Shown here: positions 1-64,000 of the stretch, in pieces
Position numbering within the stretch: the stretch's first letter is position 1
Layout of the letters: every line of letters starts with the position of its first letter
Assembly: GCA_024235715.1 (NCBI GenBank)
Contig: JACKLW010000009.1
Location: forward strand, 176,540 to 240,539
Length of the DNA: 64,000 nucleotides
Direction: 5' to 3'
Source of the DNA: Accumulibacter sp.
GTDB taxonomy: Bacteria > Pseudomonadota > Gammaproteobacteria > Burkholderiales > Rhodocyclaceae
The notes under the pieces: model-generated
The model's database searches: none
Seen by the model: the letters and a program-made list of their open reading frames with translations, nothing else
Told to the model about the DNA's origin: nothing
Made by a program: the position numbers and the translations under genes

Positions 1-1
1 G

Positions 2-250
2 GCGCGCGGCCGGGTGGCGACGGTGGCGGTGAACTCCTTCCTGTTCAAGCAACCGGTGTCGGTCGGCGATGTGGTGAGCTTTTTCGCCGAGGTGGTCGAC
101 ACCGGCCGGACGTCGATCAAGGTGCGCGTCGAAGTCTATGCGGAACGGCACCCGGCGCAGCCGATCACCGTCAAGGTCACCGAAGCCGAACTCACATATG
201 TGGCAATAAACCAACATGGGGACAAGCAACAGCTGCCAAAGCTCGCGTAG
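2..250 (+). CDS. Acyl-CoA thioesterase, YciA-like (5' end outside window)
   Basis: This is the C-terminal ~82 residues of a hotdog-fold acyl-CoA thioesterase. The frame is open from the first bases of the window, so the gene begins upstream. The visible part reads ARGRVATVAVNSFLFKQPV, then VGDVVSFFAEVVDTGRTS, and ends with a short Ala/Leu tail. That follows the YciA family: a beta strand with the F-L-K/Q-P-V segment, then the V-G-D-V-V turn and the T-G-R-T-S loop. YciA-type enzymes hydrolyse short- and medium-chain acyl-CoAs in the cytoplasm. The next gene is a fatty-acid porin on the same strand 100 bases on, which fits acyl-CoA metabolism. Substrate range cannot be told from the fragment. 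Confidence 0.8.
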   Translation, partial: ARGRVATVAVNSFLFKQPVSVGDVVSFFAEVVDTGRTSIKVRVEVYAERHPAQPITVKVTEAELTYVAINQHGDKQQLPKLA

Positions 251-352
251 TGAGAGATTTTTCTGGCGGCTGGTCGTAGCATGTGCTTGCAGATCACAAC
301 TTGCCTGTGGCAAGAAAGCCACGCGCAGACCATATTCAAGGGGGAGTTCACC

Positions 353-1705
353 ATGGCACGACAGATCACGATGAAGCTGATTCCAGCGCTGTTTCTGGTG
401 GTGTTTTCGGGCGCGGCAAGTGCTTCGGGATTTCAGTTGCTGGAACAGGGCAGTGGTCTCGGTAATGCGTTCGCCGGCTCGGCAGCGAAAGCCAACGATG
501 CCAGCACGATTTTCTGGAATCCGGCCGGGATGACGCAACTGCAGGCGCGCGAGGTCTCGGGTGGCCTGACCGCGGTGCGGCCGAGCTTCAAGTTCAACGA
601 CAAGGGGTCCCAGGTAGGCGTGTTCAGCGCCGGTGGGCCGGCCTTGGCGGGTGACGGTGGCGATGCCGGCAGTTGGGCCGTCATTCCCAACGGCTATCTG
701 TCGTGGGCGCTGAACAAGGATCTCTATATCGGTGTCGGCATTGGTGCGCCGTTTGGCAATGCCACCAAGTACGACAAACCCTGGCGGGGAAGTGCGCAGT
801 CGGACGAGTTCGACATCGAGACGATCAACATCAATCCGTCGATCGCTTATCGGGTTAATGAGAAAGTGTCACTGGGGGCCGGCTTTAGCTGGCAGAAGAT
901 CAACGCCGACTATTATCGGCAGGTGGCAGTAGGTCCTCTACCAACTCCTGTAGGGACTCTTGCTCTGCCGCAGGTGCGTTCGCACATGAGCATCAGCGAC
1001 GACGCTTGGGGTTGGAACATTGGTGCCCTGTTTACTGTTTCGCCGTCGACCAAAGTGGGCCTGTCGTACCGTTCGACGGTGCAGTTCCATACCGACGGAA
1101 CGGTCAAGCTGCAAGGCGATGGTACGACAGCGGGTAACGCAACTGCAGCTGTCCTAAGCTCATCGAACCCAGTTGTTGGTGGTCGCGCAAGCGACGTGAA
1201 AGCCGACCTCAAAGTGCCGGATACCTTCATCGCCAGTGTGACGCAGCAGTTGAGCGATCGCTGGGAAATGTTGGGCGACGTTTCCTGGACGGGATGGAGC
1301 TCAATCCAGAACGTCGACATCATACGCACTTCGGGAGTTCAAGACGGCAAATCCGCGCAGGTTCTGAAGGCCAAGTTCGACGACACTTGGCGCGTAGCGC
1401 TGGGTGCCAACTACAAGTACACCGACGCGATCAAGTTCATGTTCGGTATTGCGTACGACCAGACGCCGGTCAAGAATTCCACTACGCGCCTTACGTCTCT
1501 GCCCGACAACGATCGCACCTGGTTCACCGTCGGTACACAGTGGAAGCCGGCCAAGGAACAGACTCTCGAACTCGGCGCGGCCTATCTGTATATTCCGAAG
1601 ACGAAGATAAACCAGAACGAGACCGCTGAGGGCCGTGGTACGGTTTACGGCGACTATGACTCCAGTGTCTGGATCCTTGGCGCGCAATACTCTCTGGCTT
1701 TCTGA
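353..1705 (+). CDS. FadL/OmpP1/TodX-family outer membrane transporter
   Basis: This 450-residue outer membrane beta-barrel probably takes up long-chain fatty acids or other hydrophobic compounds. The start at ATG 353 follows a GGGGAG ribosome site; an in-frame start at 281 would add an unrelated leader. Residues 1-24 form a signal peptide ending ASA before SGFQLLEQ, the usual mature N-terminus of the family. N-A-F-A-G-S-A-A and F-W-N-P-A-G-M (about residues 40-62) are the FadL hatch signatures, and the protein ends in Phe, as barrel proteins do. It lies just upstream of a beta-oxidation operon, which supports fatty-acid import. A small inverted repeat (CTTGCC-TGT-GGCAAG, 300-314) lies in its leader, with no known meaning. 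Confidence 0.88.
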   Translation: MARQITMKLIPALFLVVFSGAASASGFQLLEQGSGLGNAFAGSAAKANDASTIFWNPAGMTQLQAREVSGGLTAVRPSFKFNDKGSQVGVFSAGGPALAGDGGDAGSWAVIPNGYLSWALNKDLYIGVGIGAPFGNATKYDKPWRGSAQSDEFDIETININPSIAYRVNEKVSLGAGFSWQKINADYYRQVAVGPLPTPVGTLALPQVRSHMSISDDAWGWNIGALFTVSPSTKVGLSYRSTVQFHTDGTVKLQGDGTTAGNATAAVLSSSNPVVGGRASDVKADLKVPDTFIASVTQQLSDRWEMLGDVSWTGWSSIQNVDIIRTSGVQDGKSAQVLKAKFDDTWRVALGANYKYTDAIKFMFGIAYDQTPVKNSTTRLTSLPDNDRTWFTVGTQWKPAKEQTLELGAAYLYIPKTKINQNETAEGRGTVYGDYDSSVWILGAQYSLAF

Positions 1706-1725
1706 CCAGGCGCACGGTGCAGAAG

Positions 1726-1752
1726 AAAACCCCGGTCTCCGGGGTTTTTTTT
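1726..1752 (+). terminator. Rho-independent terminator after the FadL gene
   Basis: A CCCCGG/CCGGGG stem (1730-1735 and 1739-1744) with a TCT loop and flanking A-run is followed by eight T residues (1745-1752). It begins 21 bases after the stop codon and separates the porin from the beta-oxidation operon. Confidence 0.9.
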
Positions 1753-1807
1753 CGCCCGTGCCGGGTTGAGTGCCGGCTACCAGGGCGGGCGGCCGGCTGC
1801 ATTCAGC

Positions 1808-1835
1808 TTGACGGAAGAGCACGGTGAGGTATAAT
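1808..1835 (+). promoter_or_regulatory. Sigma70 promoter of the fadB-like/thiolase operon
   Basis: TTGACG (1808-1813) and TATAAT (1830-1835) are separated by 16 bases, a near-consensus sigma70 promoter. Transcription should start near 1842. This rules out the in-frame ATG at 1824, which lies inside the promoter, and supports the TTG start at 1917. Confidence 0.85.
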
Positions 1836-1836
1836 T

Positions 1837-1850
1837 CAAACGTTCGTTTG
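1837..1850 (+). promoter_or_regulatory. PsrA-like operator over the transcription start
   Basis: CAAACGTTCGTTTG is a perfect inverted repeat CAAACG/CGTTTG with a TT centre. It fits the published binding pattern of the TetR-family fatty-acid regulator PsrA (G/C-AAAC-N2-4-GTTT-G/C). It begins one base after the -10 box and covers the predicted start of transcription, so a bound protein should repress. The regulator gene is not in the window. Confidence 0.65.
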
Positions 1851-1916
1851 ATGACGTTTTCGACAAGCGCGACCGGATATCCCCGGCGCGCATGGATCAA
1901 CAGACAGGAGGACAGC

Positions 1917-4304
1917 TTGAGCAACTTCATCGTACGCAAGGCCGCGGTACTCGGGGCGGGTGTGATGGGCGCGCAGATTGCCGCGCATCTCGCCAATGCC
2001 GAAGTGCCGGTGCTGCTTTTCGACCTGCCAGCCAAGGAAGGCGACGCCAACGCAATCGTCAACCGCGCCATCGACGCACTGCGCAAGCTCGAGCCCTCGC
2101 CCCTGGCCAGCAAGGATCGTGTCGCCTACATCGACGCCGCCAACTACGCCCAGCACCTCGAACAACTGCGCGACTGCGATCTGATCATCGAAGCAATTGC
2201 CGAGAAGATCGAGTGGAAAGACGATCTCTATCGGCAGATCGCGCCTTTCATTTCGCCGCAAGCGATCATCGCCTCGAACACCTCGGGACTGTCGATCAAG
2301 CGCCTGTCCGAAGCGCTGCCCGAAGCCTTGCGCTCTCGCTTCTGCGGCATCCACTTCTTCAATCCGCCCCGCTACATGCATCTGGTCGAACTGATCGCAA
2401 CGCGGGCCACCGACCCGACGCTGCTCGACAATCTCGAATCGTGGCTGGTCTCGCGTCTCGGCAAAGGCATCGTGCGTGCTCGCGACACCCCGAATTTCGT
2501 CGCCAATCGCGTCGGCGTCTTCTCGATCCTGGCGGTGATGCATCACACACAACGCCTGGGGCTTGGTTTTGACGTCGTCGACGCGCTGACCGGCCCGATC
2601 ATCGGGCGTCCGAAGAGCGCTACCTACCGCACCGCCGATGTGGTCGGCCTCGACACGCTGGCGCACGTCATCAAGACCATGCAGGACACGCTGCCCGACG
2701 ACCCCTGGCACGGCTACTACGCGGTTCCGGCGTGGCTGGCGGCGCTGATCGGCAAGGGTGCCCTCGGCCAGAAGACGCGCTGCGGCATCTTCCGCAAGGA
2801 CGGTCGGGCGATCAAGGTGCTCGACCTCGCCGCGCAGGATTATCGCGAGTCCGCCGCCGAGATAGACCCGACAGTGCTGGCCATCCTCAGGAACCGCAAC
2901 CCCGCCGAGAAGTTTGCGCAGCTGCGCGCCAGCGAACATCCGCAGGCGCAGTTCCTGTGGGCGATCTTCCGCGACATCTTCCACTACGCCGCTTTCCACC
3001 TTGGCGAGATCGCCGACAACGCCCGCGATCTCGACTTCGCCATGCGCTGGGGTTTCGGTTGGGCACAGGGCCCGTTCGAGAGCTGGCAGGCGGCTGGCTG
3101 GCGGTCGATTGCCGAAGCGCTCAGGGCCGACGTCGACGCCGGCCATGCGATGAGCCCGGCACCGCTGCCCGCATGGGTTTTCGGCCAGGTCGCCGAGAAC
3201 GGCGTACATACGCCGCAGGGATCGTATTCGGCGAGTGCCGACGCTTACCGGCCGCGTTCGGCCTTGCCCGTCTACCAGCGGCAGATTTTCCCGGAACGGG
3301 TGTTGAGCGAGCAGACGGTCAGCGGCGTGACGGTGTGGGAGAACGATGGCGTCCGCTTGTGGACGCTGCCGCAGCTCGACGACGGTGTTGCCATAGTGAG
3401 CATCAAGACCAGGAACCATACCCTCGGACGCGAGGTGATCGTCGGCCTGCAGGAAGCCGTCGCCCGTGCCGAGGCCGACTATCAGGCACTGGTACTGTGG
3501 CACGAGGCGCCGTTTGCCTTTGGCGCCAACCTCAAGGAAGTCACCGAAGCGATCGCCGCCGGACAGTTCGATCTCCTGGAAAAGTACGTTGCCGAATTCC
3601 AGAAGACGTCGATGGCGCTGAAGTACGCCAGGGTGCCGGTGATCGCCGCGGTACAGGGCATGGCGCTCGGCGGCGGCTGCGAGTTCCTGATGCATGCCGC
3701 GAAACGCGTGATCGCGCTCGAGAGCTACATCGGGCTGGTCGAAGCCGGTGTCGGGCTGATCCCGGCCGGCGGCGGTTGCAAGGAATTCGCCATCCGGGCC
3801 GCGCAACACGCGGCGAAGACGGCCGGCAATGACCCCTTCGAGTTCATCCAGCCGGTGTTCACGACCATCGCCATGGCGACGGTCTCGAAGAGCGGCGTGC
3901 AGGCCAGGGAACTTGGCTTCGCCGTCGACTCCGACAAAGTCGTCTTCAATGCCAATGAACTCCTCTATGTCGCCCTGCGCGAGGCGCGCGGACTTGCCGA
4001 GGCAGGCTACTACCCGCGGCTGTCGCCACGGCGGATCAAGGTTGCCGGACGCACCGGCATCGCCAACTGCGAAATGATGCTGGCCAACATGAAGGAGGGC
4101 GGCATGATTTCGGCGCACGACTACGCGGTCGCCAGGGCAGCTGCCATCGCCCTTTGCGGCGGCGACATCGAGACCGGTTCGCTGGTTGATGAGCAGTGGC
4201 TGCTGAGCGTCGAGCGCAAGCTCTTCGTTGAACTGCTGAAGAACGAGAAGACCCAGCAGCGGATCCGGCACACGCTGGAAACCGGCAAGCCCCTACGCAA
4301 CTGA
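1917..4304 (+). CDS. 3-hydroxyacyl-CoA dehydrogenase / enoyl-CoA hydratase fusion
   Basis: This 795-residue bifunctional beta-oxidation enzyme hydrates enoyl-CoA and oxidises 3-hydroxyacyl-CoA with NAD. The dehydrogenase comes first: GAGVMG at residues 13-18 is the NAD-binding loop and F-C-G-I-H-F-F-N-P carries the catalytic His. The crotonase domain is C-terminal (about 490-700), with A-V-Q-G-M-A-L-G-G-G-C-E as oxyanion loop and V-E-A-G-V-G-L-I-P carrying the acidic residue. This order is reversed from E. coli FadB. I chose TTG at 1917: AGGAGG lies five bases upstream, and the protein then begins at S-N-F-I-V-R-K, as relatives do. The longer ATG at 1824 falls inside the promoter. It shares a transcript with the thiolase 20 bases downstream. 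Confidence 0.92.
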   Translation: MSNFIVRKAAVLGAGVMGAQIAAHLANAEVPVLLFDLPAKEGDANAIVNRAIDALRKLEPSPLASKDRVAYIDAANYAQHLEQLRDCDLIIEAIAEKIEWKDDLYRQIAPFISPQAIIASNTSGLSIKRLSEALPEALRSRFCGIHFFNPPRYMHLVELIATRATDPTLLDNLESWLVSRLGKGIVRARDTPNFVANRVGVFSILAVMHHTQRLGLGFDVVDALTGPIIGRPKSATYRTADVVGLDTLAHVIKTMQDTLPDDPWHGYYAVPAWLAALIGKGALGQKTRCGIFRKDGRAIKVLDLAAQDYRESAAEIDPTVLAILRNRNPAEKFAQLRASEHPQAQFLWAIFRDIFHYAAFHLGEIADNARDLDFAMRWGFGWAQGPFESWQAAGWRSIAEALRADVDAGHAMSPAPLPAWVFGQVAENGVHTPQGSYSASADAYRPRSALPVYQRQIFPERVLSEQTVSGVTVWENDGVRLWTLPQLDDGVAIVSIKTRNHTLGREVIVGLQEAVARAEADYQALVLWHEAPFAFGANLKEVTEAIAAGQFDLLEKYVAEFQKTSMALKYARVPVIAAVQGMALGGGCEFLMHAAKRVIALESYIGLVEAGVGLIPAGGGCKEFAIRAAQHAAKTAGNDPFEFIQPVFTTIAMATVSKSGVQARELGFAVDSDKVVFNANELLYVALREARGLAEAGYYPRLSPRRIKVAGRTGIANCEMMLANMKEGGMISAHDYAVARAAAIALCGGDIETGSLVDEQWLLSVERKLFVELLKNEKTQQRIRHTLETGKPLRN

Positions 4305-4324
4305 GCGAGCAAGGAGAACAGATC

Positions 4325-5527
4325 ATGAGCAAACAGATTCAGGAGGCCTACATCGTCGCCGCCACGCGCTTGCCGGTGGGGCGCCGCAAGGGCATGCTGG
4401 GGCAGGTTCGGCCGGACGACATGCTGGCGCACGCAATCGCTTCGGTAATGGCGCAGGTGCCGGCAATCGACCCCGCACTGGTCGAGGACGTGATCGTCGG
4501 TTGCGCCATGCCCGAGGCCGAGCAGGGAATGAACGTCGCGCGTATCGGCCTGCTGCTGGCGGGGATGCCGAACAGCGTCCCCGGCGTTACGGTCAACCGC
4601 TTCTGTGCCTCCGGCGTGCAGGCGGTGGCCATGGCGGCTGATCGCATTCGTCTCGGCGAAGCCGGGGTGATGATCGCTGCCGGCACCGAAACCATGTCGC
4701 TGATGAACCAGATCATGGGCAACAAGATCGCCCTCAACCCGGCGCTCTTCGAAAAGGAAGAGAACTACACGATCGCCTTCGGCATGGGGATCACCGCCGA
4801 GAAGGTCGCCGCGCAGTGGAAGATTTCGCGCGAAGACCAGGACGCTTTCGCTGTCGCTTCGCACCAGAAGGCTTGTGCGGCGATTTCCGCTGGCCATTTC
4901 AAGGCCGAGATCTCGCCCTACGAGGTCACGGCACGCATTCCCGATCTGCGCACCGGCGAAGTGGCCGTCACGCGCCATCTGGCCGAGAACGACGAGGGGC
5001 CGCGCGCGGACAGCAGCGTCGAGCGGCTTGCCCGCCTGCGCCCGGTGTTTGCCGCGCGTGGTTCGGTGACCGCTGGCAACAGTTCGCAGATGTCCGATGG
5101 CGCTGCGGCGGTGCTGGTCGTTTCGGAGAAGGTTCTCAAGCAGTTCAATTTGCAGCCGCTGGCGCGCTTCGCAGGTTTCTCGGTGGCTGGCGTGGCGCCG
5201 GAGATCATGGGCATCGGCCCGGTCGAGGCCATTCCAAGGGTGCTCAAGCTGGCCGGAGTGCGCCAGGATGAGGTGGACTGGTTCGAACTCAACGAGGCCT
5301 TTGCCGCGCAGGCGCTGGCCGTGATGCGCACACTCGATCTCGATCCCGCCAAAGTGAACCCGCTCGGCGGCGCGATCGCCCTCGGTCACCCGCTTGGCGC
5401 GACCGGGACCGTCAGGACCGCGACGCTGGTGCACGGCCTGCGGCGTACGCGCCAGCGTTACGGCATGGTGACCATGTGCATCGGTACCGGCATGGGCGCC
5501 GCCGGGCTGTTCGAGTCGATGCAGTAA
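4325..5527 (+). CDS. Acetyl-CoA acyltransferase (thiolase), FadA-like
   Basis: This 400-residue thiolase cleaves 3-ketoacyl-CoA with CoA, the last step of beta-oxidation. N-R-F-C-A-S-G holds the nucleophilic Cys (about residue 94). N-E-A-F-A-A and G-G-A-I-A-L-G-H-P carry the other active-site residues, and C-I-G-T-G-M-G holds the second Cys. Length is normal. The start follows AAGGAGA. It lies 20 bases after the dehydrogenase/hydratase gene and before a strong terminator, so the two form one operon under the PsrA-like operator. It could supply the FadA half of a two-subunit complex; complex formation is inferred from pairing. Confidence 0.93.
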   Translation: MSKQIQEAYIVAATRLPVGRRKGMLGQVRPDDMLAHAIASVMAQVPAIDPALVEDVIVGCAMPEAEQGMNVARIGLLLAGMPNSVPGVTVNRFCASGVQAVAMAADRIRLGEAGVMIAAGTETMSLMNQIMGNKIALNPALFEKEENYTIAFGMGITAEKVAAQWKISREDQDAFAVASHQKACAAISAGHFKAEISPYEVTARIPDLRTGEVAVTRHLAENDEGPRADSSVERLARLRPVFAARGSVTAGNSSQMSDGAAAVLVVSEKVLKQFNLQPLARFAGFSVAGVAPEIMGIGPVEAIPRVLKLAGVRQDEVDWFELNEAFAAQALAVMRTLDLDPAKVNPLGGAIALGHPLGATGTVRTATLVHGLRRTRQRYGMVTMCIGTGMGAAGLFESMQ

Positions 5528-5550
5528 ATTGCCTGCCGGTGCCGTGCAAG

Positions 5551-5581
5551 TCCTCGTCCGACGGGCGAGGGCTTTTTTTTT
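5551..5581 (+). terminator. Rho-independent terminator of the beta-oxidation operon
   Basis: CCTCG-T-CCG and CGG-G-CGAGG form a stem (5552-5570) closed by one A, followed by GC and a run of nine T residues. It sits 24 bases after the thiolase stop codon. Confidence 0.88.
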
Positions 5582-5842
5582 GCGCTCCCGGGTCTTCTCG
5601 GCGCGTCGGGTGGCTGACCAGCCGCCTACGCGTGCAAGACGACGCTTGCCGCACATGAATTGTATGGCATAATTCCCGAAGCCGCGATACGGCTCGCCGA
5701 CGAATGCGGGTGACTTTGCCCAAGAGAGCGCGACCTTGTGCAGGCGGCAGGCCTGGCAGGGGCGACCCTCGAGGTGCCCACGCGAGCAGTCGGTGGCACT
5801 TTCCCGGATAATGTTCGGCACACACAGTCACTGGGACGGGCA
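5582..5842 (+). other. Intergenic region with a possible promoter
   Basis: No gene is convincing here. A TTGCCG (5646-5651) and CATAAT (5668-5673) pair with 16-base spacing could be the promoter for the DUF2802 and SPOR genes. The remaining GC-rich 170 bases before the start codon are an unusually long leader for this window, and I could not match them to a known RNA. Confidence 0.35.
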
Positions 5843-6481
5843 ATGAATTTCGAGCTACTGGACAGTCTGGGTTGGCGAGCAGGCTTGATCGCGGTGATCG
5901 TGCTGCTGCTGTCCTACATCGTCGTCATGTTCGTTCGCATGCGGCGCCTGCAGAACGAGCTGAACAGTGCTGCCGTGCCGCCGTCGGTCGCGCAGTCGGC
6001 AGTTGCCGCCTACGCCGGCATTCAGGAGCCTGAGGCCACGGGCGCGCCGCCAGCACCGCCAGCCGGGGAAGCGGCGCAGGCGGTAGAGCCTGCGCCATCG
6101 GCAACACCGGCCGGCGAAGCGCAAGCCTCGTCAGTGCCTGAGGGGGAGGAACTCGATTTCGCCTGGAACGAGCCACCGCCGGAAATCCCCGGGCAGGCGC
6201 TGATTGACGCACTGCAGGCCGATCTCTATCAATTGCGCTGCGAAGTGGATCAACTGCGGGACGAACTGCGCGCCGACCTGTCGACGGCACGCGAGGATTT
6301 CCGGCGTCAGTTGACGCAGCTCTCGGGGTCGGCGCAGACGGCTTCGCCGCTTTACAACGATGCCATGCAGATGGCGGCGCAGGGACAGGATGCGGCCACG
6401 ATTGCGCAGCATTGTGGCATTGCTCGTGCCGAGGCGGATCTGGTCGTGGCTCTGGTACGCAATCGCAACGATGGCAGTTGA
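5843..6481 (+). CDS. DUF2802-type membrane-anchored protein
   Basis: This is a 212-residue protein of unknown function. ATG 5843 gives M-N-F-E-L-L-D followed by one transmembrane helix (about residues 13-31). An upstream in-frame ATG at 5738 adds an unlike leader. After the helix come an Ala/Pro/Glu-rich linker, an acidic segment and a predicted coiled-coil (about residues 115-155). The C-terminus, A-M-Q-M-A-A-Q-G-Q-D then I-A-Q-H-C-G-I-A-R-A-E-A-D-L-V, resembles the DUF2802 helix-turn-helix-like tail. Relatives are often near flagellar or cell-envelope genes. It is followed by a SPOR protein 20 bases on, so the pair is probably cotranscribed. Confidence 0.65.
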   Translation: MNFELLDSLGWRAGLIAVIVLLLSYIVVMFVRMRRLQNELNSAAVPPSVAQSAVAAYAGIQEPEATGAPPAPPAGEAAQAVEPAPSATPAGEAQASSVPEGEELDFAWNEPPPEIPGQALIDALQADLYQLRCEVDQLRDELRADLSTAREDFRRQLTQLSGSAQTASPLYNDAMQMAAQGQDAATIAQHCGIARAEADLVVALVRNRNDGS

Positions 6482-6501
6482 CAGGGGAACAGGGGTGGCA
6501 G

Positions 6502-7275
6502 ATGGCGAGTTCACAGGGAACTAGCAGCCGCCAGGCTGGCAGTGGCGAGGCCGCCCGGGCGACTGGCACCGTTCAGGCCGCTGCAGACGGGCGCGAGGAT
6601 CTCAAGCGCCAACTGGTCTGGCGAATGGTTCTTGCCGGTGTGATGATTCTGGCGCTGCTCGGCGTCCTGGCGCTGTTCGATTACGCCAATACGCCGGATG
6701 ATTCGCTGACGACGGGACAGCAGTTCACCGAACCCGTACCGGTCAGGAAGAAGGAGCCGGCGCCGCCGGTCACGGAAACGCCGCCTGACCTGGCTGCCGC
6801 GGCGCCCGCTGAAGCCACCAGCGACGCGCCAGCCGAATCGCCCGGCGCTGCCGCGCCGCTCGCCGAGGCGCCACCCGTGGCGAAAGTGGCTGGCGCGGCA
6901 GCCGACAAGACAGTCGCACGTCCCGAGCCGCCACCACCTCCGCGGGTGGCCGCCACACCCGCGCTACCGCCACCCGCGAGAACAACTGGCGGGGCCGCCG
7001 GCCCTGCAGCCACGCCGCCGCCGGCGGTGGTGGAGGCGCCGTCCGCAGCGGCGCGGCTGGTGTCGGGGTACATCGTCCAGTCCGGGCTGTTCTCCGATCT
7101 GGCTCTGGCTGAACAATGGCAGGCCCGGCTTGCGCAGGAAGGAATTCCCTCGTCAATCGAGGCCCGCCTGCAGATCGGGCCGTTCGAGAGTCGTGCCGAG
7201 GCCGACGCTGCTCGCCGGAAACTCAAGAAGCTCGGCATCGACACCCTGCGGGCGGTACGCAAGGGCAACCATTAG
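6502..7275 (+). CDS. SPOR-domain membrane protein
   Basis: This 257-residue inner-membrane protein has a single helix (about residues 37-55, W-R-M-V-L-A-G-V-M-I-L-A-L-L-G-V). A long Pro/Ala-rich periplasmic linker follows, then a C-terminal SPOR domain (about 182-255). The SPOR region starts at S-G-Y-I-V-Q-S-G-L-F and includes Q-I-G-P-F-E-S-R-A-E-A. SPOR domains bind denuded septal peptidoglycan, so a role in division or envelope remodelling is likely (DedD-like layout). The start at ATG 6502 was chosen over an earlier in-frame start that would overlap the DUF2802 gene by 70 bases and lacks family resemblance. The linker composition suggests an extended periplasmic arm. Confidence 0.8.
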   Translation: MASSQGTSSRQAGSGEAARATGTVQAAADGREDLKRQLVWRMVLAGVMILALLGVLALFDYANTPDDSLTTGQQFTEPVPVRKKEPAPPVTETPPDLAAAAPAEATSDAPAESPGAAAPLAEAPPVAKVAGAAADKTVARPEPPPPPRVAATPALPPPARTTGGAAGPAATPPPAVVEAPSAAARLVSGYIVQSGLFSDLALAEQWQARLAQEGIPSSIEARLQIGPFESRAEADAARRKLKKLGIDTLRAVRKGNH

Positions 7276-7281
7276 TGCGGC

Positions 7282-7623
7282 TCAGCCGCCGTCTGCCGCC
7301 TGCAGTTGACGCTGCAGGCGGCGCGCGAAAACGCGCATTTCCTTGGCCGCCTGAATGTCGCCTCTTGCTTCGGCGACGGCGATTCCCTGTTCATAGGCCG
7401 CCAGTGCCTCTGCGGGCTGTGCGCTCTCGCTCAACGCCCTGCCGAGCAGTTTCCAGGCGGCCGAGTAGCCCGTGTCGCGCTCGACCGCCTCACGCAATCG
7501 GCTTGCCGCTCGCGCGAAATCGCCAGCCTTCAGATATTCATTGCCCAGCGAGTAGCGGAGCAGGGCGCCATCACGTGGTCCATCAAGAAGTTTTTCGAGG
7601 CTGGCGATGATTGTCGTCGTCAT
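7282..7623 (-). CDS. Small tetratricopeptide-repeat protein
   Basis: This is a 113-residue protein made almost wholly of TPR-like helix pairs: L-R-Y-S-L-G-N-E-Y-L-K-A-G-D-F-A-R-A at about residues 21-38 and A-A-W-K-L-L-G-R-A-L at about 54-63. TPRs mediate protein contacts; no partner is evident. It converges on the SPOR gene with six bases between stop codons. It is divergent from ridA, with 45 bases between starts, so the two share a promoter region. Cytoplasmic, since no signal or membrane segment is visible. Confidence 0.75.
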   Translation of the reverse strand: MTTTIIASLEKLLDGPRDGALLRYSLGNEYLKAGDFARAASRLREAVERDTGYSAAWKLLGRALSESAQPAEALAAYEQGIAVAEARGDIQAAKEMRVFARRLQRQLQAADGG

Positions 7624-7668
7624 TTACTATCTCCCGTTTCAACCTGACACATTGTAGAGGACAGCACC

Positions 7669-8052
7669 ATGGCACGAACGATCGTCTCGACAGCAGCCGC
7701 GCCAGCGGCCATCGGCACCTACTCGCAGGCAGTGAAGGTCGGTGATACGGTCTATCTCTCCGGTCAGATCGGCCTCGATCCGGTCAGCATGGACCTCCTT
7801 GAGGGGATCGATGCTCAGATCGTGCGCGTCTTCGACAACCTCAAGGCGGTCGCCGAAGCGTCCGGCGGATCGCTGGCCGATGTGGTCAAACTGAACGTCT
7901 TTCTTACCGATCTGGCGCACTTTGCGAAGGTCAACGAGGTCATGAAGAGCTACTTCTGCGAACCTTTCCCGGCGCGTGCGGCGGTTGGTGTCGCGGCCCT
8001 GCCGCGCAACGCGCTGGTCGAAGCCGACGCGGTGCTGGTGCTCGGCGGCTGA
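7669..8052 (+). CDS. ridA: RidA-family enamine/imine deaminase
   Basis: This is a 127-residue YjgF/YER057c/UK114-family protein. RidA hydrolyses reactive enamine/imine intermediates such as 2-aminoacrylate, released by PLP enzymes. The N-terminal [11 protein letters not shown], the L-S-G-Q-I-G-L-D-P strand and the C-terminal P-A-R-A-A-V-G-V with the substrate-binding Arg are all present, as is the final V-E-A-D-A-V. Length and start (AGAGGA upstream of ATG) are normal. Its stop overlaps the recG start (TGATG), implying translational coupling with the helicase gene. Confidence 0.93.
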
Positions 8053-10103
8053 TGCCCGCTGCGGACGAGATCGACGCTCCACCGGTAATCAGGAGTCGGC
8101 TGCGCAAGCTGGGTCTCGAGCGGTGTGAGGATCTCGTCCTGCATCTCCCACTGCGCTACGAGGACGAGACCTGCATCGTGGCGATTGCCGACGCCCCGCC
8201 GGGCGTGCCACTGCAACTCGAGGTGCTGGTGCGGAGTGTCGCCGTAAGGCTGTCGCCGCGGCGCCAGCTGCTGGTCGAGGTCAGCGACGCTGCAGACGAG
8301 AAGAACGTTCTCCAGCTGCGCTTCCTGCGCTTTTACGGCAGCCAGCAGAGGGCCTTCGAGAATGCGCGCGACGATCGCCTGCGCCTTCGCGTCTTCGGCG
8401 AGATTCGCGACGTTTTCCTTGGTCGCGAGATGGTGCACCCGCGTTACCGGGTGCTGGCCCCCGATGAAGGTCTGCCAAAGTCCCTGACGCCGGTCTATCC
8501 GACAACGGCCGGGCTGGCGCAGGGCGTGCTGCGCAAGCTTGTGGCGTGTGCCTTGCGGGAAGCGGACCTGAGCGAGCTGCTCGACGCACAATGGTGTGAT
8601 CGCCATCGCTTGCCGTCCCTGGCGACGGCCGTACGCTTCCTGCATTCGCCCCCGCCCGACGTCGCCGCCGCAGCGCTGCAAAGCCGAAGTCATCCGGCAT
8701 GGCGGCGAATCAAGTTCGACGAGTTGCTGGCGCAACAGCTGTCGCTGCGCCGTGCCTATCAGGCGCGCCGGCGCAAGGGCGCGCCGCTGCTGCGGGCGGC
8801 CGGACGACTCGCCAACGCTCTCCTGGCGGCGCTGCCATTTGCCCTGACTGAGGCACAGCGGCGCGTCGGCGCCGAAATTGCCGCCGACCTCGAACAGCCT
8901 TACCCGATGCAGCGCCTGCTGCAGGGCGACGTCGGCTGCGGCAAGACGATCGTTGCCGCGCTGGCTATCTGTCAGACCATCGAGGCCGGGTATCAGGCCG
9001 CGTTCATGGCGCCGACCGAAATCCTTGCCGAGCAGCATCACCTCAAGCTGCGTGCCTGGCTAGAGCCACTCGGCGTCGAGGTGGTCTGCCTGTCGGGCCG
9101 TCTCGGGGCCAAGGGCCGGCGGGTGCTGAAGCAGCAGGCGGCGACGACCGCGCAGCTGGTGGTCGGTACTCACGCCTTGATTCAGGAGGGCCTCGATTTT
9201 GCCCGTCTCGGGCTGGCGATCATCGACGAGCAGCATCGCTTCGGCGTGGTGCAGCGGCTTGACCTGCGGCGCAAAGGCGGCAACCCGCATCAGCTGATGA
9301 TGTCCGCGACGCCTATTCCGCGGACGCTGGCGATGAGCTACTACGCCGATCTCGACGTGTCGGTGATCGACGAAATGCCCGCGGGCCGCTCGCCGGTGAG
9401 GACCAGGTTGTTCTCCGACGCGCGCCGGGACGACGTTACTGCGGCCGTACGCGCAGTCGTCGCCGAAGGGCGGCAGGCCTACTGGGTCTGTCCCTTGATC
9501 GAGGAGTCGGCGAAGCTGCAGTTGCAGGCCGCCCTGGATACCTACGCCACCCTGGCCAGCGAACTCGGCGGCCTGCGTATTGGCCTGGTGCATGGGCGTC
9601 TTTCCGGCACCGAGAAAGCGGCCGCGATGGCTGCCTTCGTCGCCGGTGAGATCGACGTCCTGGTGGCGACAACGGTCATCGAAGTCGGGGTCGACGTGCC
9701 GAATGCCAGCTTGATGGTCATCGAGCACGCCGAGCGCTTCGGCCTCGCGCAACTGCACCAGCTGCGCGGGCGCGTTGGCCGTGGCGCCCATGACTCGGTC
9801 TGCGTGCTGCTCTATCAGCAGCCTTTGTCGGCAACGGCTCGGGCGCGCCTGAAGATCATTTTCGAGCATGACGACGGTTTCGAAATCGCGCGCCAGGACC
9901 TCCACCTGCGCGGTCCGGGCGAATTCATCGGCAGCCGCCAGTCGGGCCTGCCCCTGCTGCGCTATGCCGACCTCGAAGTGGATGCGGAGCTCGTCGAACT
10001 GGCGCAAGCGGTGGCGGCGCGCTTGCTGCGCGACGATCCCGCGCGCGCCGCCTGCCAGCTCAGACGCTGGCTGGGCAATCGCGAGGACCTGCTCAAGGCC
10101 TGA
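8052..10103 (+). CDS. recG: ATP-dependent DNA helicase RecG
   Basis: This 683-residue protein is full length for RecG, which reverses stalled replication forks and branch-migrates recombination intermediates. An N-terminal wedge/OB domain (about 1-190) includes V-L-H-L-P-L-R-Y-E-D. It is followed by helicase motifs: Walker A G-D-V-G-C-G-K-T near residue 295, motif II D-E-Q-H-R-F-G near 391, motif III M-S-A-T-P-I-P-R-T, and motif VI Q-L-R-G-R-V-G-R-G. The C-terminal L-R-G-P-G-E-F-I-G-S-R-Q-S-G is diagnostic of RecG. ATG overlaps the ridA stop by one base. Confidence 0.97.
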   Translation: MPAADEIDAPPVIRSRLRKLGLERCEDLVLHLPLRYEDETCIVAIADAPPGVPLQLEVLVRSVAVRLSPRRQLLVEVSDAADEKNVLQLRFLRFYGSQQRAFENARDDRLRLRVFGEIRDVFLGREMVHPRYRVLAPDEGLPKSLTPVYPTTAGLAQGVLRKLVACALREADLSELLDAQWCDRHRLPSLATAVRFLHSPPPDVAAAALQSRSHPAWRRIKFDELLAQQLSLRRAYQARRRKGAPLLRAAGRLANALLAALPFALTEAQRRVGAEIAADLEQPYPMQRLLQGDVGCGKTIVAALAICQTIEAGYQAAFMAPTEILAEQHHLKLRAWLEPLGVEVVCLSGRLGAKGRRVLKQQAATTAQLVVGTHALIQEGLDFARLGLAIIDEQHRFGVVQRLDLRRKGGNPHQLMMSATPIPRTLAMSYYADLDVSVIDEMPAGRSPVRTRLFSDARRDDVTAAVRAVVAEGRQAYWVCPLIEESAKLQLQAALDTYATLASELGGLRIGLVHGRLSGTEKAAAMAAFVAGEIDVLVATTVIEVGVDVPNASLMVIEHAERFGLAQLHQLRGRVGRGAHDSVCVLLYQQPLSATARARLKIIFEHDDGFEIARQDLHLRGPGEFIGSRQSGLPLLRYADLEVDAELVELAQAVAARLLRDDPARAACQLRRWLGNREDLLKA

Positions 10104-10147
10104 AGCCAGCCACCTGCGGCGGCCAGCACAGCGTCGCGGCAACGGTT

Positions 10148-10180
10148 GCCTGAGCCTCCCGGCGGACGGGCGGCTCAGGC
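10148..10180. terminator. Possible bidirectional hairpin between recG and the chemoreceptor gene
   Basis: GCCTGAGCC (10148-10156) and GGCTCAGGC (10172-10180) form a perfect nine-base-pair stem between two convergent genes. The right arm overlaps the stop codon of the minus-strand gene. There is no T-run, so intrinsic termination is uncertain. Confidence 0.4.
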
Positions 10181-11815
10181 GAGACGAAAATAGGCGACGG
10201 CGTCGCGCAATCGGCTGGCAAGGCCGTTGAGCGCGTTTGCCGAGTCGGCATTGCCCTGCATCGTCGCATTGGTCTCCTCGGTCATCGAGGCGATGTTCTG
10301 CACATGCCTTGCGATGTCGTTGGCCACGCTCGCCTGTTCGCGGGTTGCCGCCGCCACTTCCTGCACGCGCTCGCTGGACTCGTGCGCCTGGTTGTGGATC
10401 GACTCGAGCATGCTGCTTGCTTCGCGTGCCTTGGTGAGGCTGCGGTTTACCTGCGGAGCCGCCTCACCCATGGCGCCGACAGCCATTTCGGTATCGGCCT
10501 GAACGCTGACGACCATGGTGCTGATCTCATTGGTTGCCTTGCTGGTACGTTCGGCAAGCTTGCGGACCTCATCGGCGACCACCGCGAAGCCGCGTCCCTG
10601 CTCGCCGGCACGGGCGGCTTCGATGGCCGCATTCAGCGCCAGCAGATTGGTTTGCTCGGCGATTTCCCTGATTACTTCGGCAATTCCGCCGATGTCCCGC
10701 GAGCGCGTGGCAAGCTGGCTGATCTGCTCCGACGAACGGGCGACGATTTCAGCGACCTTTTCGATCTCGCCTGCAGAGGCGCTGACCAGGACGCGTCCCT
10801 GTTCAGCGCATTTGGCAGCAGCGTTCGAATTTTCGCCGGTTGCCTGGGCACTCTGCGCCACCTCGTTGATGCTTGCCGTCAATTCCTCGATCGAAGCAGC
10901 CGTCGCCGAAGTCGAGTTGGCCTGCTCTTCGGCTGCGCGGCGCGTTTCGTCGGTGGCCAGGGAAATCTCGCCGGCGCTGTTGCCCAGCGCCGACGCCAGC
11001 TGCCCGATCTCCGCAATGATGTCGCGCAGACGGCTCTGCATCTGGGCTATCGAATGCATCAAGCTGCCCTTGACCAGCCGGTCAGTGTGCATCTCCTGGC
11101 CAAGGTCGCCGCCAGCTATACGCAGGGCAATTGCTGACGCCTCGGCCGGCTCGCCGCCTAGTTGACGCAGTACGCTGCGGCCGATCCACAGCGCCACGCC
11201 GGCGAGGATGGCGATGACCAGCGCGATGATGATCAGCGAATTGACTGCTTCGCTGCGAAATACCAGGTCGACGTCGTCGAGATAGATGCCGGTGCCGATC
11301 ACCCAGCCCCAGGGTTTGAACTGCGCCGCGTAGCTGACTTTCGGGACAGGTTTGTCGCTGCCGGCCTTGGCGAAGGAATACTCGACGATGCCTCCTTGCT
11401 CCTTGCCCACCGCGACGCTGACCAGTTCCTGGACGAAGAGTTTGCCGCTTGGGTCGCGAAGGTCGGCGGCGTTCTTGCCTTCGAGTGCCGGTTTGGCGGC
11501 GTGCATCACGAAGCTGTGTTGCGTGTCGAGAACGAAGAAATACTCGCCGTTGGCATAGCGCATCTGGCGCAGCGTTTCGAGGGCCTGTTTCTTCGCCTCG
11601 TCTTCGCTCAGCGCGCCACTCCTGGCCAACTCGTGAAAACGGGCGATGACGCCGCCGGCGACCTCGACGAGCACGTGGATCTTGTCCTTGCGGTCATCGA
11701 GCAGGTTGTCGCGCAGGTTCTTGAGCGAGTACAGGCCGAGCGCGGCGAGCCCAAGCACGGCTACCGCCAAGACGATGATAAAGCGCGTCTTGATACTCCA
11801 TCCACTTAGCTTCAT
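10175..11815 (-). CDS. Methyl-accepting chemotaxis protein with single Cache domain
   Basis: This is a 546-residue chemoreceptor. TM1 lies at about residues 9-29. A periplasmic sCache_2-type sensor follows (about 40-180, with G-E-Y-F-F-V-L-D and [13 protein letters not shown]), then TM2 at about 188-208. A HAMP region comes next, and then the signalling hairpin tip [20 protein letters not shown]. No C-terminal pentapeptide tether for the methylation enzymes is visible. I chose ATG at 11815, which follows AGAAGG and gives M-K-L-S-G-W-S; the longer frame to 11959 has no resemblance to receptors. Cache_2 sensors often bind small carboxylates, but the ligand is unknown. It stands alone, away from che genes. 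Confidence 0.9.
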
Positions 11816-11872
11816 GGTCCTTCTCCCGAGGTTGCAACCGTCATTGCGGCTTGCATCGTCGCTGCCTGCCGT

Positions 11873-11900
11873 CCGGCGAAAAGCCGGGACCCAGGTGCAG
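11873..11900. repeat. REP-like imperfect hairpin element
   Basis: CCGGC-GAAAA-GCCGG followed by GACCCAGG resembles the core of the dispersed repeats of form CCGGCGAAAGCCGGAATCCAGG common in proteobacterial intergenic DNA. It lies in the 450-base gap between the chemoreceptor gene and the hydrolase operon. A partial sequence of the same kind (TCCCGGCGAAGG) occurs near 50240. The rest of this gap shows nothing I can name. Confidence 0.3.
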
Positions 11901-12103
11901 GCGATGACCAGTTGATTGCGAGTGTCCACGCGCGGCCTTTGCCGTTCCTGGCGAGTCACTGCTCACGCAGCAGTACTCCAGGCGACCCGGCAAGGCGGAA
12001 TCGTACGAGTACAATAAGGTATCGGCCACGGCACGACAAACTTTAGCCCGGACGCGCGAGTCGCTTCATCGCTGCACACTGCCCTTGTGCCGGTTGGCGG
12101 AGA

Positions 12104-12270
12104 CTATTTTTCCGGTACTGCGACGTCGTGTGCGGCGAGCCACTCACGGTCGAGCTGCCAGCTGGCCGCCTTGGTGCCGGGCTGCGCGAACGCGAGTCCG
12201 GTGCGCGGATCTACCAGTCCAGGCCAACGAGAAACGGCACGACGATGATTGCCGAATAGCGCTTCTTCAC
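12104..12270 (-). pseudogene. Frameshifted small gene coupled to the hydrolase gene
   Basis: A GTG at 12270 overlaps the TGA of the upstream hydrolase gene (GTGA) and has AGAAGGGA as ribosome site. It opens M-K-K-R-Y-S-A-I-I-V-V-P-F-L-V-G-L and then stops at TAG 12211. The neighbouring frame continues with normal high-GC codon choice as L-V-D-P-R-T-G-L-A-F-A-Q-P-G-T and A-A-S-W-Q-L-D-R-E-W-L-A to a TAG near 12104. Joined by one frameshift near 12215, this would be a protein of about 55 residues with a hydrophobic N-terminus. I do not recognise a family. It is either a decayed gene or a sequencing indel. Confidence 0.35.
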
Positions 12271-13220
12271 TTCCCTTCTCCAGCCTTCGCCAGCAAGACC
12301 TCGGCAGCTCGTTCGTCATCCGGCGGTCGCGTGGCGTCGTCCAGAAAGGCGATCACCTTGTCGATGTGGCGCTCCAGTTCAGCGTAGCCGTCGTGACTGC
12401 CCGGGATCAGCAGCAAGCTTACCCTTTCGTCGCGGCGGCGGGCGTAGATTTGCCGTGCGTCGCCGACCGGCACGGTTGCGTCATCGCTGCCATGCACCAG
12501 CAGCACCGGGCAGCCGGCCGCGCGAATGGTATGGCAGGGCGCGATATCCGCGAAACGCCGGCCGATGACGCGCTGTACGTAGCCGAGGATGTAGGCGCCC
12601 AGTGGCCAGTAGGGAATCCGCCTGGCGTGCAACCAGCGCCGCATCACTGCCTCCGGATGGGCAAAGGCGGCCAGGGCGACCGCGGCTGCCAGGTCCTTTC
12701 GTTCGCTCGCCAGCAGCAGGGCCGCTGCACCTCCGACGGAATGCCCGATGACGCCGATGCGTCGCGCATCGACTTCGCGCCTGCAAGCCAGCCAATCGAC
12801 GGCGTGCGCCAAATCTTCGGCAAAGCGAGGCAGGGAGGCAAAGCTGTCATCGTCGCTGCGACCGTGACAGCGCGCGTCGAAGAAGAGGAGGGCATAGCCG
12901 GCTGTGTGCAATGGACCGGCCAGCGGCAACATCATTTCGGCGTTGCCGCCCCAGCCATGCACGATCGCCATCGCCGGCGCGCATTCGCCGGCCGGGATGA
13001 ACCAGCCAAACAGTGTTTTGCCGCGCGCGCCGGCAATCGTGACTTCGCACCAGGGCAGTCCATCGGGCACCGAGCTTTCGGCAACACGCGGTGCACGCAG
13101 GCTGCGCCGAATCAGGTGATCGAGGAGCAGCCTGGCGAGCAGGGCGAAGGCGGTGACCGCGGCCAGCGCCAGCAGAACGCTGGCGATCGTAGTGGCGCTG
13201 AAGGCACCGGCCTCAGCCAT
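12267..13220 (-). CDS. Membrane-anchored alpha/beta hydrolase
   Basis: This is a 317-residue serine hydrolase of the alpha/beta fold. A hydrophobic segment at about residues 9-33 should anchor it in the membrane. A-I-V-H-G-W-G-G-N forms the oxyanion region, G-H-S-V-G-G holds the nucleophilic Ser, H-G-S-D-D-A-T-V-P the acid, and P-G-S-H-D-G-Y the His. D-A-R-C-H-G-R-S-D is typical of the CocE/NonD-like and dienelactone hydrolase-like groups. Substrate unknown. Its stop overlaps a small, apparently frameshifted gene by GTGA. Confidence 0.82.
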   Translation of the reverse strand: MAEAGAFSATTIASVLLALAAVTAFALLARLLLDHLIRRSLRAPRVAESSVPDGLPWCEVTIAGARGKTLFGWFIPAGECAPAMAIVHGWGGNAEMMLPLAGPLHTAGYALLFFDARCHGRSDDDSFASLPRFAEDLAHAVDWLACRREVDARRIGVIGHSVGGAAALLLASERKDLAAAVALAAFAHPEAVMRRWLHARRIPYWPLGAYILGYVQRVIGRRFADIAPCHTIRAAGCPVLLVHGSDDATVPVGDARQIYARRRDERVSLLLIPGSHDGYAELERHIDKVIAFLDDATRPPDDERAAEVLLAKAGEGK

Positions 13221-13361
13221 GCTGCCGCAAACTGCGTGAGCGGTCCACCCAAGCCTCGCCGACGCCCGTGGTTGCCGACCTGAAGCTGCTCAACATCGAC
13301 GCGGGCGCGATGATACAAGCGTGTCCGGGCAGCAGCGCGTCGGCGCCCGCGTGCAGTCCAC

Positions 13362-13931
13362 CTACCGCCGCCAGAGGCAGCGGACGAGGTCTTTCCAGCG
13401 CTGCGACGCGCGACCGGGGAGCTGGCGATCGACCAGCACAACGCCCTTGTCCTGACCGCTTTCCACGATCGTGAAGCGTTGCGCACGTGCCAGCTCGAGC
13501 ATCCGCGGGTTGTCGGCCAGCACATGGCCGTACATCCGGCGCAGACCGCGCCGTGAGGCTTCGCGAATCAGCGCCTTGAGTATGCGCCGTCCGATTCCCT
13601 GGCCCTGCCAGGGGTCGCCAACGAGCAGCGAAAAAGCGCAGTCCGGACGTTCATCCTCGTGCACGAAACGGCCTCCTGCGATCGGGATGTCGATGTCGTT
13701 TTCCCGGCGCAAGACCACCAGAAGATACTCCCTGGCGGGATCAATGGCGACCAGTCGGTGCACCGCGGCGTCCGAGAACTCGGCAATCGAAACGAAAAAA
13801 CGGTTGCGTCGGGCGTCGGCAGAGAGCTTGTTCAGTGACTCCTTGACCCGCGCTTCATCGCTCGGCCGCATCTCGCGCATCACGAGCGACGTGCCGTCCA
13901 TTGCCCGCCAGCGGTCGACGATGTCGTTCAT
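13362..13931 (-). CDS. GNAT-family N-acetyltransferase
   Basis: This 189-residue single-domain acetyltransferase has the acetyl-CoA binding motif A, V-G-D-P-W-Q-G-Q-G-I-G-R-R-I-L, at about residues 109-123. The motif B region is H-V-L-A-D-N-P-R-M-L-E-L-A. The N-terminal M-R-E-M-R-P-S-D-E-A resembles the GNAT modules fused to acyl-CoA synthetases (Pat-like), here stand-alone. ATG at 13931 gives M-N-D-I-V-D-R-W; ATG 13985 is an alternative 18 codons upstream, and neither has a strong ribosome site. It is divergent from pstS. The substrate, protein lysine or small molecule, cannot be told. Confidence 0.8.
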   Translation of the reverse strand: MNDIVDRWRAMDGTSLVMREMRPSDEARVKESLNKLSADARRNRFFVSIAEFSDAAVHRLVAIDPAREYLLVVLRRENDIDIPIAGGRFVHEDERPDCAFSLLVGDPWQGQGIGRRILKALIREASRRGLRRMYGHVLADNPRMLELARAQRFTIVESGQDKGVVLVDRQLPGRASQRWKDLVRCLWRR

Positions 13932-14182
13932 GGTCGCGCGCCCTGCAGGGCAGGTAGGGGTGATCGCATAGCCGGCAGTATGCATGGAACTTCCGGGTGC
14001 CGTCGAGTCGGTGCCTTGCATCCGGGACCGAGACTGCGCGTACGGCGCTGTCGCGTCGGGCTACCGTGAGTTGTGGAAGCGGACCTTGCTGCCGCGGCCG
14101 GCGAGTCATGGAGCTGAAACATTCGCTGCGTACGATGAAGCCGTTGTTGCTCAAGCCTGTTCGCTTACTCAATGGAGAAATC

Positions 14183-15211
14183 ATGACTGTTTCAAAACGC
14201 ATGTACCTGAAGATTTCCGGCGTCGCCGCGGCCATGGCCCTGGGCTGCGCATCGATCGCCGCGCAGGCTGCCGACCTTACCGGCGCCGGCGCCACTTTTC
14301 CCTACGCGGTGTACACCAAGTGGGCTGAAGCCTATCAGGCCGCTACCGGCAAGACCGTCAACTACCAGGGCATCGGTTCTTCCGGTGGCATCAAGCAGAT
14401 CAAGGCCAGGACCGTCGATTTCGGCGGCACCGACGCGCCGCTGAGCGAATCCGATCTCGACGCTGCTGGCCTGGTGCAGTTCCCTTCCGTCATCGGCGCG
14501 GTGACCATCGTGGTCAATCTGCCCGGCGTCAAATCCGGTCAACTCAGGCTCGACGGGCCGACTGCTGCCAACATCTTTCGCGGTGCCATCAAGAAGTGGA
14601 ACGATCCGGCCATCGCCAGCATGAATCCCGATCTCAAGCTGCCGGCGACGGCGATCACCATCGTCCATCGCTCGGACGGATCGGGGACGACGGACGTGAT
14701 GACCAGGTACCTGGCCAAGCAGTCGCCGGACTTCGTGCGCGACGTCGGTGTGGGCAAGACCGTCAACTGGCCGGCCAACGGGATCGGTGGCAAGGGCAAC
14801 CCGGGCGTCGCCGCCAACGTCCAGAAGATCGTCGGCACCATCGGCTACGTCGATTTCGCTGACGCGAAAAAGAACGGCCTGGCCTTCGCCACGCTGAAGA
14901 ACAAGGCCGGCAGGTTCGTGTTGCCCAGCGGTGATGCCTTCGAGGCCGCCGCCGCCGGCGCCGATTTCAAGGTCAAGGGAATGGCGCCGGACATGCTCGA
15001 CGGGACGGACCAGGGCGCCTGGCCGATTGTCAGCGCGACCTACATCCTCGCCTACGAGAAGGGTGACGACGCCGCCAAGCAGCAGGGTGTCGTCGACTTT
15101 TTCACCTGGGCGCTCAACAAGGGCGGGAAGATGGCCGATGAGCTGGATTTCGTCGCCCTGCCAGCCACCGTGGTGAGCAGCGTCGAAGCCGAGATGCAGC
15201 GCATCAAGTAG
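14183..15211 (+). CDS. pstS: Phosphate ABC transporter, periplasmic binding protein
   Basis: This 342-residue high-affinity phosphate binding protein has a signal peptide (about residues 1-30, ending A-A-Q-A before [11 protein letters not shown]). Phosphate-contact segments [16 protein letters not shown] and H-R-S-D-G-S-G-T-T are all present. I chose ATG 14183, five bases after GGAGA; the longer frame from 13997 is not family-like. It is the first gene of pstSCAB. No convincing Pho box was found upstream, and no phoU or phoBR is in the window. Confidence 0.96.
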
Positions 15212-15239
15212 TTTCCAGGTCCGCAAGCGGACTGAAGCG

Positions 15240-15276
15240 GGCGCCCCGAACGCCGCCTGGCCGGCGTCGGGGCGCC
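15240..15276 (+). promoter_or_regulatory. Stable intercistronic hairpin between pstS and pstC
   Basis: GGCGCCCCGA (15240-15249) pairs with TCGGGGCGCC (15267-15276), extended by an inner CGCCG/CGGCG stem, giving about 15 base pairs with one bulge. No T-run follows. Such structures after binding-protein genes commonly protect the upstream mRNA or attenuate transcription, so more PstS than membrane subunits is made. The effect here is inferred. Confidence 0.6.
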
Positions 15277-15324
15277 AGCGCAAGCCTTGCGACCATGCAC
15301 GCAGTCGATAGTGGAAGGACAGGT

Positions 15325-16335
15325 ATGGAAGAAAGCATCGCGTGGAAAGCATTGCGAATGAATGATTCGGCGGCTCACGCACAGTTGGATGCGCACGCTG
15401 CCCAGGTCAGGATCTTCAAACGCCAGGATTCGATCTTCCACAAGCTGACCTTCCTGTTCGCCTTCCTGGTACTGGCGGCTCTCGCCGGGATCCTGATCTC
15501 GCTGGCCATCGAGTCGGCGCCGGCGTTCAGCGCCTTCGGGCCGGCCTTTCTCTGGAGCGACGCGTGGAGCGTACCGGATGACGAGTTCGGCGCCCTGATC
15601 TCCATTTACGGCACGGTCAGCACCTCGCTCATCGCGCTGCTGATCGGGGTGCCGGTGAGCTTCGGCATCGCGCTGTTCCTGACCGAAACCTGTCCGCGCT
15701 GGCTGCGCCGACCGCTGGGGACCGCCATCGAATTGCTCGCCGGTGTTCCGTCGATCATTTACGGCATCTGGGGCCTGTTCATTTTCGCACCGTTGTTCGC
15801 CAGGTATGTCCAGCCCTGGGTGCAGGCGATCTTCGGCGATCTGCCGGTTATCGGTGGCTGGTTCGCCGGCCCGCCGCTGGGGATCGGAATCCTGTCGGCA
15901 GGCATCGTGCTGGCGCTGATGGTGATTCCGTTCATTGCCTCGGTGATGCGCGACGTCTTCGACACCGTGCCGGCGGTGCTCAAGGAATCCGCTTACGGCG
16001 TCGGCTGCACGACCTGGGAGGTGGTCTGGAACATCGTTCTGCCCTATACGCGGGTCGGCGTCATCGGCGGCATCATGCTCGGCCTCGGACGAGCCCTGGG
16101 CGAGACGATGGCCGTCACCTTCGTCATCGGCAACGCCAATCGCATCGCCGGCAGCTTTTTTGCGCCGGGCAACTCGATTGCTTCGGTGCTGGCCAACGAG
16201 TTCGGCGAGGCTGATCCGGGCCTGCATACCTCATCGCTGTTCGCGCTTGGTCTGGTGCTGTTCGTCATCACCTGCGTCGTGCTCGGACTGTCGCGCTGGC
16301 TGATTTATCGCGCCAACGCCAGGCAGGGCGTCTAG
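15325..16335 (+). CDS. pstC: Phosphate ABC transporter permease PstC
   Basis: This 336-residue inner-membrane permease subunit has six predicted helices (first at about residues 40-62). The permease loop includes [11 protein letters not shown], which contacts Pst[16 protein letters not shown] is the PstC signature. ATG 15325 has GGAAGG six bases upstream; starts at 15295 and 15358 are in frame and less well placed. It forms the channel with PstA, encoded 15 bases downstream. Confidence 0.95.
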
Positions 16336-16350
16336 GAACGGGAGCTGGAA

Positions 16351-17187
16351 ATGGAACTTTATAGTCGCCGCATCCTGACCAACCGAATTGGTATCGGTCT
16401 GTCAATGATCGCCATGGCCTTCGGTCTGGCGGCCTTGATGTGGATACTGTGGACCCTTTTTTCGAAGGGCTTCGCCGCCCTGAGCTGGGATTTCTTTACC
16501 CAGGACACCCCGGCCCCGGGCAGCGAAGGCGGCGGGCTGCGCAATGCGATCGTCGGCAGTGCGATGATCGTCGGTTTGACGACGCTGGTGTCGACACCGG
16601 TCGGCATCCTTGCCGGCATCTATCTGGCCGAGTACGGCGACACCTCGAGGTTCGCGGCGACGACCCGCTTCGTTACCGACATCATGCTGTCGGCGCCGTC
16701 GATCGTCGTCGGTCTGTTCGTCTACGCGCTGATGGTGGCGACCCTGGGTGGCTTTTCCGGCTGGGCCGGTTCGGTCGCGCTGTCCTTGATCGCCGTTCCG
16801 GTCGTCGTGCGCACCACCGAGAACATGCTCAGGCTGGTGCCGTCGACTCTGCGCGAAGCCGCTTTCGCGATCGGCGCGCCGCGCTGGCAGGTATCACTGA
16901 AAGTGACCCTGCGCTCGGTCAGGGCCGGTGTGGTGACCGGCGTCCTGCTGGCCATCGCGCGGGTCACCGGCGAGACGGCGCCACTGCTTTTTACAGCGCT
17001 CAACAATCAGTTCTTCAGCACCGACATGGCGCAGCCGATGGGTAACCTGCCGGTGGTCATCTTCCAGTTCGCCATGAGCCCCTACGACAACTGGATCGAG
17101 CTGGCCTGGGGTGGCGCGCTGCTGATTGCCCTGCTGGTGCTGGCGATCAATATTGGCGCGCGTGTCCTTTTCCGTCACAAAACCTGA
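16351..17187 (+). CDS. pstA: Phosphate ABC transporter permease PstA
   Basis: This 278-residue permease partner of PstC has six predicted helices. Signature segments are L-A-G-I-Y-L-A-E-Y-G, A-P-S-I-V-V-G-L-F-V-Y and the coupling loop R-V-T-G-E-T-A-P-L-L-F. It lies 15 bases after pstC and 15 before pstB. Start follows GGGAGCTGGA. Confidence 0.95.
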   Translation: MELYSRRILTNRIGIGLSMIAMAFGLAALMWILWTLFSKGFAALSWDFFTQDTPAPGSEGGGLRNAIVGSAMIVGLTTLVSTPVGILAGIYLAEYGDTSRFAATTRFVTDIMLSAPSIVVGLFVYALMVATLGGFSGWAGSVALSLIAVPVVVRTTENMLRLVPSTLREAAFAIGAPRWQVSLKVTLRSVRAGVVTGVLLAIARVTGETAPLLFTALNNQFFSTDMAQPMGNLPVVIFQFAMSPYDNWIELAWGGALLIALLVLAINIGARVLFRHKT

Positions 17188-17202
17188 ACTGCGGAGCCTC
17201 GA

Positions 17203-17985
17203 ATGTCCGAACACATGGTCCAAATCAGCGAACCAGCCACCCTGCAGGTGCGCGGTCTGGATTTCTACTACGGCGACTTCAAGGGTCTGAAATCGGTCAG
17301 CCTTGATATTGCCCACAAACGGGTGACAGCCTTCATCGGTCCGTCCGGTTGCGGAAAGTCCACCCTCCTGCGCACCTTCAACCGCATGTACGACCTCTAT
17401 CCCGGTCAGCGTGCGGAAGGGGAAATCGTCTTCAACGGCATGAACCTGCTCGACAAGAAACAGGACGTGAACCTGGTCCGGGCGAAGATCGGCATGGTCT
17501 TCCAGAAGCCAACCCCGTTTCCGATGACCATTTACGAAAACATCGCTTTCGGCGTCCGGCTCTACGAGAACTTCAGCAAGAGCGAACTCGATGAACGGGT
17601 GGAATGGGCGCTCAACAAGGCCGCCCTGTGGGATGAAGTCAAGGACAAGTTGCAGCAGAGCGGCCTGTCACTTTCCGGCGGCCAGCAACAGCGCCTGTGC
17701 ATTGCCCGGGCCGTGGCGGTCAAGCCCCAGATCGTTCTGCTCGACGAACCGACCTCGGCGCTCGATCCGCTGTCCACGGCCAAGGTCGAGGAACTGATCA
17801 ACGAACTCAAGAGCGAGTACACCATCGCCATCGTGACCCACAACATGCAACAGGCCGGCCGGATCTCCGACTATACGGCCTTCATGTACCTTGGAGAGCT
17901 CGTCGAGTTCGGCCGCACCCAGGAGCTGTTCGTGAAACCGAAGGTTCAGCACACCGAGGATTACATCACCGGTCGCTTCGGCTGA
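17203..17985 (+). CDS. pstB: Phosphate ABC transporter ATP-binding protein PstB
   Basis: This 260-residue ATPase drives phosphate import. Walker A is G-P-S-G-C-G-K-S-T (about residues 46-54), the signature [10 protein letters not shown] and Walker [23 protein letters not shown] is the Q-loop form typical of PstB. It ends the pst operon as seen here; phoU, often next, is replaced by a metal ABC operon. Confidence 0.96.
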
Positions 17986-18105
17986 AGCCCGTCTCCTCAC
18001 CGCTGCCGTGCCGCGTAACACGGTTGCGTTAGCGCTGCGAACGAGGCAAGATTCGCCCTCTGCGCCAAGGTGGCATCTGGCCTTCCCAACAGTTTCGCAT
18101 CTCTC

Positions 18106-18258
18106 ATGTCTGCTCCTGCAAGCCCGCGCCTGTCGGCAAGTGCCCGATCGCACCATCCGCATGTTCCGGCCCTCTGTGCCAGCGCCGGCGCGCGCCTGCT
18201 CTGGGCCGTCGCCGCGCTGCTCCTGCTCTGGACGACCGTTTTCTGGGCGCTGCACTGA
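18106..18258 (+). CDS. Small single-pass membrane protein with His-rich segment
   Basis: This 50-residue frame begins M-S-A-P-A-S-P-R-L and has a short metal-ligand-like stretch H-H-P-H-V-P-A-L-C. It ends in one strongly hydrophobic helix, L-L-W-A-V-A-A-L-L-L-L-W-T-T-V-F-W, before A-L-H and the stop. The stop TGA overlaps the probable CTG start of the ABC ATPase gene (CTGA), which suggests translational coupling in a metal-transport operon. A longer in-frame start exists at 18070. I know of no named family. Whether it is expressed rests on composition and coupling only. A dyad, TAAC-N8-GTTA with flanking GCG/CGC, lies upstream near 18015-18035. Confidence 0.45.
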   Translation: MSAPASPRLSASARSHHPHVPALCASAGARLLWAVAALLLLWTTVFWALH

Positions 18259-19052
18259 ACGCCCCGGCCCCGCTGCGCACGCAGCGTTCGTCGTGCGTCC
18301 AGCCGATTCTGCGTTTCGACAACCTGACGCTGGGCTACAACCGGCATCCCGCGGTGCACCACCTGCGCGGGGAAGTCGCCGTCGGCAGCCTGCTGGCCAT
18401 CGTCGGTCCCAACGGTGCCGGCAAGTCGACGCTCCTCAAGGGCATCACCGGCGAACTGCGGCCGCTGCAGGGTCAGATCGAACTGCACGGCGTGCGGCGG
18501 CAGGAAATCGCCTGTCTCACCCAGCTGACGACGCTCGACAGCAGCTTCCCGATGGTCGTTCATGATTTCGTGGCGATGGGGCTGTGGCGCGAAATCGGCG
18601 CCTTCGGCGGTGTCAGCCGGGCGCAGAATGCGCGAATCGATGCGGCCATCGAACTGGTTGGTCTGGGTGGCCTCGAGAGGCGCCCGATTGGCGCGCTCTC
18701 CGGCGGCCAACTGCAGCGCGCGCACTTCGCCCGCGTCCTGCTTCAGGATGCACCCCTGGTCCTGCTCGACGAGCCCTACGGCGCCATTGACGCGGCCAGC
18801 GTTCGGGACCTGGCGGCGCTGGTACGACACTGGCACGACGAAGGACGGACGGTGATCGCCGTCCTGCATGACCTCGATCATGTCCGCCAGGAGTACCCGG
18901 AAACGCTGCTGCTGGCGCGCGAAATAGTCGCCCGCGGTGACACCGCCGAGGTGCTCAGCGACGACAACCTGCGGCGGGCCCGGCAGATCGCCGAGGGACG
19001 CGGCGGCGGCGAGCACGCGCCGATCTGCCACGCCGACGAAGGAACGAAATGA
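18255..19052 (+). CDS. Zinc/manganese-type ABC transporter ATP-binding protein
   Basis: This ATPase powers metal-ion import with the two following gene products. Walker A is G-P-N-G-A-G-K-S-T, the signature L-S-G-G-Q-L-Q-R-A-H-F and Walker B L-V-L-L-D-E-P-Y-G-A-I-D. The Q-loop L-T-Q-L-T is that of the ZnuC/MntB group. The first ATG/GTG/TTG in frame is GTG 18354, but homologous sequence I-L-R-F-D-N-L-T-L-G-Y-N lies upstream of it. The start must therefore lie upstream, and CTG 18255, overlapping the previous stop, is my choice (265 residues). Walker A would begin at about residue 47. The stop overlaps the permease start (ATGA). Confidence 0.85.
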   Translation: MNAPAPLRTQRSSCVQPILRFDNLTLGYNRHPAVHHLRGEVAVGSLLAIVGPNGAGKSTLLKGITGELRPLQGQIELHGVRRQEIACLTQLTTLDSSFPMVVHDFVAMGLWREIGAFGGVSRAQNARIDAAIELVGLGGLERRPIGALSGGQLQRAHFARVLLQDAPLVLLDEPYGAIDAASVRDLAALVRHWHDEGRTVIAVLHDLDHVRQEYPETLLLAREIVARGDTAEVLSDDNLRRARQIAEGRGGGEHAPICHADEGTK

Positions 19053-19930
19053 GTGAAACGCTGGCGGCGATTCCCTTCGTTTCGCCATTCATCGAGTTCG
19101 GTTTCATGCGTCGGGCGCTGGCCGGTTGCCTGGCGCTTTCGCTCGGCGCGACGCCGGTCGGCGTCTTCCTGATGCTGCGCCGGATGAGTCTGGCCGGCGA
19201 TGCGATGTCGCACGCGATCCTTCCGGGCGCCGCGCTTGCCTATCTGATCGCCGGCCTGTCGCTGCCGGCGATGACCATCGGAGGGCTGTGCGCAGGCCTG
19301 GCCGTGGCAGTGCTCTCCGGCGGAGTGGCGCGCAACTCGGTGATCAAGGAAGACACCAGTCTGGCGACTTTCTACCTGATCTCGCTGTCGGCGGGTGTAC
19401 TGATCATCTCCCTGCGCGGCAGCAGTGTCGATCTTCTGCATGTCCTTTTCGGCAGTGTCCTGGCCCTCGACGACGCGGCGTTGCTGTTGCTGGCAAGCTT
19501 TGCTTCGCTGTCGGTGGTGGTGCTGGCAGTCGGCCTGCGCCTGTTCGTGCTCGAAGGCTGCGATCCGGCCTTCCTGGCGCGCATCAGCCGCCTCGGCCCG
19601 CTTGCCCACTACGGATTCATGGTCCTGCTGGTGCTCAATCTGGTCGCCGGTTTTCACGCCCTGGGAACCCTGATGGCGGTGGGGATCATGATCCTGCCGG
19701 CGGCTGCTGCCCGCCTGTGGGTGTGCAACATCGGCCCGCTGCTGCTGATCGCGATGTTCACCGCCTTCCTCGGATCGTTCCTTGGCCTGCTCCTCTCGTA
19801 TCATGCCGACCTGCCGTCCGGACCGGCAATCGTGCTGACACTCGGCGGCCTGTACCTGCTGTCGCTGGCGATCGGCCCGCTGGGGCCGCTGGCCAGCCGC
19901 TGGCGGTCCGGCTGGCATTTCGAGCGTTGA
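19049..19930 (+). CDS. Zinc/manganese-type ABC transporter permease
   Basis: This 293-residue ABC-3-family membrane protein has about eight predicted helices. L-R-R-M-S-L-A-G-D-A-M-S-H-A-I-L-P-G is the family signature contacting the ATPase. L-L-H-V-L-F-G-S-V-L and F-H-A-L-G-T-L-M-A-V-G are also typical. It overlaps the ATPase gene by ATGA and is followed within six bases by the binding-protein gene. Zinc versus manganese cannot be settled from the permease alone. Confidence 0.9.
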   Translation: MSETLAAIPFVSPFIEFGFMRRALAGCLALSLGATPVGVFLMLRRMSLAGDAMSHAILPGAALAYLIAGLSLPAMTIGGLCAGLAVAVLSGGVARNSVIKEDTSLATFYLISLSAGVLIISLRGSSVDLLHVLFGSVLALDDAALLLLASFASLSVVVLAVGLRLFVLEGCDPAFLARISRLGPLAHYGFMVLLVLNLVAGFHALGTLMAVGIMILPAAAARLWVCNIGPLLLIAMFTAFLGSFLGLLLSYHADLPSGPAIVLTLGGLYLLSLAIGPLGPLASRWRSGWHFER

Positions 19931-19935
19931 AGGTG

Positions 19936-20886
19936 ATGACGAACTGCTTGTGGGTAAGAGTCCGCCGCCTCCGCGATCTAGCTACGATCGCCATGCTGGC
20001 CCTCGTTGTCGGCGGCTGGCCGGCGAGGGCCGGTGCGGCTGCGCCGCTGCCGGTCGTCGCCAGCTTCAGCATTCTCGGCGACCTCACGCAGCGCATCGGC
20101 GGCGAATACGTGCAGCTTACTACCCTGGTCGGCCCCGAGGCGGACGCACATGTCTATCGCCCGACGCCGGCCGATGTGAAGACGATCGCGCGAGCGCGCC
20201 TGGTGGTCGTCAACGGCCTCGGTTTCGAAGGCTGGATCGATCGCCTGATTGAAGCGTCCGGCTATCGGGGCCGGATCGTTGTGGCCAGTAGCGGCGTCGA
20301 GACGCTCGGGAAAACGGCAGCCGCTGATGGCAAACACGACGCACACGACCATGCCGGCGACCGCGACCCGCATGCCTGGCAAGACCTGGCGCAGACGCGC
20401 CATTACGTCGACAACATCGCCAGCGCACTGGGTGAGGCGGACTCGGCGAACAAGGCGGCGTATCAGGCCAACGCCAGACGCCTGAAGCAGCAGATCGACG
20501 CACTCGACGGCGACATTCGCGCGACTTTCGAGCGCCTTCCCGGCGAACGTCGCGTGGTCGTCACCTCGCACGATGCCTTCGCCTACTTCGGCCGGGCCTA
20601 CGGCATTCGCTTCCTCGCACCGGTCGGGCTGAGTACCGATGCGCAGCCTTCGGCCGCCACGGTCGGCGCGCTCATCCGGCAGATCCGCCGGCAGAAGATC
20701 CCGGCGATGTTCGTCGAGAACGTCAGCGATCCGCGCCTGCTCGAGCGAATCAGCCAGGAATCGGGCGCACGCATAGGCGGCACGCTGTACTCCGACTCGC
20801 TGTCGAGATCGGGAAAGGCGGCCGACACCTATCTCGGCATGATGCGCCACAATGCGGACACGCTGGCCGCGGCGCTGGCCGACTGA
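19936..20886 (+). CDS. Zinc/manganese-type ABC transporter periplasmic binding protein
   Basis: This 316-residue cluster A-I metal-binding protein has an N-terminal signal of about 35 residues (A-R-A-G-A-A-A before P-L-P-V-V-A-S-F-S). Metal ligands expected of the family are visible: D-A-H-V-Y-R-P-T, D-P-H-A-W, T-S-H-D-A-F-A-Y-F and a late Asp/Glu region. A short His-rich loop, K-H-D-A-H-D-H-A, lies before the second His motif. Such loops are usual in zinc-binding ZnuA proteins and rarer in manganese ones, so zinc is the better guess. GTG 19933 is an alternative start. Confidence 0.88.
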   Translation: MTNCLWVRVRRLRDLATIAMLALVVGGWPARAGAAAPLPVVASFSILGDLTQRIGGEYVQLTTLVGPEADAHVYRPTPADVKTIARARLVVVNGLGFEGWIDRLIEASGYRGRIVVASSGVETLGKTAAADGKHDAHDHAGDRDPHAWQDLAQTRHYVDNIASALGEADSANKAAYQANARRLKQQIDALDGDIRATFERLPGERRVVVTSHDAFAYFGRAYGIRFLAPVGLSTDAQPSAATVGALIRQIRRQKIPAMFVENVSDPRLLERISQESGARIGGTLYSDSLSRSGKAADTYLGMMRHNADTLAAALAD

Positions 20887-21058
20887 AGCGCCGGTTTTGC
20901 GCGTGGCGTAGCCTTGACGCGCCGTCATCAATCTGACACACAAGCCGTGCATCCTCTCTCCGTCGTTACAAACTGCCGCAGCCGGCCGGTACCCGCGCAA
21001 CGCTCGATCCCGCGCGCAACTTCCTGCTGGATGCCGCGCAATTCATCAGGAGAAATCG

Positions 21059-21403
21059 ATGCCGTCACCAGCCACCCTTTCCACCGCCGAAGCGATCCTC
21101 GCCGCTGCAAACGAGCTCAGACTCAAGAGACTTGCTGCGGCGCCCCCGGCGACATCAGCGCGCACGGCAAAGAAGCGGTGCAAGCCGGGCAAGCCGGTTC
21201 GCTGCAGCATCAGGCTTCCGGAAAGCGAATACCGGCAGCTCGTCAAGCTTAAGAAGCGCCTGGCTAGCCGCGGCATCGCCACCGGAAAGGGAAGTCTCGT
21301 CCGTGCCGGTCTGATGCTGCTCGCCAACGTTGACCTCGTGGACCTCAAGGTGGCGATACGCGACGTGATCGCACCCGAGCCACTCCTGTACAAGGTCAAG
21401 TAG
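21059..21403 (+). CDS. Small basic protein of unknown function
   Basis: This 114-residue protein is rich in Lys/Arg. ATG follows AGGAGA by six bases. The C-terminal half, R-C-S-I-R-L-P-E-S-E-Y-R-Q-L-V-K-L-K-K then K-G-S-L-V-R-A-G-L-M-L-L, has the strand-helix-helix pattern of ribbon-helix-helix DNA-binding proteins. The first 40 residues look disordered. No partner gene is adjacent. I do not recognise a named family; a DNA-binding role is inference from the fold pattern. Confidence 0.5.
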   Translation: MPSPATLSTAEAILAAANELRLKRLAAAPPATSARTAKKRCKPGKPVRCSIRLPESEYRQLVKLKKRLASRGIATGKGSLVRAGLMLLANVDLVDLKVAIRDVIAPEPLLYKVK

Positions 21404-21555
21404 CCGAAGTCGCGCGGCACCGCTTGCACCGCATGGACCGTCGCCACGCCAGGGATTTCGCAAGACCGTACTTCAGCTCCAGGCAAGGGGCCTGCATCGA
21501 TGGACGCAGCGCGATGGTCCTGCAGCTGTGATTTTCTGTTACCAAGGTGAGAATC

Positions 21556-21903
21556 ATGAAAGATGAACGAAGAGTGAAGTCGAAGACCTCGACATTGGTC
21601 AAGGAACGCAAGCGCGTCGCCCGCGTCGCCAAGGCGGCGCTGGTGAACGACCCCGACAGCGCGCGTGAGCGTGGTGATGCAGTGGCACTGGCCGCGCTAC
21701 GCGGCACGGAGACGGTACGCAAGCCGGGCCGGCGCGGCCCCCAGAAGCTCCCCACCAAGGTGGCGGTGACCGTGCGCTATAGCCCCCAGGTCCTCGAGTA
21801 CTTCAAGGGAAGCGGCGATGGTTGGCAAACGCGCATGAACGACGTCTTGCGGGCCCATGTCGAGGAGCAGCAAAGCCAGCACCAGCAGGATCGGGCAGCG
21901 TAA
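21556..21903 (+). CDS. BrnA-like orphan antitoxin / DNA-binding protein
   Basis: This is a 115-residue basic protein. The C-terminal part, V-T-V-R-Y-S-P-Q-V-L-E-Y-F-K then G-D-G-W-Q-T-R-M-N-D-V-L-R, matches the BrnA antitoxin pattern, a ribbon-helix-helix domain with a Gly-Trp/Tyr-Gln-Thr-Arg turn. BrnA normally follows and neutralises the BrnT ribonuclease. No BrnT-like gene lies upstream: only 150 bases separate it from the previous gene. It may be an orphan regulator. ATG 21556 has AAGGTGA upstream; GTG 21547 is an alternative. Confidence 0.6.
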   Translation: MKDERRVKSKTSTLVKERKRVARVAKAALVNDPDSARERGDAVALAALRGTETVRKPGRRGPQKLPTKVAVTVRYSPQVLEYFKGSGDGWQTRMNDVLRAHVEEQQSQHQQDRAA

Positions 21904-21961
21904 TCACGGTCGGCAGGTGCAATGGTCGCTGTGTCCTGCCAATTCCTCAGCGACGCCAGCC

Positions 21962-22198
21962 ATGGACAATGAGCCGGCCGGCAACGGCAGCGAAAACCCG
22001 CACTTTGCGCAGCTGCCCGCTGCCCTTTCGGCACCGCTCAGCACGCGCCGGCGGCTGCTGCGACTGGGCATCGGCAGCGCCGCCCTGTCGTCCCTTTCGT
22101 TCTTCGGCGTCTCGGCGCTGGCCGGGTCGACCGGTGGCCGGCCGCGATCGGCGACGCTGGTCATCAGGCGCGAGGATGGGGGCGTCGTCGGCAGCTGA
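21962..22198 (+). CDS. Short protein with Tat-like signal, possibly truncated
   Basis: This is a 78-residue frame. Residues about 31-56 carry S-T-R-R-R-L-L-R-L-G-I-G-S-A-A-L and a hydrophobic stretch, resembling a twin-arginine signal with an extended N-terminus. Only about 20 residues follow. The ribosome site is poor. It could be the surviving front of a longer exported protein, or a real small one. It has no visible partner. Confidence 0.3.
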   Translation: MDNEPAGNGSENPHFAQLPAALSAPLSTRRRLLRLGIGSAALSSLSFFGVSALAGSTGGRPRSATLVIRREDGGVVGS

Positions 22199-22342
22199 GG
22201 CGGCGCTCGGCGCTTCTGAATCGATCTTGCCGCTCCTGCGCCCGGCAAGCCCGGGTTCGTTTGCTGCGCGCACGGGCAGCGCAGGAAACGAGCGCAGCCC
22301 GGGATGATGCGCATGCCACGCCATCTGAAAGCTGACCGGGGG

Positions 22343-22358
22343 ATTACATTTCTGTAAT
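22343..22358 (+). promoter_or_regulatory. CopR/CusR-type operator before copR
   Basis: ATTACA-TTTC-TGTAAT is a perfect six-base inverted repeat, 66 bases before the copR start. It matches the symmetrical boxes bound by CusR/CopR-family heavy-metal regulators. The same pattern recurs at 40097 and, with one change, at 48010, so it probably mediates autoregulation here. Confidence 0.75.
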
Positions 22359-22423
22359 GCGGTGTCAACCGGCGCCACGAGCAGGCACAATCTTGCGCAG
22401 GGATTTGGCACGGGACCACGCAC

Positions 22424-23104
22424 ATGAAGATATTGATCGTCGAAGATGAGCCCAAGACCGGCGACTATCTGCGCAAGGGCCTCGTTGAAGCGGGTTTCAT
22501 CGTCGATCTCGCACGCGACGGCCTCGACGGCCTGCATATGGCGCTGAGCGGCGATTACGACCTGATCGTGCTCGATGTGATGCTGCCGTCGCTGGACGGC
22601 TGGGGCGTCCTCAAGACAATGCGCCGTGGCGGCCACGCAACGCCGGTACTCTTTCTCACCGCACGCGACGGCGTCGAAGACCGGGTGCGTGGACTGGAAC
22701 TGGGCGCGGACGACTACCTCGTCAAGCCTTTTGCTTTCTCCGAACTGCTTGCGCGCGTGCGCACGCTGCTCAGGCGCGGTCGATCGCAGGAGGTCGAGAT
22801 GCTGCGCGCCGCCGATCTGGAACTCGATCTGTTGCGCCGCCGCGTCAGCCGTGCCGGCGTGCGCGTCGATCTCACGGCCAAGGAATTCGCGCTGCTGGAA
22901 CTCCTGCTGCGTCGCCAGGGGCAGGTATTGCCACGCTCGCTGATTGCTTCGCAGGTATGGGACATGAACTTCGACAGCGACACCAATGTCATCGACGTCG
23001 CGGTGCGTCGACTGCGCGTAAAGGTTGACGAGCCCTTCGAACCGAAGCTGATTCGCACCGTGCGTGGCATGGGCTACGTGCTCGAAATTCCCGAGTCCCT
23101 CTGA
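22424..23104 (+). CDS. copR: Heavy-metal response regulator, CopR/CusR-like
   Basis: This is a 226-residue OmpR/PhoB-family regulator. The receiver has E-D-E-P at residues 7-10 and the phospho-acceptor Asp51 in L-D-V-M-L-P. The conserved Thr/Lys are in F-L-T-A-R-D and L-V-K-P-F-A-F. The winged-helix domain ends in [11 protein letters not shown]. It groups by eye with CopR/CusR regulators of copper and silver resistance. A cognate kinase normally follows at once. Here only a shattered piece of one does, and the intact kinase lies 7.8 kb downstream. A perfect palindromic box precedes it. Confidence 0.9.
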
Positions 23105-23260
23105 GCGTGCGACCGTGGTCGAGGTAGGCTGCCACCCGCCCGGCGCTGCCGACGATCATGAACCGCCCGGCAAGGTCATGCTCATCAAGGACCGCCTGCA
23201 TCACGCCGAGCTGATTGTCCGGCTGGAGGATGGGCAGCCGATGGCAAGCGGTCAGGATTC
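23105..23260 (+). pseudogene. Remnant of a CopS-like sensor kinase gene
   Basis: Right after the copR stop the sequence GTGCGACCGTGG aligns with the first codons of the intact kinase at 30895 (ATGCGAGCGTGG). After a short unlike stretch it resumes as D-D-H-E-P-P-G-K-V-M-L-I-K-D-R-L-H-H-A-E, matching D-D-H-E-L-A-G-K-V-T-L-I-K-N-L-L-H-H-A-E of that kinase (residues about 42-61). The TM1 region between is deleted and everything after about 30 further bases is gone. It is a dead copy of copS left at its original place. Confidence 0.8.
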
Positions 23261-23358
23261 TTCTGACAACGCCAGAGTTTCCTCTTGTGATATCAGACCT
23301 TTTTGGTGGCAGTGCTCGTTTCCGTGCCCGGACGGTGCCTGCTGCGCGAGGGAGAGAA

Positions 23359-24264
23359 ATGAACTTGCGCTTTGTTGAAGCCTTCTACTGGGCTGTGTCG
23401 TTGAAGAGCGTCACCCGGGCGGCAGAGAAGTTGTTCGTCACGCAATCGGCACTATCGAGCCGGATTGCGGTTCTCGAGGAGGAACTGGGCGTGATGCTTC
23501 TTGACCGCAGCGGGCGGCAGTTTCGCCTGACCGCGGCCGGAAACCGCTTCCTGAAGAGTGCGACGCGCTTGCTGGCCATGGAGCGCGAGATCAAGGCCGA
23601 GATGGGCTCGGGAGTGACGCGGGCGACGACGCTGCGGATCGGTGCGATCGAATCGGTCCTGCATTCATGGCTGATCGGCTGGGTTCAGCAAACAAGGCGG
23701 CAGTATCCGGCGCTGGCGCTCGAACTCACCGTCGAAACGACACCCGTGCTGATCGAACAGATGCGGCGCGGCACCCTCGATCTCACCTTTACGGCGCTTC
23801 CGGCCAGCGGCGACGGCGTCCAGGTTCGCACCATTTCGCCGATGCCGATGGCCTTTGTCGGGAACACGGCGATACACCGGGCGGCGAGTTACAGCATGGC
23901 CGAACTGGCGCAATTCGATCTGCTGACTTTTCAGCGCGGCTCGCAGCCGCACGTGGCGCTGCTCGATCTCTTCCGGCAGGAGCAACTCGACGTTCGGCGA
24001 GTACACACCATCTCGTCGATCTCGGCGATGCTGCGGCTGGTCGAAGGCGGCTTCGGCATTGCCACCTTGCCCGTGGACGCCGTTGCCGGTATCGGTCAAC
24101 GCATGCCGATTCGTGTCTTGTCGAATGCGCCGAGATTACCGGAGCTACCGATCCACATCAGTGTTCGGGAAGATCCGACCGATCCGACGGTCGCCTCCTT
24201 GGTGGAGTCGGCACAGCTCTACGCCGACGCGTCCGACCTTGCATCGAAAAAAGTGCTGGACTGA
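23359..24264 (+). CDS. LysR-family transcriptional regulator
   Basis: This 301-residue regulator has an N-terminal winged helix-turn-helix: F-Y-W-A-V-S-L-K-S-V-T-R-A-A-E-K-L then T-Q-S-A-L-S-S-R-I. A periplasmic-binding-like effector domain follows (about 90-295). ATG 23359 follows GGGAGAG; the longer frame from 23215 is not family-like. It stands in front of, and on the same strand as, the DUF1445, TRAP transporter and pxp genes, so it is the likely local regulator, perhaps responding to 5-oxoproline or a related acid (inference). Confidence 0.88.
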   Translation: MNLRFVEAFYWAVSLKSVTRAAEKLFVTQSALSSRIAVLEEELGVMLLDRSGRQFRLTAAGNRFLKSATRLLAMEREIKAEMGSGVTRATTLRIGAIESVLHSWLIGWVQQTRRQYPALALELTVETTPVLIEQMRRGTLDLTFTALPASGDGVQVRTISPMPMAFVGNTAIHRAASYSMAELAQFDLLTFQRGSQPHVALLDLFRQEQLDVRRVHTISSISAMLRLVEGGFGIATLPVDAVAGIGQRMPIRVLSNAPRLPELPIHISVREDPTDPTVASLVESAQLYADASDLASKKVLD

Positions 24265-24352
24265 GCAAAAAAAAGAGTGTTTGCCACGTCCCGGCAAAGC
24301 AGCCTAGATTGAGAGCACTCAGGGCAATCGGTTCAGCGAAAGGACGGTCGAT

Positions 24353-25153
24353 ATGGTCGCAAGTGCGCAAGGGCATTCGTCACAAGGTGCCGGTATCCGC
24401 GCCGCTATCCGGTGCGGCAAATGGTCCGGTCACACCAGCGGGCTGGCGCCGGATCTGGTTCAGGGCAACGTCGTCATCCTCCCGGCAGGCGCTGCGAACG
24501 ATTTCCTTCGCTATTGCCAGCGCAACCCCAAACCCTGTCCCCTACTGGCTGTGAGCGAGCCTGGCGAGTTCATGCTGGACGCGCTCGGAAGCGACATCGA
24601 CATCCGCACCGACGTGCCGCAGTATCGCGTCTGGCGGCATGGCAGGCTCGAGTCCGAGCCGATGGATGTCGTCGACCTGTGGCGGGATGATCTGGTGACC
24701 TTTGTCGTCGGCTGTTCATTCTCTTTCGAGCAGGCCTTGCTCGACGACGGCATCGTGCTGCGTCACGTCAGCGAAGGCAAGAACGTGGCGATGTACCGCA
24801 CCAGCATCGACACCGTGCCGGCGGGCGAGTTTTGCGGTCCACTGGTGGTGTCGATGCGTCCCTTGCGCGCGAGCGACGCCATCCGCGCCGTTCAGATCAC
24901 CTCGCGTTTTCCAAACGTCCACGGCGCGCCGGTTCATCTCGGCGATCCGGCGCTGATCGGCATCGAGCGTCTGGCGGAACCGGATTACGGTGACCCGGTC
25001 GAGGTGCGCGCCGACGAACTTCCCGTTTTCTGGGCTTGCGGCGTCACGCCGCAAGCCGCGCTGCTGCAGGCGCGCCCCGAAGTCTGCATCACCCACGCCC
25101 CTGGGGCGATGCTGATTACCGACTTGTCCAATCGTCGATTGGCAAGTTTCTGA
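24353..25153 (+). CDS. DUF1445 / D-glutamate cyclase-like protein
   Basis: This 266-residue protein belongs to the DUF1445 (YcsI, putative hydro-lyase) family. Typical segments are [14 protein letters not shown], the Cys-containing [17 protein letters not shown] and the late [10 protein letters not shown] with T-H-A-P-G. A mammalian relative interconverts D-glutamate and 5-oxo-D-proline. The location beside pxpBCA, whose product hydrolyses 5-oxoproline, makes a related cyclase or lactamase role reasonable, but the activity is inferred. Next to a TRAP transporter, as in many genomes. Confidence 0.82.
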
Positions 25154-25179
25154 ACAATAGAGAAAAGAGGAGACGACCA

Positions 25180-26139
25180 ATGAAGAAACTGCTATTCACC
25201 TGCCTGCTAGCCACCGCTTGTGCCGCCCAGGCGCAGACCAAATGGGACCTGCCATCCGGGTACGCGGCGAACACTTTCCAGACGCAGAACCTGGAGCAAT
25301 TCGTCAAGGACGTGAACGCGGCCAGCGGCGGCAAGCTGGCCATCACCCTGCATCCGGGTGCGTCACTGTTCAAGCAACCGGAAATCAAGCGGGCGATTCA
25401 GACCGGCCTGGTGCCGATGGGCGAGTTCATCATCTCCGGTCAGTCGAACGAAAATCCGCTGTTCGGTGTCGATTCGATTCCGTTCCTCGCCACCAGCTAC
25501 GCCGAGGCGCGCAAACTCTATGATGCGGCCAGGCCGGTGCAAGAGAAAGTGCTCGCGGCGCAAGGCTTGAAACTGCTCTACTCGGTGCCGTGGCCCGGCC
25601 AGTCGCTGTACTCGGTCAGCGCCATCAATGGCCCGGAAGACCTCAAGGGCAGCAAGATGCGGACGTACAACCCGGCAACGACCAAGATTGCGCAGATGCT
25701 GGGTGCCGCGCCGGTGACGATTCAGTTGCCGGAACTCGGCCAGGCCCTGGCCACGGGCGCCGCGCAGAACTTCCTCACCTCCAGCGCCAGCGGCGCCGAT
25801 GGCAAACTCTACGAGCAGACCAAGTTCTTCTACCCGGTCAACGCCTGGTATCCACGCAACGTCGTCGCCGTCAGTCAGAAAGCCTTCGACGGGCTTGACA
25901 AGGCAACGCAGGATGCATTGCTTAAAGCGGCGGCGGCGGCCGAGACGCGGGGCTGGCAGGCCAGCGAGAAGAACGACGCCGATTCGCTGAAAGTGCTGCA
26001 GAGCAATGGCATGACCATCGCGCAGCCTTCGGAGGCCTTGCGCAAGGAGCTCAAGCGTATTGGCGAGACCATGACCGCCGAGTGGCTGGCTGCCGCCGGG
26101 CCCGACGGCAAGGCGATCGTCGACGCCTATCGGAAGTAA
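25180..26139 (+). CDS. TRAP transporter substrate-binding protein, DctP family
   Basis: This 319-residue periplasmic solute-binding protein has a signal peptide ending A-A-Q-A-Q before T-K-W-D-L. The helix L-E-Q-F-V-K-D-V and the conserved F-L-T-S-S-A-S-G region fit the DctP fold. The Arg expected to bind the substrate carboxylate is likely in S-K-M-R-T-Y-N-P. The start follows AGAGGAGA. The neighbouring 5-oxoprolinase genes suggest pyroglutamate or a similar cyclic amino acid as substrate. It is followed by two hairpins before the permease genes. Confidence 0.9.
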   Translation: MKKLLFTCLLATACAAQAQTKWDLPSGYAANTFQTQNLEQFVKDVNAASGGKLAITLHPGASLFKQPEIKRAIQTGLVPMGEFIISGQSNENPLFGVDSIPFLATSYAEARKLYDAARPVQEKVLAAQGLKLLYSVPWPGQSLYSVSAINGPEDLKGSKMRTYNPATTKIAQMLGAAPVTIQLPELGQALATGAAQNFLTSSASGADGKLYEQTKFFYPVNAWYPRNVVAVSQKAFDGLDKATQDALLKAAAAAETRGWQASEKNDADSLKVLQSNGMTIAQPSEALRKELKRIGETMTAEWLAAAGPDGKAIVDAYRK

Positions 26140-26147
26140 GGTCTAAC

Positions 26148-26193
26148 GCCTGGCGGACCCCGCCAGGCGCGTTTCACTCCCCGCTGCGGGGGA
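26148..26193 (+). promoter_or_regulatory. Two tandem hairpins between dctP and dctQ
   Basis: GCCTGGCGG-ACC-CCGCCAGGC (26148-26168) is a nine-base-pair stem. Nine bases later CCCCGC-T-GCGGGG (26179-26191) forms a second. No T-run follows. Their place after a binding-protein gene suggests mRNA stabilisation or partial attenuation that lowers permease expression relative to the binding protein. Confidence 0.6.
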
Positions 26194-26267
26194 ACAATGA
26201 TCGCCGTGCGAGTGATCGATGATCGTGAGCGCCATGCGCAAAATCACGACTGACGAGGAGACCGAAG

Positions 26268-26780
26268 TTGAACAAATTCGCCAATCCCATTTACAGGGCA
26301 TTGCTGGCACTGGCCTGTGTGTCGATGGTGGCTGCGCTGATGTCCGTGATGCTGGGCATCATCGGGCGCCAGATTGACTGGAATCTTCCCGGCCTCGATG
26401 CCTATGCCGGGTATTCGATCGCGGCGGCGCTTTTTCTGGCACTTCCCGCGGCGTTCAAGCACGGCGACCACATACGCGTATCTCTGGTCCTGCAATGGCT
26501 AAGCCCCCGGGTACGCAGCTGTTTTGAATTTGGCTGCCTGGCCACCGGCCTGGTGCTGGCGGCCTATCTGTGCTGGTTCTCCTCCACTCTGGTATGGGTT
26601 TCCTACACGCTCCACGACGTTTCGCCGGCGGCAGATGTGACGCCAATGTGGATCCCTCAGTTGAGCATGGCGATCGGCTGTGCCGGCTTCCTGCTGGCTT
26701 TTGTTCATGCCCTGGTCGCTCGCTTGCAGGGCCAGCCGTTTTTTGACGCTGCGCACGCCGAAGCCGAACGCGCTCAATAG
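26268..26780 (+). CDS. TRAP transporter small permease, DctQ family
   Basis: This 170-residue protein has four predicted helices, as in DctQ. It starts at TTG 26268, seven bases after GAGGAG, giving M-N-K-F-A-N-P-I-Y-R-A-L. The motif F-K-H-G-D-H-I-R-V lies in the expected loop after helix two. It forms the membrane complex with the large DctM permease encoded 17 bases downstream. Confidence 0.9.
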   Translation: MNKFANPIYRALLALACVSMVAALMSVMLGIIGRQIDWNLPGLDAYAGYSIAAALFLALPAAFKHGDHIRVSLVLQWLSPRVRSCFEFGCLATGLVLAAYLCWFSSTLVWVSYTLHDVSPAADVTPMWIPQLSMAIGCAGFLLAFVHALVARLQGQPFFDAAHAEAERAQ

Positions 26781-26797
26781 ACGAGGAGGAAGAGATC

Positions 26798-28090
26798 ATG
26801 GAAGTTGCGCTCGCATTCGGATTGCTCGTATTCCTGTTCGTCATCCTTGGCGCCGGGCTGTGGATTGGGCTGTCGTTGCTGGGGGTCGGTCTGATTGCCA
26901 TGGAGTTTGTCAGCAGCCGCCCGGTTGGGGACGCCATGGTGTTGACCATCTGGGGGTCCACCTCCAGCTGGACGCTGACCGCCTTGCCCCTGTTCCTCTG
27001 GATGGGAGAAATCCTCTTTCGCACCAGGCTCTCGGAGGACATGTTCAAGGGCCTCGCGCCCTGGCTGAATCGCCTGCCTGGCCGCCTGCTGCACGTAAAC
27101 GTCATCGGCAGCACTATCTTTGCCGCGGTGTCCGGTTCCTCGGCCGCCACCTGCGCGACGATCGGGAAGATATCGCTGCCGGAACTGCAGCGCCGTGGCT
27201 ATCCGGAGTCGATGGCCATCGGCACACTGGCCGGCGCCGCGACGCTGGGGTTGCTGATTCCGCCGTCGATCATCATGATCGTCTACGGCGTGGCGGCCAA
27301 TGTCTCGATCGCCAAGCTGTTTCTCGCCGGGGTCATGCCGGGGCTGTTGCTGGGCACCCTGTTCATGCTCTATATCGCTGTCTGGGCACTGTTCAACAAG
27401 GACAAGGTGCCCGCTGCCGATGCCTCGATGACGCTGGTCGAGAAGCTGTATGCCTCGCGGCACCTGATTCCGGTCGTTGCACTGATTGGCCTCGTCCTCG
27501 GGTCGATCTACAGCGGCGTGGCGACGGCGACCGAGGCCGCCGCGCTCGGCGTTACCGGCTCCCTGATTCTGGCCGCGATCGAAGGCGCATTGAGCTGGAA
27601 GAGCTTTGTCGAAGGTCTGGCGGCAGCCTGCCGGGTCTATTGCATGATCGGCCTGATTCTCGCGGGTGCTGCCTTTCTGACCCTGGCCATGGGCTTTGTC
27701 GGTCTGCCGCGCCATCTCGCCGAATACATCGGCGCACTCAATCTGTCGCCGGTGGCGCTGATGCTGGCACTGGCGGTCTTCTTCATTCTCCTGGGCTGCT
27801 TTCTGGACGGCATCTCACTGGTTGTGCTGACCATTGGCGTGCTCCTGCCGACGGTGGAGGCGGCGGGTTTTGACCTGATCTGGTTTGGCGTCTTCGTGGT
27901 CCTGACCGTGGAAATGGCGCAGATCACCCCGCCGGTCGGCCTGAACCTCTTTGTCCTGCAGGGGCTGACGAAATACGAGGTGACCTATATCGCGCGCGCT
28001 GCGGCACCGCTCTTCGCGGTAATGATGACGGCTGTTTTTGCCACCTATTATTTTCAGGACATCGTGCTATGGCTCCCGAATCGAATGTAG
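26798..28090 (+). CDS. TRAP transporter large permease, DctM family
   Basis: This 430-residue sodium-driven permease has about 12 hydrophobic segments. Family motifs include S-G-S-S-A-A-T-C-A-T-I-G, L-L-I-P-P-S-I-I-M-I-V-Y-G and T-P-P-V-G-L-N-L-F-V. The start follows GGAGGAA. Its last 22 bases overlap the pxpB start, tying transport and catabolism in one transcript. Confidence 0.94.
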   Translation: MEVALAFGLLVFLFVILGAGLWIGLSLLGVGLIAMEFVSSRPVGDAMVLTIWGSTSSWTLTALPLFLWMGEILFRTRLSEDMFKGLAPWLNRLPGRLLHVNVIGSTIFAAVSGSSAATCATIGKISLPELQRRGYPESMAIGTLAGAATLGLLIPPSIIMIVYGVAANVSIAKLFLAGVMPGLLLGTLFMLYIAVWALFNKDKVPAADASMTLVEKLYASRHLIPVVALIGLVLGSIYSGVATATEAAALGVTGSLILAAIEGALSWKSFVEGLAAACRVYCMIGLILAGAAFLTLAMGFVGLPRHLAEYIGALNLSPVALMLALAVFFILLGCFLDGISLVVLTIGVLLPTVEAAGFDLIWFGVFVVLTVEMAQITPPVGLNLFVLQGLTKYEVTYIARAAAPLFAVMMTAVFATYYFQDIVLWLPNRM

Positions 28091-28851
28091 CATCCGGCGT
28101 GCGCGAGCGAATGCGCGTGGTCGACGCTGGCGATCAGGCGTTTACCATCGTGCTCGGTGAGCGAATCGCCCCCGAGGTGGTAGCCACCGTGACTGCGCTC
28201 GATCGGCAGATCGCCGCCTTGCATCAGACCGGCACGCTGCCCGGACTGATCGAGACCGTGCCCACCTTCTGCTCGCTGACCGTGATCTACGATCCGCTGC
28301 AGGCTTCCCGTCGGCAATTGCTGGCAGAGATCGCCCGGTTGCCGCCCGCGGACACGCATGTCGCCAGCTCGGCATCGCGTCGGTGGCGCTTGCCGGTCTG
28401 CTACGAGGGCGATTGCGGCCCCGATCTCGAAGCCACCGCGGCGGCGCTGGGAATGAGCGTGCAGGCGCTGATTGCCCAGCATCAGCAGTCCGAATACTGC
28501 GTCTACATGCTGGGCTTCCTGCCCGGCTTCCCTTTCATGGGCGACGTGCCGTCGGCGCTGCAATTGCCGCGGCGGAGCGAGCCGCGCTTGCGGGTGCCCC
28601 CCGGCAGCGTCGCCATCGCCGGTGCCCTGACCGCCATTTACCCGTCGGAAAGTCCCGGCGGCTGGCATCTCCTGGGGCAGTGCGCGGTGCCCTTGTTCGA
28701 TCCGGAGCGCCCGAAGCCCTCACTTCTGCAGGCCGGCGACCGGGTCTGCTTCGCAGCTGTGGATGCGGCCGAGCACACACGCTTGCAGCAGGCGGCCAAG
28801 GCGCGCGCGCTCGATCCGGCGGCTTTTCTGGATGCCGAGGTGGCGTCGTGA
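28069..28851 (+). CDS. pxpB: 5-oxoprolinase subunit PxpB (KipI family)
   Basis: This 260-residue protein is one subunit of the ATP-dependent bacterial 5-oxoprolinase PxpABC, which opens 5-oxoproline to glutamate. The KipI/AHS1 signatures are visible: D-Q-A-F-T-I-V-L-G at the N-terminus, V-P-T-F-C-S-L-T-V-I-Y-D, and C-V-Y-M-L-G-F-L-P-G-F-P-F-M-G followed by P-R-R-S-E-P-R-L-R-V-P. ATG 28069 lies inside dctM; ATG 28111 is a shorter option. Its stop overlaps the pxpC start (GTGA). Confidence 0.92.
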   Translation: MAPESNVASGVRERMRVVDAGDQAFTIVLGERIAPEVVATVTALDRQIAALHQTGTLPGLIETVPTFCSLTVIYDPLQASRRQLLAEIARLPPADTHVASSASRRWRLPVCYEGDCGPDLEATAAALGMSVQALIAQHQQSEYCVYMLGFLPGFPFMGDVPSALQLPRRSEPRLRVPPGSVAIAGALTAIYPSESPGGWHLLGQCAVPLFDPERPKPSLLQAGDRVCFAAVDAAEHTRLQQAAKARALDPAAFLDAEVAS

Positions 28852-29879
28852 GCGAGACAACATCCGAGATCGAAGTCCGCAGCGCCGGCGCCTACGCGTC
28901 GATTCAGGACAGTGGCCGCCGCGGCCTGCGCCGCGTCGGCGTGCCGTGGTCCGGCGTGCTTGATCCGGCGTGGATGAAGATCGCCAACGCACTGGTCGGC
29001 AATCTGGCCACAGCGCCAGTGATCGAGCATTTTGACGGCGGGCTGGTGCTGAAGGTGTTGCACGGCCGCGTGCGGGTGGCGGTTGCCGGCCAGGCCGACG
29101 TCGACATTTCCGGCGAACAGGGCGTGCAGCGTGTCGTCTGCTGGCGCAGTGTTCGTCTCGACGCCGGAGAAACCCTGCGCATCCGGGGGTTGCGTGCGGG
29201 ACGACTGGTGCTCGTCGCCGTTGGCGGTCTGCAGGTGGCGGAAACGCTGGGCAGTGCCTCGACCTACGCGCGCGCTGGCATCGGCAGGCCGCTGGCGGCG
29301 GGAGATCGGCTGTCAGCGCTGTTCTCCGAGGCCTCCGATTTTCTCCTGGCGGAGCCGCCGATCGACGGCGATGCCGTCATTCGTGTCGTTGCCGGGCCGC
29401 AGACCGGGCATTTTGCTGACGACGCGCTGGCGCAGCTGTGTGCCGCGCCGTTTGCCATTACCGAACAGGCCGACCGCATGGGCATCCGCCTGCACGGGCC
29501 GCAGCTCCAGCACCGTTCGGACGCGCACAAGGACATCATCTCCGATGCCACCGTGCCGGGCTCGATGCAGGTGCCGGGCTCGGGCCAGCCGATCGTGCTG
29601 CTCGCCGACGCCCAGACTGCCGGCGGTTACCCCAAGATCGCCACCGTGATATCGGCCGACCTCGGTCGCCTGGCGAACCGGCGGGCCGGCGAGACGCTGC
29701 GCTTTCAGGTGGTCGATGTCGATGCCGCAGAGCACGCCGCGCGAAGCCATGCCGAGATGCTTGCGCAGCTCATCGCCAGCATTCGCCGCCTGCCGGGCGA
29801 CGGCAGCGTCGATCTCGAGGCCCTCTACAACAACGGCCTGATCAGCGGGCCGATCAGTGGATTCGACACAGAGGAGTGA
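28848..29879 (+). CDS. pxpC: 5-oxoprolinase subunit PxpC (KipA family)
   Basis: This 343-residue AHS2-family subunit partners PxpB. Conserved parts: I-Q-D-S-G-R-R-G-L-R-R-V-G-V-P, the central V-A-G-P-Q-T-G-H-F, S-D-R/A-D-R-M-G-I-R-L-H-G-P and G-S-M-Q-V-P-G-S-G-Q-P-I-V-L-L-A-D-A-Q-T-A-G-G. GTG at 28848 overlaps the pxpB stop. The gene ends four bases before the pxpA start. Confidence 0.93.
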   Translation: MSETTSEIEVRSAGAYASIQDSGRRGLRRVGVPWSGVLDPAWMKIANALVGNLATAPVIEHFDGGLVLKVLHGRVRVAVAGQADVDISGEQGVQRVVCWRSVRLDAGETLRIRGLRAGRLVLVAVGGLQVAETLGSASTYARAGIGRPLAAGDRLSALFSEASDFLLAEPPIDGDAVIRVVAGPQTGHFADDALAQLCAAPFAITEQADRMGIRLHGPQLQHRSDAHKDIISDATVPGSMQVPGSGQPIVLLADAQTAGGYPKIATVISADLGRLANRRAGETLRFQVVDVDAAEHAARSHAEMLAQLIASIRRLPGDGSVDLEALYNNGLISGPISGFDTEE

Positions 29880-29883
29880 CTAC

Positions 29884-30666
29884 GTGCGCGACCTGAAAAC
29901 CATCAACCTCAACGCAGATCTCGGCGAAAGCTTCGGTCCCTGGTCCATGGGGGACGATTCGGCGATGCTCGATATCGTCGGCAGCGCCAACATCGCCTGC
30001 GGCTTTCACGCCGGCGACCCGATGGTCATGCGCGCGACGCTGCGGGCCGCAAAGGCCCGCGGGGTCAGCGTCGGCGCTCATCCCGGCTACGCCGATCTGC
30101 AGGGCTTTGGCCGGCGACCGCAGGCGCTCGGCGCGGCCGAGGTGGAGGCGCTGCTGATCTATCAGGTGGGCGCCCTGCAAGGCCTGGCCGCCAGCGAGGG
30201 CATGGCGGTGACCCATGTCAAACCGCACGGTGCGCTGAACAATCAGGCCTGCGCCGACCGCTCGCTGGCCGACGCCATTGCCCGCGCCGTCAAGGCGCTG
30301 GATGCGGCCCTTATCCTGCTGGCGCCGGCCTGCTCGCAACTGGCGCTGGCCGGACGCGCCGCCGGGCTGCGGGTGGTCGACGAGATATTCGCCGACCGCC
30401 TCTATCAGGATGATGGCCAACTGCTCCCGCGCAGTCAGCCCGGCGCCGTCATTCACGACCCCGGCCAGGCCCTGGCGCACGTCCGCGCCATGCTCGATGC
30501 CGGCGCGCTGGTCAGCGCCAGCGGCCACCAGATTCCGGTTCAGGCCGGCAGCATCTGCATCCATGGCGACTCGCCGGATGCCGTGGCGCTGGCAAGGCAG
30601 CTGCGCGATGGCCTGAGGGCTTCGGGTTACTCTTTGGCGCCGTTGACGGCAATGCCTGCGCCATGA
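29884..30666 (+). CDS. pxpA: 5-oxoprolinase subunit PxpA (LamB/YcsF family)
   Basis: This 260-residue LamB/YcsF-family protein is the third 5-oxoprolinase subunit. L-N-A-D-L-G-E-S-F-G-P-W at residues 8-19 is the family start. N-I-A-C-G-F-H-A-G-D-P, G-V-S-V-G-A-H-P-G-Y-A-D and V-K-P-H-G-A-L-N-N supply the conserved His/Asp set. I chose GTG 29884, seven bases after GAGGAG. With pxpB, pxpC, the DUF1445 protein and the TRAP transporter it makes an apparent import-and-hydrolysis unit for 5-oxoproline. It is the last intact gene before the copper remnants resume. Confidence 0.94.
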   Translation: MRDLKTINLNADLGESFGPWSMGDDSAMLDIVGSANIACGFHAGDPMVMRATLRAAKARGVSVGAHPGYADLQGFGRRPQALGAAEVEALLIYQVGALQGLAASEGMAVTHVKPHGALNNQACADRSLADAIARAVKALDAALILLAPACSQLALAGRAAGLRVVDEIFADRLYQDDGQLLPRSQPGAVIHDPGQALAHVRAMLDAGALVSASGHQIPVQAGSICIHGDSPDAVALARQLRDGLRASGYSLAPLTAMPAP

Positions 30667-30749
30667 TGCGAAGGATCTCGCGGCCAGGTCCGGCATTTCC
30701 GGGCTGCCTGTCGGGCAGTGAAGTCGTTGGGGCTGCAGCGAGTCCGTCC

Positions 30750-30892
30750 CGCATGAACTGCGACCGCGGCACCGAGATGATCGACGTCGTGATACGGCGC
30801 CGCGCGTGAAGGCTGCCGAACCCTTCGCGCCGAATCCGTTCGGCACGGTGCGCGGCATGGGCGAGGAACTCGAGACAGGGAGAGGTTTCTGA
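30750..30892 (+). pseudogene. Remnant of a copR-like response regulator gene (3' end)
   Basis: This stretch aligns base by base with the last 150 bases of copR (22955-23104). ATGAACTGCGAC matches ATGAACTTCGAC, ATCGACGTCGTG matches ATCGACGTCGCG, CCCTTCG is shared, and GGTGCGCGGCATGGGC matches CGTGCGTGGCATGGGC. The copy is broken by a stop (G-C-G-C-G-TGA near 30808) and frameshifts. It ends TCTGAGC just before the intact kinase, as copR does before the kinase remnant. The receiver domain is missing. Confidence 0.8.
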
Positions 30893-30894
30893 GC

Positions 30895-32298
30895 ATGCGA
30901 GCGTGGCCAGGATCGCTGACCGCCCGGCTGGCGCTGCTCTTCGCGCTGCTCACGGCCATCGTGCTGGTTGTCGTCGTGCTGGTACAGGGACATGCCGTCG
31001 AAGGGCATCTTCGCGAGCTCGACGATCATGAACTGGCTGGCAAGGTGACGCTGATCAAGAACCTCCTGCATCACGCCGAGTCGTCCGAAACCCTGTCGCG
31101 CCGGCTGGACGATGCTTTCATCGGGCACGACATGCTGGCGGTGGTGCTGCGCGACGCCGAGGGCAAGGTCGTCTATGCGCTGCGTCCCGAGTTCTTCGGC
31201 GAACCGCAGCTGGCGGACGACTCGACGCCGGGTGCCACGACGGTGTGGGACAGGGGCGGCAAGCAGTACCTCGGGCTGGAAACGACTGTCGAGGCGCTCG
31301 ATTCCCTGTCCCGGCCGACGCGCTTGCGAGCGCTGGTCGGACTTGATCTCTCGCACCACCTGCTCTTTCTCGAACAGGTACGCAAGCGCCTGTGGATCGA
31401 CATCTTCTTCGCCGCGATCATCGCGGCCCTGTTCGCCCTGTTCGCCGCACACAGCGGACTCGCGCCGCTGCGGCGCGTGACGGCCACCGCCCGCGGCCTG
31501 TCGGCCGAACGCCTCGGCGAGCGCCTCCCCGAGCGTGACGCACCGAGCGAGGTTCGCGATCTGGTGGTCGCGTTCAACGGCATGCTCGAGCGCCTCGAAT
31601 CATCGTTTCGCCGCCTGTCAGATTTCTCTGCCGATATTGCCCATGAGCTGCGTACGCCGGTGTCGAACCTGATGACCCAGACCGAGGTTGCCCTGTCGCA
31701 TACCCGGAATGCGGACGAGTACCGGGACGTCCTCGCGTCCAACCTCGAAGAGTACGAGCGCATTGCGCGCATGGTCAGCGACATGCTGTTTCTCGCCCAG
31801 GCCGAAAACGGCCATCTGCCGCGCTCGGCCGAAACGGTCAATCTGGCCGACGAGGCGGCGGCGCTGATCGACTTCTACGAGGCGCTGGCCGAGGAGAAGG
31901 GCGTGCAGATTGCGCTCACCGGGGAGGCGAGTGTCACGGCGGACCGCCTGATGATGCGTCGCGCGCTGTCCAACCTGTTGTCGAATGGACTTCGCCACGC
32001 CTTCGCGGGAAGCATGCTCGAGATCTCGATCACCGCCGACACCGGCCTGGCGACGCTGGCAGTGAGCAACCGCGGCGATACGATTCCGTCCGATCAGCTG
32101 GGGCGGATTTTCGAGCGCTTCCATCGCGCAAGTCCACAGCGACACCGTCAAGGAGAAGGCGCCGGACTGGGGCTGGCCATCACGCGCACCATCGTCGAGA
32201 CGCACGGCGGTCGGATCGGGGTGACCTCCGACGCTGGCCTGACGACCTTCGCGCTGCATCTGCCGCTGGCCAGCGCCGCAGGTCCCGAGACGGCTTGA
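30895..32298 (+). CDS. copS: Heavy-metal sensor histidine kinase, CopS/CusS-like
   Basis: This 467-residue membrane kinase probably senses periplasmic copper or silver and phosphorylates CopR. TM1 lies at about residues 10-32, the periplasmic sensor at 33-160, TM2 at about 164-184, then HAMP. The H-box is F-S-A-D-I-A-H-E-L-R-T-P, the N-box S-N-L-L-S-N-G-L-R-H-A, and the G-box G-A-G-L-G-L-A-I. Length is normal for the CusS family. It is preceded by a dead fragment of a regulator gene, while the intact regulator lies at 22424, so partner genes are separated. The copper ATPase gene follows. Confidence 0.92.
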   Translation: MRAWPGSLTARLALLFALLTAIVLVVVVLVQGHAVEGHLRELDDHELAGKVTLIKNLLHHAESSETLSRRLDDAFIGHDMLAVVLRDAEGKVVYALRPEFFGEPQLADDSTPGATTVWDRGGKQYLGLETTVEALDSLSRPTRLRALVGLDLSHHLLFLEQVRKRLWIDIFFAAIIAALFALFAAHSGLAPLRRVTATARGLSAERLGERLPERDAPSEVRDLVVAFNGMLERLESSFRRLSDFSADIAHELRTPVSNLMTQTEVALSHTRNADEYRDVLASNLEEYERIARMVSDMLFLAQAENGHLPRSAETVNLADEAAALIDFYEALAEEKGVQIALTGEASVTADRLMMRRALSNLLSNGLRHAFAGSMLEISITADTGLATLAVSNRGDTIPSDQLGRIFERFHRASPQRHRQGEGAGLGLAITRTIVETHGGRIGVTSDAGLTTFALHLPLASAAGPETA

Positions 32299-32350
32299 CG
32301 AGTGCCCGCTGTCGGCCAAGCGCCACCCGTGGCGGCGCAGGGCAGCAAAG

Positions 32351-32366
32351 GTGACCGAACTGTAAT
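32351..32366 (+). promoter_or_regulatory. Weak CopR-type half-conserved operator before the copper ATPase
   Basis: GTGACC-GAAC-TGTAAT keeps a perfect right arm and three of six bases in the left arm of the ATTACA-N4-TGTAAT pattern. It sits about 120 bases before the ATPase start. It is a candidate only because of its position and the three better sites in the window. Confidence 0.4.
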
Positions 32367-32485
32367 CCCGCGGTCATCTGTGCGTGGGGGCCTGACTGGC
32401 ACCATGGGCGGCAGAGGCAAAGGCTGCGGCAAGGCGAGGGAACGCGTTCGTCGGGTGACAGCAGGAGTGCATGGAGAGACGTGAC

Positions 32486-34906
32486 ATGGACACGAGATCA
32501 GCGTCGCGCGGGCACGACCATCATCACCAGCCCGAACATTCGCACGCCGTGCGCGGCCCGCAAGCGCCACACGGCGATCGCGCCGGCAGCGGCACCGCGA
32601 CGGCGCAGGATCCGGTATGCGGCATGTCCGTCACCCTTGGCGCGGGCACGCCGAGCTTCGATCACGGCGGGAAGACCTGGCACTTCTGTTCGCAGAAATG
32701 CCACGACAGGTTTGCCGTGGATCCTGCGCACTTCCTCACTGGCGCGCACAAGAAACAAGCGCCTCCAGCACCTGCAGGCACGCAATACACCTGCCCGATG
32801 CACCCCGAAATCGTTCGCGACGCGCCGGGGGATTGCCCGAAATGCGGCATGGCGCTGGAGCCGATGGGCATCCCCGGCGGCGCCGAAGGCCCGAATCCGG
32901 AACTGGTCGATTTCAGGCGCCGGTTCCGCATCGGTGCCGTGTTGACCGTACCCCTGCTGCTCCTGACCATGGGGCCCTTCCTCGGTCTGGGTCTGGTGCG
33001 CGACTTGCTCGGCGAGCGGACGGCGCAATGGGTCGAACTGGTTCTGGGTACGCCGGTGGTGCTGTGGGCCGGCTGGCCATTCTTCGTTCGCGGCATCAAA
33101 TCGGTCGTCAATCGCAGCCTCAACATGTTCACGCTGATTGCCCTGGGTGTCGGCTCGGCGTATCTGTTCAGCATCGTCGCGGTCCTCTTTCCGGACTTGT
33201 TCCCGGATGGCTTCCGCGACGCCCAGGGGCATGTGGGCGTCTATTTCGAGGCCGGCGCGGTCATCGTCGTCCTGGTCCTGCTCGGTCAGTTGATGGAACT
33301 GGGTGCGCGTGAGCGCACCGGCTCGGCGATCCGCGCGCTGCTCGACCTCGCCGCCAGGACGGCGCGCGTGATCCGTGCCGACGGGCGCGAGGAGGAAATC
33401 CCTCTCGAGGACGTCGTCATTGGCGACCACCTGCGCGTGCGCCCCGGCGACAAGGTGCCGGTGGACGGCGTGGTTAGCGAAGGCCATTCGTCGATCGACG
33501 AGTCGATGATCTCGGGCGAGCCGGTGCCGGTGGAAAAGGTCGCTGGCGACACGGTAACCGGTGCGACGATCAACGGCAGCGGGTCGCTGGTCATCGAAGC
33601 GAAGCGGGTCGGCGGCGATACCCTGCTCAGCCAGATCGTCGGGATGGTGGCCAGCGCGCAACGCTCGCGTGCGCCGATACAGAAAGTCGCGGATTCGGTG
33701 GCGGGCATCTTCGTTCCGGCGGTGATCGGTATCGCCATCCTGGCCTTCATCGGCTGGGCGATCTGGGGACCGGCGCCGGCCTTGTCTTACGCCCTGATTT
33801 CCGCGGTGGCCGTGCTGATCATCGCCTGTCCCTGCGCGCTCGGCCTGGCGACGCCGATGTCGATCATGACCGCCACCGGGCGCGGCGCGCAGGCCGGCGT
33901 CCTGATCAGGAACGCCGAGGCCCTGGAACGTTTCGCCAGGGTGGATACGCTGATCGTCGACAAGACCGGCACGTTGACGGTGGGCAAGCCGAAGCTTGCG
34001 GCAGTGCTGCCCGCTGCCGGGCACCAGGAAGACGAAGTGCTGCGCCTCGCGGCAAGCCTGGAGCGGGGGTCGGAACATCCACTGGCCGAGGCCATCGTCA
34101 GCGGCGCCGAGGAGCGCGGCATCGAACTGGCCAGGGCCGACAGCTTCGAGGCGCTCACCGGCAAAGGCGTGAAGGGGGTGGTCGACGGCCAGGCGCTTGC
34201 CCTGGGCAATGCCGCACTGCTCACCGAACTGGGTCTGGATGGCGGTGCGTCCAGTGCTTTCGTCGAGGCGGCCAACGCCCGCCGCGACGAGGGCGAGACG
34301 GTGATGTTCATCCTGATTGGTGCCGAGATCGCCGGCCTGGTCAGCGTCGCCGATCCGGTAAAGGAGAGCACGCCCGAAGCCCTCAAGGCGCTGCACGCCG
34401 AAGGCCTGACGATCATCATGGCTACCGGCGACAACGCACGCACGGCGCGCGCCGTCGCCGGCCGCCTGGGCATCGACGAGATCCGCGCCGACGTACTGCC
34501 CGCGGACAAGGCACGGATAATCGAGGCGTTGCAGGCCAAAGGACACAAGGTGGCGATGGCCGGCGACGGCGTCAACGATGCGCCGGCGCTGGCGCAGGCC
34601 GACGTCGGCATCGCCATGGGCACTGGCGCCGACGTGGCCATCGAAAGCGCCGGCTTCACGCTGGTGAAGGGTGACCTCAACGGTATCGTGCGCGCACGCC
34701 GGCTTGCTCGCGCGACGATGCGCAACATCCGGCAGAACCTGTTCTTTGCCCTGGTCTACAACGCTGCCGGGGTGCCAGTGGCCGCCGGCATCCTGTACCC
34801 CTTCCTGGGGCTCCTGGTGTCACCGATGTTTGCCGCCGCGGCGATGAGTCTGTCGTCGATCTCGGTGATCAGCAACGCCTTGCGGCTGCGCAGCGTGCGC
34901 ATCTAG
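32486..34906 (+). CDS. Copper-exporting P1B-type ATPase with YHS and metal-binding N-terminus
   Basis: This is an 806-residue heavy-metal ATPase. The His-rich leader ([12 protein letters not shown]) is followed by a YHS domain ([13 protein letters not shown]) and a short heavy-metal-binding domain ([14 protein letters not shown]). There is no classical CXXC HMA domain. The catalytic core has [12 protein letters not shown] in the membrane, phosphorylated D-K-T-G-T-L-T, S-E-H-P-L-A-E and G-D-G-V-N-D-A-P. This layout is typical of CopA/SilP-like Cu(I)/Ag(I) exporters. ATG 32486 has GGAGAG six bases upstream; ATG 32471 is an alternative. It follows copS and a weak CopR-type site. Confidence 0.93.
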
Positions 34907-35124
34907 GCGGGCGCGATTTCACCAGCGCGGCCAGGACGCCAGCACCCGTTCGAAACCGGCAATCGGCCTCGTCAGCTGAACCACGGTACTGTAGTGTCAC
35001 TTGCCATGCCACGACGCGCTGCCTTAAGATTCCCCTGAGCAGTCCTGCGCCATCTTCGCCCCTGCGCGCGACCGGGTAGATCCGGCCGAGGTCATGAAAC
35101 GGCAGACATTTCATGGAGGTCAGC

Positions 35125-36483
35125 ATGTCATTCCAGCAGCGGTTCAAGTCTTTCCCCGCGCTCTCGCGCAGCGAAGTCCCTGTGCGCTACTGTGTCCTCT
35201 GCGCCCTCGGCGCCACTGTCCTGGCAAGCGGCCAGGCCTGCGCGGGCGGCATGCTGGCCTACGAAGTGGGGACCGCCGATGTCGGTCTCGCCTCCGCAGG
35301 CTATGGCGCCCGTGCGCAGGACGCCTCGACCGTCTTCACCAATCCCGCCGGCATGACACGGCTGCAAGGCACCCAGGCGCTGGCCTCGGGGCAGCTGCTG
35401 TGGGCCAACACCAGGTACTCGATCGGGACCGGGACTTCGCCCCTGCTGGGCAACGACAATGGCGGCTATGCGGTGGGTTCGGGGGGCTGGTTCCCCGGCG
35501 GCGGCGCCTTTTTCAGCTACAGCGTCTCGCCTGACCTGAAGCTCGGCTTCGCGCTGGCCGGAAACTTCGGCGCGCCCCTGAAATACGACAACGACTGGGC
35601 GGGCCGCTATTACGTCCAGAGCACGACCATGCTTGGCGTGTCCCTGCTGCCCAGCATCGCCTTCAAGGTCAACGACAGGCTCTCGCTCGGCGCAGGCCTG
35701 AACGCCATGTACGGGATGTATACCAATCAGGTGGCGATCAACAACGTCGCGCCGATCTTCGGCGACGGCCGGCTGAAGCTGGACGACAGGACCTGGGGCT
35801 GGGGCGCCAACCTCGGTCTGCTCTACGAGATCGACGAGGGAACCCGCATCGGACTGACCTGGAACTCGCAGGTCAATCTCGACTTCAAGGGGCCGGCAAA
35901 ATTCTCGAACCTGTCGCCGCGTGTCGCTACGGCATTGGACAGCGCCGGCCTGCTGAACTCGACGATCAAGGTCGGCATCAAGGTGCCGCAACAGGTGATG
36001 GCCAGCGTGTTCACCCAGCTTGACCCGCAATGGGCGCTGCTCGGCAGCGTCGGCTGGCAACAATGGTCGAAGTTCGGGGCGATCAACATCGGCGTCGAAG
36101 ACAGCTCGCATCCGGTCAGCCTGACGACCGACATTCCGTTCAAGGACACCTGGCACGTCGCCACCGGCGCGCAGTACCGCTTGAGCGAGCCGTGGCTGCT
36201 CAACTTCGGCGTCGCCTACGACTCCGGTTTCCAGCCGGATGGTTCGACCGTCTCGCCGCTGATGCCGTTGAACAGCGCCTGGCGTTTCGGCCTTGGCGGC
36301 CAGCAACAGCTGAGCAAGACCGCGGTATGGGGCCTCGCCGCGGAATACATCTACGGCGGGACGCTCAAGACCGATCTGCAGAGCAGCGCGCCGGTCGCCC
36401 TGGGCGGTCGTGGCAACCTGATCGGTTCGTACGACAATACCGGCACGCTGGTGATGAGCGTTTACGGTAACTGGAAGTTCTAG
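35125..36483 (+). CDS. Second FadL/OmpP1-family outer membrane protein
   Basis: This is a 452-residue beta-barrel of the FadL/TodX family. ATG 35125 lies five bases after GGAGG; ATG 35113 is in frame. A signal peptide of about 42 residues ends G-Q-A-C-A before G-G-M-L-A-Y-E. V-F-T-N-P-A-G-M-T-R-L is the hatch signature, and the protein ends W-K-F. It is only distantly like the first FadL (353-1705): their mature N-termini differ and the barrel sequences are not close. Its neighbour is a DUF3604 gene. Substrate unknown; hydrophobic compounds are likely for the family. Confidence 0.87.
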   Translation: MSFQQRFKSFPALSRSEVPVRYCVLCALGATVLASGQACAGGMLAYEVGTADVGLASAGYGARAQDASTVFTNPAGMTRLQGTQALASGQLLWANTRYSIGTGTSPLLGNDNGGYAVGSGGWFPGGGAFFSYSVSPDLKLGFALAGNFGAPLKYDNDWAGRYYVQSTTMLGVSLLPSIAFKVNDRLSLGAGLNAMYGMYTNQVAINNVAPIFGDGRLKLDDRTWGWGANLGLLYEIDEGTRIGLTWNSQVNLDFKGPAKFSNLSPRVATALDSAGLLNSTIKVGIKVPQQVMASVFTQLDPQWALLGSVGWQQWSKFGAINIGVEDSSHPVSLTTDIPFKDTWHVATGAQYRLSEPWLLNFGVAYDSGFQPDGSTVSPLMPLNSAWRFGLGGQQQLSKTAVWGLAAEYIYGGTLKTDLQSSAPVALGGRGNLIGSYDNTGTLVMSVYGNWKF

Positions 36484-36566
36484 CGTTCGCCGGCAATGGC
36501 ATCGGCGCGCGCAAGGCCGCGCAACACGAAGTCGAAGAACTTCCCCCGTCAGGAGAAAATACACGC

Positions 36567-38795
36567 ATGCGAAACAGACCGAAAACCCTCGCCGTTGCCT
36601 TGCTCGGCATCGGACTCCTGAGCCTGGTCCCGGCAGCAGCGCTTGCGCAGCCGAAGAACCCCGAACGCAATGTCTATTACGGCGAGACGCATTTGCATAC
36701 CAGCTGGTCGTTCGACGCCTACGCATTTGGCGACACGCAGACCGGGCCCGAGGCGTTCTACCAGTATGCGACGGGCAAACCGACCTTGCATCCGGGCGGC
36801 TACCAGGTGCAGATCACCAAGCCCCTCGACTGGGGCGCGGTCACCGAACATGCGGAGTACATGGGCATGGTCCAGGAGGCCATGGATCCCGGGTCGCCGC
36901 TGCGCAAGAGCTCGCCGCTGCTGGCTCGGGCCTACGAGGAAGGCGTCAGGGCCGACGGCCTTCTCGCTTTCAAGGTGCTGTCGCTGGCGATCGCCAAGGG
37001 ACTGCCGATCAAGGAGTTCAGCGACCCCGCCGTCGTCGCGCCGGTCTGGAAGCGGATAGTCGACATTGCCGACAGGTACAACAAGCCGGGCAGGTTCACG
37101 ACCTTCGCCGCCTACGAGTGGACTTCGACCCCGGATTCCAGGAACCTGCATCGCAACATCTTCTTTCGCGATTCGAAGAAGGTGCCGCAAGTGCCGTTCA
37201 CGCCCCTGGACTCACCCGATCCAAGGGATCTCTGGAAGTGGATGGACCAGCAACGCGCGGCGGGCAACGAGTTGCTGGCCATCTCGCACAATGCCAACCT
37301 GAGCAACGGCATGATGTTCCCGACCGAAGTCGATCACACCGGCCGGCCGATCGACCGGACCTGGGCGGAAGCGCGGCTGCGCAACGAGCCGCTGACCGAG
37401 ATGAAACAGGTCAAGGGACAGTCGGAGACGACGCCGGGACTTTCGCCGAACGACGAGTTCGCCAACTACGAGGTCTTCGTCTGGCATCTGCTCGGCAAGA
37501 AGGGCCCGCCGCCGCACGAATACGGCAGCTACATCCGGCAGGCCTACAAGGACGGCGTTGCCATGGAGCAGGCGCGCGGCTTCAATCCCTACAAGCCCGG
37601 CGTGGTCGGCGGCTCGGACTCGCACGTCAGCGTCGTGCCCTACCGTCAGAAGAATTTCTTCGGCGTGCACGGCACCGTCGACGATACCATCGAAAAACGC
37701 ATCAACGGCGCCACGGTGCTCGGGCTTAACAGCCTCTGGGTCACCCCTGCCGGTCTGAGTGCGGTATGGGCCGAGGAGAACACCCGCGACGCGCTCTTCG
37801 ACGCCATGAAGCGCAAGGAGACCTACTCGACCAGCGGTGTGCGCATTCCCTTGCGTTTCTTCGGCGGCTGGGGCCTGGATGCCGGAATGCTCAAGCAGAA
37901 GGAGTGGGTGAAGACAGCCTATGCCACGGGCGTCCCGATGGGAGCCGATCTGCCCGCGCCGGCAGGCAAGGCGCCCTCGTTCGTCGTCTCGGCGACGAAG
38001 GATCCCGACAGCGCCAATCTCGACCGTGTCCAGATCGTCAAGGGCTGGAGCATCAACGGACAATCGTTCGAGAAGATATACGACGTTGCCTGGGCGGGGC
38101 CGCGCAAGCCCGATCCGGCCACCGGCAGGGTACCGGCGATCGGCTCGACGGTGGATCTCGGCAAAGGCACGTACACCAACAACATCGGCGCGGTGGAGCT
38201 GAAGACGGTGTGGACGGACCCGGCCTTCGATCCGGGCCTCGACGCTTTCTACTACGTCCGTGTCCTGGAGATCCCGACGCCGCGCTGGAGCAGCATGCAG
38301 GCCGTGAAACTGGGCAGGGTTCCCCCGAGCGGCAGCGGGTTCACTGCGGTCATCCAGGAGCGTGCGTGGAGTTCGCCGATCTGGTACACACCCAGCGCGC
38401 AGGCACGAAAGACCGCCAGACCTGGCCTCACCGTCGCTGATCTGAGCAAGCAGGGTGCAGTCGTGCTCGGCGATCAGCAGCTCAGGGAACTGGTCGTCGG
38501 CAAGACGGTGAAGGTGCGCAACACGGTCACCGGGCAGAACTTCGAGATACTCCACGGAACCACCGGCCGGCGCCTGATCACCGCAGTCGACGGGAAGGCG
38601 GCGGACCTGCGCGAGGCAGGCGAGATGATGCATGGCGGCGACCTTGACTACGAGATTCGCGACGGGCGTCTGCGCACGGACATCAACGGCAGCGAATTCG
38701 ATGTGGCGGTGTACAAGCTGGGTGACAGGTACCTGGCGGCGCGCAGCAACGAATTCGGCTTCGCCAACTACGAGGTCGAGCCTCTGAACGAATGA
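36567..38795 (+). CDS. DUF3604 exported protein
   Basis: This 742-residue DUF3604 protein has a signal peptide ending A-A-A-L-A-Q. N-V-Y-Y-G-E-T-H-L-H-T-S-W-S-F-D-A at about residues 35-51 resembles the first metal-binding motif of PHP-type phosphoesterases. Later His/Asp motifs include V-T-E-H-A-E-Y, S-H-N-A-N-L-S and G-G-S-D-S-H. These suggest a secreted metal-dependent hydrolase, but I know of no established substrate. The start follows AGGAG. It shares strand and an 83-base gap with the preceding FadL-type gene, so uptake and hydrolysis of one compound is a possible link. Confidence 0.85.
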   Translation: MRNRPKTLAVALLGIGLLSLVPAAALAQPKNPERNVYYGETHLHTSWSFDAYAFGDTQTGPEAFYQYATGKPTLHPGGYQVQITKPLDWGAVTEHAEYMGMVQEAMDPGSPLRKSSPLLARAYEEGVRADGLLAFKVLSLAIAKGLPIKEFSDPAVVAPVWKRIVDIADRYNKPGRFTTFAAYEWTSTPDSRNLHRNIFFRDSKKVPQVPFTPLDSPDPRDLWKWMDQQRAAGNELLAISHNANLSNGMMFPTEVDHTGRPIDRTWAEARLRNEPLTEMKQVKGQSETTPGLSPNDEFANYEVFVWHLLGKKGPPPHEYGSYIRQAYKDGVAMEQARGFNPYKPGVVGGSDSHVSVVPYRQKNFFGVHGTVDDTIEKRINGATVLGLNSLWVTPAGLSAVWAEENTRDALFDAMKRKETYSTSGVRIPLRFFGGWGLDAGMLKQKEWVKTAYATGVPMGADLPAPAGKAPSFVVSATKDPDSANLDRVQIVKGWSINGQSFEKIYDVAWAGPRKPDPATGRVPAIGSTVDLGKGTYTNNIGAVELKTVWTDPAFDPGLDAFYYVRVLEIPTPRWSSMQAVKLGRVPPSGSGFTAVIQERAWSSPIWYTPSAQARKTARPGLTVADLSKQGAVVLGDQQLRELVVGKTVKVRNTVTGQNFEILHGTTGRRLITAVDGKAADLREAGEMMHGGDLDYEIRDGRLRTDINGSEFDVAVYKLGDRYLAARSNEFGFANYEVEPLNE

Positions 38796-38846
38796 GCATC
38801 AGTCCCCGAAACCCACACGGCCGCTCCCCAGGCTGCCGTGTCAGCA

Positions 38847-39761
38847 CTAACCGCCTTCGTGGCGCTGGTGCAATGCGCTCTCGATTTTCTTGAGCTCGGC
38901 GATGCGGTCCATGCGTCCCGGCTTGATCAGCGGGCCGAGCGAATCGAGATAGGGGTGTTCGCTGTCGCGCCAGTAGATGCTGAAATCGCCGAGGTGGTCG
39001 CGGAAGCTCTTGAGCGGCTGACCAAGGCGCAGCACGCCGAGTTCGCGGCTGCGGCGAACGCGATGCACGTCGAGCTCGATGGGGATGATCTCCTCGTTGT
39101 TCTGCGCCTGGTAGAGCACGCGACCATCCGGTCCACAAATGATCGAGCGACCGCTGCCGCCGGTGTCCAGTCCATTGACGTCAAACAGGAAGCACTGGTT
39201 GATGGTGGCCATGGCGCGCGCGATCGCCAGTTCGTTGTCGCGGTCGATGGTGCCGGTCAGGGTGGGGTGAAGAATCACCTCCGCGCCCATGCACGCCAGC
39301 GTACGGATGGTTTCCGGGAACCACATGTCGTAGCAGATCGAGACCCCGAAGCGGCCGACCTCCGGTACGTCGAACACGCAGTATTCGAGGCCCGGTGTCA
39401 CGCCTTCCTCGTAGGGATAGAAGGGGAACATCTTGCGATAGCGGGTCACCACCTCGCCTTGCGGGTTGATGACCGAGGCGGTGTTGTAGATCTTGTCGCC
39501 GGCCTTTTCGAAGATCGACCCCGGCAGCAGCCAGATGCCGTATTTGTGCGCCATCTCCTGCATCTGCGATTCGAAATCGCAGGGAAACTCCTGTGCTGCA
39601 TAGGTCAGGGGGCCGTAGGCGCACAACTCGCTGAATACCACCATCTGCACCCACGGATAGAGGTTCATGGTGATGTCGAGCTTGAGCTTCATTTGTTCGA
39701 CGTTCGACTCGACTGCCGAAACGTTCATCTGAATACCGGCCACTGCAAAGTTGTTCAACAT
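38847..39761 (-). CDS. Nitrilase-superfamily carbon-nitrogen hydrolase
   Basis: This 304-residue enzyme has the Glu-Lys-Cys triad of the family. V-F-S-E-L-C-A-Y-G carries Glu, Y-R-K-M-F-P-F-Y-P carries Lys and S-I-C-Y-D-M-W-F-P-E carries Cys. It resembles aliphatic amidase and N-carbamoyl hydrolase branches. ATG 39761 has GGAGA upstream; the longer frame to 39869 is not family-like. It converges on the DUF3604 gene with about 50 bases between stops. Exact substrate unknown. Confidence 0.88.
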   Translation of the reverse strand: MLNNFAVAGIQMNVSAVESNVEQMKLKLDITMNLYPWVQMVVFSELCAYGPLTYAAQEFPCDFESQMQEMAHKYGIWLLPGSIFEKAGDKIYNTASVINPQGEVVTRYRKMFPFYPYEEGVTPGLEYCVFDVPEVGRFGVSICYDMWFPETIRTLACMGAEVILHPTLTGTIDRDNELAIARAMATINQCFLFDVNGLDTGGSGRSIICGPDGRVLYQAQNNEEIIPIELDVHRVRRSRELGVLRLGQPLKSFRDHLGDFSIYWRDSEHPYLDSLGPLIKPGRMDRIAELKKIESALHQRHEGG

Positions 39762-40396
39762 GTTTTCTCCGGGAAAAGGGGAGGCTGACGGGCCGGGAGG
39801 TCGTCGTGACCAGTCCCGCTGGCGGCGCGGAAGGAGGGCGTCCGTGTCGCCGGGACGAACGCCGCGCACGGCGGTGAGGAGTGCTGGCGCGCGGCCAAGG
39901 TCGTGCGCGCGCCGCGCACAGGCCGGCCATTGTAACAGGCCGTGAAATCAGTGCCCGCAGCGCTCGGCACGCAAGCGTTCCGGCCTCTTGCCAACGGGCG
40001 CGCGGCGTGACGCAGGAAGGAAGACAGAGCCGTCGCCACGAACGGGCGACCGTCATCTCTGCGGGTGGCCTCTGCGGCAACTGCCGCCCGGCAACGATTA
40101 CACGAATGTAATGTGGACGTCAGCCTGCTGTGCGGGGAGGCCATGCAGAATGCGCCACCAGATGCCACTTGCCCGTCCAATCCATTTCCCGGAAGCGAAT
40201 GCCCCCATGACGCCATTTCAACTCTCCTTTGCGCTTGCCCAGAAGGGAAGGGCAGGTTTTCGGCCCGGCGATGCGCTCGATGCCGGCCGGCCGGCCGGCG
40301 CGGCGGGGATCGCCAGCGCCAGGCCCATCCCCGGCGAGGGCTGCCAGCCGCTGCTTGGCGGCAGTCGTTGAGCGGCCGCACTCACCGGGCCCTTCC
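39762..40396 (+). other. Intergenic region before the RND efflux operon
   Basis: About 635 bases separate the divergent nitrilase and efflux genes. The region holds the CopR-type palindrome at 40097-40112. After it is a possible small frame, ATG 40150 to 40371 (73 residues, M-R-H-Q-M-P-L-A-R-P-I-H-F), with GGGGAGG nine bases before it and a final G-C-Q-P-L-L-G-G-S-R. It has no recognisable family and I do not call it a gene. The GC-rich 39870-40090 part shows nothing I can name. Confidence 0.4.
40097..40112 (+). promoter_or_regulatory. CopR/CusR-type operator before the RND efflux operon
   Basis: ATTACA-CGAA-TGTAAT is a perfect inverted repeat with the same arms as the box before copR (22343). 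It is 285 bases upstream of the outer-membrane factor gene. The shared arms with a different spacer suggest one regulator binding both. Confidence 0.75.
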
Positions 40397-41656
40397 ATGA
40401 CCAGCATGCACCGGCCGCTGCGCCGGGTCGCCTACCTGCTCGTCGTGATGCTGAGCCTGCCGGGACTGGCCGCTTCGCTGCCTCCTCCGCAGGGCCGGGA
40501 AGGCCACCTGGCGTTCTGGCTGGAGCAGGCCTGGCTGAGGAATCCGCAGGCGAAAGCGCTGGATGCCCGCGAGGGCGAAGCGCGTGCGGCACAGGATCTC
40601 GCCGCCGGTCTGACGCCTGAGCCGGGGTCGGTCAGCGTCGGCGCGCTCAACGACCAGCTGAACAGCAACCGCGGCAAACGCGAGCTCGCCGTCGAACTGA
40701 ACGCCTACCTCTGGCTGCCCGGACAGAAGGCCGCGCGCGAGGCCGAGGCCGAGAGCCGCTTCGATGAAGTCGGCGCCAGGCGCGCTGCCCTGCGCCTGCA
40801 ACTCGCCGGCGAGTTGCGCGAGGCGTGGTGGACGCTGGCCGCGGCACGCAATGCCGCGAGCCTGGCGGCGCATCGCCTGGAGACCGCGCGCGCACTGGCC
40901 AGCGAAGTGCGACGCCGCTACCAGGCCGGCGACCTGTCGCGCATCGACGCCAATCTGGCAGAGATGGAAATGCAGGCCGGCGAAGCCGAGTGGATCGACG
41001 CCGACAGCGCCCTGTTGCAGGCCGAGCACGCCTTTCGCGTGCTCACCGGGACACCCGCACCGGCATCGATCGGCGCCGAAGTGCCAGCCACCACCGGCCG
41101 GAGCAAGGCGGGCGAACAGGTGCCGACGATACACCCGCAGCTGACCGCCGCCGCTGCCGCCTCGCGCAGCGCCCGCGCCAGGGTGAAGGTCGCCGAGGAG
41201 TCGCGCCGGGCCGCGCCCGAACTGAGCCTGCTCGGCCTTCGCGAACGCGCCGACTTCAGCGAGGCCTATAGCGACAGCGTCGGCATCCGGCTGAAGATCC
41301 CCTTTTCTTCGGGCGCGCTGGTGCGCCGCGAAAGCTCGGCGGCGCAGGCCGAGGCCGACCAGAGCGATGCTGAAATGCAGCGCGTCGAGCAGCGCATCGA
41401 GCTCGACGTTGCGCGCGCCCGACAGGCCTTGCAGGCCGCCGAGCGTCAGTACACGCTCGCCGAGCAGCGCCGCACGCTGAGCACCGACAGCCTGCGCCTG
41501 GCCGAAAAGAGCTTTGCCCTTGGCGAAGCCGACCTGGCGACGCTGCTGCGCATCCGTGCCGCCGCTTACGATGCCGACACCTTTCTCGGTCGCCAGCAGA
41601 TTGCCCGTGCGGCAGCGATTTCGCGCCTGAATCAGACCCTGGGAGTGCTGCCGTGA
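40397..41656 (+). CDS. TolC-family outer membrane efflux protein, CzcC/CusC-like
   Basis: This 419-residue outer-membrane factor has a signal peptide of about 26 residues (V-A-Y-L-L-V-V-M-L-S-L-P-G-L-A-A-S). It is largely helical, with repeated Ala/Glu/Arg heptads (coiled-coil, about 60-230 and 260-415), as in the TolC tunnel. It forms the outer part of a tripartite metal efflux pump with the genes at 42203 and 43335. The start at ATG 40397 is weakly supported; it gives a normal signal peptide. Confidence 0.87.
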   Translation: MTSMHRPLRRVAYLLVVMLSLPGLAASLPPPQGREGHLAFWLEQAWLRNPQAKALDAREGEARAAQDLAAGLTPEPGSVSVGALNDQLNSNRGKRELAVELNAYLWLPGQKAAREAEAESRFDEVGARRAALRLQLAGELREAWWTLAAARNAASLAAHRLETARALASEVRRRYQAGDLSRIDANLAEMEMQAGEAEWIDADSALLQAEHAFRVLTGTPAPASIGAEVPATTGRSKAGEQVPTIHPQLTAAAAASRSARARVKVAEESRRAAPELSLLGLRERADFSEAYSDSVGIRLKIPFSSGALVRRESSAAQAEADQSDAEMQRVEQRIELDVARARQALQAAERQYTLAEQRRTLSTDSLRLAEKSFALGEADLATLLRIRAAAYDADTFLGRQQIARAAAISRLNQTLGVLP

Positions 41657-41666
41657 GAGTGCTGTC

Positions 41667-42185
41667 ATGAAACCGTTTCTGGCCACCGCCTTGCTGACGG
41701 TCGCCTTTTCGGCCTTTGGCCACGGCGGCGAAGACCATGGCGCGCCGCCAGCGGCGCTCATTCAGAGCGTCGCGCCGCGGGCGAGCGCCGCCAGCGACGA
41801 CTTCGAAATCGTTGCCGTCCTCGAAGACCGGAAACTGGTGGTCTATGTCGATCGCTTCGCCAGCAACGAGCCGGTGGCGGGTGCCAGGGTCGAGGCCGAG
41901 GGTGATGCGAGCGCAGTGCTCGGCCTGGCGGGCGAGACGTCGCCCGGCACCTACGTCATCCACCTCGCTGCCGATTTTCCCGCGGCCAGACATCCGCTGA
42001 CCATCAGCATCGAGACCAGCGACAACGCCGACCTGCTGTCGCTGCTCCTCGACACCTCGCAGCCGGAAGATGCTGCGGCACACAGCCATGACTGGAGCGA
42101 GTGGACGGTATGGATTCTGGCCACCGTGCTGCTTCTCGCCGGCGCCGGCTTGCTCCTGCTCCGGCGCCGCCGGCAACGCCGATGA
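41667..42185 (+). CDS. Periplasmic metal-efflux accessory protein with C-terminal membrane helix
   Basis: This 172-residue protein has a signal peptide ending F-S-A-F and then G-H-G-G-E-D-H-G, a potential metal-binding motif. An Ig-like beta domain follows (about 45-115), then a short H-S-H-D-W segment. A C-terminal helix, V-W-I-L-A-T-V-L-L-L-A-G-A-G-L-L, ends in an Arg-rich tail. The same H-G-G-E-D-H-G motif opens the mature membrane fusion protein encoded next. It sits inside the efflux operon and overlaps that gene's alternative start. A periplasmic metal-handling role is inferred; I know no named family. Confidence 0.7.
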   Translation: MKPFLATALLTVAFSAFGHGGEDHGAPPAALIQSVAPRASAASDDFEIVAVLEDRKLVVYVDRFASNEPVAGARVEAEGDASAVLGLAGETSPGTYVIHLAADFPAARHPLTISIETSDNADLLSLLLDTSQPEDAAAHSHDWSEWTVWILATVLLLAGAGLLLLRRRRQRR

Positions 42186-42202
42186 TCCCGGAGACGAAGA
42201 AA

Positions 42203-43333
42203 ATGGACCTGCGCAGCATTCTCGTCGCAGTCACTCTGGCCTGCTTCGCCAGCGCTGCGCTGGCGCATGGTGGCGAGGATCACGGCCCGGACGACAAGGC
42301 CGCCAGGCCGGCGGCGGCCAGCGCCGGCATGCGTCAGCCGGCGTCGCCACAACGCCTGCCCGATGGCAGTCTGTTCGTGCCCAAGCAGTTGCAGCGGCAG
42401 ATCGGCCTGCGCACGCAGCCGGTGCGGGTCGGCGCGCTGGCCGCAACGGTCGAACTCAACGGCCAGGTAGTCGCCGATCCCGAAACCGGCGGCCGCGTGC
42501 AGGCGACGTTCGCCGGCAGCGTCGAACCCGGCCCCAAAGGCATGCCGGTTCCCGGGCGCGAAGTTGCCAGGGGCGAGATCCTCGCCTACCTGCGCCCGGT
42601 CAGCAGCGCCATCGAGCGGGGCAACCAGAAAGCGCAGCAGGCCGAGCTGGCGGGCCAGCTGGCGATTGCCGACGCGCGCGTGCGGCGGCTCGAGGAACTC
42701 GAAGGCGCGGTGGCGCAGAAGGAAATCGAGGCCGCACGCATCGAGCGCAGCGCGTTGCGCAAGCGCCTGGCCGCGACCAGTGCCAGCATCGACAGCGCCG
42801 TGCCGCTGCGGGCGCCGGCAGCGGGCGTGATCAGCGCCAGCAGCCTGGTCGCCGGTCAGGTCGTCGATGCCAGGGAGATCCTCTTCCAGATCATCGACCC
42901 GGCACGCCTGGCGGTCGAGGCGCTGGCCTACCAGGCGGGCATCGGCGCCACGCTGATTTCCGCCAGCGCCCTGTCCGAGCAGGGTGCGCTGGAACTGCAG
43001 TTCGTTGGTGGCGGCCGACAGATGCGCGAACAGGCGCTGCCGCTGCTGTTCCGGATCATTACCCCGAACTCGATGGTGGCCGTGGGCCAGCCGGTGAAGG
43101 TGATCGTTCGCACCGCGCACGAAATCGAGGGCGCCGCCGTGCCGCGTTCGGCGCTGACCCGCATCGGCGCCGGCGAGACGGCGGTCTGGGTGCATACCGA
43201 GGCCGAACGCTTCGTGGCGCGCCGCGTGCACCCGCAGTCGCTCGATGCCAACAGGGTGGCGATTGTCGACGGCCTGCACGATGGCGATCGCGTGGTCACC
43301 GAGGGCGCCGGTCTGCTGTCGCAGGTACGCTGA
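42203..43333 (+). CDS. RND efflux membrane fusion protein, CzcB/CusB-like
   Basis: This 376-residue periplasmic adaptor has a signal peptide ending A-S-A-A-L-A, then H-G-G-E-D-H-G. The hybrid-barrel and lipoyl-like half (V-E-L-N-G-Q-V-V-A-D and R-A-P-A-A-G-V-I) surround a coiled hairpin (about 150-200). It joins the RND pump to the outer-membrane factor. ATG 42203 has GGAG nine bases upstream; ATG 42182, overlapping the previous stop, is an alternative. The next gene starts one base after its stop. Confidence 0.9.
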   Translation: MDLRSILVAVTLACFASAALAHGGEDHGPDDKAARPAAASAGMRQPASPQRLPDGSLFVPKQLQRQIGLRTQPVRVGALAATVELNGQVVADPETGGRVQATFAGSVEPGPKGMPVPGREVARGEILAYLRPVSSAIERGNQKAQQAELAGQLAIADARVRRLEELEGAVAQKEIEAARIERSALRKRLAATSASIDSAVPLRAPAAGVISASSLVAGQVVDAREILFQIIDPARLAVEALAYQAGIGATLISASALSEQGALELQFVGGGRQMREQALPLLFRIITPNSMVAVGQPVKVIVRTAHEIEGAAVPRSALTRIGAGETAVWVHTEAERFVARRVHPQSLDANRVAIVDGLHDGDRVVTEGAGLLSQVR

Positions 43334-43334
43334 G

Positions 43335-46300
43335 ATGTTCGATTTCATCATCCGCGCCAGCCTCAAGCAGCGGCTGATCGTCCTCGGCGTCTCACTGTTG
43401 CTGATCATCTACGGCGCGATCACGCTGCGCCAGATGCCGGTCGATGTGTTCCCGGATCTCAACAAGCCGACGGTGACCCTGATGACCGAGGCCGGCGGCA
43501 TGGCGCCGGAGGAAGTCGAGCAACTGGTCACCTTCCCGATCGAATCCGGGATGAACGGCATGCCGGGGGTGACGCGCGTGCGCTCCGTTTCGGGAATCGG
43601 CCTGTCGATCATCTATGTCGAGTTCGAGTGGGGTTCCGACATCTACCGCAACCGGCAGCAGATCGCCGAACGCCTGAATCTGGTGCGCGATCAGTTGCCG
43701 CCGGGAATCGTCCCGCAGCTCGGGCCGATCTCGTCGATCATGGGCGAGATCCTGCTCATCGCCATTCCCGCCGACCCCGCCAGGGTCAGTCCGATGACCG
43801 TTCGCGAGTACGCCGACTGGGTGATGCGGCCACGGCTGCTGACCATCCCCGGTGTCGCGCAGGTGATCCCGATCGGCGGCGAAGTGCGCCAGTACCGCGT
43901 CGAACTGCGACCCGCACAGCTGCAGGCACTGGGCATCGAGCGCGAGAAGCTGGAAGCCGCGCTGCGCGATTTCGGCGCCAACACCAGCGGCGGTTTTCTT
44001 GAAGTGCAGGGCCGCGAATACCTGATCCGCCACATCGGCCGCAGCGCACGCATCGAGGATCTGCAGAACCTGGTGGTGACCGTCCGGAACGGCCAGCCGA
44101 TCCTTCTCAGGCAGCTGGCCGACGTCAAGCTGGCGCCGGCGATCAAACGCGGTGACGGCAGCTTCCAGGGCAAGCCGGCGGTGATCCTGTCGGTGCAGAA
44201 ACAGCCGGCCGCCGACAGCGTGCGGCTTACCCGCGAAGTCGAGAAAGCCATCGAAGAACTCGCCAGGAGCCTGCCCGAGGGCCTCGAAGCGCCGTCGTTC
44301 CTTTTCAAGCAGGCCGATTTCATCGAGCACTCGGTGAACAACGTTGCGGAGGCCCTGCGCGATGGGGCGATCCTCGTCGCAGTGATCCTCTTCCTGTTCC
44401 TGCTCAACGTGCGCACGACGATCATCTCGCTGATGGCCATTCCGGTCTCGCTGCTGGCCACGGCCCTGGTCTTTCGCCACTTCGGCCTGTCGATCAACAC
44501 CATGACCCTCGGCGGCCTGGCGATTGCCATCGGCGAACTGGTAGACGATGCGGTGGTCGGCGTCGAGAACGTCCTGCGCCGCCTGAAGCTCAACCGTGCC
44601 GCCAGCACGCCACGCCCGGTGATCGAGGTGATCGCCGCGGCCACGCTGGAAGTGCGCTCGGCGATCGTCTACGCGACGGTGATCATCGTCCTGGTCTTCG
44701 TGCCCCTGTTCGTCCTGCCGGGAATCGAGGGGCGTTTGTTCACGCCGCTCGGCATCGCCTACATCGTCTCGATCCTGGCCAGCATGATCGTCTCGGTGAC
44801 GCTGACGCCGGTGATGGCCTACTACCTGCTGCCGCGGATGAAACAGCTGCATGCCGGCGACAGCCCGCTGGTGATCTGGCTAAAGCGCGCAGACGCGCGC
44901 CTGCTGCACTGGTCCTTCGCGCGTGCCCGCGGCCTGCTGGCCGGCGCGCTGCTGCTGGTGCTGCTCGTCGCCGCCAGCGTGCCCTTCTTCCCGCGCTCGT
45001 TTCTGCCGCCGTTCAACGAAGGCACGCTGACCGTCAATGTGCTGCTCAACCCGGGCACTTCGCTGAGCGAATCGAATCGCATCGGCACGCTCGCCGAGCA
45101 ACTGCTGGGCGATGTCCCAGAGGTGACCAAGGTTGGCCGGCGCACCGGGCGCGCCGAACTCGACGAACATGCCGAGGGCGTGCACTACACGGAGATGGAC
45201 GTCGACCTCAAGGCGTCCGATCGCAGCCGGGCGCAGATTGTCGCCGACATCCGGCAACGTCTCGGCACGCTGCCAGCCGCGTCCAACGTCGGGCAGCCGA
45301 TCTCGCACCGCCTCGACCACCTGCTGTCCGGCGTGCGCGCCCAGATCGCGCTGAAGATCTACGGCGACGACCTCGACACCCTGCGCGGCCTGGCCGCCGA
45401 AATGCGCGGACGGCTGGCGAAGATCGCCGGGGTGACCGACCTGCAGATCGAGAAGCAGGTGCTGATCCCGCAGGTGAAGATCCACCTGGACTACGAGAAG
45501 GCGGCGCGCTACGGCGTCGCGCCCGGCAATCTGCTGCGCAGCCTCGAACAGATGATCGAGGGCGAGCGGATCACCGAGATCGTCGAGGGCAACCGCCGCT
45601 TCGACCTGCTGGTACGCCTGCCGGAAAGCGCGCGTGGGCCGCAGGCGCTGGCCGACCTGCTGATCGAGACGCCGAGCGGACACGTGCCGCTGTCGAAGGT
45701 CGCCGCCGTCGAGGAAGGTGATGGTCCCAACCAGGTCAGCCGCGAGAATTCACGGCGCCGCATCGTCCTATCGGCCAACACCGATGGCCGCGACATGTCG
45801 CAGGTGATCGCCGACATCCGCAGCGAACTCGCCGCCAGAGCGCTGCCGGACGGCTACTTCAGCGCGCTGGAAGGCCAGTTCGAGGCGCAGGAGCAGGCCG
45901 CGCGGCTGATCAGCCTGCTGGCGACGATCTCGCTGACGATGATCTTCATGGTCCTCTACAGCCGTTACCGGTCGGCGGCGCTGACCCTGATCATCATGGG
46001 CAACATCCCGCTGGCGCTGGTCGGCAGCGTCATCGCGCTGTGGATTTCCGGGCAGCCGCTGTCGGTCGCGGCACTCGTCGGCTTCATCACGCTGACCGGC
46101 ATCGCCACCCGCAACGGCATCCTCAAGATCAGTCACTACATCAATCTGTGCGCCTTCGAGGGCGAGACCTTCGGCCAGCACATGATCGTCCGCGGTTCGC
46201 TGGAGCGCCTGACGCCGGTGCTGATGACCGCGCTGGTGGCGGCTTTCGCGCTGCTGCCGTTGCTGCTCTCGGCCGACGCACCGGGCAAGGAAGTGCTGCA

Positions 46301-46439
46301 CCCGGTGGCGGTGGTGATCTTCGGCGGGCTGATCAGTTCGACGCTGCTCGACAGCCTGCTGACGCCGCTGATGTTCTGGCTGTGGGGCAGGCCGGCGCTG
46401 GAGCGCCTGCTCGCTGCCCATGACAGTGAGAGTTTCTGA
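43335..46439 (+). CDS. Heavy-metal RND efflux pump, CzcA/CusA family
   Basis: This 1034-residue proton-driven inner-membrane pump of the HME-RND family has TM1 at about residues 12-30 and then the P-V-D-V-F-P-D-L-N-K-P-T motif. The TM4 motif G-E-L-V-D-D-A-V-V-G-V-E-N-V carries acidic residues for proton coupling, and a second set of helices lies in the C-terminal half. CopR-type regulation and the neighbouring copper genes favour copper or silver, but the TM4 sequence alone does not settle the metal. The stop of the adaptor gene lies one base before the start. Confidence 0.94.
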   Translation: MFDFIIRASLKQRLIVLGVSLLLIIYGAITLRQMPVDVFPDLNKPTVTLMTEAGGMAPEEVEQLVTFPIESGMNGMPGVTRVRSVSGIGLSIIYVEFEWGSDIYRNRQQIAERLNLVRDQLPPGIVPQLGPISSIMGEILLIAIPADPARVSPMTVREYADWVMRPRLLTIPGVAQVIPIGGEVRQYRVELRPAQLQALGIEREKLEAALRDFGANTSGGFLEVQGREYLIRHIGRSARIEDLQNLVVTVRNGQPILLRQLADVKLAPAIKRGDGSFQGKPAVILSVQKQPAADSVRLTREVEKAIEELARSLPEGLEAPSFLFKQADFIEHSVNNVAEALRDGAILVAVILFLFLLNVRTTIISLMAIPVSLLATALVFRHFGLSINTMTLGGLAIAIGELVDDAVVGVENVLRRLKLNRAASTPRPVIEVIAAATLEVRSAIVYATVIIVLVFVPLFVLPGIEGRLFTPLGIAYIVSILASMIVSVTLTPVMAYYLLPRMKQLHAGDSPLVIWLKRADARLLHWSFARARGLLAGALLLVLLVAASVPFFPRSFLPPFNEGTLTVNVLLNPGTSLSESNRIGTLAEQLLGDVPEVTKVGRRTGRAELDEHAEGVHYTEMDVDLKASDRSRAQIVADIRQRLGTLPAASNVGQPISHRLDHLLSGVRAQIALKIYGDDLDTLRGLAAEMRGRLAKIAGVTDLQIEKQVLIPQVKIHLDYEKAARYGVAPGNLLRSLEQMIEGERITEIVEGNRRFDLLVRLPESARGPQALADLLIETPSGHVPLSKVAAVEEGDGPNQVSRENSRRRIVLSANTDGRDMSQVIADIRSELAARALPDGYFSALEGQFEAQEQAARLISLLATISLTMIFMVLYSRYRSAALTLIIMGNIPLALVGSVIALWISGQPLSVAALVGFITLTGIATRNGILKISHYINLCAFEGETFGQHMIVRGSLERLTPVLMTALVAAFALLPLLLSADAPGKEVLHPVAVVIFGGLISSTLLDSLLTPLMFWLWGRPALERLLAAHDSESF

Positions 46440-46482
46440 ACCCCAACGTTTCCGAATCCATTGAACCGACAAGGAGTTTCCC

Positions 46483-46920
46483 ATGCTACAGATCAAGACC
46501 TTGATCCTCGCCGCTGCCAGCAGCGCCTTCATGCTCGCCAGCCAGCCTTTGCTTGCCCACTCCGACGAGTATCTCGACACCCAGAAAGCGCCCAATGGCG
46601 GGCAGCTGCGCATGGCCGGGCCTTACCACTTCGAGCTGGTGGTAAGCGGCGACAACAAGGAAGCCAAAGACAGCCCGGTCGTCGTCCATGTCACCGACCA
46701 TGCAGGGGCCAGGGTCGCGACGGCCGGCGCGACCGGTACGGCGACCATCCTCGCCGGCAAGAAGAAGAGCAGCGCGACCCTGACACCCGCAGGCGACAAC
46801 CGTATGGAAGGCACAGCCACGTATGTGTCGACGCCCGACATGAAGGTCGTCGTGTCGATCACCCTGGCCGGCAAGGCGGCCGAACAGGCGCGCTTCACGC
46901 CGCTGGCCGTCAGCCACTAG
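46483..46920 (+). CDS. Small exported protein at the end of the efflux operon
   Basis: This is a 145-residue protein. The signal peptide ends Q-P-L-L-A before H-S-D-E-Y-L-D. The next segment, K-A-P-N-G-G-Q-L-R-M-A-G-P-Y-H-F-E-L-V, resembles the H-G-G-Q-L-x(5)-H-x-E-L-V region seen in small proteins linked to CusA/CzcA pumps. The rest is predicted beta structure. AAGGAG lies upstream, and the gene begins 44 bases after the pump gene. A periplasmic metal-binding or accessory role is inferred from context; no named family. Confidence 0.72.
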   Translation: MLQIKTLILAAASSAFMLASQPLLAHSDEYLDTQKAPNGGQLRMAGPYHFELVVSGDNKEAKDSPVVVHVTDHAGARVATAGATGTATILAGKKKSSATLTPAGDNRMEGTATYVSTPDMKVVVSITLAGKAAEQARFTPLAVSH

Positions 46921-46972
46921 GCGCGGGGCGCCGGGTGAAGGGCGTCCGGCTGATCGCGGACGCCCGATGCCT

Positions 46973-47419
46973 CTACTGAATACCTGCCTTGCGCTGCTCG
47001 AGCCGCACGTAGGCGGTGATCTGCGCGACGTCGTCCGGGGTCAGCCCGGGAACCGGCGGCATGTCGCCGAACTGCCAGTGATGCGCACGCGAGCCGCTCT
47101 TCACGGCCAGCTGAAAGGCGGCATCGCCGTGATGCGAGGGTTCGTAGATCTTGTTCAGCATCGGCGGCCCCTTGTCGCTGCCCTGCAGATTGGCGCCGTG
47201 GCAGGATGCGCAGCTTTTCTCGAAGAGGGCCTTGCCCGCTGCCGGGTTGGGCATCAGCCCGGGGTTCGGCTGCGGCACCTGGATGTTCTGCGCCACGGCC
47301 GGCAGGCTGATCGCCGCGGCAAGGATCAGGAGCGCGAGCAGGCACAGCCGCAGGCGGGTGATGTGTTGCCCTGGGTGGCCGGGCGAAATCGCCGGCGCGC
47401 AATTGATGGTCTTGTTCAC
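46973..47419 (-). CDS. Class I cytochrome c
   Basis: This 148-residue exported monohaem cytochrome has a long N-terminal leader with a hydrophobic core (L-R-L-C-L-L-A-L-L-I-L-A-A-A). The haem site is K-S-C-A-S-C-H-G-A-N-L-Q-G, and a distal Met is likely in F-G-D-M-P-P-V-P-G-L. It resembles small periplasmic electron carriers. GTG 47419 directly follows the TAG of the upstream small gene. It is the last gene of a three-gene operon headed by a Met-rich protein and a CopR-type box. Redox partners unknown. Confidence 0.85.
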   Translation of the reverse strand: MNKTINCAPAISPGHPGQHITRLRLCLLALLILAAAISLPAVAQNIQVPQPNPGLMPNPAAGKALFEKSCASCHGANLQGSDKGPPMLNKIYEPSHHGDAAFQLAVKSGSRAHHWQFGDMPPVPGLTPDDVAQITAYVRLEQRKAGIQ

Positions 47420-47569
47420 CTATGCTTTTCCTCTATCGTCATGATGGCTGCCAGCCCCCGGCGGCGGTGCCGAGCAGCACGAATGGGGTTTCGAGCTGGC
47501 ATGCGCTGCGGCGTTGGCTTTCCGCCAGTCGCGAAAACTGGCCAGCAGTCGTTGCAGCCAGGGAATCAT
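47420..47569 (-). CDS. Tiny Cys/His-containing protein in the Met-rich/cytochrome operon
   Basis: This 49-residue frame has an ATG that overlaps the TGA of the Met-rich gene (ATGA), and its stop abuts the cytochrome c start. It begins M-I-P-W-L-Q-R-L-L-A-S-F-R-D-W-R-K, an amphipathic helix. It continues into a flexible part with H-A-S-S-K-P-H-S-C-C-S-A-P-P-P and S-H-H-D-D. The paired Cys and His residues could bind metal. Gapless packing between two real genes supports it; no family is recognised. Confidence 0.6.
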   Translation of the reverse strand: MIPWLQRLLASFRDWRKANAAAHASSKPHSCCSAPPPGAGSHHDDRGKA

Positions 47570-47916
47570 TTGCCCTGTTGCCCCTGACTGCCGTGCATTC
47601 CCGGCGTCATCGGCATCCCCTGTTGACCCTGCATGCCCATGTGGCCCTGACCTGCGCCCATCGGGCAGTCGCTGCTGCCGAAGTCCTTCATCATCGCCTG
47701 CATGTCGTCCATCTGTGCCGCCATCATCGGCATGCGCGCTGCGCCATCGGTCTGCTGAAGGGCTTGCATGCGCGCCTGCATGGCCTGCATGCGGGCCTGC
47801 ATCTGTTCGTACAGGGGATTTGCCGGCGCCGCTTTTTCGGCGGCAAGCAGGGCGAGCGGTGTGCTCAGCGCGCCGGCCAGAGCGATCATCGGGATCTTGC
47901 GGGACAGTGGCTTCAT
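47566..47916 (-). CDS. Met-rich periplasmic protein, probable metal-binding
   Basis: This is a 116-residue exported protein. The signal peptide (about 1-26) ends A-L-L-A-A. The mature part begins as a helix with repeating Y-E-Q-M-Q-A-R-M-Q-A-M-Q-A-R-M-Q and then M-P-M-M-A-A-Q-M-D-D-M-Q-A-M-M. It ends in a Gly/Gln/Met tail with M-G-M-Q-G-Q-Q-G-M-P-M. About one residue in six is Met, typical of periplasmic Cu(I)/Ag(I) binders. ATG 47916 lies eight bases after GAGGAA. It heads a three-gene operon with a CopR-type site 94 bases upstream. Confidence 0.75.
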   Translation of the reverse strand: MKPLSRKIPMIALAGALSTPLALLAAEKAAPANPLYEQMQARMQAMQARMQALQQTDGAARMPMMAAQMDDMQAMMKDFGSSDCPMGAGQGHMGMQGQQGMPMTPGMHGSQGQQGK

Positions 47917-48009
47917 GGTCATTCCTCGGGTTGGGCAGCGGTTCGCCGCTGGCGGTTCATCATCTACGCCAGTATCGACGATCGACACCGACGGCAAGGT
48001 GTCCCGTGA

Positions 48010-48025
48010 ATTACATTTCTGTCAT
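48010..48025 (-). promoter_or_regulatory. CopR/CusR-type operator before the Met-rich operon
   Basis: ATTACA-TTTC-TGTCAT differs from the box before copR at one base and shares its spacer. It lies between the sigma-factor gene and the Met-rich gene, 94 bases upstream of the latter on the minus strand. Confidence 0.7.
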
Positions 48026-48055
48026 CTGCGTCGATGGCCGGTTGTCCGCGGCAGC

Positions 48056-48694
48056 TCAGCGTCCGGCCTGCTCGCCGCTGGCGAACCATTTCTGTTCGAG
48101 GCAGAGACGCAACGCCATGCGCGCCCGGTGCAGCACCACCCAGCAGTTGCTGCTGCTCATCGACAGTTCGGCACAGATTTCGCCGGTCTCGAGGCCGAGC
48201 ATTTCGCGCATCATGAAGACGCGTGCGGTGGCGGGCGGCAGCCGCTGCAGGCAGAGCTCGAAGACCGCCCAGAAGTTGCGGTTCTCAAGACTCTTTTCCG
48301 GATTTCCCCAGTCCGAAGGTCGCGACTCACGTTGCCAGTGACCGTTGCTCTCGAACAGCGGATCGAAGTCGGCATCGTCGATTTCCCGTTCTGCGTGCTC
48401 GTGGATCGGTTCTCGGACACGGCGGCGGATGATGTCGACGATCTTGTTGCGCAGAATCGAGAACACCCAGGTCTTCAGCTTTGCCCGCTCGGCAAAGCGC
48501 GCGGCGCCCTCGAGCGCGGCCAGCATCGTTTCCTGGACGGCATCCTCGGCACTCGCCTGGTCGCGCAGTTGCAGGACCGCGAAGCGCAGCAGTTCGCGAC
48601 GGAAACCGGCAAGATCAGCGGCGATCGTTGCCGCCGCGGGCGACAGGCTTGCACCGGCGACGGCGCTCCCTGCGGTCCTGTCGTCGGCAGTCAT
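48056..48694 (-). CDS. ECF-type sigma-70 family factor
   Basis: This 212-residue RNA polymerase sigma factor has region 2 motifs Q-A-S-A-E-D-A-V-Q-E-T-M and L-K-T-W-V-F-S-I-L-R-N-K-I-V-D. A linker follows, then region 4 with P-P-A-T-A-R-V-F-M-M-R-E-M-L-G and E-I-C-A-E-L-S-M-S. It resembles the group of small sigma factors often paired with a zinc-binding anti-sigma protein, but no such gene is next to it. ATG 48694 was chosen because relatives begin shortly before region 2; ATG 48778 would add 28 Arg/Pro-rich residues. Neither start has a clear ribosome site. Confidence 0.82.
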   Translation of the reverse strand: MTADDRTAGSAVAGASLSPAAATIAADLAGFRRELLRFAVLQLRDQASAEDAVQETMLAALEGAARFAERAKLKTWVFSILRNKIVDIIRRRVREPIHEHAEREIDDADFDPLFESNGHWQRESRPSDWGNPEKSLENRNFWAVFELCLQRLPPATARVFMMREMLGLETGEICAELSMSSSNCWVVLHRARMALRLCLEQKWFASGEQAGR

Positions 48695-49002
48695 CGGCGG
48701 TGGCAATCGGCGACGGTCGGGTGGGGTGTCGGCACGGCGGTGGTCTCGCGAGAACGATGGTGGGGACGTACTTGCCATGGCGCCTGCACGAACGCCCGGC
48801 CGCGGGACAGTCTAACCGCAACCGGGCACAGGGGAAAGTCTTGCCGGTGTCCTTGCCGCAACTGCCTGGCGTGCCCGGCCACGGGGTCTTCGACCGCCGC
48901 CGACAATGCCGGATGAGCGCGTGCGCGGGCGGCAAAAAAGACGTTCGGCGTCTGGAAAAGGCATAAGATAAGCGGCGCTCAAACGACCACAAGGAGACAG
49001 CG
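48695..49002. other. Intergenic region between the sigma factor and alanine dehydrogenase genes
   Basis: This 308-base divergent gap holds the leftward terminator-like hairpin at 48934-48953 and the AAGGAG ribosome site of the next gene. The segment up to 48778 could be coding if the longer sigma start is used. Nothing else is recognisable. Confidence 0.4.
48934..48953 (-). terminator. Intrinsic terminator-like hairpin facing left
   Basis: On the minus strand AGACG-CCGAA-CGTCT is followed directly by a run of T residues (the A-run 48934-48939 on the plus strand). It would stop leftward transcription before it reaches the sigma-factor gene. Confidence 0.5.
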
Positions 49003-50121
49003 ATGCATATCGGCGTACCCAAGGAAATAAAGAACCACGAGTACCGCGTTGGCCTGACGCCATCATCGGTTCGGGAAATGGTTGCCCACGGTCATCCGGT
49101 GACCGTTGAAACCGGCGCCGGCGCCGCTATCGGCGCCGCCGACGAGGTCTACGAGAAGGCCGGCGCGGCGATCGCGGCGAGCGCCGCCGAGATCTTTGCC
49201 AAGGCCGAAATGATCATCAAGGTCAAGGAGCCGCAGGCCGGCGAGCGGGCCATGCTGCGCGAAGGGCAGATTCTCTACACCTATCTGCACCTCGCGCCCG
49301 ATCCCGCGCAGTGTGCCGACCTGGTCAAGAGCGGCGCCGTGTGCATCGCCTACGAAACCGTTACCCAGCCGGGCGGCGGTCTGCCTTTGCTGGCGCCGAT
49401 GTCGGAAGTCGCCGGGCGCCTGTCGATCCAGGCCGGCGCCTACTGCCTCGAAAAGGCGCATGGCGGCATGGGCATTCTGCTCGGCGGCGTGGCCGGCGTT
49501 CCATCGGCGAAGATCGTCATCCTCGGCGGCGGTGTCGTTGGCTCGAACGCAGCGCAGATCGCCGTCGGCACCGGCGCACAGGTGGTGGTCATCGACCGTA
49601 ATCTCGACGTCCTGCGGCGCCTGGACCGGCAGCTCGGTGCGCGGGTGATCACCGTCTTTTCGAACCGGGACAATGTCGAGCATCACGTGCTGCACGCCGA
49701 CCTGGTGATCGGTGGCGTGCTCATCCCCGGCGCTGCGGCACCGAAGCTGATCACCCGCCAGCTGGTCGACGCGATGAGGCCCGGTTCGGTGATCGTCGAC
49801 GTGGCCATCGACCAGGGGGGCTGCTGCGAGACGGCCAAAGCGACGACGCACGCCGACCCGACCTACGTGGTCGGCAACGTGGTGCATTACTGCGTCGCCA
49901 ACATGCCGGGTGGCGTTCCCAACACTTCGACCTACGCGCTCAACAATGCGACGCTGCCGTTTGCGCTGCAGATAGCAGACAAGGGCTGGCGGCAGGCGCT
50001 GCAGGATAACGAGCACCTGCGCAACGGCCTCAACGTCGCTTTCGGCAAGGTCACCTGCCGCGAGGTCGCCGACGACCTCAAGTACGACTATCACGATGCG
50101 CTATCGGTGATCGCAGGCTGA
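49003..50121 (+). CDS. ald: Alanine dehydrogenase
   Basis: This 372-residue enzyme interconverts L-alanine and pyruvate plus ammonia with NAD. The N-terminal [18 protein letters not shown] carries substrate-binding residues. K-V-K-E-P-Q holds the catalytic Lys region, and [12 protein letters not shown] is the NAD-binding loop. [12 protein letters not shown] and the final length fit Ald precisely. The start follows AAGGAGA. It is a single gene with no operon partner. Confidence 0.96.
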
Positions 50122-50268
50122 CGGGTTGCCGCCGGATCGGCCGGGAACGGGGGCCACGGGCCGGCGGGGTCTTGCGGGGCGCCGGCGCGCTCTCCTCTCA
50201 GTTGCGCGCGGGCGCGCTGACCGAGGCTGCTATCTCGGTCATCCCGGCGAAGGCTTCGCGCGGCGGTG

Positions 50269-51078
50269 TCAAGCCTGCAGTCCCGGCGTGCGGTGGCTGT
50301 CGATCACCTGCAGCAGTTGCGCGAAGACTTTCGGCGTGCCGGCGACCAGGTTGCCGGATTGCAGGAAGGTCTCGTTGCCGGCAAGGTCGCTGACCAGGCC
50401 GCCTGCTTCCGAGATCAGCAGTGCGCCACCGGCCATGTCCCAGGGCGACAGGCCGAATTCCCAGAAGCCGTCGAAGCGTCCGCAGGCGACGTAGGCCAGG
50501 TCGAGCGCCGCCGCACCCGGGCGGCGCATGCCGGCGGTCTTCTGCGCCAGTTCCTTGAAGATGCGCAGATAGGCGTCGATGTGGTCATACATGCGGTAGG
50601 GAAAGCCGGTGCCGATCAGGGCGCTCTCCAGTTTCAGGCACTTGCTGACCCGGATGCGGCGGTCGTTGAGGAAAGCGCCGCCGCCCTTGCTGGCGGTGAA
50701 CAGCTCGTTGCGCAGCGGATCGTAGACCACCGCCTGCGTCAGTTGCCCGCGGTGGGCGAGGGCAATCGAGATCGCGTACTGCGGAAAGCCGTGGATGAAA
50801 TTGGTCGTGCCGTCGAGCGGATCGATGATCCACTGATACTCGCTGCCGTCGGCCCGGCCGGCAGTCTGGCCGGACTCTTCTGCTAAGATGCCGTACTCGG
50901 GATAGGCCTCGCGCAGCACTTCGATGATCGCTGCCTCGGCCTTCTTGTCCACCTCGGTGACGAAGTCGCTCTGGCGCTTGGTGGTGATCTGCAGGTGCTC
51001 GAGATCCAGTGCGGCACGGTTGATGATCTGGCTGGCGCGGCGCGCCGCCTTGATGATGATGTTGAGAGCTGGATGCAT
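50269..51078 (-). CDS. suhB: Inositol monophosphatase family protein SuhB
   Basis: This 269-residue magnesium-dependent phosphatase begins [15 protein letters not shown]. Metal-binding motifs are [14 protein letters not shown] (about residues 83-92) and L-S-P-W-D-M-A-G-G. SuhB proteins also act in rRNA transcription antitermination. ATG 51078 was chosen; the frame continues open to 51345 antisense to trmJ but without homology. It is divergent from trmJ, a common arrangement. Confidence 0.95.
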
Positions 51079-51142
51079 GATTTTGAAGACGGCGACGGGC
51101 GGCTGATGTCGCCCGATTGGTGTGGAGGATCCCGATTCTAAT

Positions 51143-51949
51143 ATGAACAGGCCTGCCGGGTCGCATTCTTCCGCCGCGCCGCTTGCCCGCATCCGCGTCG
51201 TCCTCTCGCATACCAGCCATCCGGGCAATATCGGCGCCGCGGCGCGGGCGATGAAGACGATGGGTCTGTCGCGGCTGTCGCTGGTCAATCCCAGGCATTT
51301 CCCGGATCCGCAGGCGGTGGCCCGCGCTGCCGATGCCGACGACATCCTCGAGCAGGCGCGGCTGTGCGCCAGCCTGGACGAGGCGCTGGCCGGCGCGGTG
51401 CACGTCTACGCGCTGTCGGCGCGGCATCGCAACCTCGGGCCGCCGGCGCTGCCGGCGCGCGAGGCGGCAGCGGACATCCTGGCCAGGGCCGGCGAGGGCG
51501 AAGTGGCGCTGCTCTTCGGCAACGAGACCGCAGGTCTTTCGAATGCCGAGGTACAGCGCTGCCAGCGGACCGTGTTCATTCCCGCCAATCCCGACTACAG
51601 CTCGCTGAACCTGGCGTCGGCGGTGCAACTCGTCTGTTACGAACTGCGCCTGGCGGCTTTCGACGGGCGCCCCCCTGTGCTTACCCGCGCCGTGCCCTTT
51701 GCCTCGCCGCCGGCGCCGCACGAGGACGTCGAGCGCTTCTACCTGCACCTCGAGCGGGTGATGGTCAGCAGCGGCTTTCTCGATCCGCAGCGCCCGCGCC
51801 GGCTGCTGGCCAAGCTGCGCCGGCTGTTCGGGCGCGCCGAACTGGAACGCGACGAGATCAACATCCTGCGCGGACTGCTGGACGCCGTCGAACGTTCCGC
51901 ACGGCGTGGCGAGCCTGCGGCGAGCGCGGAAAATAGTGGACCAAAATAG
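51143..51949 (+). CDS. trmJ: tRNA (cytidine/uridine-32 2'-O) methyltransferase TrmJ
   Basis: This 268-residue SPOUT methyltransferase begins with the TrmJ pattern [19 protein letters not shown]. The knot region holds [12 protein letters not shown] and [16 protein letters not shown]. The C-terminal part is a helical extension. It should methylate ribose 32 of certain tRNAs using AdoMet. ATG 51143 was chosen by family start. It lies upstream of cysE and the isc operon, a common neighbourhood in beta- and gammaproteobacteria. Confidence 0.93.
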
Positions 51950-51994
51950 TGCGGTATTGTAAAATGCCGCGCATCGCTCAAGGACTTTCCTTCC

Positions 51995-52747
51995 ATGTTT
52001 GACCGTCTTCGCGAAGACATCCAGTCGGTCTTCGACCGCGATCCCGCCGCCCGTACCTCGTGGGAGGTTCTGACCTGTTATCCGGGGGTGCACGCGATCC
52101 TCCTGCACCGCGTGGCGCACTGGCTGTGGACGCGGGGCCTGCGCTGGGCGGGCCGTTTCGTCTCGCATCTCGGACGTTTCTTCACCGGTATCGAGATCCA
52201 TCCCGGTGCCACCGTCGGTCGCCGCATGTTCATCGATCACGGGATGGGCGTGGTAATTGGCGAGACAGCGGTGATCGGCGACGACGTCACCCTCTACCAC
52301 GGCGTCACCCTGGGTGGCACTTCGTGGAACAAGGGCAAGCGTCATCCGACGCTGGAGGACGGCGTGGTGATCGGCGCCGGTGCGCAGGTTCTCGGGCCGA
52401 TCAACATCGGCGCGGCAGCCAAGGTCGGTTCCAACGCGGTGGTCGTCAAGAGCGTGCCGGGCGGCGCAACGGCGGTCGGCAATCCGGCACGTATCATCGA
52501 CAACGAGCAGGACCAGAAGCGCGAGCAGATGGCCGGGCAGCTGGGCTTCTCGGCCTATGCGCTGGCCGCCAATCAGGACGACCCGCTGACCAAGGCAATC
52601 CACGGACTGCTCGATCATGCGGCCGAGGCCGACCGGCGCTTCGAGCTGCTGGTCAAGAAGCTCGAGGACGCCGGCGTGCACGTCAATGGCGACCTGAGCA
52701 GCGCCGACCGGTTCGATCCGCAATACCTGAGTAAAATAGTTGACTAA
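51995..52747 (+). CDS. cysE: Serine O-acetyltransferase
   Basis: This 250-residue hexapeptide-repeat enzyme makes O-acetylserine for cysteine synthesis. The left-handed helix runs from I-H-P-G-A-T-V-G-R to V-G-N-P-A-R-I-I, with [12 protein letters not shown] as the active-site His/Asp region. It is the shorter cytosolic type, as found next to iscR in many bacteria. Cysteine supply fits the sulphur needs of the isc operon that follows. The iscR promoter overlaps its last codons. Confidence 0.95.
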
Positions 52748-52796
52748 TGGGTGGCGGATCCTTATAGTGCATAGTGTAGTAATCTGATCAACTATT
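52735..52796 (+). promoter_or_regulatory. iscR promoter flanked by opposed IscR-type half sites
   Basis: TTGACT (52740-52745) and TATAGT (52763-52768), with 17-base spacing, form the promoter. ATAGTTGACT at 52736-52745 matches one arm of the type 1 IscR site (ATASYYGACT) and covers the -35 box. Its mirror, TCAACTATT at 52788-52796, lies just after the expected transcription start. The nine-base arms AATAGTTGA/TCAACTATT are perfect. This suggests autorepression by IscR carrying a [2Fe-2S] cluster. Confidence 0.75.
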
Positions 52797-52813
52797 ATAA
52801 GATTGGAGCAAGG

Positions 52814-53305
52814 ATGAGACTGACGACCAAAGGGCGTTTCGCAGTGACTGCGATGATCGATCTGGCCCTGCGCTGCAGTGAAGGTCCGGTGTCTCTCGCC
52901 GGCATCAGCGAGCGCCAGAAGATTTCGCTGTCGTACCTCGAGCAGTTGTTCGGCAAGTTGCGCCGCTACCAGCTGGTCGGCAGCGTGCGCGGTCCGGGCG
53001 GCGGCTACTGTCTGGCGCGGCCGACCAGTGCGATGACGGTTGCCGACATCATTCGCGCCGTCGATGAGCCGCTCGATGCCACCCAGTGTGGTGGTCGCGA
53101 GAACTGCCACGACGAAGAGCGCTGCATGACCCATGACCTGTGGGCGACGCTCAACGTCAAGATGTTCGACTACCTCAGTTCGGTGACCCTGGCTGACCTG
53201 GTCGACCAGCAGCTGAGCAAGGGCGGTGCGGACGTCGCTGTCCTGCACGATGCACGGCGGGGCGGCGCACGGCAGCGCGGCAAGGTCGTCGCTTTCAGCC
53301 GCTAG
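52814..53305 (+). CDS. iscR: Iron-sulphur cluster regulator IscR
   Basis: This 163-residue Rrf2-family repressor has a winged helix at the N-terminus (M-R-L-T-T-K-G-R-F-A-V-T-A-M, with Y-L-E-Q-L-F as recognition part). Three cysteines in C-G-G-R-E-N-C-H-D-E-E-R-C (about residues 92-104) and the nearby His bind the [2Fe-2S] cluster. This spacing is that of true IscR. It heads the isc operon and probably controls it through the opposed half sites upstream. Confidence 0.96.
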   Translation: MRLTTKGRFAVTAMIDLALRCSEGPVSLAGISERQKISLSYLEQLFGKLRRYQLVGSVRGPGGGYCLARPTSAMTVADIIRAVDEPLDATQCGGRENCHDEERCMTHDLWATLNVKMFDYLSSVTLADLVDQQLSKGGADVAVLHDARRGGARQRGKVVAFSR

Positions 53306-53318
53306 GCGTTTGCCGGTC

Positions 53319-54476
53319 ATGTTCGCGCCCGTCTATCTCGACCACAACGCCACGACTCCCGCCGATCCGGCGGTGGTCGAGGCGATGCTGCCCTACCTTT
53401 CGGCCCTCTGCGGCAACGCGTCGAGCCGGCACGAATACGGCCGGGCGGCACGGCGAGCGATCGACGAGGCACGCAGCAAGGTGGCAGCCGCAGTTGGTGC
53501 GCATGCCAGCGAAGTGGTGTTCACCAGTGGTGGTTCGGAAGCGAACAACCTGTTGATCAAGGGTGCGGCCGCGTGCCTGAAGCCTGGTGTGCTGGTCGTC
53601 GGCGCGATCGAGCACCCCTGCGTGATCCGGCCGGCAGAGCAGCTGCGCAAGCGCGGCTGGACGCTGCACAAGCTGGCGGTGGATGGCGTTGGGCGCTTCG
53701 CTGCGGCGGAATTTGCCGCGCTGATGGCCGAAAGGCCGAAGATCGTCTCGCTGATGCTTGCCAACAACGAGACCGGCGTGGTGCAGGATATCGCGCCGCT
53801 GGCGAGGCAGGCCAGAGCGGCAGGCGCCTGGTTTCACAGCGATGCGGTGCAGGCGCTGGGCAAGATCCCGGTGGATTTCCGCCGCCTCAACGCCGCCGGG
53901 GTGAATGCCCTCAGCGTTTCGGCGCACAAGATCGGCGGTCCGAAGGGCGCCGCGGCGCTGGTGCTCGACAAGCGACTCGATATCGAGCCGCTGATCGCCG
54001 GTGGCGGCCACGAGCGTGGCCTGCGTTCGGGGACCGAGAACGTGGCGGCAATCGTCGGTTTCGGCGTCGCCTGCGAACTGGCCAGCGAACGCCTGGCAGC
54101 GCAGGCAGCACGCCTGCTGGCGCTGCGCGAGCGGCTCGAGAGCGGCCTGCTTGGCCTCGGTGCGACGGTCTTTGGACAGGCCGCCGAGCGTTTGCCGAAT
54201 ACCGTCTGTTTTGCGTTTCCCGACCTCGACGGCGAGACGCTGGTCGGGCAGCTGGACCGGGCCGGCTATGCGGTCGCCAGTGGCGCCGCCTGTTCGAGCA
54301 GCAGTCCGGAACCGTCACACGTGCTGCGGGCGATGGGCGTTGGCCCGGAACTGGCGCGCGGCGCCGTGCGGGTCAGTCTGGGCGGCGACAACAGTGGCGC
54401 CGAGGTCGACGGTTTCCTGGCCACATTGCAGGTGACCGTGATCCGGCTGCAGCAACTGACGGCCATGGCGGTCTGA
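53319..54476 (+). CDS. Second cysteine desulfurase, NifS-like
   Basis: This is a 385-residue class V PLP aminotransferase. Y-L-D-H-N-A-T-T-P-A-D at the start, the PLP Lys in S-A-H-K-I-G-G-P-K-G and the catalytic Cys loop S-G-A-A-C-S-S-S-S are all present. It differs clearly from the adjacent IscS: the Cys loop is A-A-C-S-S-S versus S-A-C-T-S-A, and it resembles NifS or group I desulfurases. It lies 14 bases after iscR. It may be a specialised sulphur donor; duplication within an isc operon occurs in some betaproteobacteria. Confidence 0.9.
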   Translation: MFAPVYLDHNATTPADPAVVEAMLPYLSALCGNASSRHEYGRAARRAIDEARSKVAAAVGAHASEVVFTSGGSEANNLLIKGAAACLKPGVLVVGAIEHPCVIRPAEQLRKRGWTLHKLAVDGVGRFAAAEFAALMAERPKIVSLMLANNETGVVQDIAPLARQARAAGAWFHSDAVQALGKIPVDFRRLNAAGVNALSVSAHKIGGPKGAAALVLDKRLDIEPLIAGGGHERGLRSGTENVAAIVGFGVACELASERLAAQAARLLALRERLESGLLGLGATVFGQAAERLPNTVCFAFPDLDGETLVGQLDRAGYAVASGAACSSSSPEPSHVLRAMGVGPELARGAVRVSLGGDNSGAEVDGFLATLQVTVIRLQQLTAMAV

Positions 54477-54574
54477 ACTGCACAGGGGCTGAAGAAAGGC
54501 CTGAACGCGCAATGACTGCGCTTCACAACGAGTAACAAGCAACAGCTGCACGAGTACAACACGGAGCAAGAGCG

Positions 54575-55786
54575 ATGCTGAAACTGCCTATCTATCTCGA
54601 TTATTCGGCGACCACGCCGGTCGATCCGCGCGTGGCCGAGAAGATGATTCCCTATCTGGTCGAGAAATTCGGCAACCCCGCCTCACGGTCACATGCCTTC
54701 GGCTGGGAAGCCGAGTCCGCCGTCGAAGAAGCGCGTGCCGAGGTCGCCAGACTGGTCAATGCCGATCCGAAAGAGATCGTCTGGACCTCCGGCGCCACCG
54801 AATCGAACAATCTGGCGCTCAAGGGCGCCGCGCAGTTCTACGCCGGCAAGGGCAAGCACCTGGTGACGGTCAAGACCGAACACAAGGCCGTGCTCGACAC
54901 CTGCCGGGAACTCGAACGCCTGGGTTTCGAGGTGACCTACCTCGACGTCCGGGACAACGGCCTGGTCGACCTCGAGGCCTTCAAGGCCGCCCTGCGCCCG
55001 GACACCATCCTGGTCTCGGTGATGATGGTCAACAACGAGATCGGCGTCATCCAGCCGATCGCCGAGATCGGCGAGATCTGCCGCGCCAGGGGGATCATCT
55101 TCCACGTCGATGCGGCGCAGGCCACCGGCAAGGTGGTCATCGACCTGGCGGCACTGAAGGTCGACCTGATGAGTTTTTCGGCGCACAAGACCTACGGCCC
55201 GAAGGGCATCGGCGCCCTCTACGTTCGCCGCAAGCCGCGCGTTCGCCTGACCGCGCAGATGCACGGGGGCGGGCACGAGCGCGGTTTCCGTTCGGGCACC
55301 CTGGCGACGCACCAGATCGTCGGCATGGGCGAGGCCTTTCGCCTCGCACGCCTGGAAATGGGCGCCGAGAACGAGCGCATCCGCATGCTTCGCGACCGAC
55401 TCTTCAAGGGGCTGTCGGACATCGAGGAGGTCTATGTCAATGGCGACATGGAGCAGCGCGTGCCGCACAACCTGAACATCAGTTTTGCCTACGTCGAAGG
55501 CGAATCGCTGCTGATGGCGGTCAAGGATCTGGCGGTGTCGTCGGGATCGGCCTGCACCTCGGCTTCGCTCGAACCTTCGTATGTCCTGCGCGCCCTCGGT
55601 CGCGAGGACGAACTGGCACACAGTTCGATCCGATTCACGCTCGGCCGCTTCACCAGCGAGGAAGAGGTCGACTACGCGGTCAAGCTGCTGCACGAGAAGA
55701 TCAGCCGGCTGCGCGAACTGTCGCCGCTGTGGGAAATGGTGCAGGAAGGCGTCGATTTGAGCACGGTCCAGTGGGCCGCGCATTAA
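54575..55786 (+). CDS. iscS: Cysteine desulfurase IscS
   Basis: This 403-residue housekeeping sulphur donor for Fe-S clusters and tRNA thiolation begins [27 protein letters not shown] holds the PLP Lys and [11 protein letters not shown] the mobile catalytic Cys. The C-terminus, [13 protein letters not shown], is the part that contacts IscU. It starts 99 bases after the NifS-like gene; a hairpin-free leader with GAGCAAGAG precedes it. Confidence 0.97.
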
Positions 55787-55809
55787 CCGGTTTTTGAAGG
55801 AGAAGCAAG

Positions 55810-56205
55810 ATGGCATACAGTGTGAAGGTCCTGGATCACTACGAGAATCCGCGCAACGTCGGTTCGTTCGGCAAGGAAGACGAGGGCGTCGCGACCGGCA
55901 TGGTCGGCGCGCCCGCCTGTGGCGACGTCATGAAACTGCAGATCAAGGTCGGCAAGGGCGGCGTCATCGAAGACGCCAAGTTCAAGACCTATGGCTGCGG
56001 TTCGGCGATCGCTTCCTCGTCGCTGGTCACCGAGTGGGTGAAGGGCAAGACCGTCGACCAGGCGCTGGACATCAAGAACACGCAGATCGCCGAGGAACTG
56101 GCGCTGCCGCCGGTCAAGATCCACTGTTCGATCCTCGCCGAGGACGCGATCAAGGCGGCGGTCGCCGACTACAAGAAGAAGCACGTCGATCAGGCGGCTG
56201 GCTGA
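55810..56205 (+). CDS. iscU: Iron-sulphur cluster scaffold IscU
   Basis: This is a 131-residue scaffold. Cluster ligands are Cys in [15 protein letters not shown] and I-H-C-S-I-L-A, with Asp next to the first. L-P-P-V-K near residue 100 is the HscA recognition motif. Start follows AAGGAG, 23 bases after iscS. Confidence 0.98.
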
Positions 56206-56242
56206 GCCGGCGATCGCAAACGCAATTACGCAGGAGGTTGTG

Positions 56243-56566
56243 ATGGCAGTAACCCTGTCTGAACGGGCGGCGCGCCACGTCGCCAATTACATGGTCAAGC
56301 GCGGCAAGGGCATCGGCCTGCGCCTGGCGGTGCGCACCAGCGGCTGTTCGGGAATGGCCTACAAGCTCGAATTCGCGGACACCACGCAACCCGACGACGT
56401 CGAGTTCGAATCGCACGGCGTGCGCGTGCTGGTCGACCCCAAGAGCATGCCCTATCTCGACGGCACCGAACTCGACTATGCGCGCGAGGGACTGAACGAA
56501 GGCTTCAAGTTCAACAACCCGAACGTCAAGGACGCCTGCGGCTGCGGCGAAAGTTTCAACGTTTGA
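56243..56566 (+). CDS. iscA: Iron-sulphur assembly protein IscA
   Basis: This 107-residue A-type carrier has the three conserved cysteines in T-S-G-C-S-G-M and C-G-C-G-E-S-F-N. It may deliver iron or finished clusters. ATG 56243 is five bases after AGGAGG; the GTG just before it is less likely. Length is typical. Confidence 0.97.
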
Positions 56567-56668
56567 CGCTGGAGGTTTGACTTCGCGGTGCGGCCGCCGG
56601 GCGGCGCCTTGGTGGAATCGCCGACGACCGTCGCCTGGCAGACCCGGCGCGCGCCCTTACTGAACAGC

Positions 56669-57199
56669 ATGGACTTCAATACCGACCATTTCACGCTCTT
56701 CGAACTGCCGGTCCGCTTCCGGCTCGACGCCGCGCTGCTCGACCGACGTTATCTCGAGATGCAGTCCAGGGTGCATCCGGATCGCTTCGCGAGTGCCGGC
56801 GAGAGCGAGCGTCGTCTCTCGCTGCAGTGGGCGACGCGGGTCAATGAAGCCTATCAGACGCTGAAGAAGCCGCTGTCCCGGGCGCGCTACCTGCTGCACC
56901 TTGCTGCCCAGGATGTCGGCAGCGAGAACAACGTCCTGATGCCGGCGGACTTTCTGGTCGAGCAGATGGAATGGCGCGAGGCGGTTGCCGAAGCGCGTGC
57001 GGCCGGCGAGCACCATGAACTCGAGCATCTGCATCATCGGCTGCAAGGCGATATCGATGAGCGCTACGGCGAACTGGCCGTTCTTCTCGACGATCGCCGC
57101 GATCTCGAACAGGCGGCGGATCGCGTACGGCGACTGATGTTCATCGAGAAACTGCTCGTCGAACTCGACGATGCGATGATCGCCTGCGAAGAACAGTAG
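56669..57199 (+). CDS. hscB: Co-chaperone HscB
   Basis: This 176-residue J-domain protein delivers IscU to HscA. The HPD motif lies in S-R-V-H-P-D-R-F, and the C-terminal helical domain contacts IscU. ATG 56669 gives M-D-F-N-T-D-H-F-T-L-F-E-L, as in relatives; an upstream in-frame start at 56588 adds 27 unlike residues. Confidence 0.95.
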   Translation: MDFNTDHFTLFELPVRFRLDAALLDRRYLEMQSRVHPDRFASAGESERRLSLQWATRVNEAYQTLKKPLSRARYLLHLAAQDVGSENNVLMPADFLVEQMEWREAVAEARAAGEHHELEHLHHRLQGDIDERYGELAVLLDDRRDLEQAADRVRRLMFIEKLLVELDDAMIACEEQ

Positions 57200-57274
57200 G
57201 TGGTCGTCTAGGCAGGGCCAGCAGAAGGCAGTCGTTCACCCAATCGCAACAGATACCAGGACCCCTATTCCTTC

Positions 57275-59176
57275 ATGGCGCTACTACAGATAGCGGAACC
57301 CGGCGAATCAGCCGCGCCGCACGAACATCGGCTGGCGGTCGGCATCGACCTCGGGACGACCAATTCGCTGGTGGCGACCGTGCGCAGCGGTCTGGCCGTG
57401 GTTCTCCGCGACGAACTCGGCCGCCCTCTGCTGCCCTCGGTGGTGCGTTACCTGCCCGATGGCAGCTGCCAGGTCGGCTACGAGGCGCAGGCGCGGCAGG
57501 CGCTCGATCCGCGCAACGCCATCGCTTCGGTCAAGCGCTTCATGGGGCGCGGCATTGCCGACATCGCCAATCACGAGTCGATGCCGTACGTGTTCCAGGA
57601 TGGTCCGGGGATGCTGCGCATGCATACCGTCGCCGGCCTGAAAAGCCCGGTCGAAGTGTCCGCGGACATCCTGCGCGTACTGCGCCTGCGTGCCGAGGCC
57701 GCGCTCGGCGGTGCCCTGGTCGGCGCCGTGATCACCGTGCCCGCATACTTCGACGAAGCACAGCGGCAGGCCACCAAGGATGCCGCGCAACTCGCCGGAC
57801 TGCCCGTTCTGCGCCTGCTCAACGAGCCGACCGCGGCGGCCATCGCCTATGGGCTGGACAATGCCGCCGAGGGCGTCTACGCGGTCTATGACCTCGGTGG
57901 CGGCACCTTCGACATTTCGATTCTCAGGCTGTCGCGGGGAATCTTCGAGGTCCTGGCGACCGGCGGCGACTCGGCGCTCGGTGGCGACGATTTCGATCAC
58001 CGCATCTTCTGCTGGATCATCGAAGCTGCCGATCTCAAGCCGCTCTCGGTCGAGGACGCGAGCATGCTGCTTGCACGCGCCCGGGAAGCCAAGGAGTATC
58101 TCACCGTTCACGGCGCGGCGCCGATCAGTGGCCGCCTGAGCAGCGGCGAGATCGTCGACCTCACGCTGACCACCGAGATTTTCGCCGAGATCAGCCAGAC
58201 CCTGGTCGCCAAGACCATGCAGCCGGTCAAGAAGGCACTGCGCGACGCCGGGCTGTCGGTCGGCGAAGTCAAGGGCGTGGTGATGGTCGGCGGCGCCACC
58301 CGCATGTCGCAGGTGCAGCGCGCGGTCGGCGAATTCTTCAGGCAGGACCCGCTGAACAACCTCGATCCGGACAAGGTCGTGGCCATCGGCGCGGCGACGC
58401 AGGCCAACCTGCTGGCCGGCAACCGTGCCGCCGGTGACGACTGGCTGCTGCTCGACGTGATTCCCCTCTCGCTCGGTCTGGAAACGATGGGCGGCCTGGT
58501 CGAGAAGATCATTCCGCGCAATTCGACGATTCCGACGGCGCGCGCGCAGGAGTTCACGACCTTCCGCGACGGCCAGACGGCGCTTGCCATTCACGTCGTC
58601 CAGGGCGAGCGCGAACTGGTCAGCGATTGCCGTTCGCTGGCCCGCTTCGAGCTGCGCGGAATTCCGCCGATGGTCGCGGGAGCGGCGCGCATTCGCGTTT
58701 CTTTCCAGGTCGACGCCGACGGTCTGCTGGCGGTCACCGCCCGCGAACAGACCTCGGGTGTCGAAGCGAGCATCGTCGTCAAGCCGTCGTACGGGCTTTC
58801 CGACGACGAGATTGCCGGCATGCTCAAGGACTCGATCACGCACGTCCGCGACGACGCGCAGCAGCGGGCGCTGAAGGAGTCGCAGGTCGACGCGCAGCGC
58901 TTGCTGGAAGCGGTGCGCGCGGCGCTCGCCGCCGACGCCGAGTTGCTTGCCGCCGACGAACTGGCGCGGGTGCACAACGCAATCGCCAGGCTCGAGGCGG
59001 CGGCGCTGGCCGACAATCGTCGCCAGATCATGCTGGCGATGGACGATCTCGAAGCCGACACCAAGGACTTCGCCGCCCGGCGCATGGACAAGTCGATCCG
59101 GCGGGCGTTTGCCGGCCGCAACATCAACGAGCTCGACAGCGACGCCGCGGCGACCACGACCGGAGAGCACGCATGA
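57275..59176 (+). CDS. hscA: Fe-S assembly chaperone HscA
   Basis: This 633-residue Hsp70 is specialised for IscU. ATP-binding motifs are [10 protein letters not shown], the phosphate loop [10 protein letters not shown] and the V-M-V-G-G-A-T-R-M region. The substrate domain follows, with a C-terminal helical lid. Length is normal for HscA, and it lacks the EEVD-like end of DnaK. It stimulates cluster release from IscU with HscB. Its stop overlaps the ferredoxin start (ATGA). Confidence 0.97.
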
Positions 59177-59514
59177 CCCAGATCATCGTTCTGCCGCATC
59201 TCGAGCTGTGCCCGGACGGCGCCGTCTTCGAGGCCAGGAAAGGCGAGTCGCTCTGCCAGAACCTGCTCGAGAATGGAGTCGCCATCGAACACGCTTGCGA
59301 AATGTCCTGCGCCTGCACCACCTGCCACGTCGTCGTTCGTGAAGGATTCGACGCCCTCGAGCCTTCCGACGAAGTCGAGGACGACCTGCTCGACAAGGCC
59401 TGGGGCCTGGAACCGCATTCGCGCCTCTCGTGCCAGCTGATCATCGGAGACACGCCGCTGACCGTCGACATCCCGCGCTACTCGATCAACATGACCAAGG
59501 AAGGCAAGCGATGA
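59173..59514 (+). CDS. fdx: Adrenodoxin-type [2Fe-2S] ferredoxin of the isc system
   Basis: This 113-residue ferredoxin has cluster ligands in [12 protein letters not shown] and a late Cys in R-L-S-C-Q-L. It supplies electrons for cluster assembly. It overlaps hscA at its start and iscX at its end (ATGA at both), indicating tight coupling. Confidence 0.97.
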
Positions 59515-59705
59515 AGTGGACCGATATCAACGAGCTGGCCGTCGAGCTCGTCGAAGCCCACCCGGAGGTCGACCCGCTGAAGATCAACTTCGTTGACCTG
59601 ATGAACTGGGTCGTCGCCCTGCCGGGCTTCGAAGACGATAGCCGTCACTGCGGCGAAAAGATCCTCGAGGCCATCCAGCAGGCCTGGATCGACGAGCTGG
59701 CATGA
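59511..59705 (+). CDS. iscX: Isc accessory protein IscX
   Basis: This 64-residue acidic protein ([13 protein letters not shown] to final D-E-L-A) binds IscS and may regulate or donate iron. F-E-D-D matches the IscX acidic patch. It overlaps fdx before and the DUF2237 gene after, by ATGA each. Confidence 0.96.
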   Translation: MKWTDINELAVELVEAHPEVDPLKINFVDLMNWVVALPGFEDDSRHCGEKILEAIQQAWIDELA

Positions 59706-60091
59706 AGCCCGACGACAGCGGCGGCCAGCAGCGCAACGTCCTCGGCGGCCTGCTCGGTTCGTGCAGCGAAAAGCCGATGACCGGTTTCTTTCGTGACGGC
59801 TGCTGCAACACCAGCGACGAGGATGTCGGCAGTCACACCGTCTGCGTGGTCGCTACCGCCGGTTTTCTCGCCTTCTCCAAGGCCAGCGGCAACGACCTGT
59901 CCACGCCGCGCCCGGAGTTCGGTTTCGCCGGCCTGCAGCCCGGCGATCGCTGGTGCCTCTGCGCCGCCCGCTGGCGGCAGGCGCTGCTCGCCGGCCATGC
60001 GCCACAGGTCGTTCTCAATGCCACCAACGAAGCCGCGCTGCTGATCGTCGGCCTCGACGATCTCAAGCGGCACGCCATCGACCTCAACTGA
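59702..60091 (+). CDS. DUF2237 family protein
   Basis: This 129-residue protein begins N-V-L-G-G-L-L-G-S-C-S, then M-T-G-F-F-R-D-G-C-C-N-T and D-V-G-S-H-T-V-C, with several Cys. The middle H-T-V-C-V-V-A-T and final A-P-Q-V-V-L-N-A-T-N are typical of DUF2237. Function unknown. Its ATG overlaps the iscX stop, so it is made as part of the isc transcript; a link with Fe-S or thiol chemistry is inference. Confidence 0.88.
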   Translation: MKPDDSGGQQRNVLGGLLGSCSEKPMTGFFRDGCCNTSDEDVGSHTVCVVATAGFLAFSKASGNDLSTPRPEFGFAGLQPGDRWCLCAARWRQALLAGHAPQVVLNATNEAALLIVGLDDLKRHAIDLN

Positions 60092-60109
60092 GACGCCGGG
60101 CCGACGCCG

Positions 60110-61573
60110 ATGATGCGCCGTCTGAGCGTGGCAATGGCGTCCGGCCTGCTGGTCGGCTGCGCCAGTCTCGATCCCTGGAGCCAGCCACCGGCGGCGCAGC
60201 GTCTGCAGCGCGACGACACGGTGGGCGATTGCGTTCGCCGCTTCCAGGCGAGCGATATCCTGATCGATGCGGCCGGCACACGCGACGTGCAGGCGGTACG
60301 CGTTCCAGGCTTTCCCTACCTGCGCGTCGACCGGACCCTGGCCAGCCTGGCTGACGAGGTCGATGGCCAGCCGCAGCGCGCCGCCGAATGGAGCGCAGCG
60401 CTGGCGGCGCAGGACGAAGCGGGCCGCCGTGTCGAATTGCACAACGCCGGTCGCGACGCCGCCGCTGCGGCGGCGTCGATGGCTGATTGCCGGCGTCTGC
60501 TGGCCCTGGCCGACCAGCAGCAGCTGCCTGCGCTGCAGGAAGCCGCGCAGGTTCCCGACGACTATTCGAACACCCGGCGCGTGCTTGGCCTCTATCCGCT
60601 GACCCGCTATGCCTTTGCCGCGGGAATCAGCGCCTGGCAGCGTGACACCCGCGCCGAGTTCGCCGCAGCGCTTGCTGGTGGCCCGCACGGCGCGCCGCGC
60701 ACACGCTATCTCGCTGCCGAGCAGCTGGACGAACTGCCGGACTTGCGGCAGGCTGCCGCCCTTGGCCTGCCGCCGATTTCTCGGGAACGACTGGCGGCGT
60801 TGATCATTCGCCATGCGCCACGCCTCGAAATCGGAACCCTGGATGACAACGATCGCCCCGGTGCGCTCGTCTGGCAGCACGATTCCGGTGACAGCCTGCA
60901 GCTTGGCGTCGATGTCGACCAGGCAGTGCTTTACGTGCGTAGCGCGCATGGCCGCCTCGGCGGGCGTTGGCTGCTGCAACTGGTGTACAGCGTCTGGTTT
61001 CCGGCACGTCCGCCGGCACATGCCTACGATGTCCTGGCCGGGCGGCTCGACGGCCTGCTGTGGCGCGTCACTCTTGACGAAGACGGTGCGCCGCTGGTGT
61101 ACGACAGCATCCATCCCTGTGGCTGCTACCACCTGTTCATCCCGACCGGACGGGTACGCGCGCGGCCCCAGCCAGAGAGCATCGACGAAGGTCTGTTCGC
61201 GCCGCAGAGCGTGCGTGCACCGGCCGTCGACGAACGCGTCGTGCTGCATCTGGCGACGGGTACGCACTACCTGCACGGGGTCTCCGTCGAGCCGTTCAGG
61301 CGACGCGTTGGCGAAGGCGGCATCCTCATGGCGCTGCGCGACGACGACCAGTTGCGCAGGCTGCCGCTGCCCGGCGGCGGCAGCCGCAGCGCCTTTGGCA
61401 CCGATGGCCTGGTCGCCGGGAGCGAGCGCCTCGAACGCTTCTACTTCTGGCCGACGGGTATCGCCAGCGCAGGCCAGATGCGACAATGGGGCCGCCACGC
61501 GACGGCCTTCGTCGGGCGACGTCATTTTGACGATCCGACACTTCTCGACCGCTATTTCGAGCGCCAGCCTTGA
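60110..61573 (+). CDS. Predicted lipoprotein of unknown function
   Basis: This 487-residue protein begins M-M-R-R-L-S-V-A-M and has lipobox L-L-V-G-C at residues 13-17, so it should be lipid-anchored. The body includes V-W-F-P-A-R-P-P, D-S-I-H-P-C-G-C-Y-H-L-F-I-P and F-Y-F-W-P-T-G-I-A-S-A-G. No family comes to mind. It begins 19 bases after the DUF2237 gene and may share its transcript. Codon use matches its neighbours, so it is not obviously foreign. Confidence 0.7.
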   Translation: MMRRLSVAMASGLLVGCASLDPWSQPPAAQRLQRDDTVGDCVRRFQASDILIDAAGTRDVQAVRVPGFPYLRVDRTLASLADEVDGQPQRAAEWSAALAAQDEAGRRVELHNAGRDAAAAAASMADCRRLLALADQQQLPALQEAAQVPDDYSNTRRVLGLYPLTRYAFAAGISAWQRDTRAEFAAALAGGPHGAPRTRYLAAEQLDELPDLRQAAALGLPPISRERLAALIIRHAPRLEIGTLDDNDRPGALVWQHDSGDSLQLGVDVDQAVLYVRSAHGRLGGRWLLQLVYSVWFPARPPAHAYDVLAGRLDGLLWRVTLDEDGAPLVYDSIHPCGCYHLFIPTGRVRARPQPESIDEGLFAPQSVRAPAVDERVVLHLATGTHYLHGVSVEPFRRRVGEGGILMALRDDDQLRRLPLPGGGSRSAFGTDGLVAGSERLERFYFWPTGIASAGQMRQWGRHATAFVGRRHFDDPTLLDRYFERQP

Positions 61574-61607
61574 CCACCCTCCAGACCGCCATCAGCCGCG
61601 CCCAGCC

Positions 61608-62417
61608 ATGAAGCTGCGGGTCGCCACCTACAACATCCACAAAGGCGTCACCGGCATCCGCGGGCGGCCGCGCATCCACGACGTGCGGCAGGCGCTGCAG
61701 GCGATCGATGCCGACATCGTCTTCCTCCAGGAAGTCCAGGACCGCAACGAGCGACTCGTGCACCACCCCGACCAGCCGCTGGGGACGCAGCTCGAGTTCC
61801 TGTCGTTCGGCGCCTACGCGCATCGCGCCTACGGCATGAATGCCGTCTATCCGCACGGCCATCACGGCAACGCCATCCTCTCGCGCCACCGCATCATGGA
61901 CTTCACCAATCATGACATCTCGGACCACGTGCTCGAGAAGCGCGGCCTGCTGCATGCCGTGATGCGTCTCGGCCGTGGCCGGGGGACCGAGGTGCACCTG
62001 ATCTGTCTGCACCTCGGCCTGATCAAGCGCAGCCGCATCCGCCAGGCGACCTTTCTGGCCGACCTGGTGCAGCGCGAAGTGCCGGCCGACGCGCCGCTGA
62101 TCATCGCCGGCGACTTCAACGACTGGCAGCAGCGCGTCGATGGCCTGCTGCGCACCCGCCTCGGCGTCGAGGAGGTCGCCGTCGCCGCCAGGTCCGCATC
62201 GCGTGCCAAGACGATGCTCAACTGGCTGCTCACCTGGCGCAGCGGCAAGCATGCGGGCGCCGGCGTCTCGCGCACCTTCCCCAGCTTCGCCCCCTGGCTG
62301 ACGCTCGACCGCATCTACGTGCGCGGCTTCGAGGTGCTCGACATGCACGTGCCGAACGGGCTCGCCTGGGCGCGTTGCTCGGATCATGCGCCGCTGATCG
62401 CGGAGCTGGAATTGTGA
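61608..62417 (+). CDS. Endonuclease/exonuclease/phosphatase family hydrolase
   Basis: This is a 269-residue EEP-fold protein. The N-terminal V-A-T-Y-N-I-H-K-G-V, the metal Glu in F-L-Q-E-V-Q-D, G-D-F-N-D-W and the final C-S-D-H-A-P-L all fit DNase I-like metal-dependent phosphodiesterases or phosphatases. Substrate unknown. ATG 61608 lies 34 bases after the lipoprotein gene. Its stop TGA overlaps the GTG of the FGE-fold gene. Confidence 0.88.
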   Translation: MKLRVATYNIHKGVTGIRGRPRIHDVRQALQAIDADIVFLQEVQDRNERLVHHPDQPLGTQLEFLSFGAYAHRAYGMNAVYPHGHHGNAILSRHRIMDFTNHDISDHVLEKRGLLHAVMRLGRGRGTEVHLICLHLGLIKRSRIRQATFLADLVQREVPADAPLIIAGDFNDWQQRVDGLLRTRLGVEEVAVAARSASRAKTMLNWLLTWRSGKHAGAGVSRTFPSFAPWLTLDRIYVRGFEVLDMHVPNGLAWARCSDHAPLIAELEL

Positions 62418-63196
62418 GGAGTGCAGCTACGCTTGGGTCTGGGATTGGCGGTACGCAGGCGGACGGACCGGCTGCGCACGCACAGCGGACAATTCTCTTG
62501 CCCGCACTCGACTGGGTCGAGATCCCCGGTGGCGATTTCATCTATCAGGAGGGGAAGAAGCGCAATCTGCCGACCTTCCACATGGCGCGCTATCCGGTCA
62601 CCAATGTGCAGTACCAGACGTTCATCAAGGCCGGCGGATATCGGGATGAGAGCTGGTGGGAGAATCTTGTGCGGCCTGAGACGCAAGTACCACGATGGCC
62701 GCAGGGCAATCGACCGCGGACGAATGTCAACTGGTACGAAGCAGTGGCTTTCAGCCGCTGGCTCAGCGCGCAGCTCGGCTACGAAGTCCGGTTGCCAACC
62801 GAGGAAGAATGGGAGCGGGCAGCTCGCGGGCGGGTTGGTCGCCAGTATCCCTGGGGCGACCGATACGAATCGGGCTCCGCCAACATTGATGAAAAGGCAG
62901 CCTACAGCGGGCAGTGCTATCTAAAGCAGACGATCGCGGTCGGCGTGTATCCACACGGGGCGTCGGCTGAAGGGGTACTCGATCTGGTTGGCCACGTCTG
63001 GGAATGGTGCCTCAACAAGTATGAGCAACCGGAGCGCATCGTGGCTGACGGCACTGAGGCCAATCGCGTGTTGCGTGGCGCCTCGTGGCACAGCGACTCA
63101 AGCCTTGCGCGCGGCTCCACTCGCGACCGGTGTCCGCCTGGCGGCAGGTCCGTCAACTTTGGGTTTCGGCTGGTTTCGTCCGCCCCCATTGCTTGA
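62414..63196 (+). CDS. FGE/SUMF1-fold (C-type lectin-like) protein, candidate DGR target
   Basis: This 260-residue protein has a formylglycine-generating-enzyme-type fold: L-D-W-V-E-I-P-G-G-D-F, Y-P-V-T-N-V-Q-Y, L-P-T-E-E-E-W-E-R-A-A-R-G, Y-P-W-G-D-R-Y, D-L-V-G-H-V-W-E-W-C, V-L-R-G-A-S-W and G-F-R-L-V-S-S-A. The Cys of catalytic FGE after the R-G-G-S-W motif is absent, so it is probably a binding module. The first 35 residues look like a chance leader; GTG 62414 overlaps the previous stop. The segment between W and G-F-R-L-V differs almost completely from its inverted paralogue at 63545, while the flanks match. Confidence 0.8.
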   Translation: MRSAATLGSGIGGTQADGPAAHAQRTILLPALDWVEIPGGDFIYQEGKKRNLPTFHMARYPVTNVQYQTFIKAGGYRDESWWENLVRPETQVPRWPQGNRPRTNVNWYEAVAFSRWLSAQLGYEVRLPTEEEWERAARGRVGRQYPWGDRYESGSANIDEKAAYSGQCYLKQTIAVGVYPHGASAEGVLDLVGHVWEWCLNKYEQPERIVADGTEANRVLRGASWHSDSSLARGSTRDRCPPGGRSVNFGFRLVSSAPIA

Positions 63197-63239
63197 CAGC
63201 TGTTCACTGCCGACCGCCGCGTAGCAGTAGTCGGGAATC

Positions 63240-63518
63240 TCAGAACACGAAGGGCCCAAGGTAGTGTTCGCGCAATCGCGCCACGTCTGCAAAACGGACG
63301 TGGTCGATCCAGCCGCGCAGGTTGGCGTCAAACCCGCCAAAACTGATCAAGCCCAGTCGGCGGTCCGCCTGAATCACCCTGCGGCTCTTGACGCGGCGAT
63401 GCGTCGGAAAGACGACGAAGCCCAGCCACGGGATGCCGTGGGTCACGGGGACTATCTGCACACAGCCCTCGTTGAGGCGCTGGCGAAATTGCGCCTGCCG
63501 CTCCTGGATGCCGGCCTT
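63240..63518 (-). pseudogene. C-terminal remnant of a reverse transcriptase (DGR-type)
   Basis: The open tail reads Q-F-R-Q-R-L-N-E-G-C, then P-V-T-H-G-I-P-W-L-G-F-V-V-F-P-T-H-R-R-V and L-R-G-W-I-D-H-V-R-F-A-D-V-A-R-L-R-E-H to a TGA at 63240. This pattern, with a G-I-x-W/F-L-G-F-x-V-F-P-x-H-R segment followed by a G-W-I-x-H-V-R-x-A-D helix, is the C-terminal end of reverse transcriptases, notably those of diversity-generating retroelements. The catalytic palm is absent: the frame is closed by TGA at 63519-63521 and the FGE-fold gene begins at 63545. It lies between two FGE-fold genes. Confidence 0.7.
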
Positions 63519-63544
63519 TCAGGAAGAACTTGGTTTGCCCAATG

Positions 63545-64000
63545 CTAACTCGACGCGCGAGAGTGAACGAGGGCTGACGACACTATCCGAAAACCGCTTA
63601 GAGAATTCCGGTAGTCAGGCCTGTTCGAGCTACGCCTCGATCCGAGCGTGCCGACAGGAAGATTTCTCCACGAGCCGCCACGCAAAGCGCGCGATTCGCC
63701 GCTGGTATCCGCGTTGACTTCTTCGGTGTGCTGATACTTGTTCAGGCACCATTCCCAGACGTTGCCTGCCAGATCAAGCACCGCTTCAGCCGATGCGCCA
63801 TGTGGATATACGCCGACGGCTGTCGTCTGCTTGAGTGTCCAAACTCCACCCGTTGCTCGCGTTTCGTTGATGTTTGCGTAGCCCGATTTGTAACGATCGC
63901 CCCAGGGATACTCGCGACCATCGCGTCCGCGAGCCGCACGCTCCCATTCTTCCTCGGTTGGCAGTTGCACTTCGTAACCCAGCTGCGCGCTCAGCCACCG
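63545..64000 (-). CDS. FGE/SUMF1-fold protein, candidate DGR target (5' end outside window)
   Basis: This is the C-terminal ~151 residues of a second FGE-fold protein; the frame runs off the right edge. It shares with the gene at 62414 R-W-L-S-A-Q-L-G-Y-E-V, T-E-E-E-W-E-R-A-A-R-G-R, Y-P-W-G-D-R-Y, A-V-G-V-Y-P-H-G-A-S-A-E, V-W-E-W-C-L-N-K-Y and L-R-G-G-S-W. It then diverges for 24 residues of equal length (R-N-L-P-V-G-T-L-G-S-R-R-S-S in the first half) and rejoins at G-F-R-I-V-S-S-A. A further nine residues, L-V-H-S-R-A-S-S, follow. No catalytic Cys follows the R-G-G-S-W motif. Confidence 0.78.
   Translation of the reverse strand, partial: RWLSAQLGYEVQLPTEEEWERAARGRDGREYPWGDRYKSGYANINETRATGGVWTLKQTTAVGVYPHGASAEAVLDLAGNVWEWCLNKYQHTEEVNADTSGESRALRGGSWRNLPVGTLGSRRSSNRPDYRNSLSGFRIVSSALVHSRASS

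Follow-up and report, generated by a model that had tools for sequence, protein, structure and literature searches.

Two FGE-fold genes around a reverse transcriptase remnant in Accumulibacter: a very probable degenerate diversity-generating retroelement

Does the pair of FGE-fold genes facing a reverse transcriptase (RT) tail at the end of an Accumulibacter contig belong to a diversity-generating retroelement (DGR), and if so, is this DGR alive, rearranged or dead? The analysed window is a stretch of 64,000 nucleotides, positions 176540–240539 of contig C9 (240,539 bases), and its end is the contig end, with no sequence beyond; the assembly comprises 4.14 Mb in 25 contigs, at a completeness of 90.5%. 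Region 62414–64000 of the window is, very probably, a dead or degenerate DGR locus in which the reading frames of the receptors are still open.

Anatomy of the locus and its relatives in the genus

FGE1 (62414–63196, plus strand) is a short stand-alone FGE/CLec-fold gene of 260 codons with a GTG start, which overlaps the stop of an upstream endonuclease/exonuclease/phosphatase-like gene (61608–62417), and it appears to be a former DGR target. It carries the putative former variable region VR1 (63089–63160, plus strand), 24 codons bounded by LRGASW and GFRLVSSA, and its C-terminus, SSAPIA, matches that of its relatives. FGE2 (63545–64000, minus strand) represents the C-terminal 151 codons of a second FGE/CLec-fold target, the 5' part being cut by the contig end. 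Its putative former variable region VR2 (63596–63667, minus strand) also has 24 codons at the position equivalent to VR1, while beyond SSA the frame closes with nine codons (LVHSRASS and a stop) that stand in place of the relatives' usual ending. The two genes are convergent, with the RT tail (63240–63555, minus strand, upstream border approximate) between them, which corresponds to roughly the final 100 codons of an RT of DGR type. The initial annotation had described two convergent FGE-fold genes, 24-codon blocks of equal length and an RT tail, and re-examination confirmed all of them. In alignment, VR1 and VR2 occupy the position of the variable regions in the intact DGR loci of the genus.

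The RT remnant covers 101 of about 340 residues and possesses an in-frame stop (63519–63521) and a 27-base gap near 63347–63354 relative to the RTs of its relatives. It matches PHROG 1423 “Reverse transcriptase” (E = 3e-7), with no match in Pfam or NCBIfam. Its identity reaches 69% to L029 and 68% to L028, and is 52–69% to RT 3' ends of the same genus that adjoin template/variable-repeat pairs with adenine-specific changes. Related full RTs contain IGNLTSQ, the SQ motif of DGR RTs (PMC3521204, section 8). The proposal that the tail is nearer to DGR RTs than to group II intron RTs held: the DGR RT of the L059 locus of the same genus matches it at 57% identity (E = 3.3e-23), whereas the group II RTs of the window's genome match the L059-locus query at 29%, over other residues. 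These group II RTs, of one kind, are the only two RVT_1 matches in the assembly; the two copies, with equal score, lie at C5:905435–906052 and C10:103219–103836.

In DNA alignment to L056–L058, the remnant runs on the minus strand from about 63555–63582 down to 63240. Its first 30 or so bases on the RT side align weakly, so that both this border and the deletion junction (63548–63582, minus strand) are approximate. At the junction the end of the FGE2 variable region is fused to a point of the RT close to the catalytic motif, and FGE2 passes directly from the one into the other with about 30 bases between. Since only these 30 bases could house them, the template, the accessory gene and the RT core are gone from the locus, irrespective of any sequence past the contig end. 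The template repeat is absent from the window locus in alignment to the intact loci, and two Avd-like queries that match the intact loci do not match the window. Thus, the locus lacks the full-length RT, template repeat and Avd-like gene of a functional DGR and retains what is expected of a degenerate one, a DGR-related RT remnant and 3' variable regions in CLec/FGE-fold genes.

Matches to the RT tail were found in 16 of 61 genomes (its own included), all of them from the window's genus, at 29 places in total, most of which sit in FGE–RT loci; the collections compared contain one genome per species, and the comparison covered the surroundings of the other 28 places. The usual intact layout is an FGE target, the template, an Avd-like gene on the opposite strand and the RT, which another FGE target faces. 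Convergent targets are therefore ordinary, and the idea of a rearranged DGR, put forward in the initial annotation, was rejected. Over the 29 places, RT coverage is full in 11 (321–348 of about 340 residues), truncated or internally deleted in 16 (35–282) and interrupted by contig edges in two. The window, with 101 residues, is one of 16 loci out of 29 in which the RT core is lost, in a sample recruited by the RT tail that leaves loci having lost the tail uncounted. The least truncated of these 16 are L063 (282) and L064 (254); L070 and L071 represent an identical RT in two genomes.

Importantly for the origin of FGE1, this gene, the spacer and the RT tail are collinear with L058 and L090, and FGE1 falls inside a DGR-target clade of 15 rows (support 100/95). 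Four loci, L058, L062, L065 and L082, have lost the RT core, while their template is kept and their variable regions show 0–4 non-A changes. In L058, which lies in a genome (G010) assembled as a single contig, the RT has an internal deletion, the template looks intact and the two targets have 1 and 4 non-A changes; this may reflect a loss that happened very recently, or supply from another RT in the same genome (L073).

The Pfam FGE-sulfatase profile scores 158 bits on FGE1 and 91.5 bits on FGE2 (profile positions 106–254). A fold model of FGE1 (62489–63193) reached a pLDDT of 95.5 from 68 sequences, after 53.7 in a first model from 12 sequences. The nearest solved structures are EgtB and FGE, with the DGR protein TvpA (2y3c) at rank 47 (Foldseek E = 1.8e-13, phmmer E = 2.2e-10, 20% identity in the structural alignment), and FGE1 is accordingly modelled as an FGE-type CLec protein. 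TvpA of Treponema denticola is, like FGE1, an FGE-fold CLec variable protein, although the organism and the locus layout differ.

The arrangement resembles that of the clade 5A DGRs of Dore et al. (2024, PMC10907252), in which a short, CLec-only FGE/CLec target is paired with a long one, as in L088 and L058 and apparently in the window. These DGRs also have a MoxR-like ATPase nearby; in L088 and L058 a single gene separates a MoxR-like AAA ATPase gene from the long target downstream, which bears an N-terminal extension without a predicted domain. By layout, the class of the window would fit clade 5A. In contrast to the clade 5 DGRs of multicellular bacteria described in the same text, the window is without RT core, template and accessory gene, no donor RT was found, and its variable regions have drifted. 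Dore et al. propose, as a hypothesis, a role of clade 5A targets in conflict systems, as sensors of antigens; by analogy we adopt the products of FGE1 and FGE2 as putative sensors, which are presumably still expressed.

Drift and adenine signature of the variable regions

FGE1 and FGE2 share 5 of 24 amino acids inside the block and 88 of 119 outside it (Fisher p = 1.5e-6); no 24-codon stretch wholly upstream of the block falls under 11/24 identity. Differences at codon positions 1 and 2 are enriched in the block, with 33 against 14 at position 3, compared to 38 against 49 outside (p = 0.004). Our recount agrees with the earlier counts of 20 of 24 codon pairs differing at position 1 or 2 and of seven third bases shared in the run of codons 13–20. 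The reading of shared third bases as a departure from ordinary drift did not survive: over the whole block third bases agree in 10 of 24 codon pairs, compared with 66 of 111 upstream, where 15 of 104 eight-codon runs share at least seven, so that the seven-of-eight run is not unusual. With 14 of 24 third bases differing, third-base sharing as a sign of recent activity was likewise rejected.

In loci with a full RT, 8 of 10 variable-region pairs within a locus have 0–1 differences among their 24 third positions; the two exceptions (6–7 differences) involve one drifted target of L073, a full-RT locus in which one target has 7 non-A changes. The 14 differences between VR1 and VR2, set against these values, indicate that diversification stopped long ago. 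L058, L065 and L082, which lack the RT core and keep the template, show 0–1 differences, while other loci reach 10 (L088), 14 (L075) and 11 (L142); an exception is L119, where just the RT tail is left and the template was not found, yet the pair differs at one third base. The window pair thus represents old, drifted variable regions that do not have the fresh adenine-only pattern. Outside the block, FGE1 differs from its nearest relative L088 with dN 0.18 and dS 0.66, and the FGE open frames are under purifying selection outside the variable regions.

The adenine signature itself occurs in the genus. The full-RT loci L059, L069, L070, L099, L101 and L111 have template–variable-region pairs with no non-A changes in 63–69 sites, whereas 9–23 of 24–30 A sites are changed. 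The template of L058, from the single-contig genome, is NNNAANARASQRNRNHPDNRNDNVGFR; alignment of the window blocks to this sequence needs no gaps. Taken one by one, the two blocks give weak signals against this template: changes fall in VR1 on 17 of the 23 A sites and on 22 of the 70 remaining sites (p = 4e-4), and in VR2 on 13 and 22 sites of these two classes (p = 0.03). With the L111 template VR2 gives p = 0.22, and in the window's genome a control FGE gene, L086, presumed not to be a DGR target, reaches p = 0.009 with one template out of three. We also pooled five regions picked for a common ARGS-like core, namely VR1, VR2, the two regions L088 a and b, and L089. The 23 A columns of the L058 template average 3.04 different bases in this set and the 70 other columns 1.70 (p = 2.9e-9), and the excess holds within codon position 1 (p = 7e-4) and position 2 (p = 6e-4). 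The test relies on a relative's template, as none was found of the class to which the window belongs, and by this measure variation concentrates at template adenines in the five-region class and weakly so in VR2 alone. At the level of the gene class, the 24-codon blocks thus appear by comparison of sequences to be former DGR variable regions. As a side observation, the L089 record (JAPUFC010000090.1) is titled a Mesorhizobium MAG and bears an Accumulibacter-type MoxR/FGE target locus, probably through a binning error.

Loss of the mutator and the competing explanations

We suggest that the ancestral locus comprised, in minus-strand order, the long target FGE2, the template, an Avd-like gene on the opposite strand and the DGR RT, facing the short FGE1. 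The RT would have made copies of the template RNA that were error-prone at adenines, and these copies would have replaced the 3' ends (VR1 and VR2) of both targets, altering the ligand-binding face of two putative sensors; such mutagenesis presumably acted in this very lineage. A deletion would then have taken the template, the accessory gene and the RT core, leaving the last 100 or so RT codons, which decayed further, while VR1 and VR2 would since have drifted along with the rest of both genes. The degraded DGR considered in the initial annotation is supported by the homology of the RT tail, the position of the blocks and the loss of template, accessory gene and RT core.

A different outcome, also raised there, is a degenerate but live locus whose targets a DGR RT and template at another place in the genome continue to diversify. 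Precedents exist in print: Pseudogulbenkiania has distal targets alongside mutated RTs (PMC3521204, section 14), in Thiohalocapsa PB-PSB1 diversification continues at degenerate loci (PMC10907252, sections 5 and 10), and the four core-less loci of the genus with kept templates point the same way. However, neither a DGR RT core nor an accessory gene turned up at other places in the assembly (90.5% complete), extending to the genome the earlier remark that neither a template repeat nor an RT core was in view. Template-like patterns gave no match assembly-wide (one pattern with up to one mismatch, the second exact), in a search that misses some real templates, such as that of L069, and whose second pattern has at least one match in 12 of 28 genus genomes; the missing 10% or so of the genome could contain a template or RT. 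The third-base divergence of VR1 and VR2 also speaks against continued supply, and such service in trans is very improbable. An assembly artefact that hides an intact DGR could be suspected because the contig ends 430 bases further on and because template/variable-region repeats break assemblies of DGR loci. Yet the RT remnant also bears a stop and a gap, the third positions indicate long inactivity, and 15 other loci of the genus have differing RT truncations, one of them (L058) in a single-contig genome, which leaves this explanation highly unlikely.

Little probability also belongs to the view that FGE1 and FGE2 are ordinary FGE paralogues in which positive selection drove rapid change of the ligand-binding loop, the RT scrap next to them being unrelated. 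Non-DGR FGE genes do vary at the same loop, the control gene gave a low p value with one template, and the third positions drift as in normal divergence. Nevertheless, the scrap sits at the exact place of the RT in intact loci, in collinear order with L058 and L090, FGE1 belongs to the DGR-target clade, and the column test over five regions is far from chance. A phage origin of FGE1 was rejected too, on sparse and low-identity matches of its protein: 16 of 50,697 phage records, all under 60% identity, and one viral contig at 31%.

The degenerate DGR locus is thus preferred, and other traces were sought in the same genome. An nSTAND1–FGE fusion (C8:230634–231272; L084:8614–10953, minus strand) contains a DGR-like region and clusters with DGR targets (98/91), and no RT was found in the 18 kb examined around the gene; it is possibly a third former target. 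The FGE gene of contig C7 (L085) was dropped as a fourth, since its C-terminus reads as the end of an ordinary FGE protein, with a change of frame. The N-terminal part of an L088-like long target was not found in the assembly, which means that the missing half of FGE2 is not there either.

Degenerate DGR loci with missing or pseudogenised machinery, and Accumulibacter as a bearer of multiple related DGRs, are already described in PMC10907252, and the window represents a well-preserved late stage of decay. In the DiGReF paper (PMC3521204), DGRs with inactivated RTs also have a truncated RT beside an FGE target, but keep the template and adenine-only changes, indicating recent loss, whereas the window has neither. 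Its authors expect random changes to accumulate in an inactivated DGR, and the window shows this accumulation.

A related lineage with a conserved former variable region

A short FGE gene with 87–100% identity is present in 5 of 28 genus genomes (L091, L092, L093, L094 and L109), at about 5.9–6.7 kb of the records, except for L092, where it lies at 3.4–4.2 kb. Past about 0.9 kb the flanks differ between most records, and the 7.8–12.7 kb examined showed no sign of an RT tail, template or Avd. By Nei–Gojobori counts, which are rough on 24 codons, the 24-codon region of this lineage has dN 0–0.10 and dS 0.31–1.04 in 10 of 10 pairs. The same region has dN 0.27–0.51 and dS 0–0.46 in nine DGR-associated pairs (both loci with a full RT in three of the nine), and dN 0.61–1.32 and dS 0.85–3.55 in pairs with the window. 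These rates suggest that a former variable site is now fixed under purifying selection, the receptor being apparently locked after the loss of the mutator. This does not imply locking of the window pair.

One can speculate that DGRs serve as transient affinity maturation, in which loss of the RT and template fixes a good binder that selection retains; the window would then stand after the shutdown and the L091 lineage at the end point, a scheme that we hold tentatively and consider somewhat less probable than its opposite. In Roux et al. (PMC8144416), diversification is balanced with purifying selection within populations. A former variable region conserved between species was not recognisable in the literature searched, a search whose scope excluded most subscription papers and preprints, and the locked L091-type receptor lineage is perhaps newer than the published DGR decay.

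The genus offers a dated series, from a full RT, through RT loss with a fresh template match and the loss of all parts with drifting regions (the window), to a conserved former variable region. This series makes it testable what becomes of hypermutated receptors after the loss of their mutator and what a fixed binding site recognises. If the interpretation is true for the related gene, such systems may be a temporary route to a good receptor.

In phylogeny, the L091 lineage is a clade (100/100) within the 15-row clade that holds FGE1 of the window, for which support is 100/99 in a 37-row tree. The lineage may be sister to the non-frozen Accumulibacter targets instead of lying inside them, since an AU test did not reject its position as sister to the other Accumulibacter rows (p = 0.48). 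The tree that excludes it from the DGR-linked Accumulibacter and Methylococcaceae-type rows was rejected (p-AU 0.003), both groups having been defined after the first tree was inspected.
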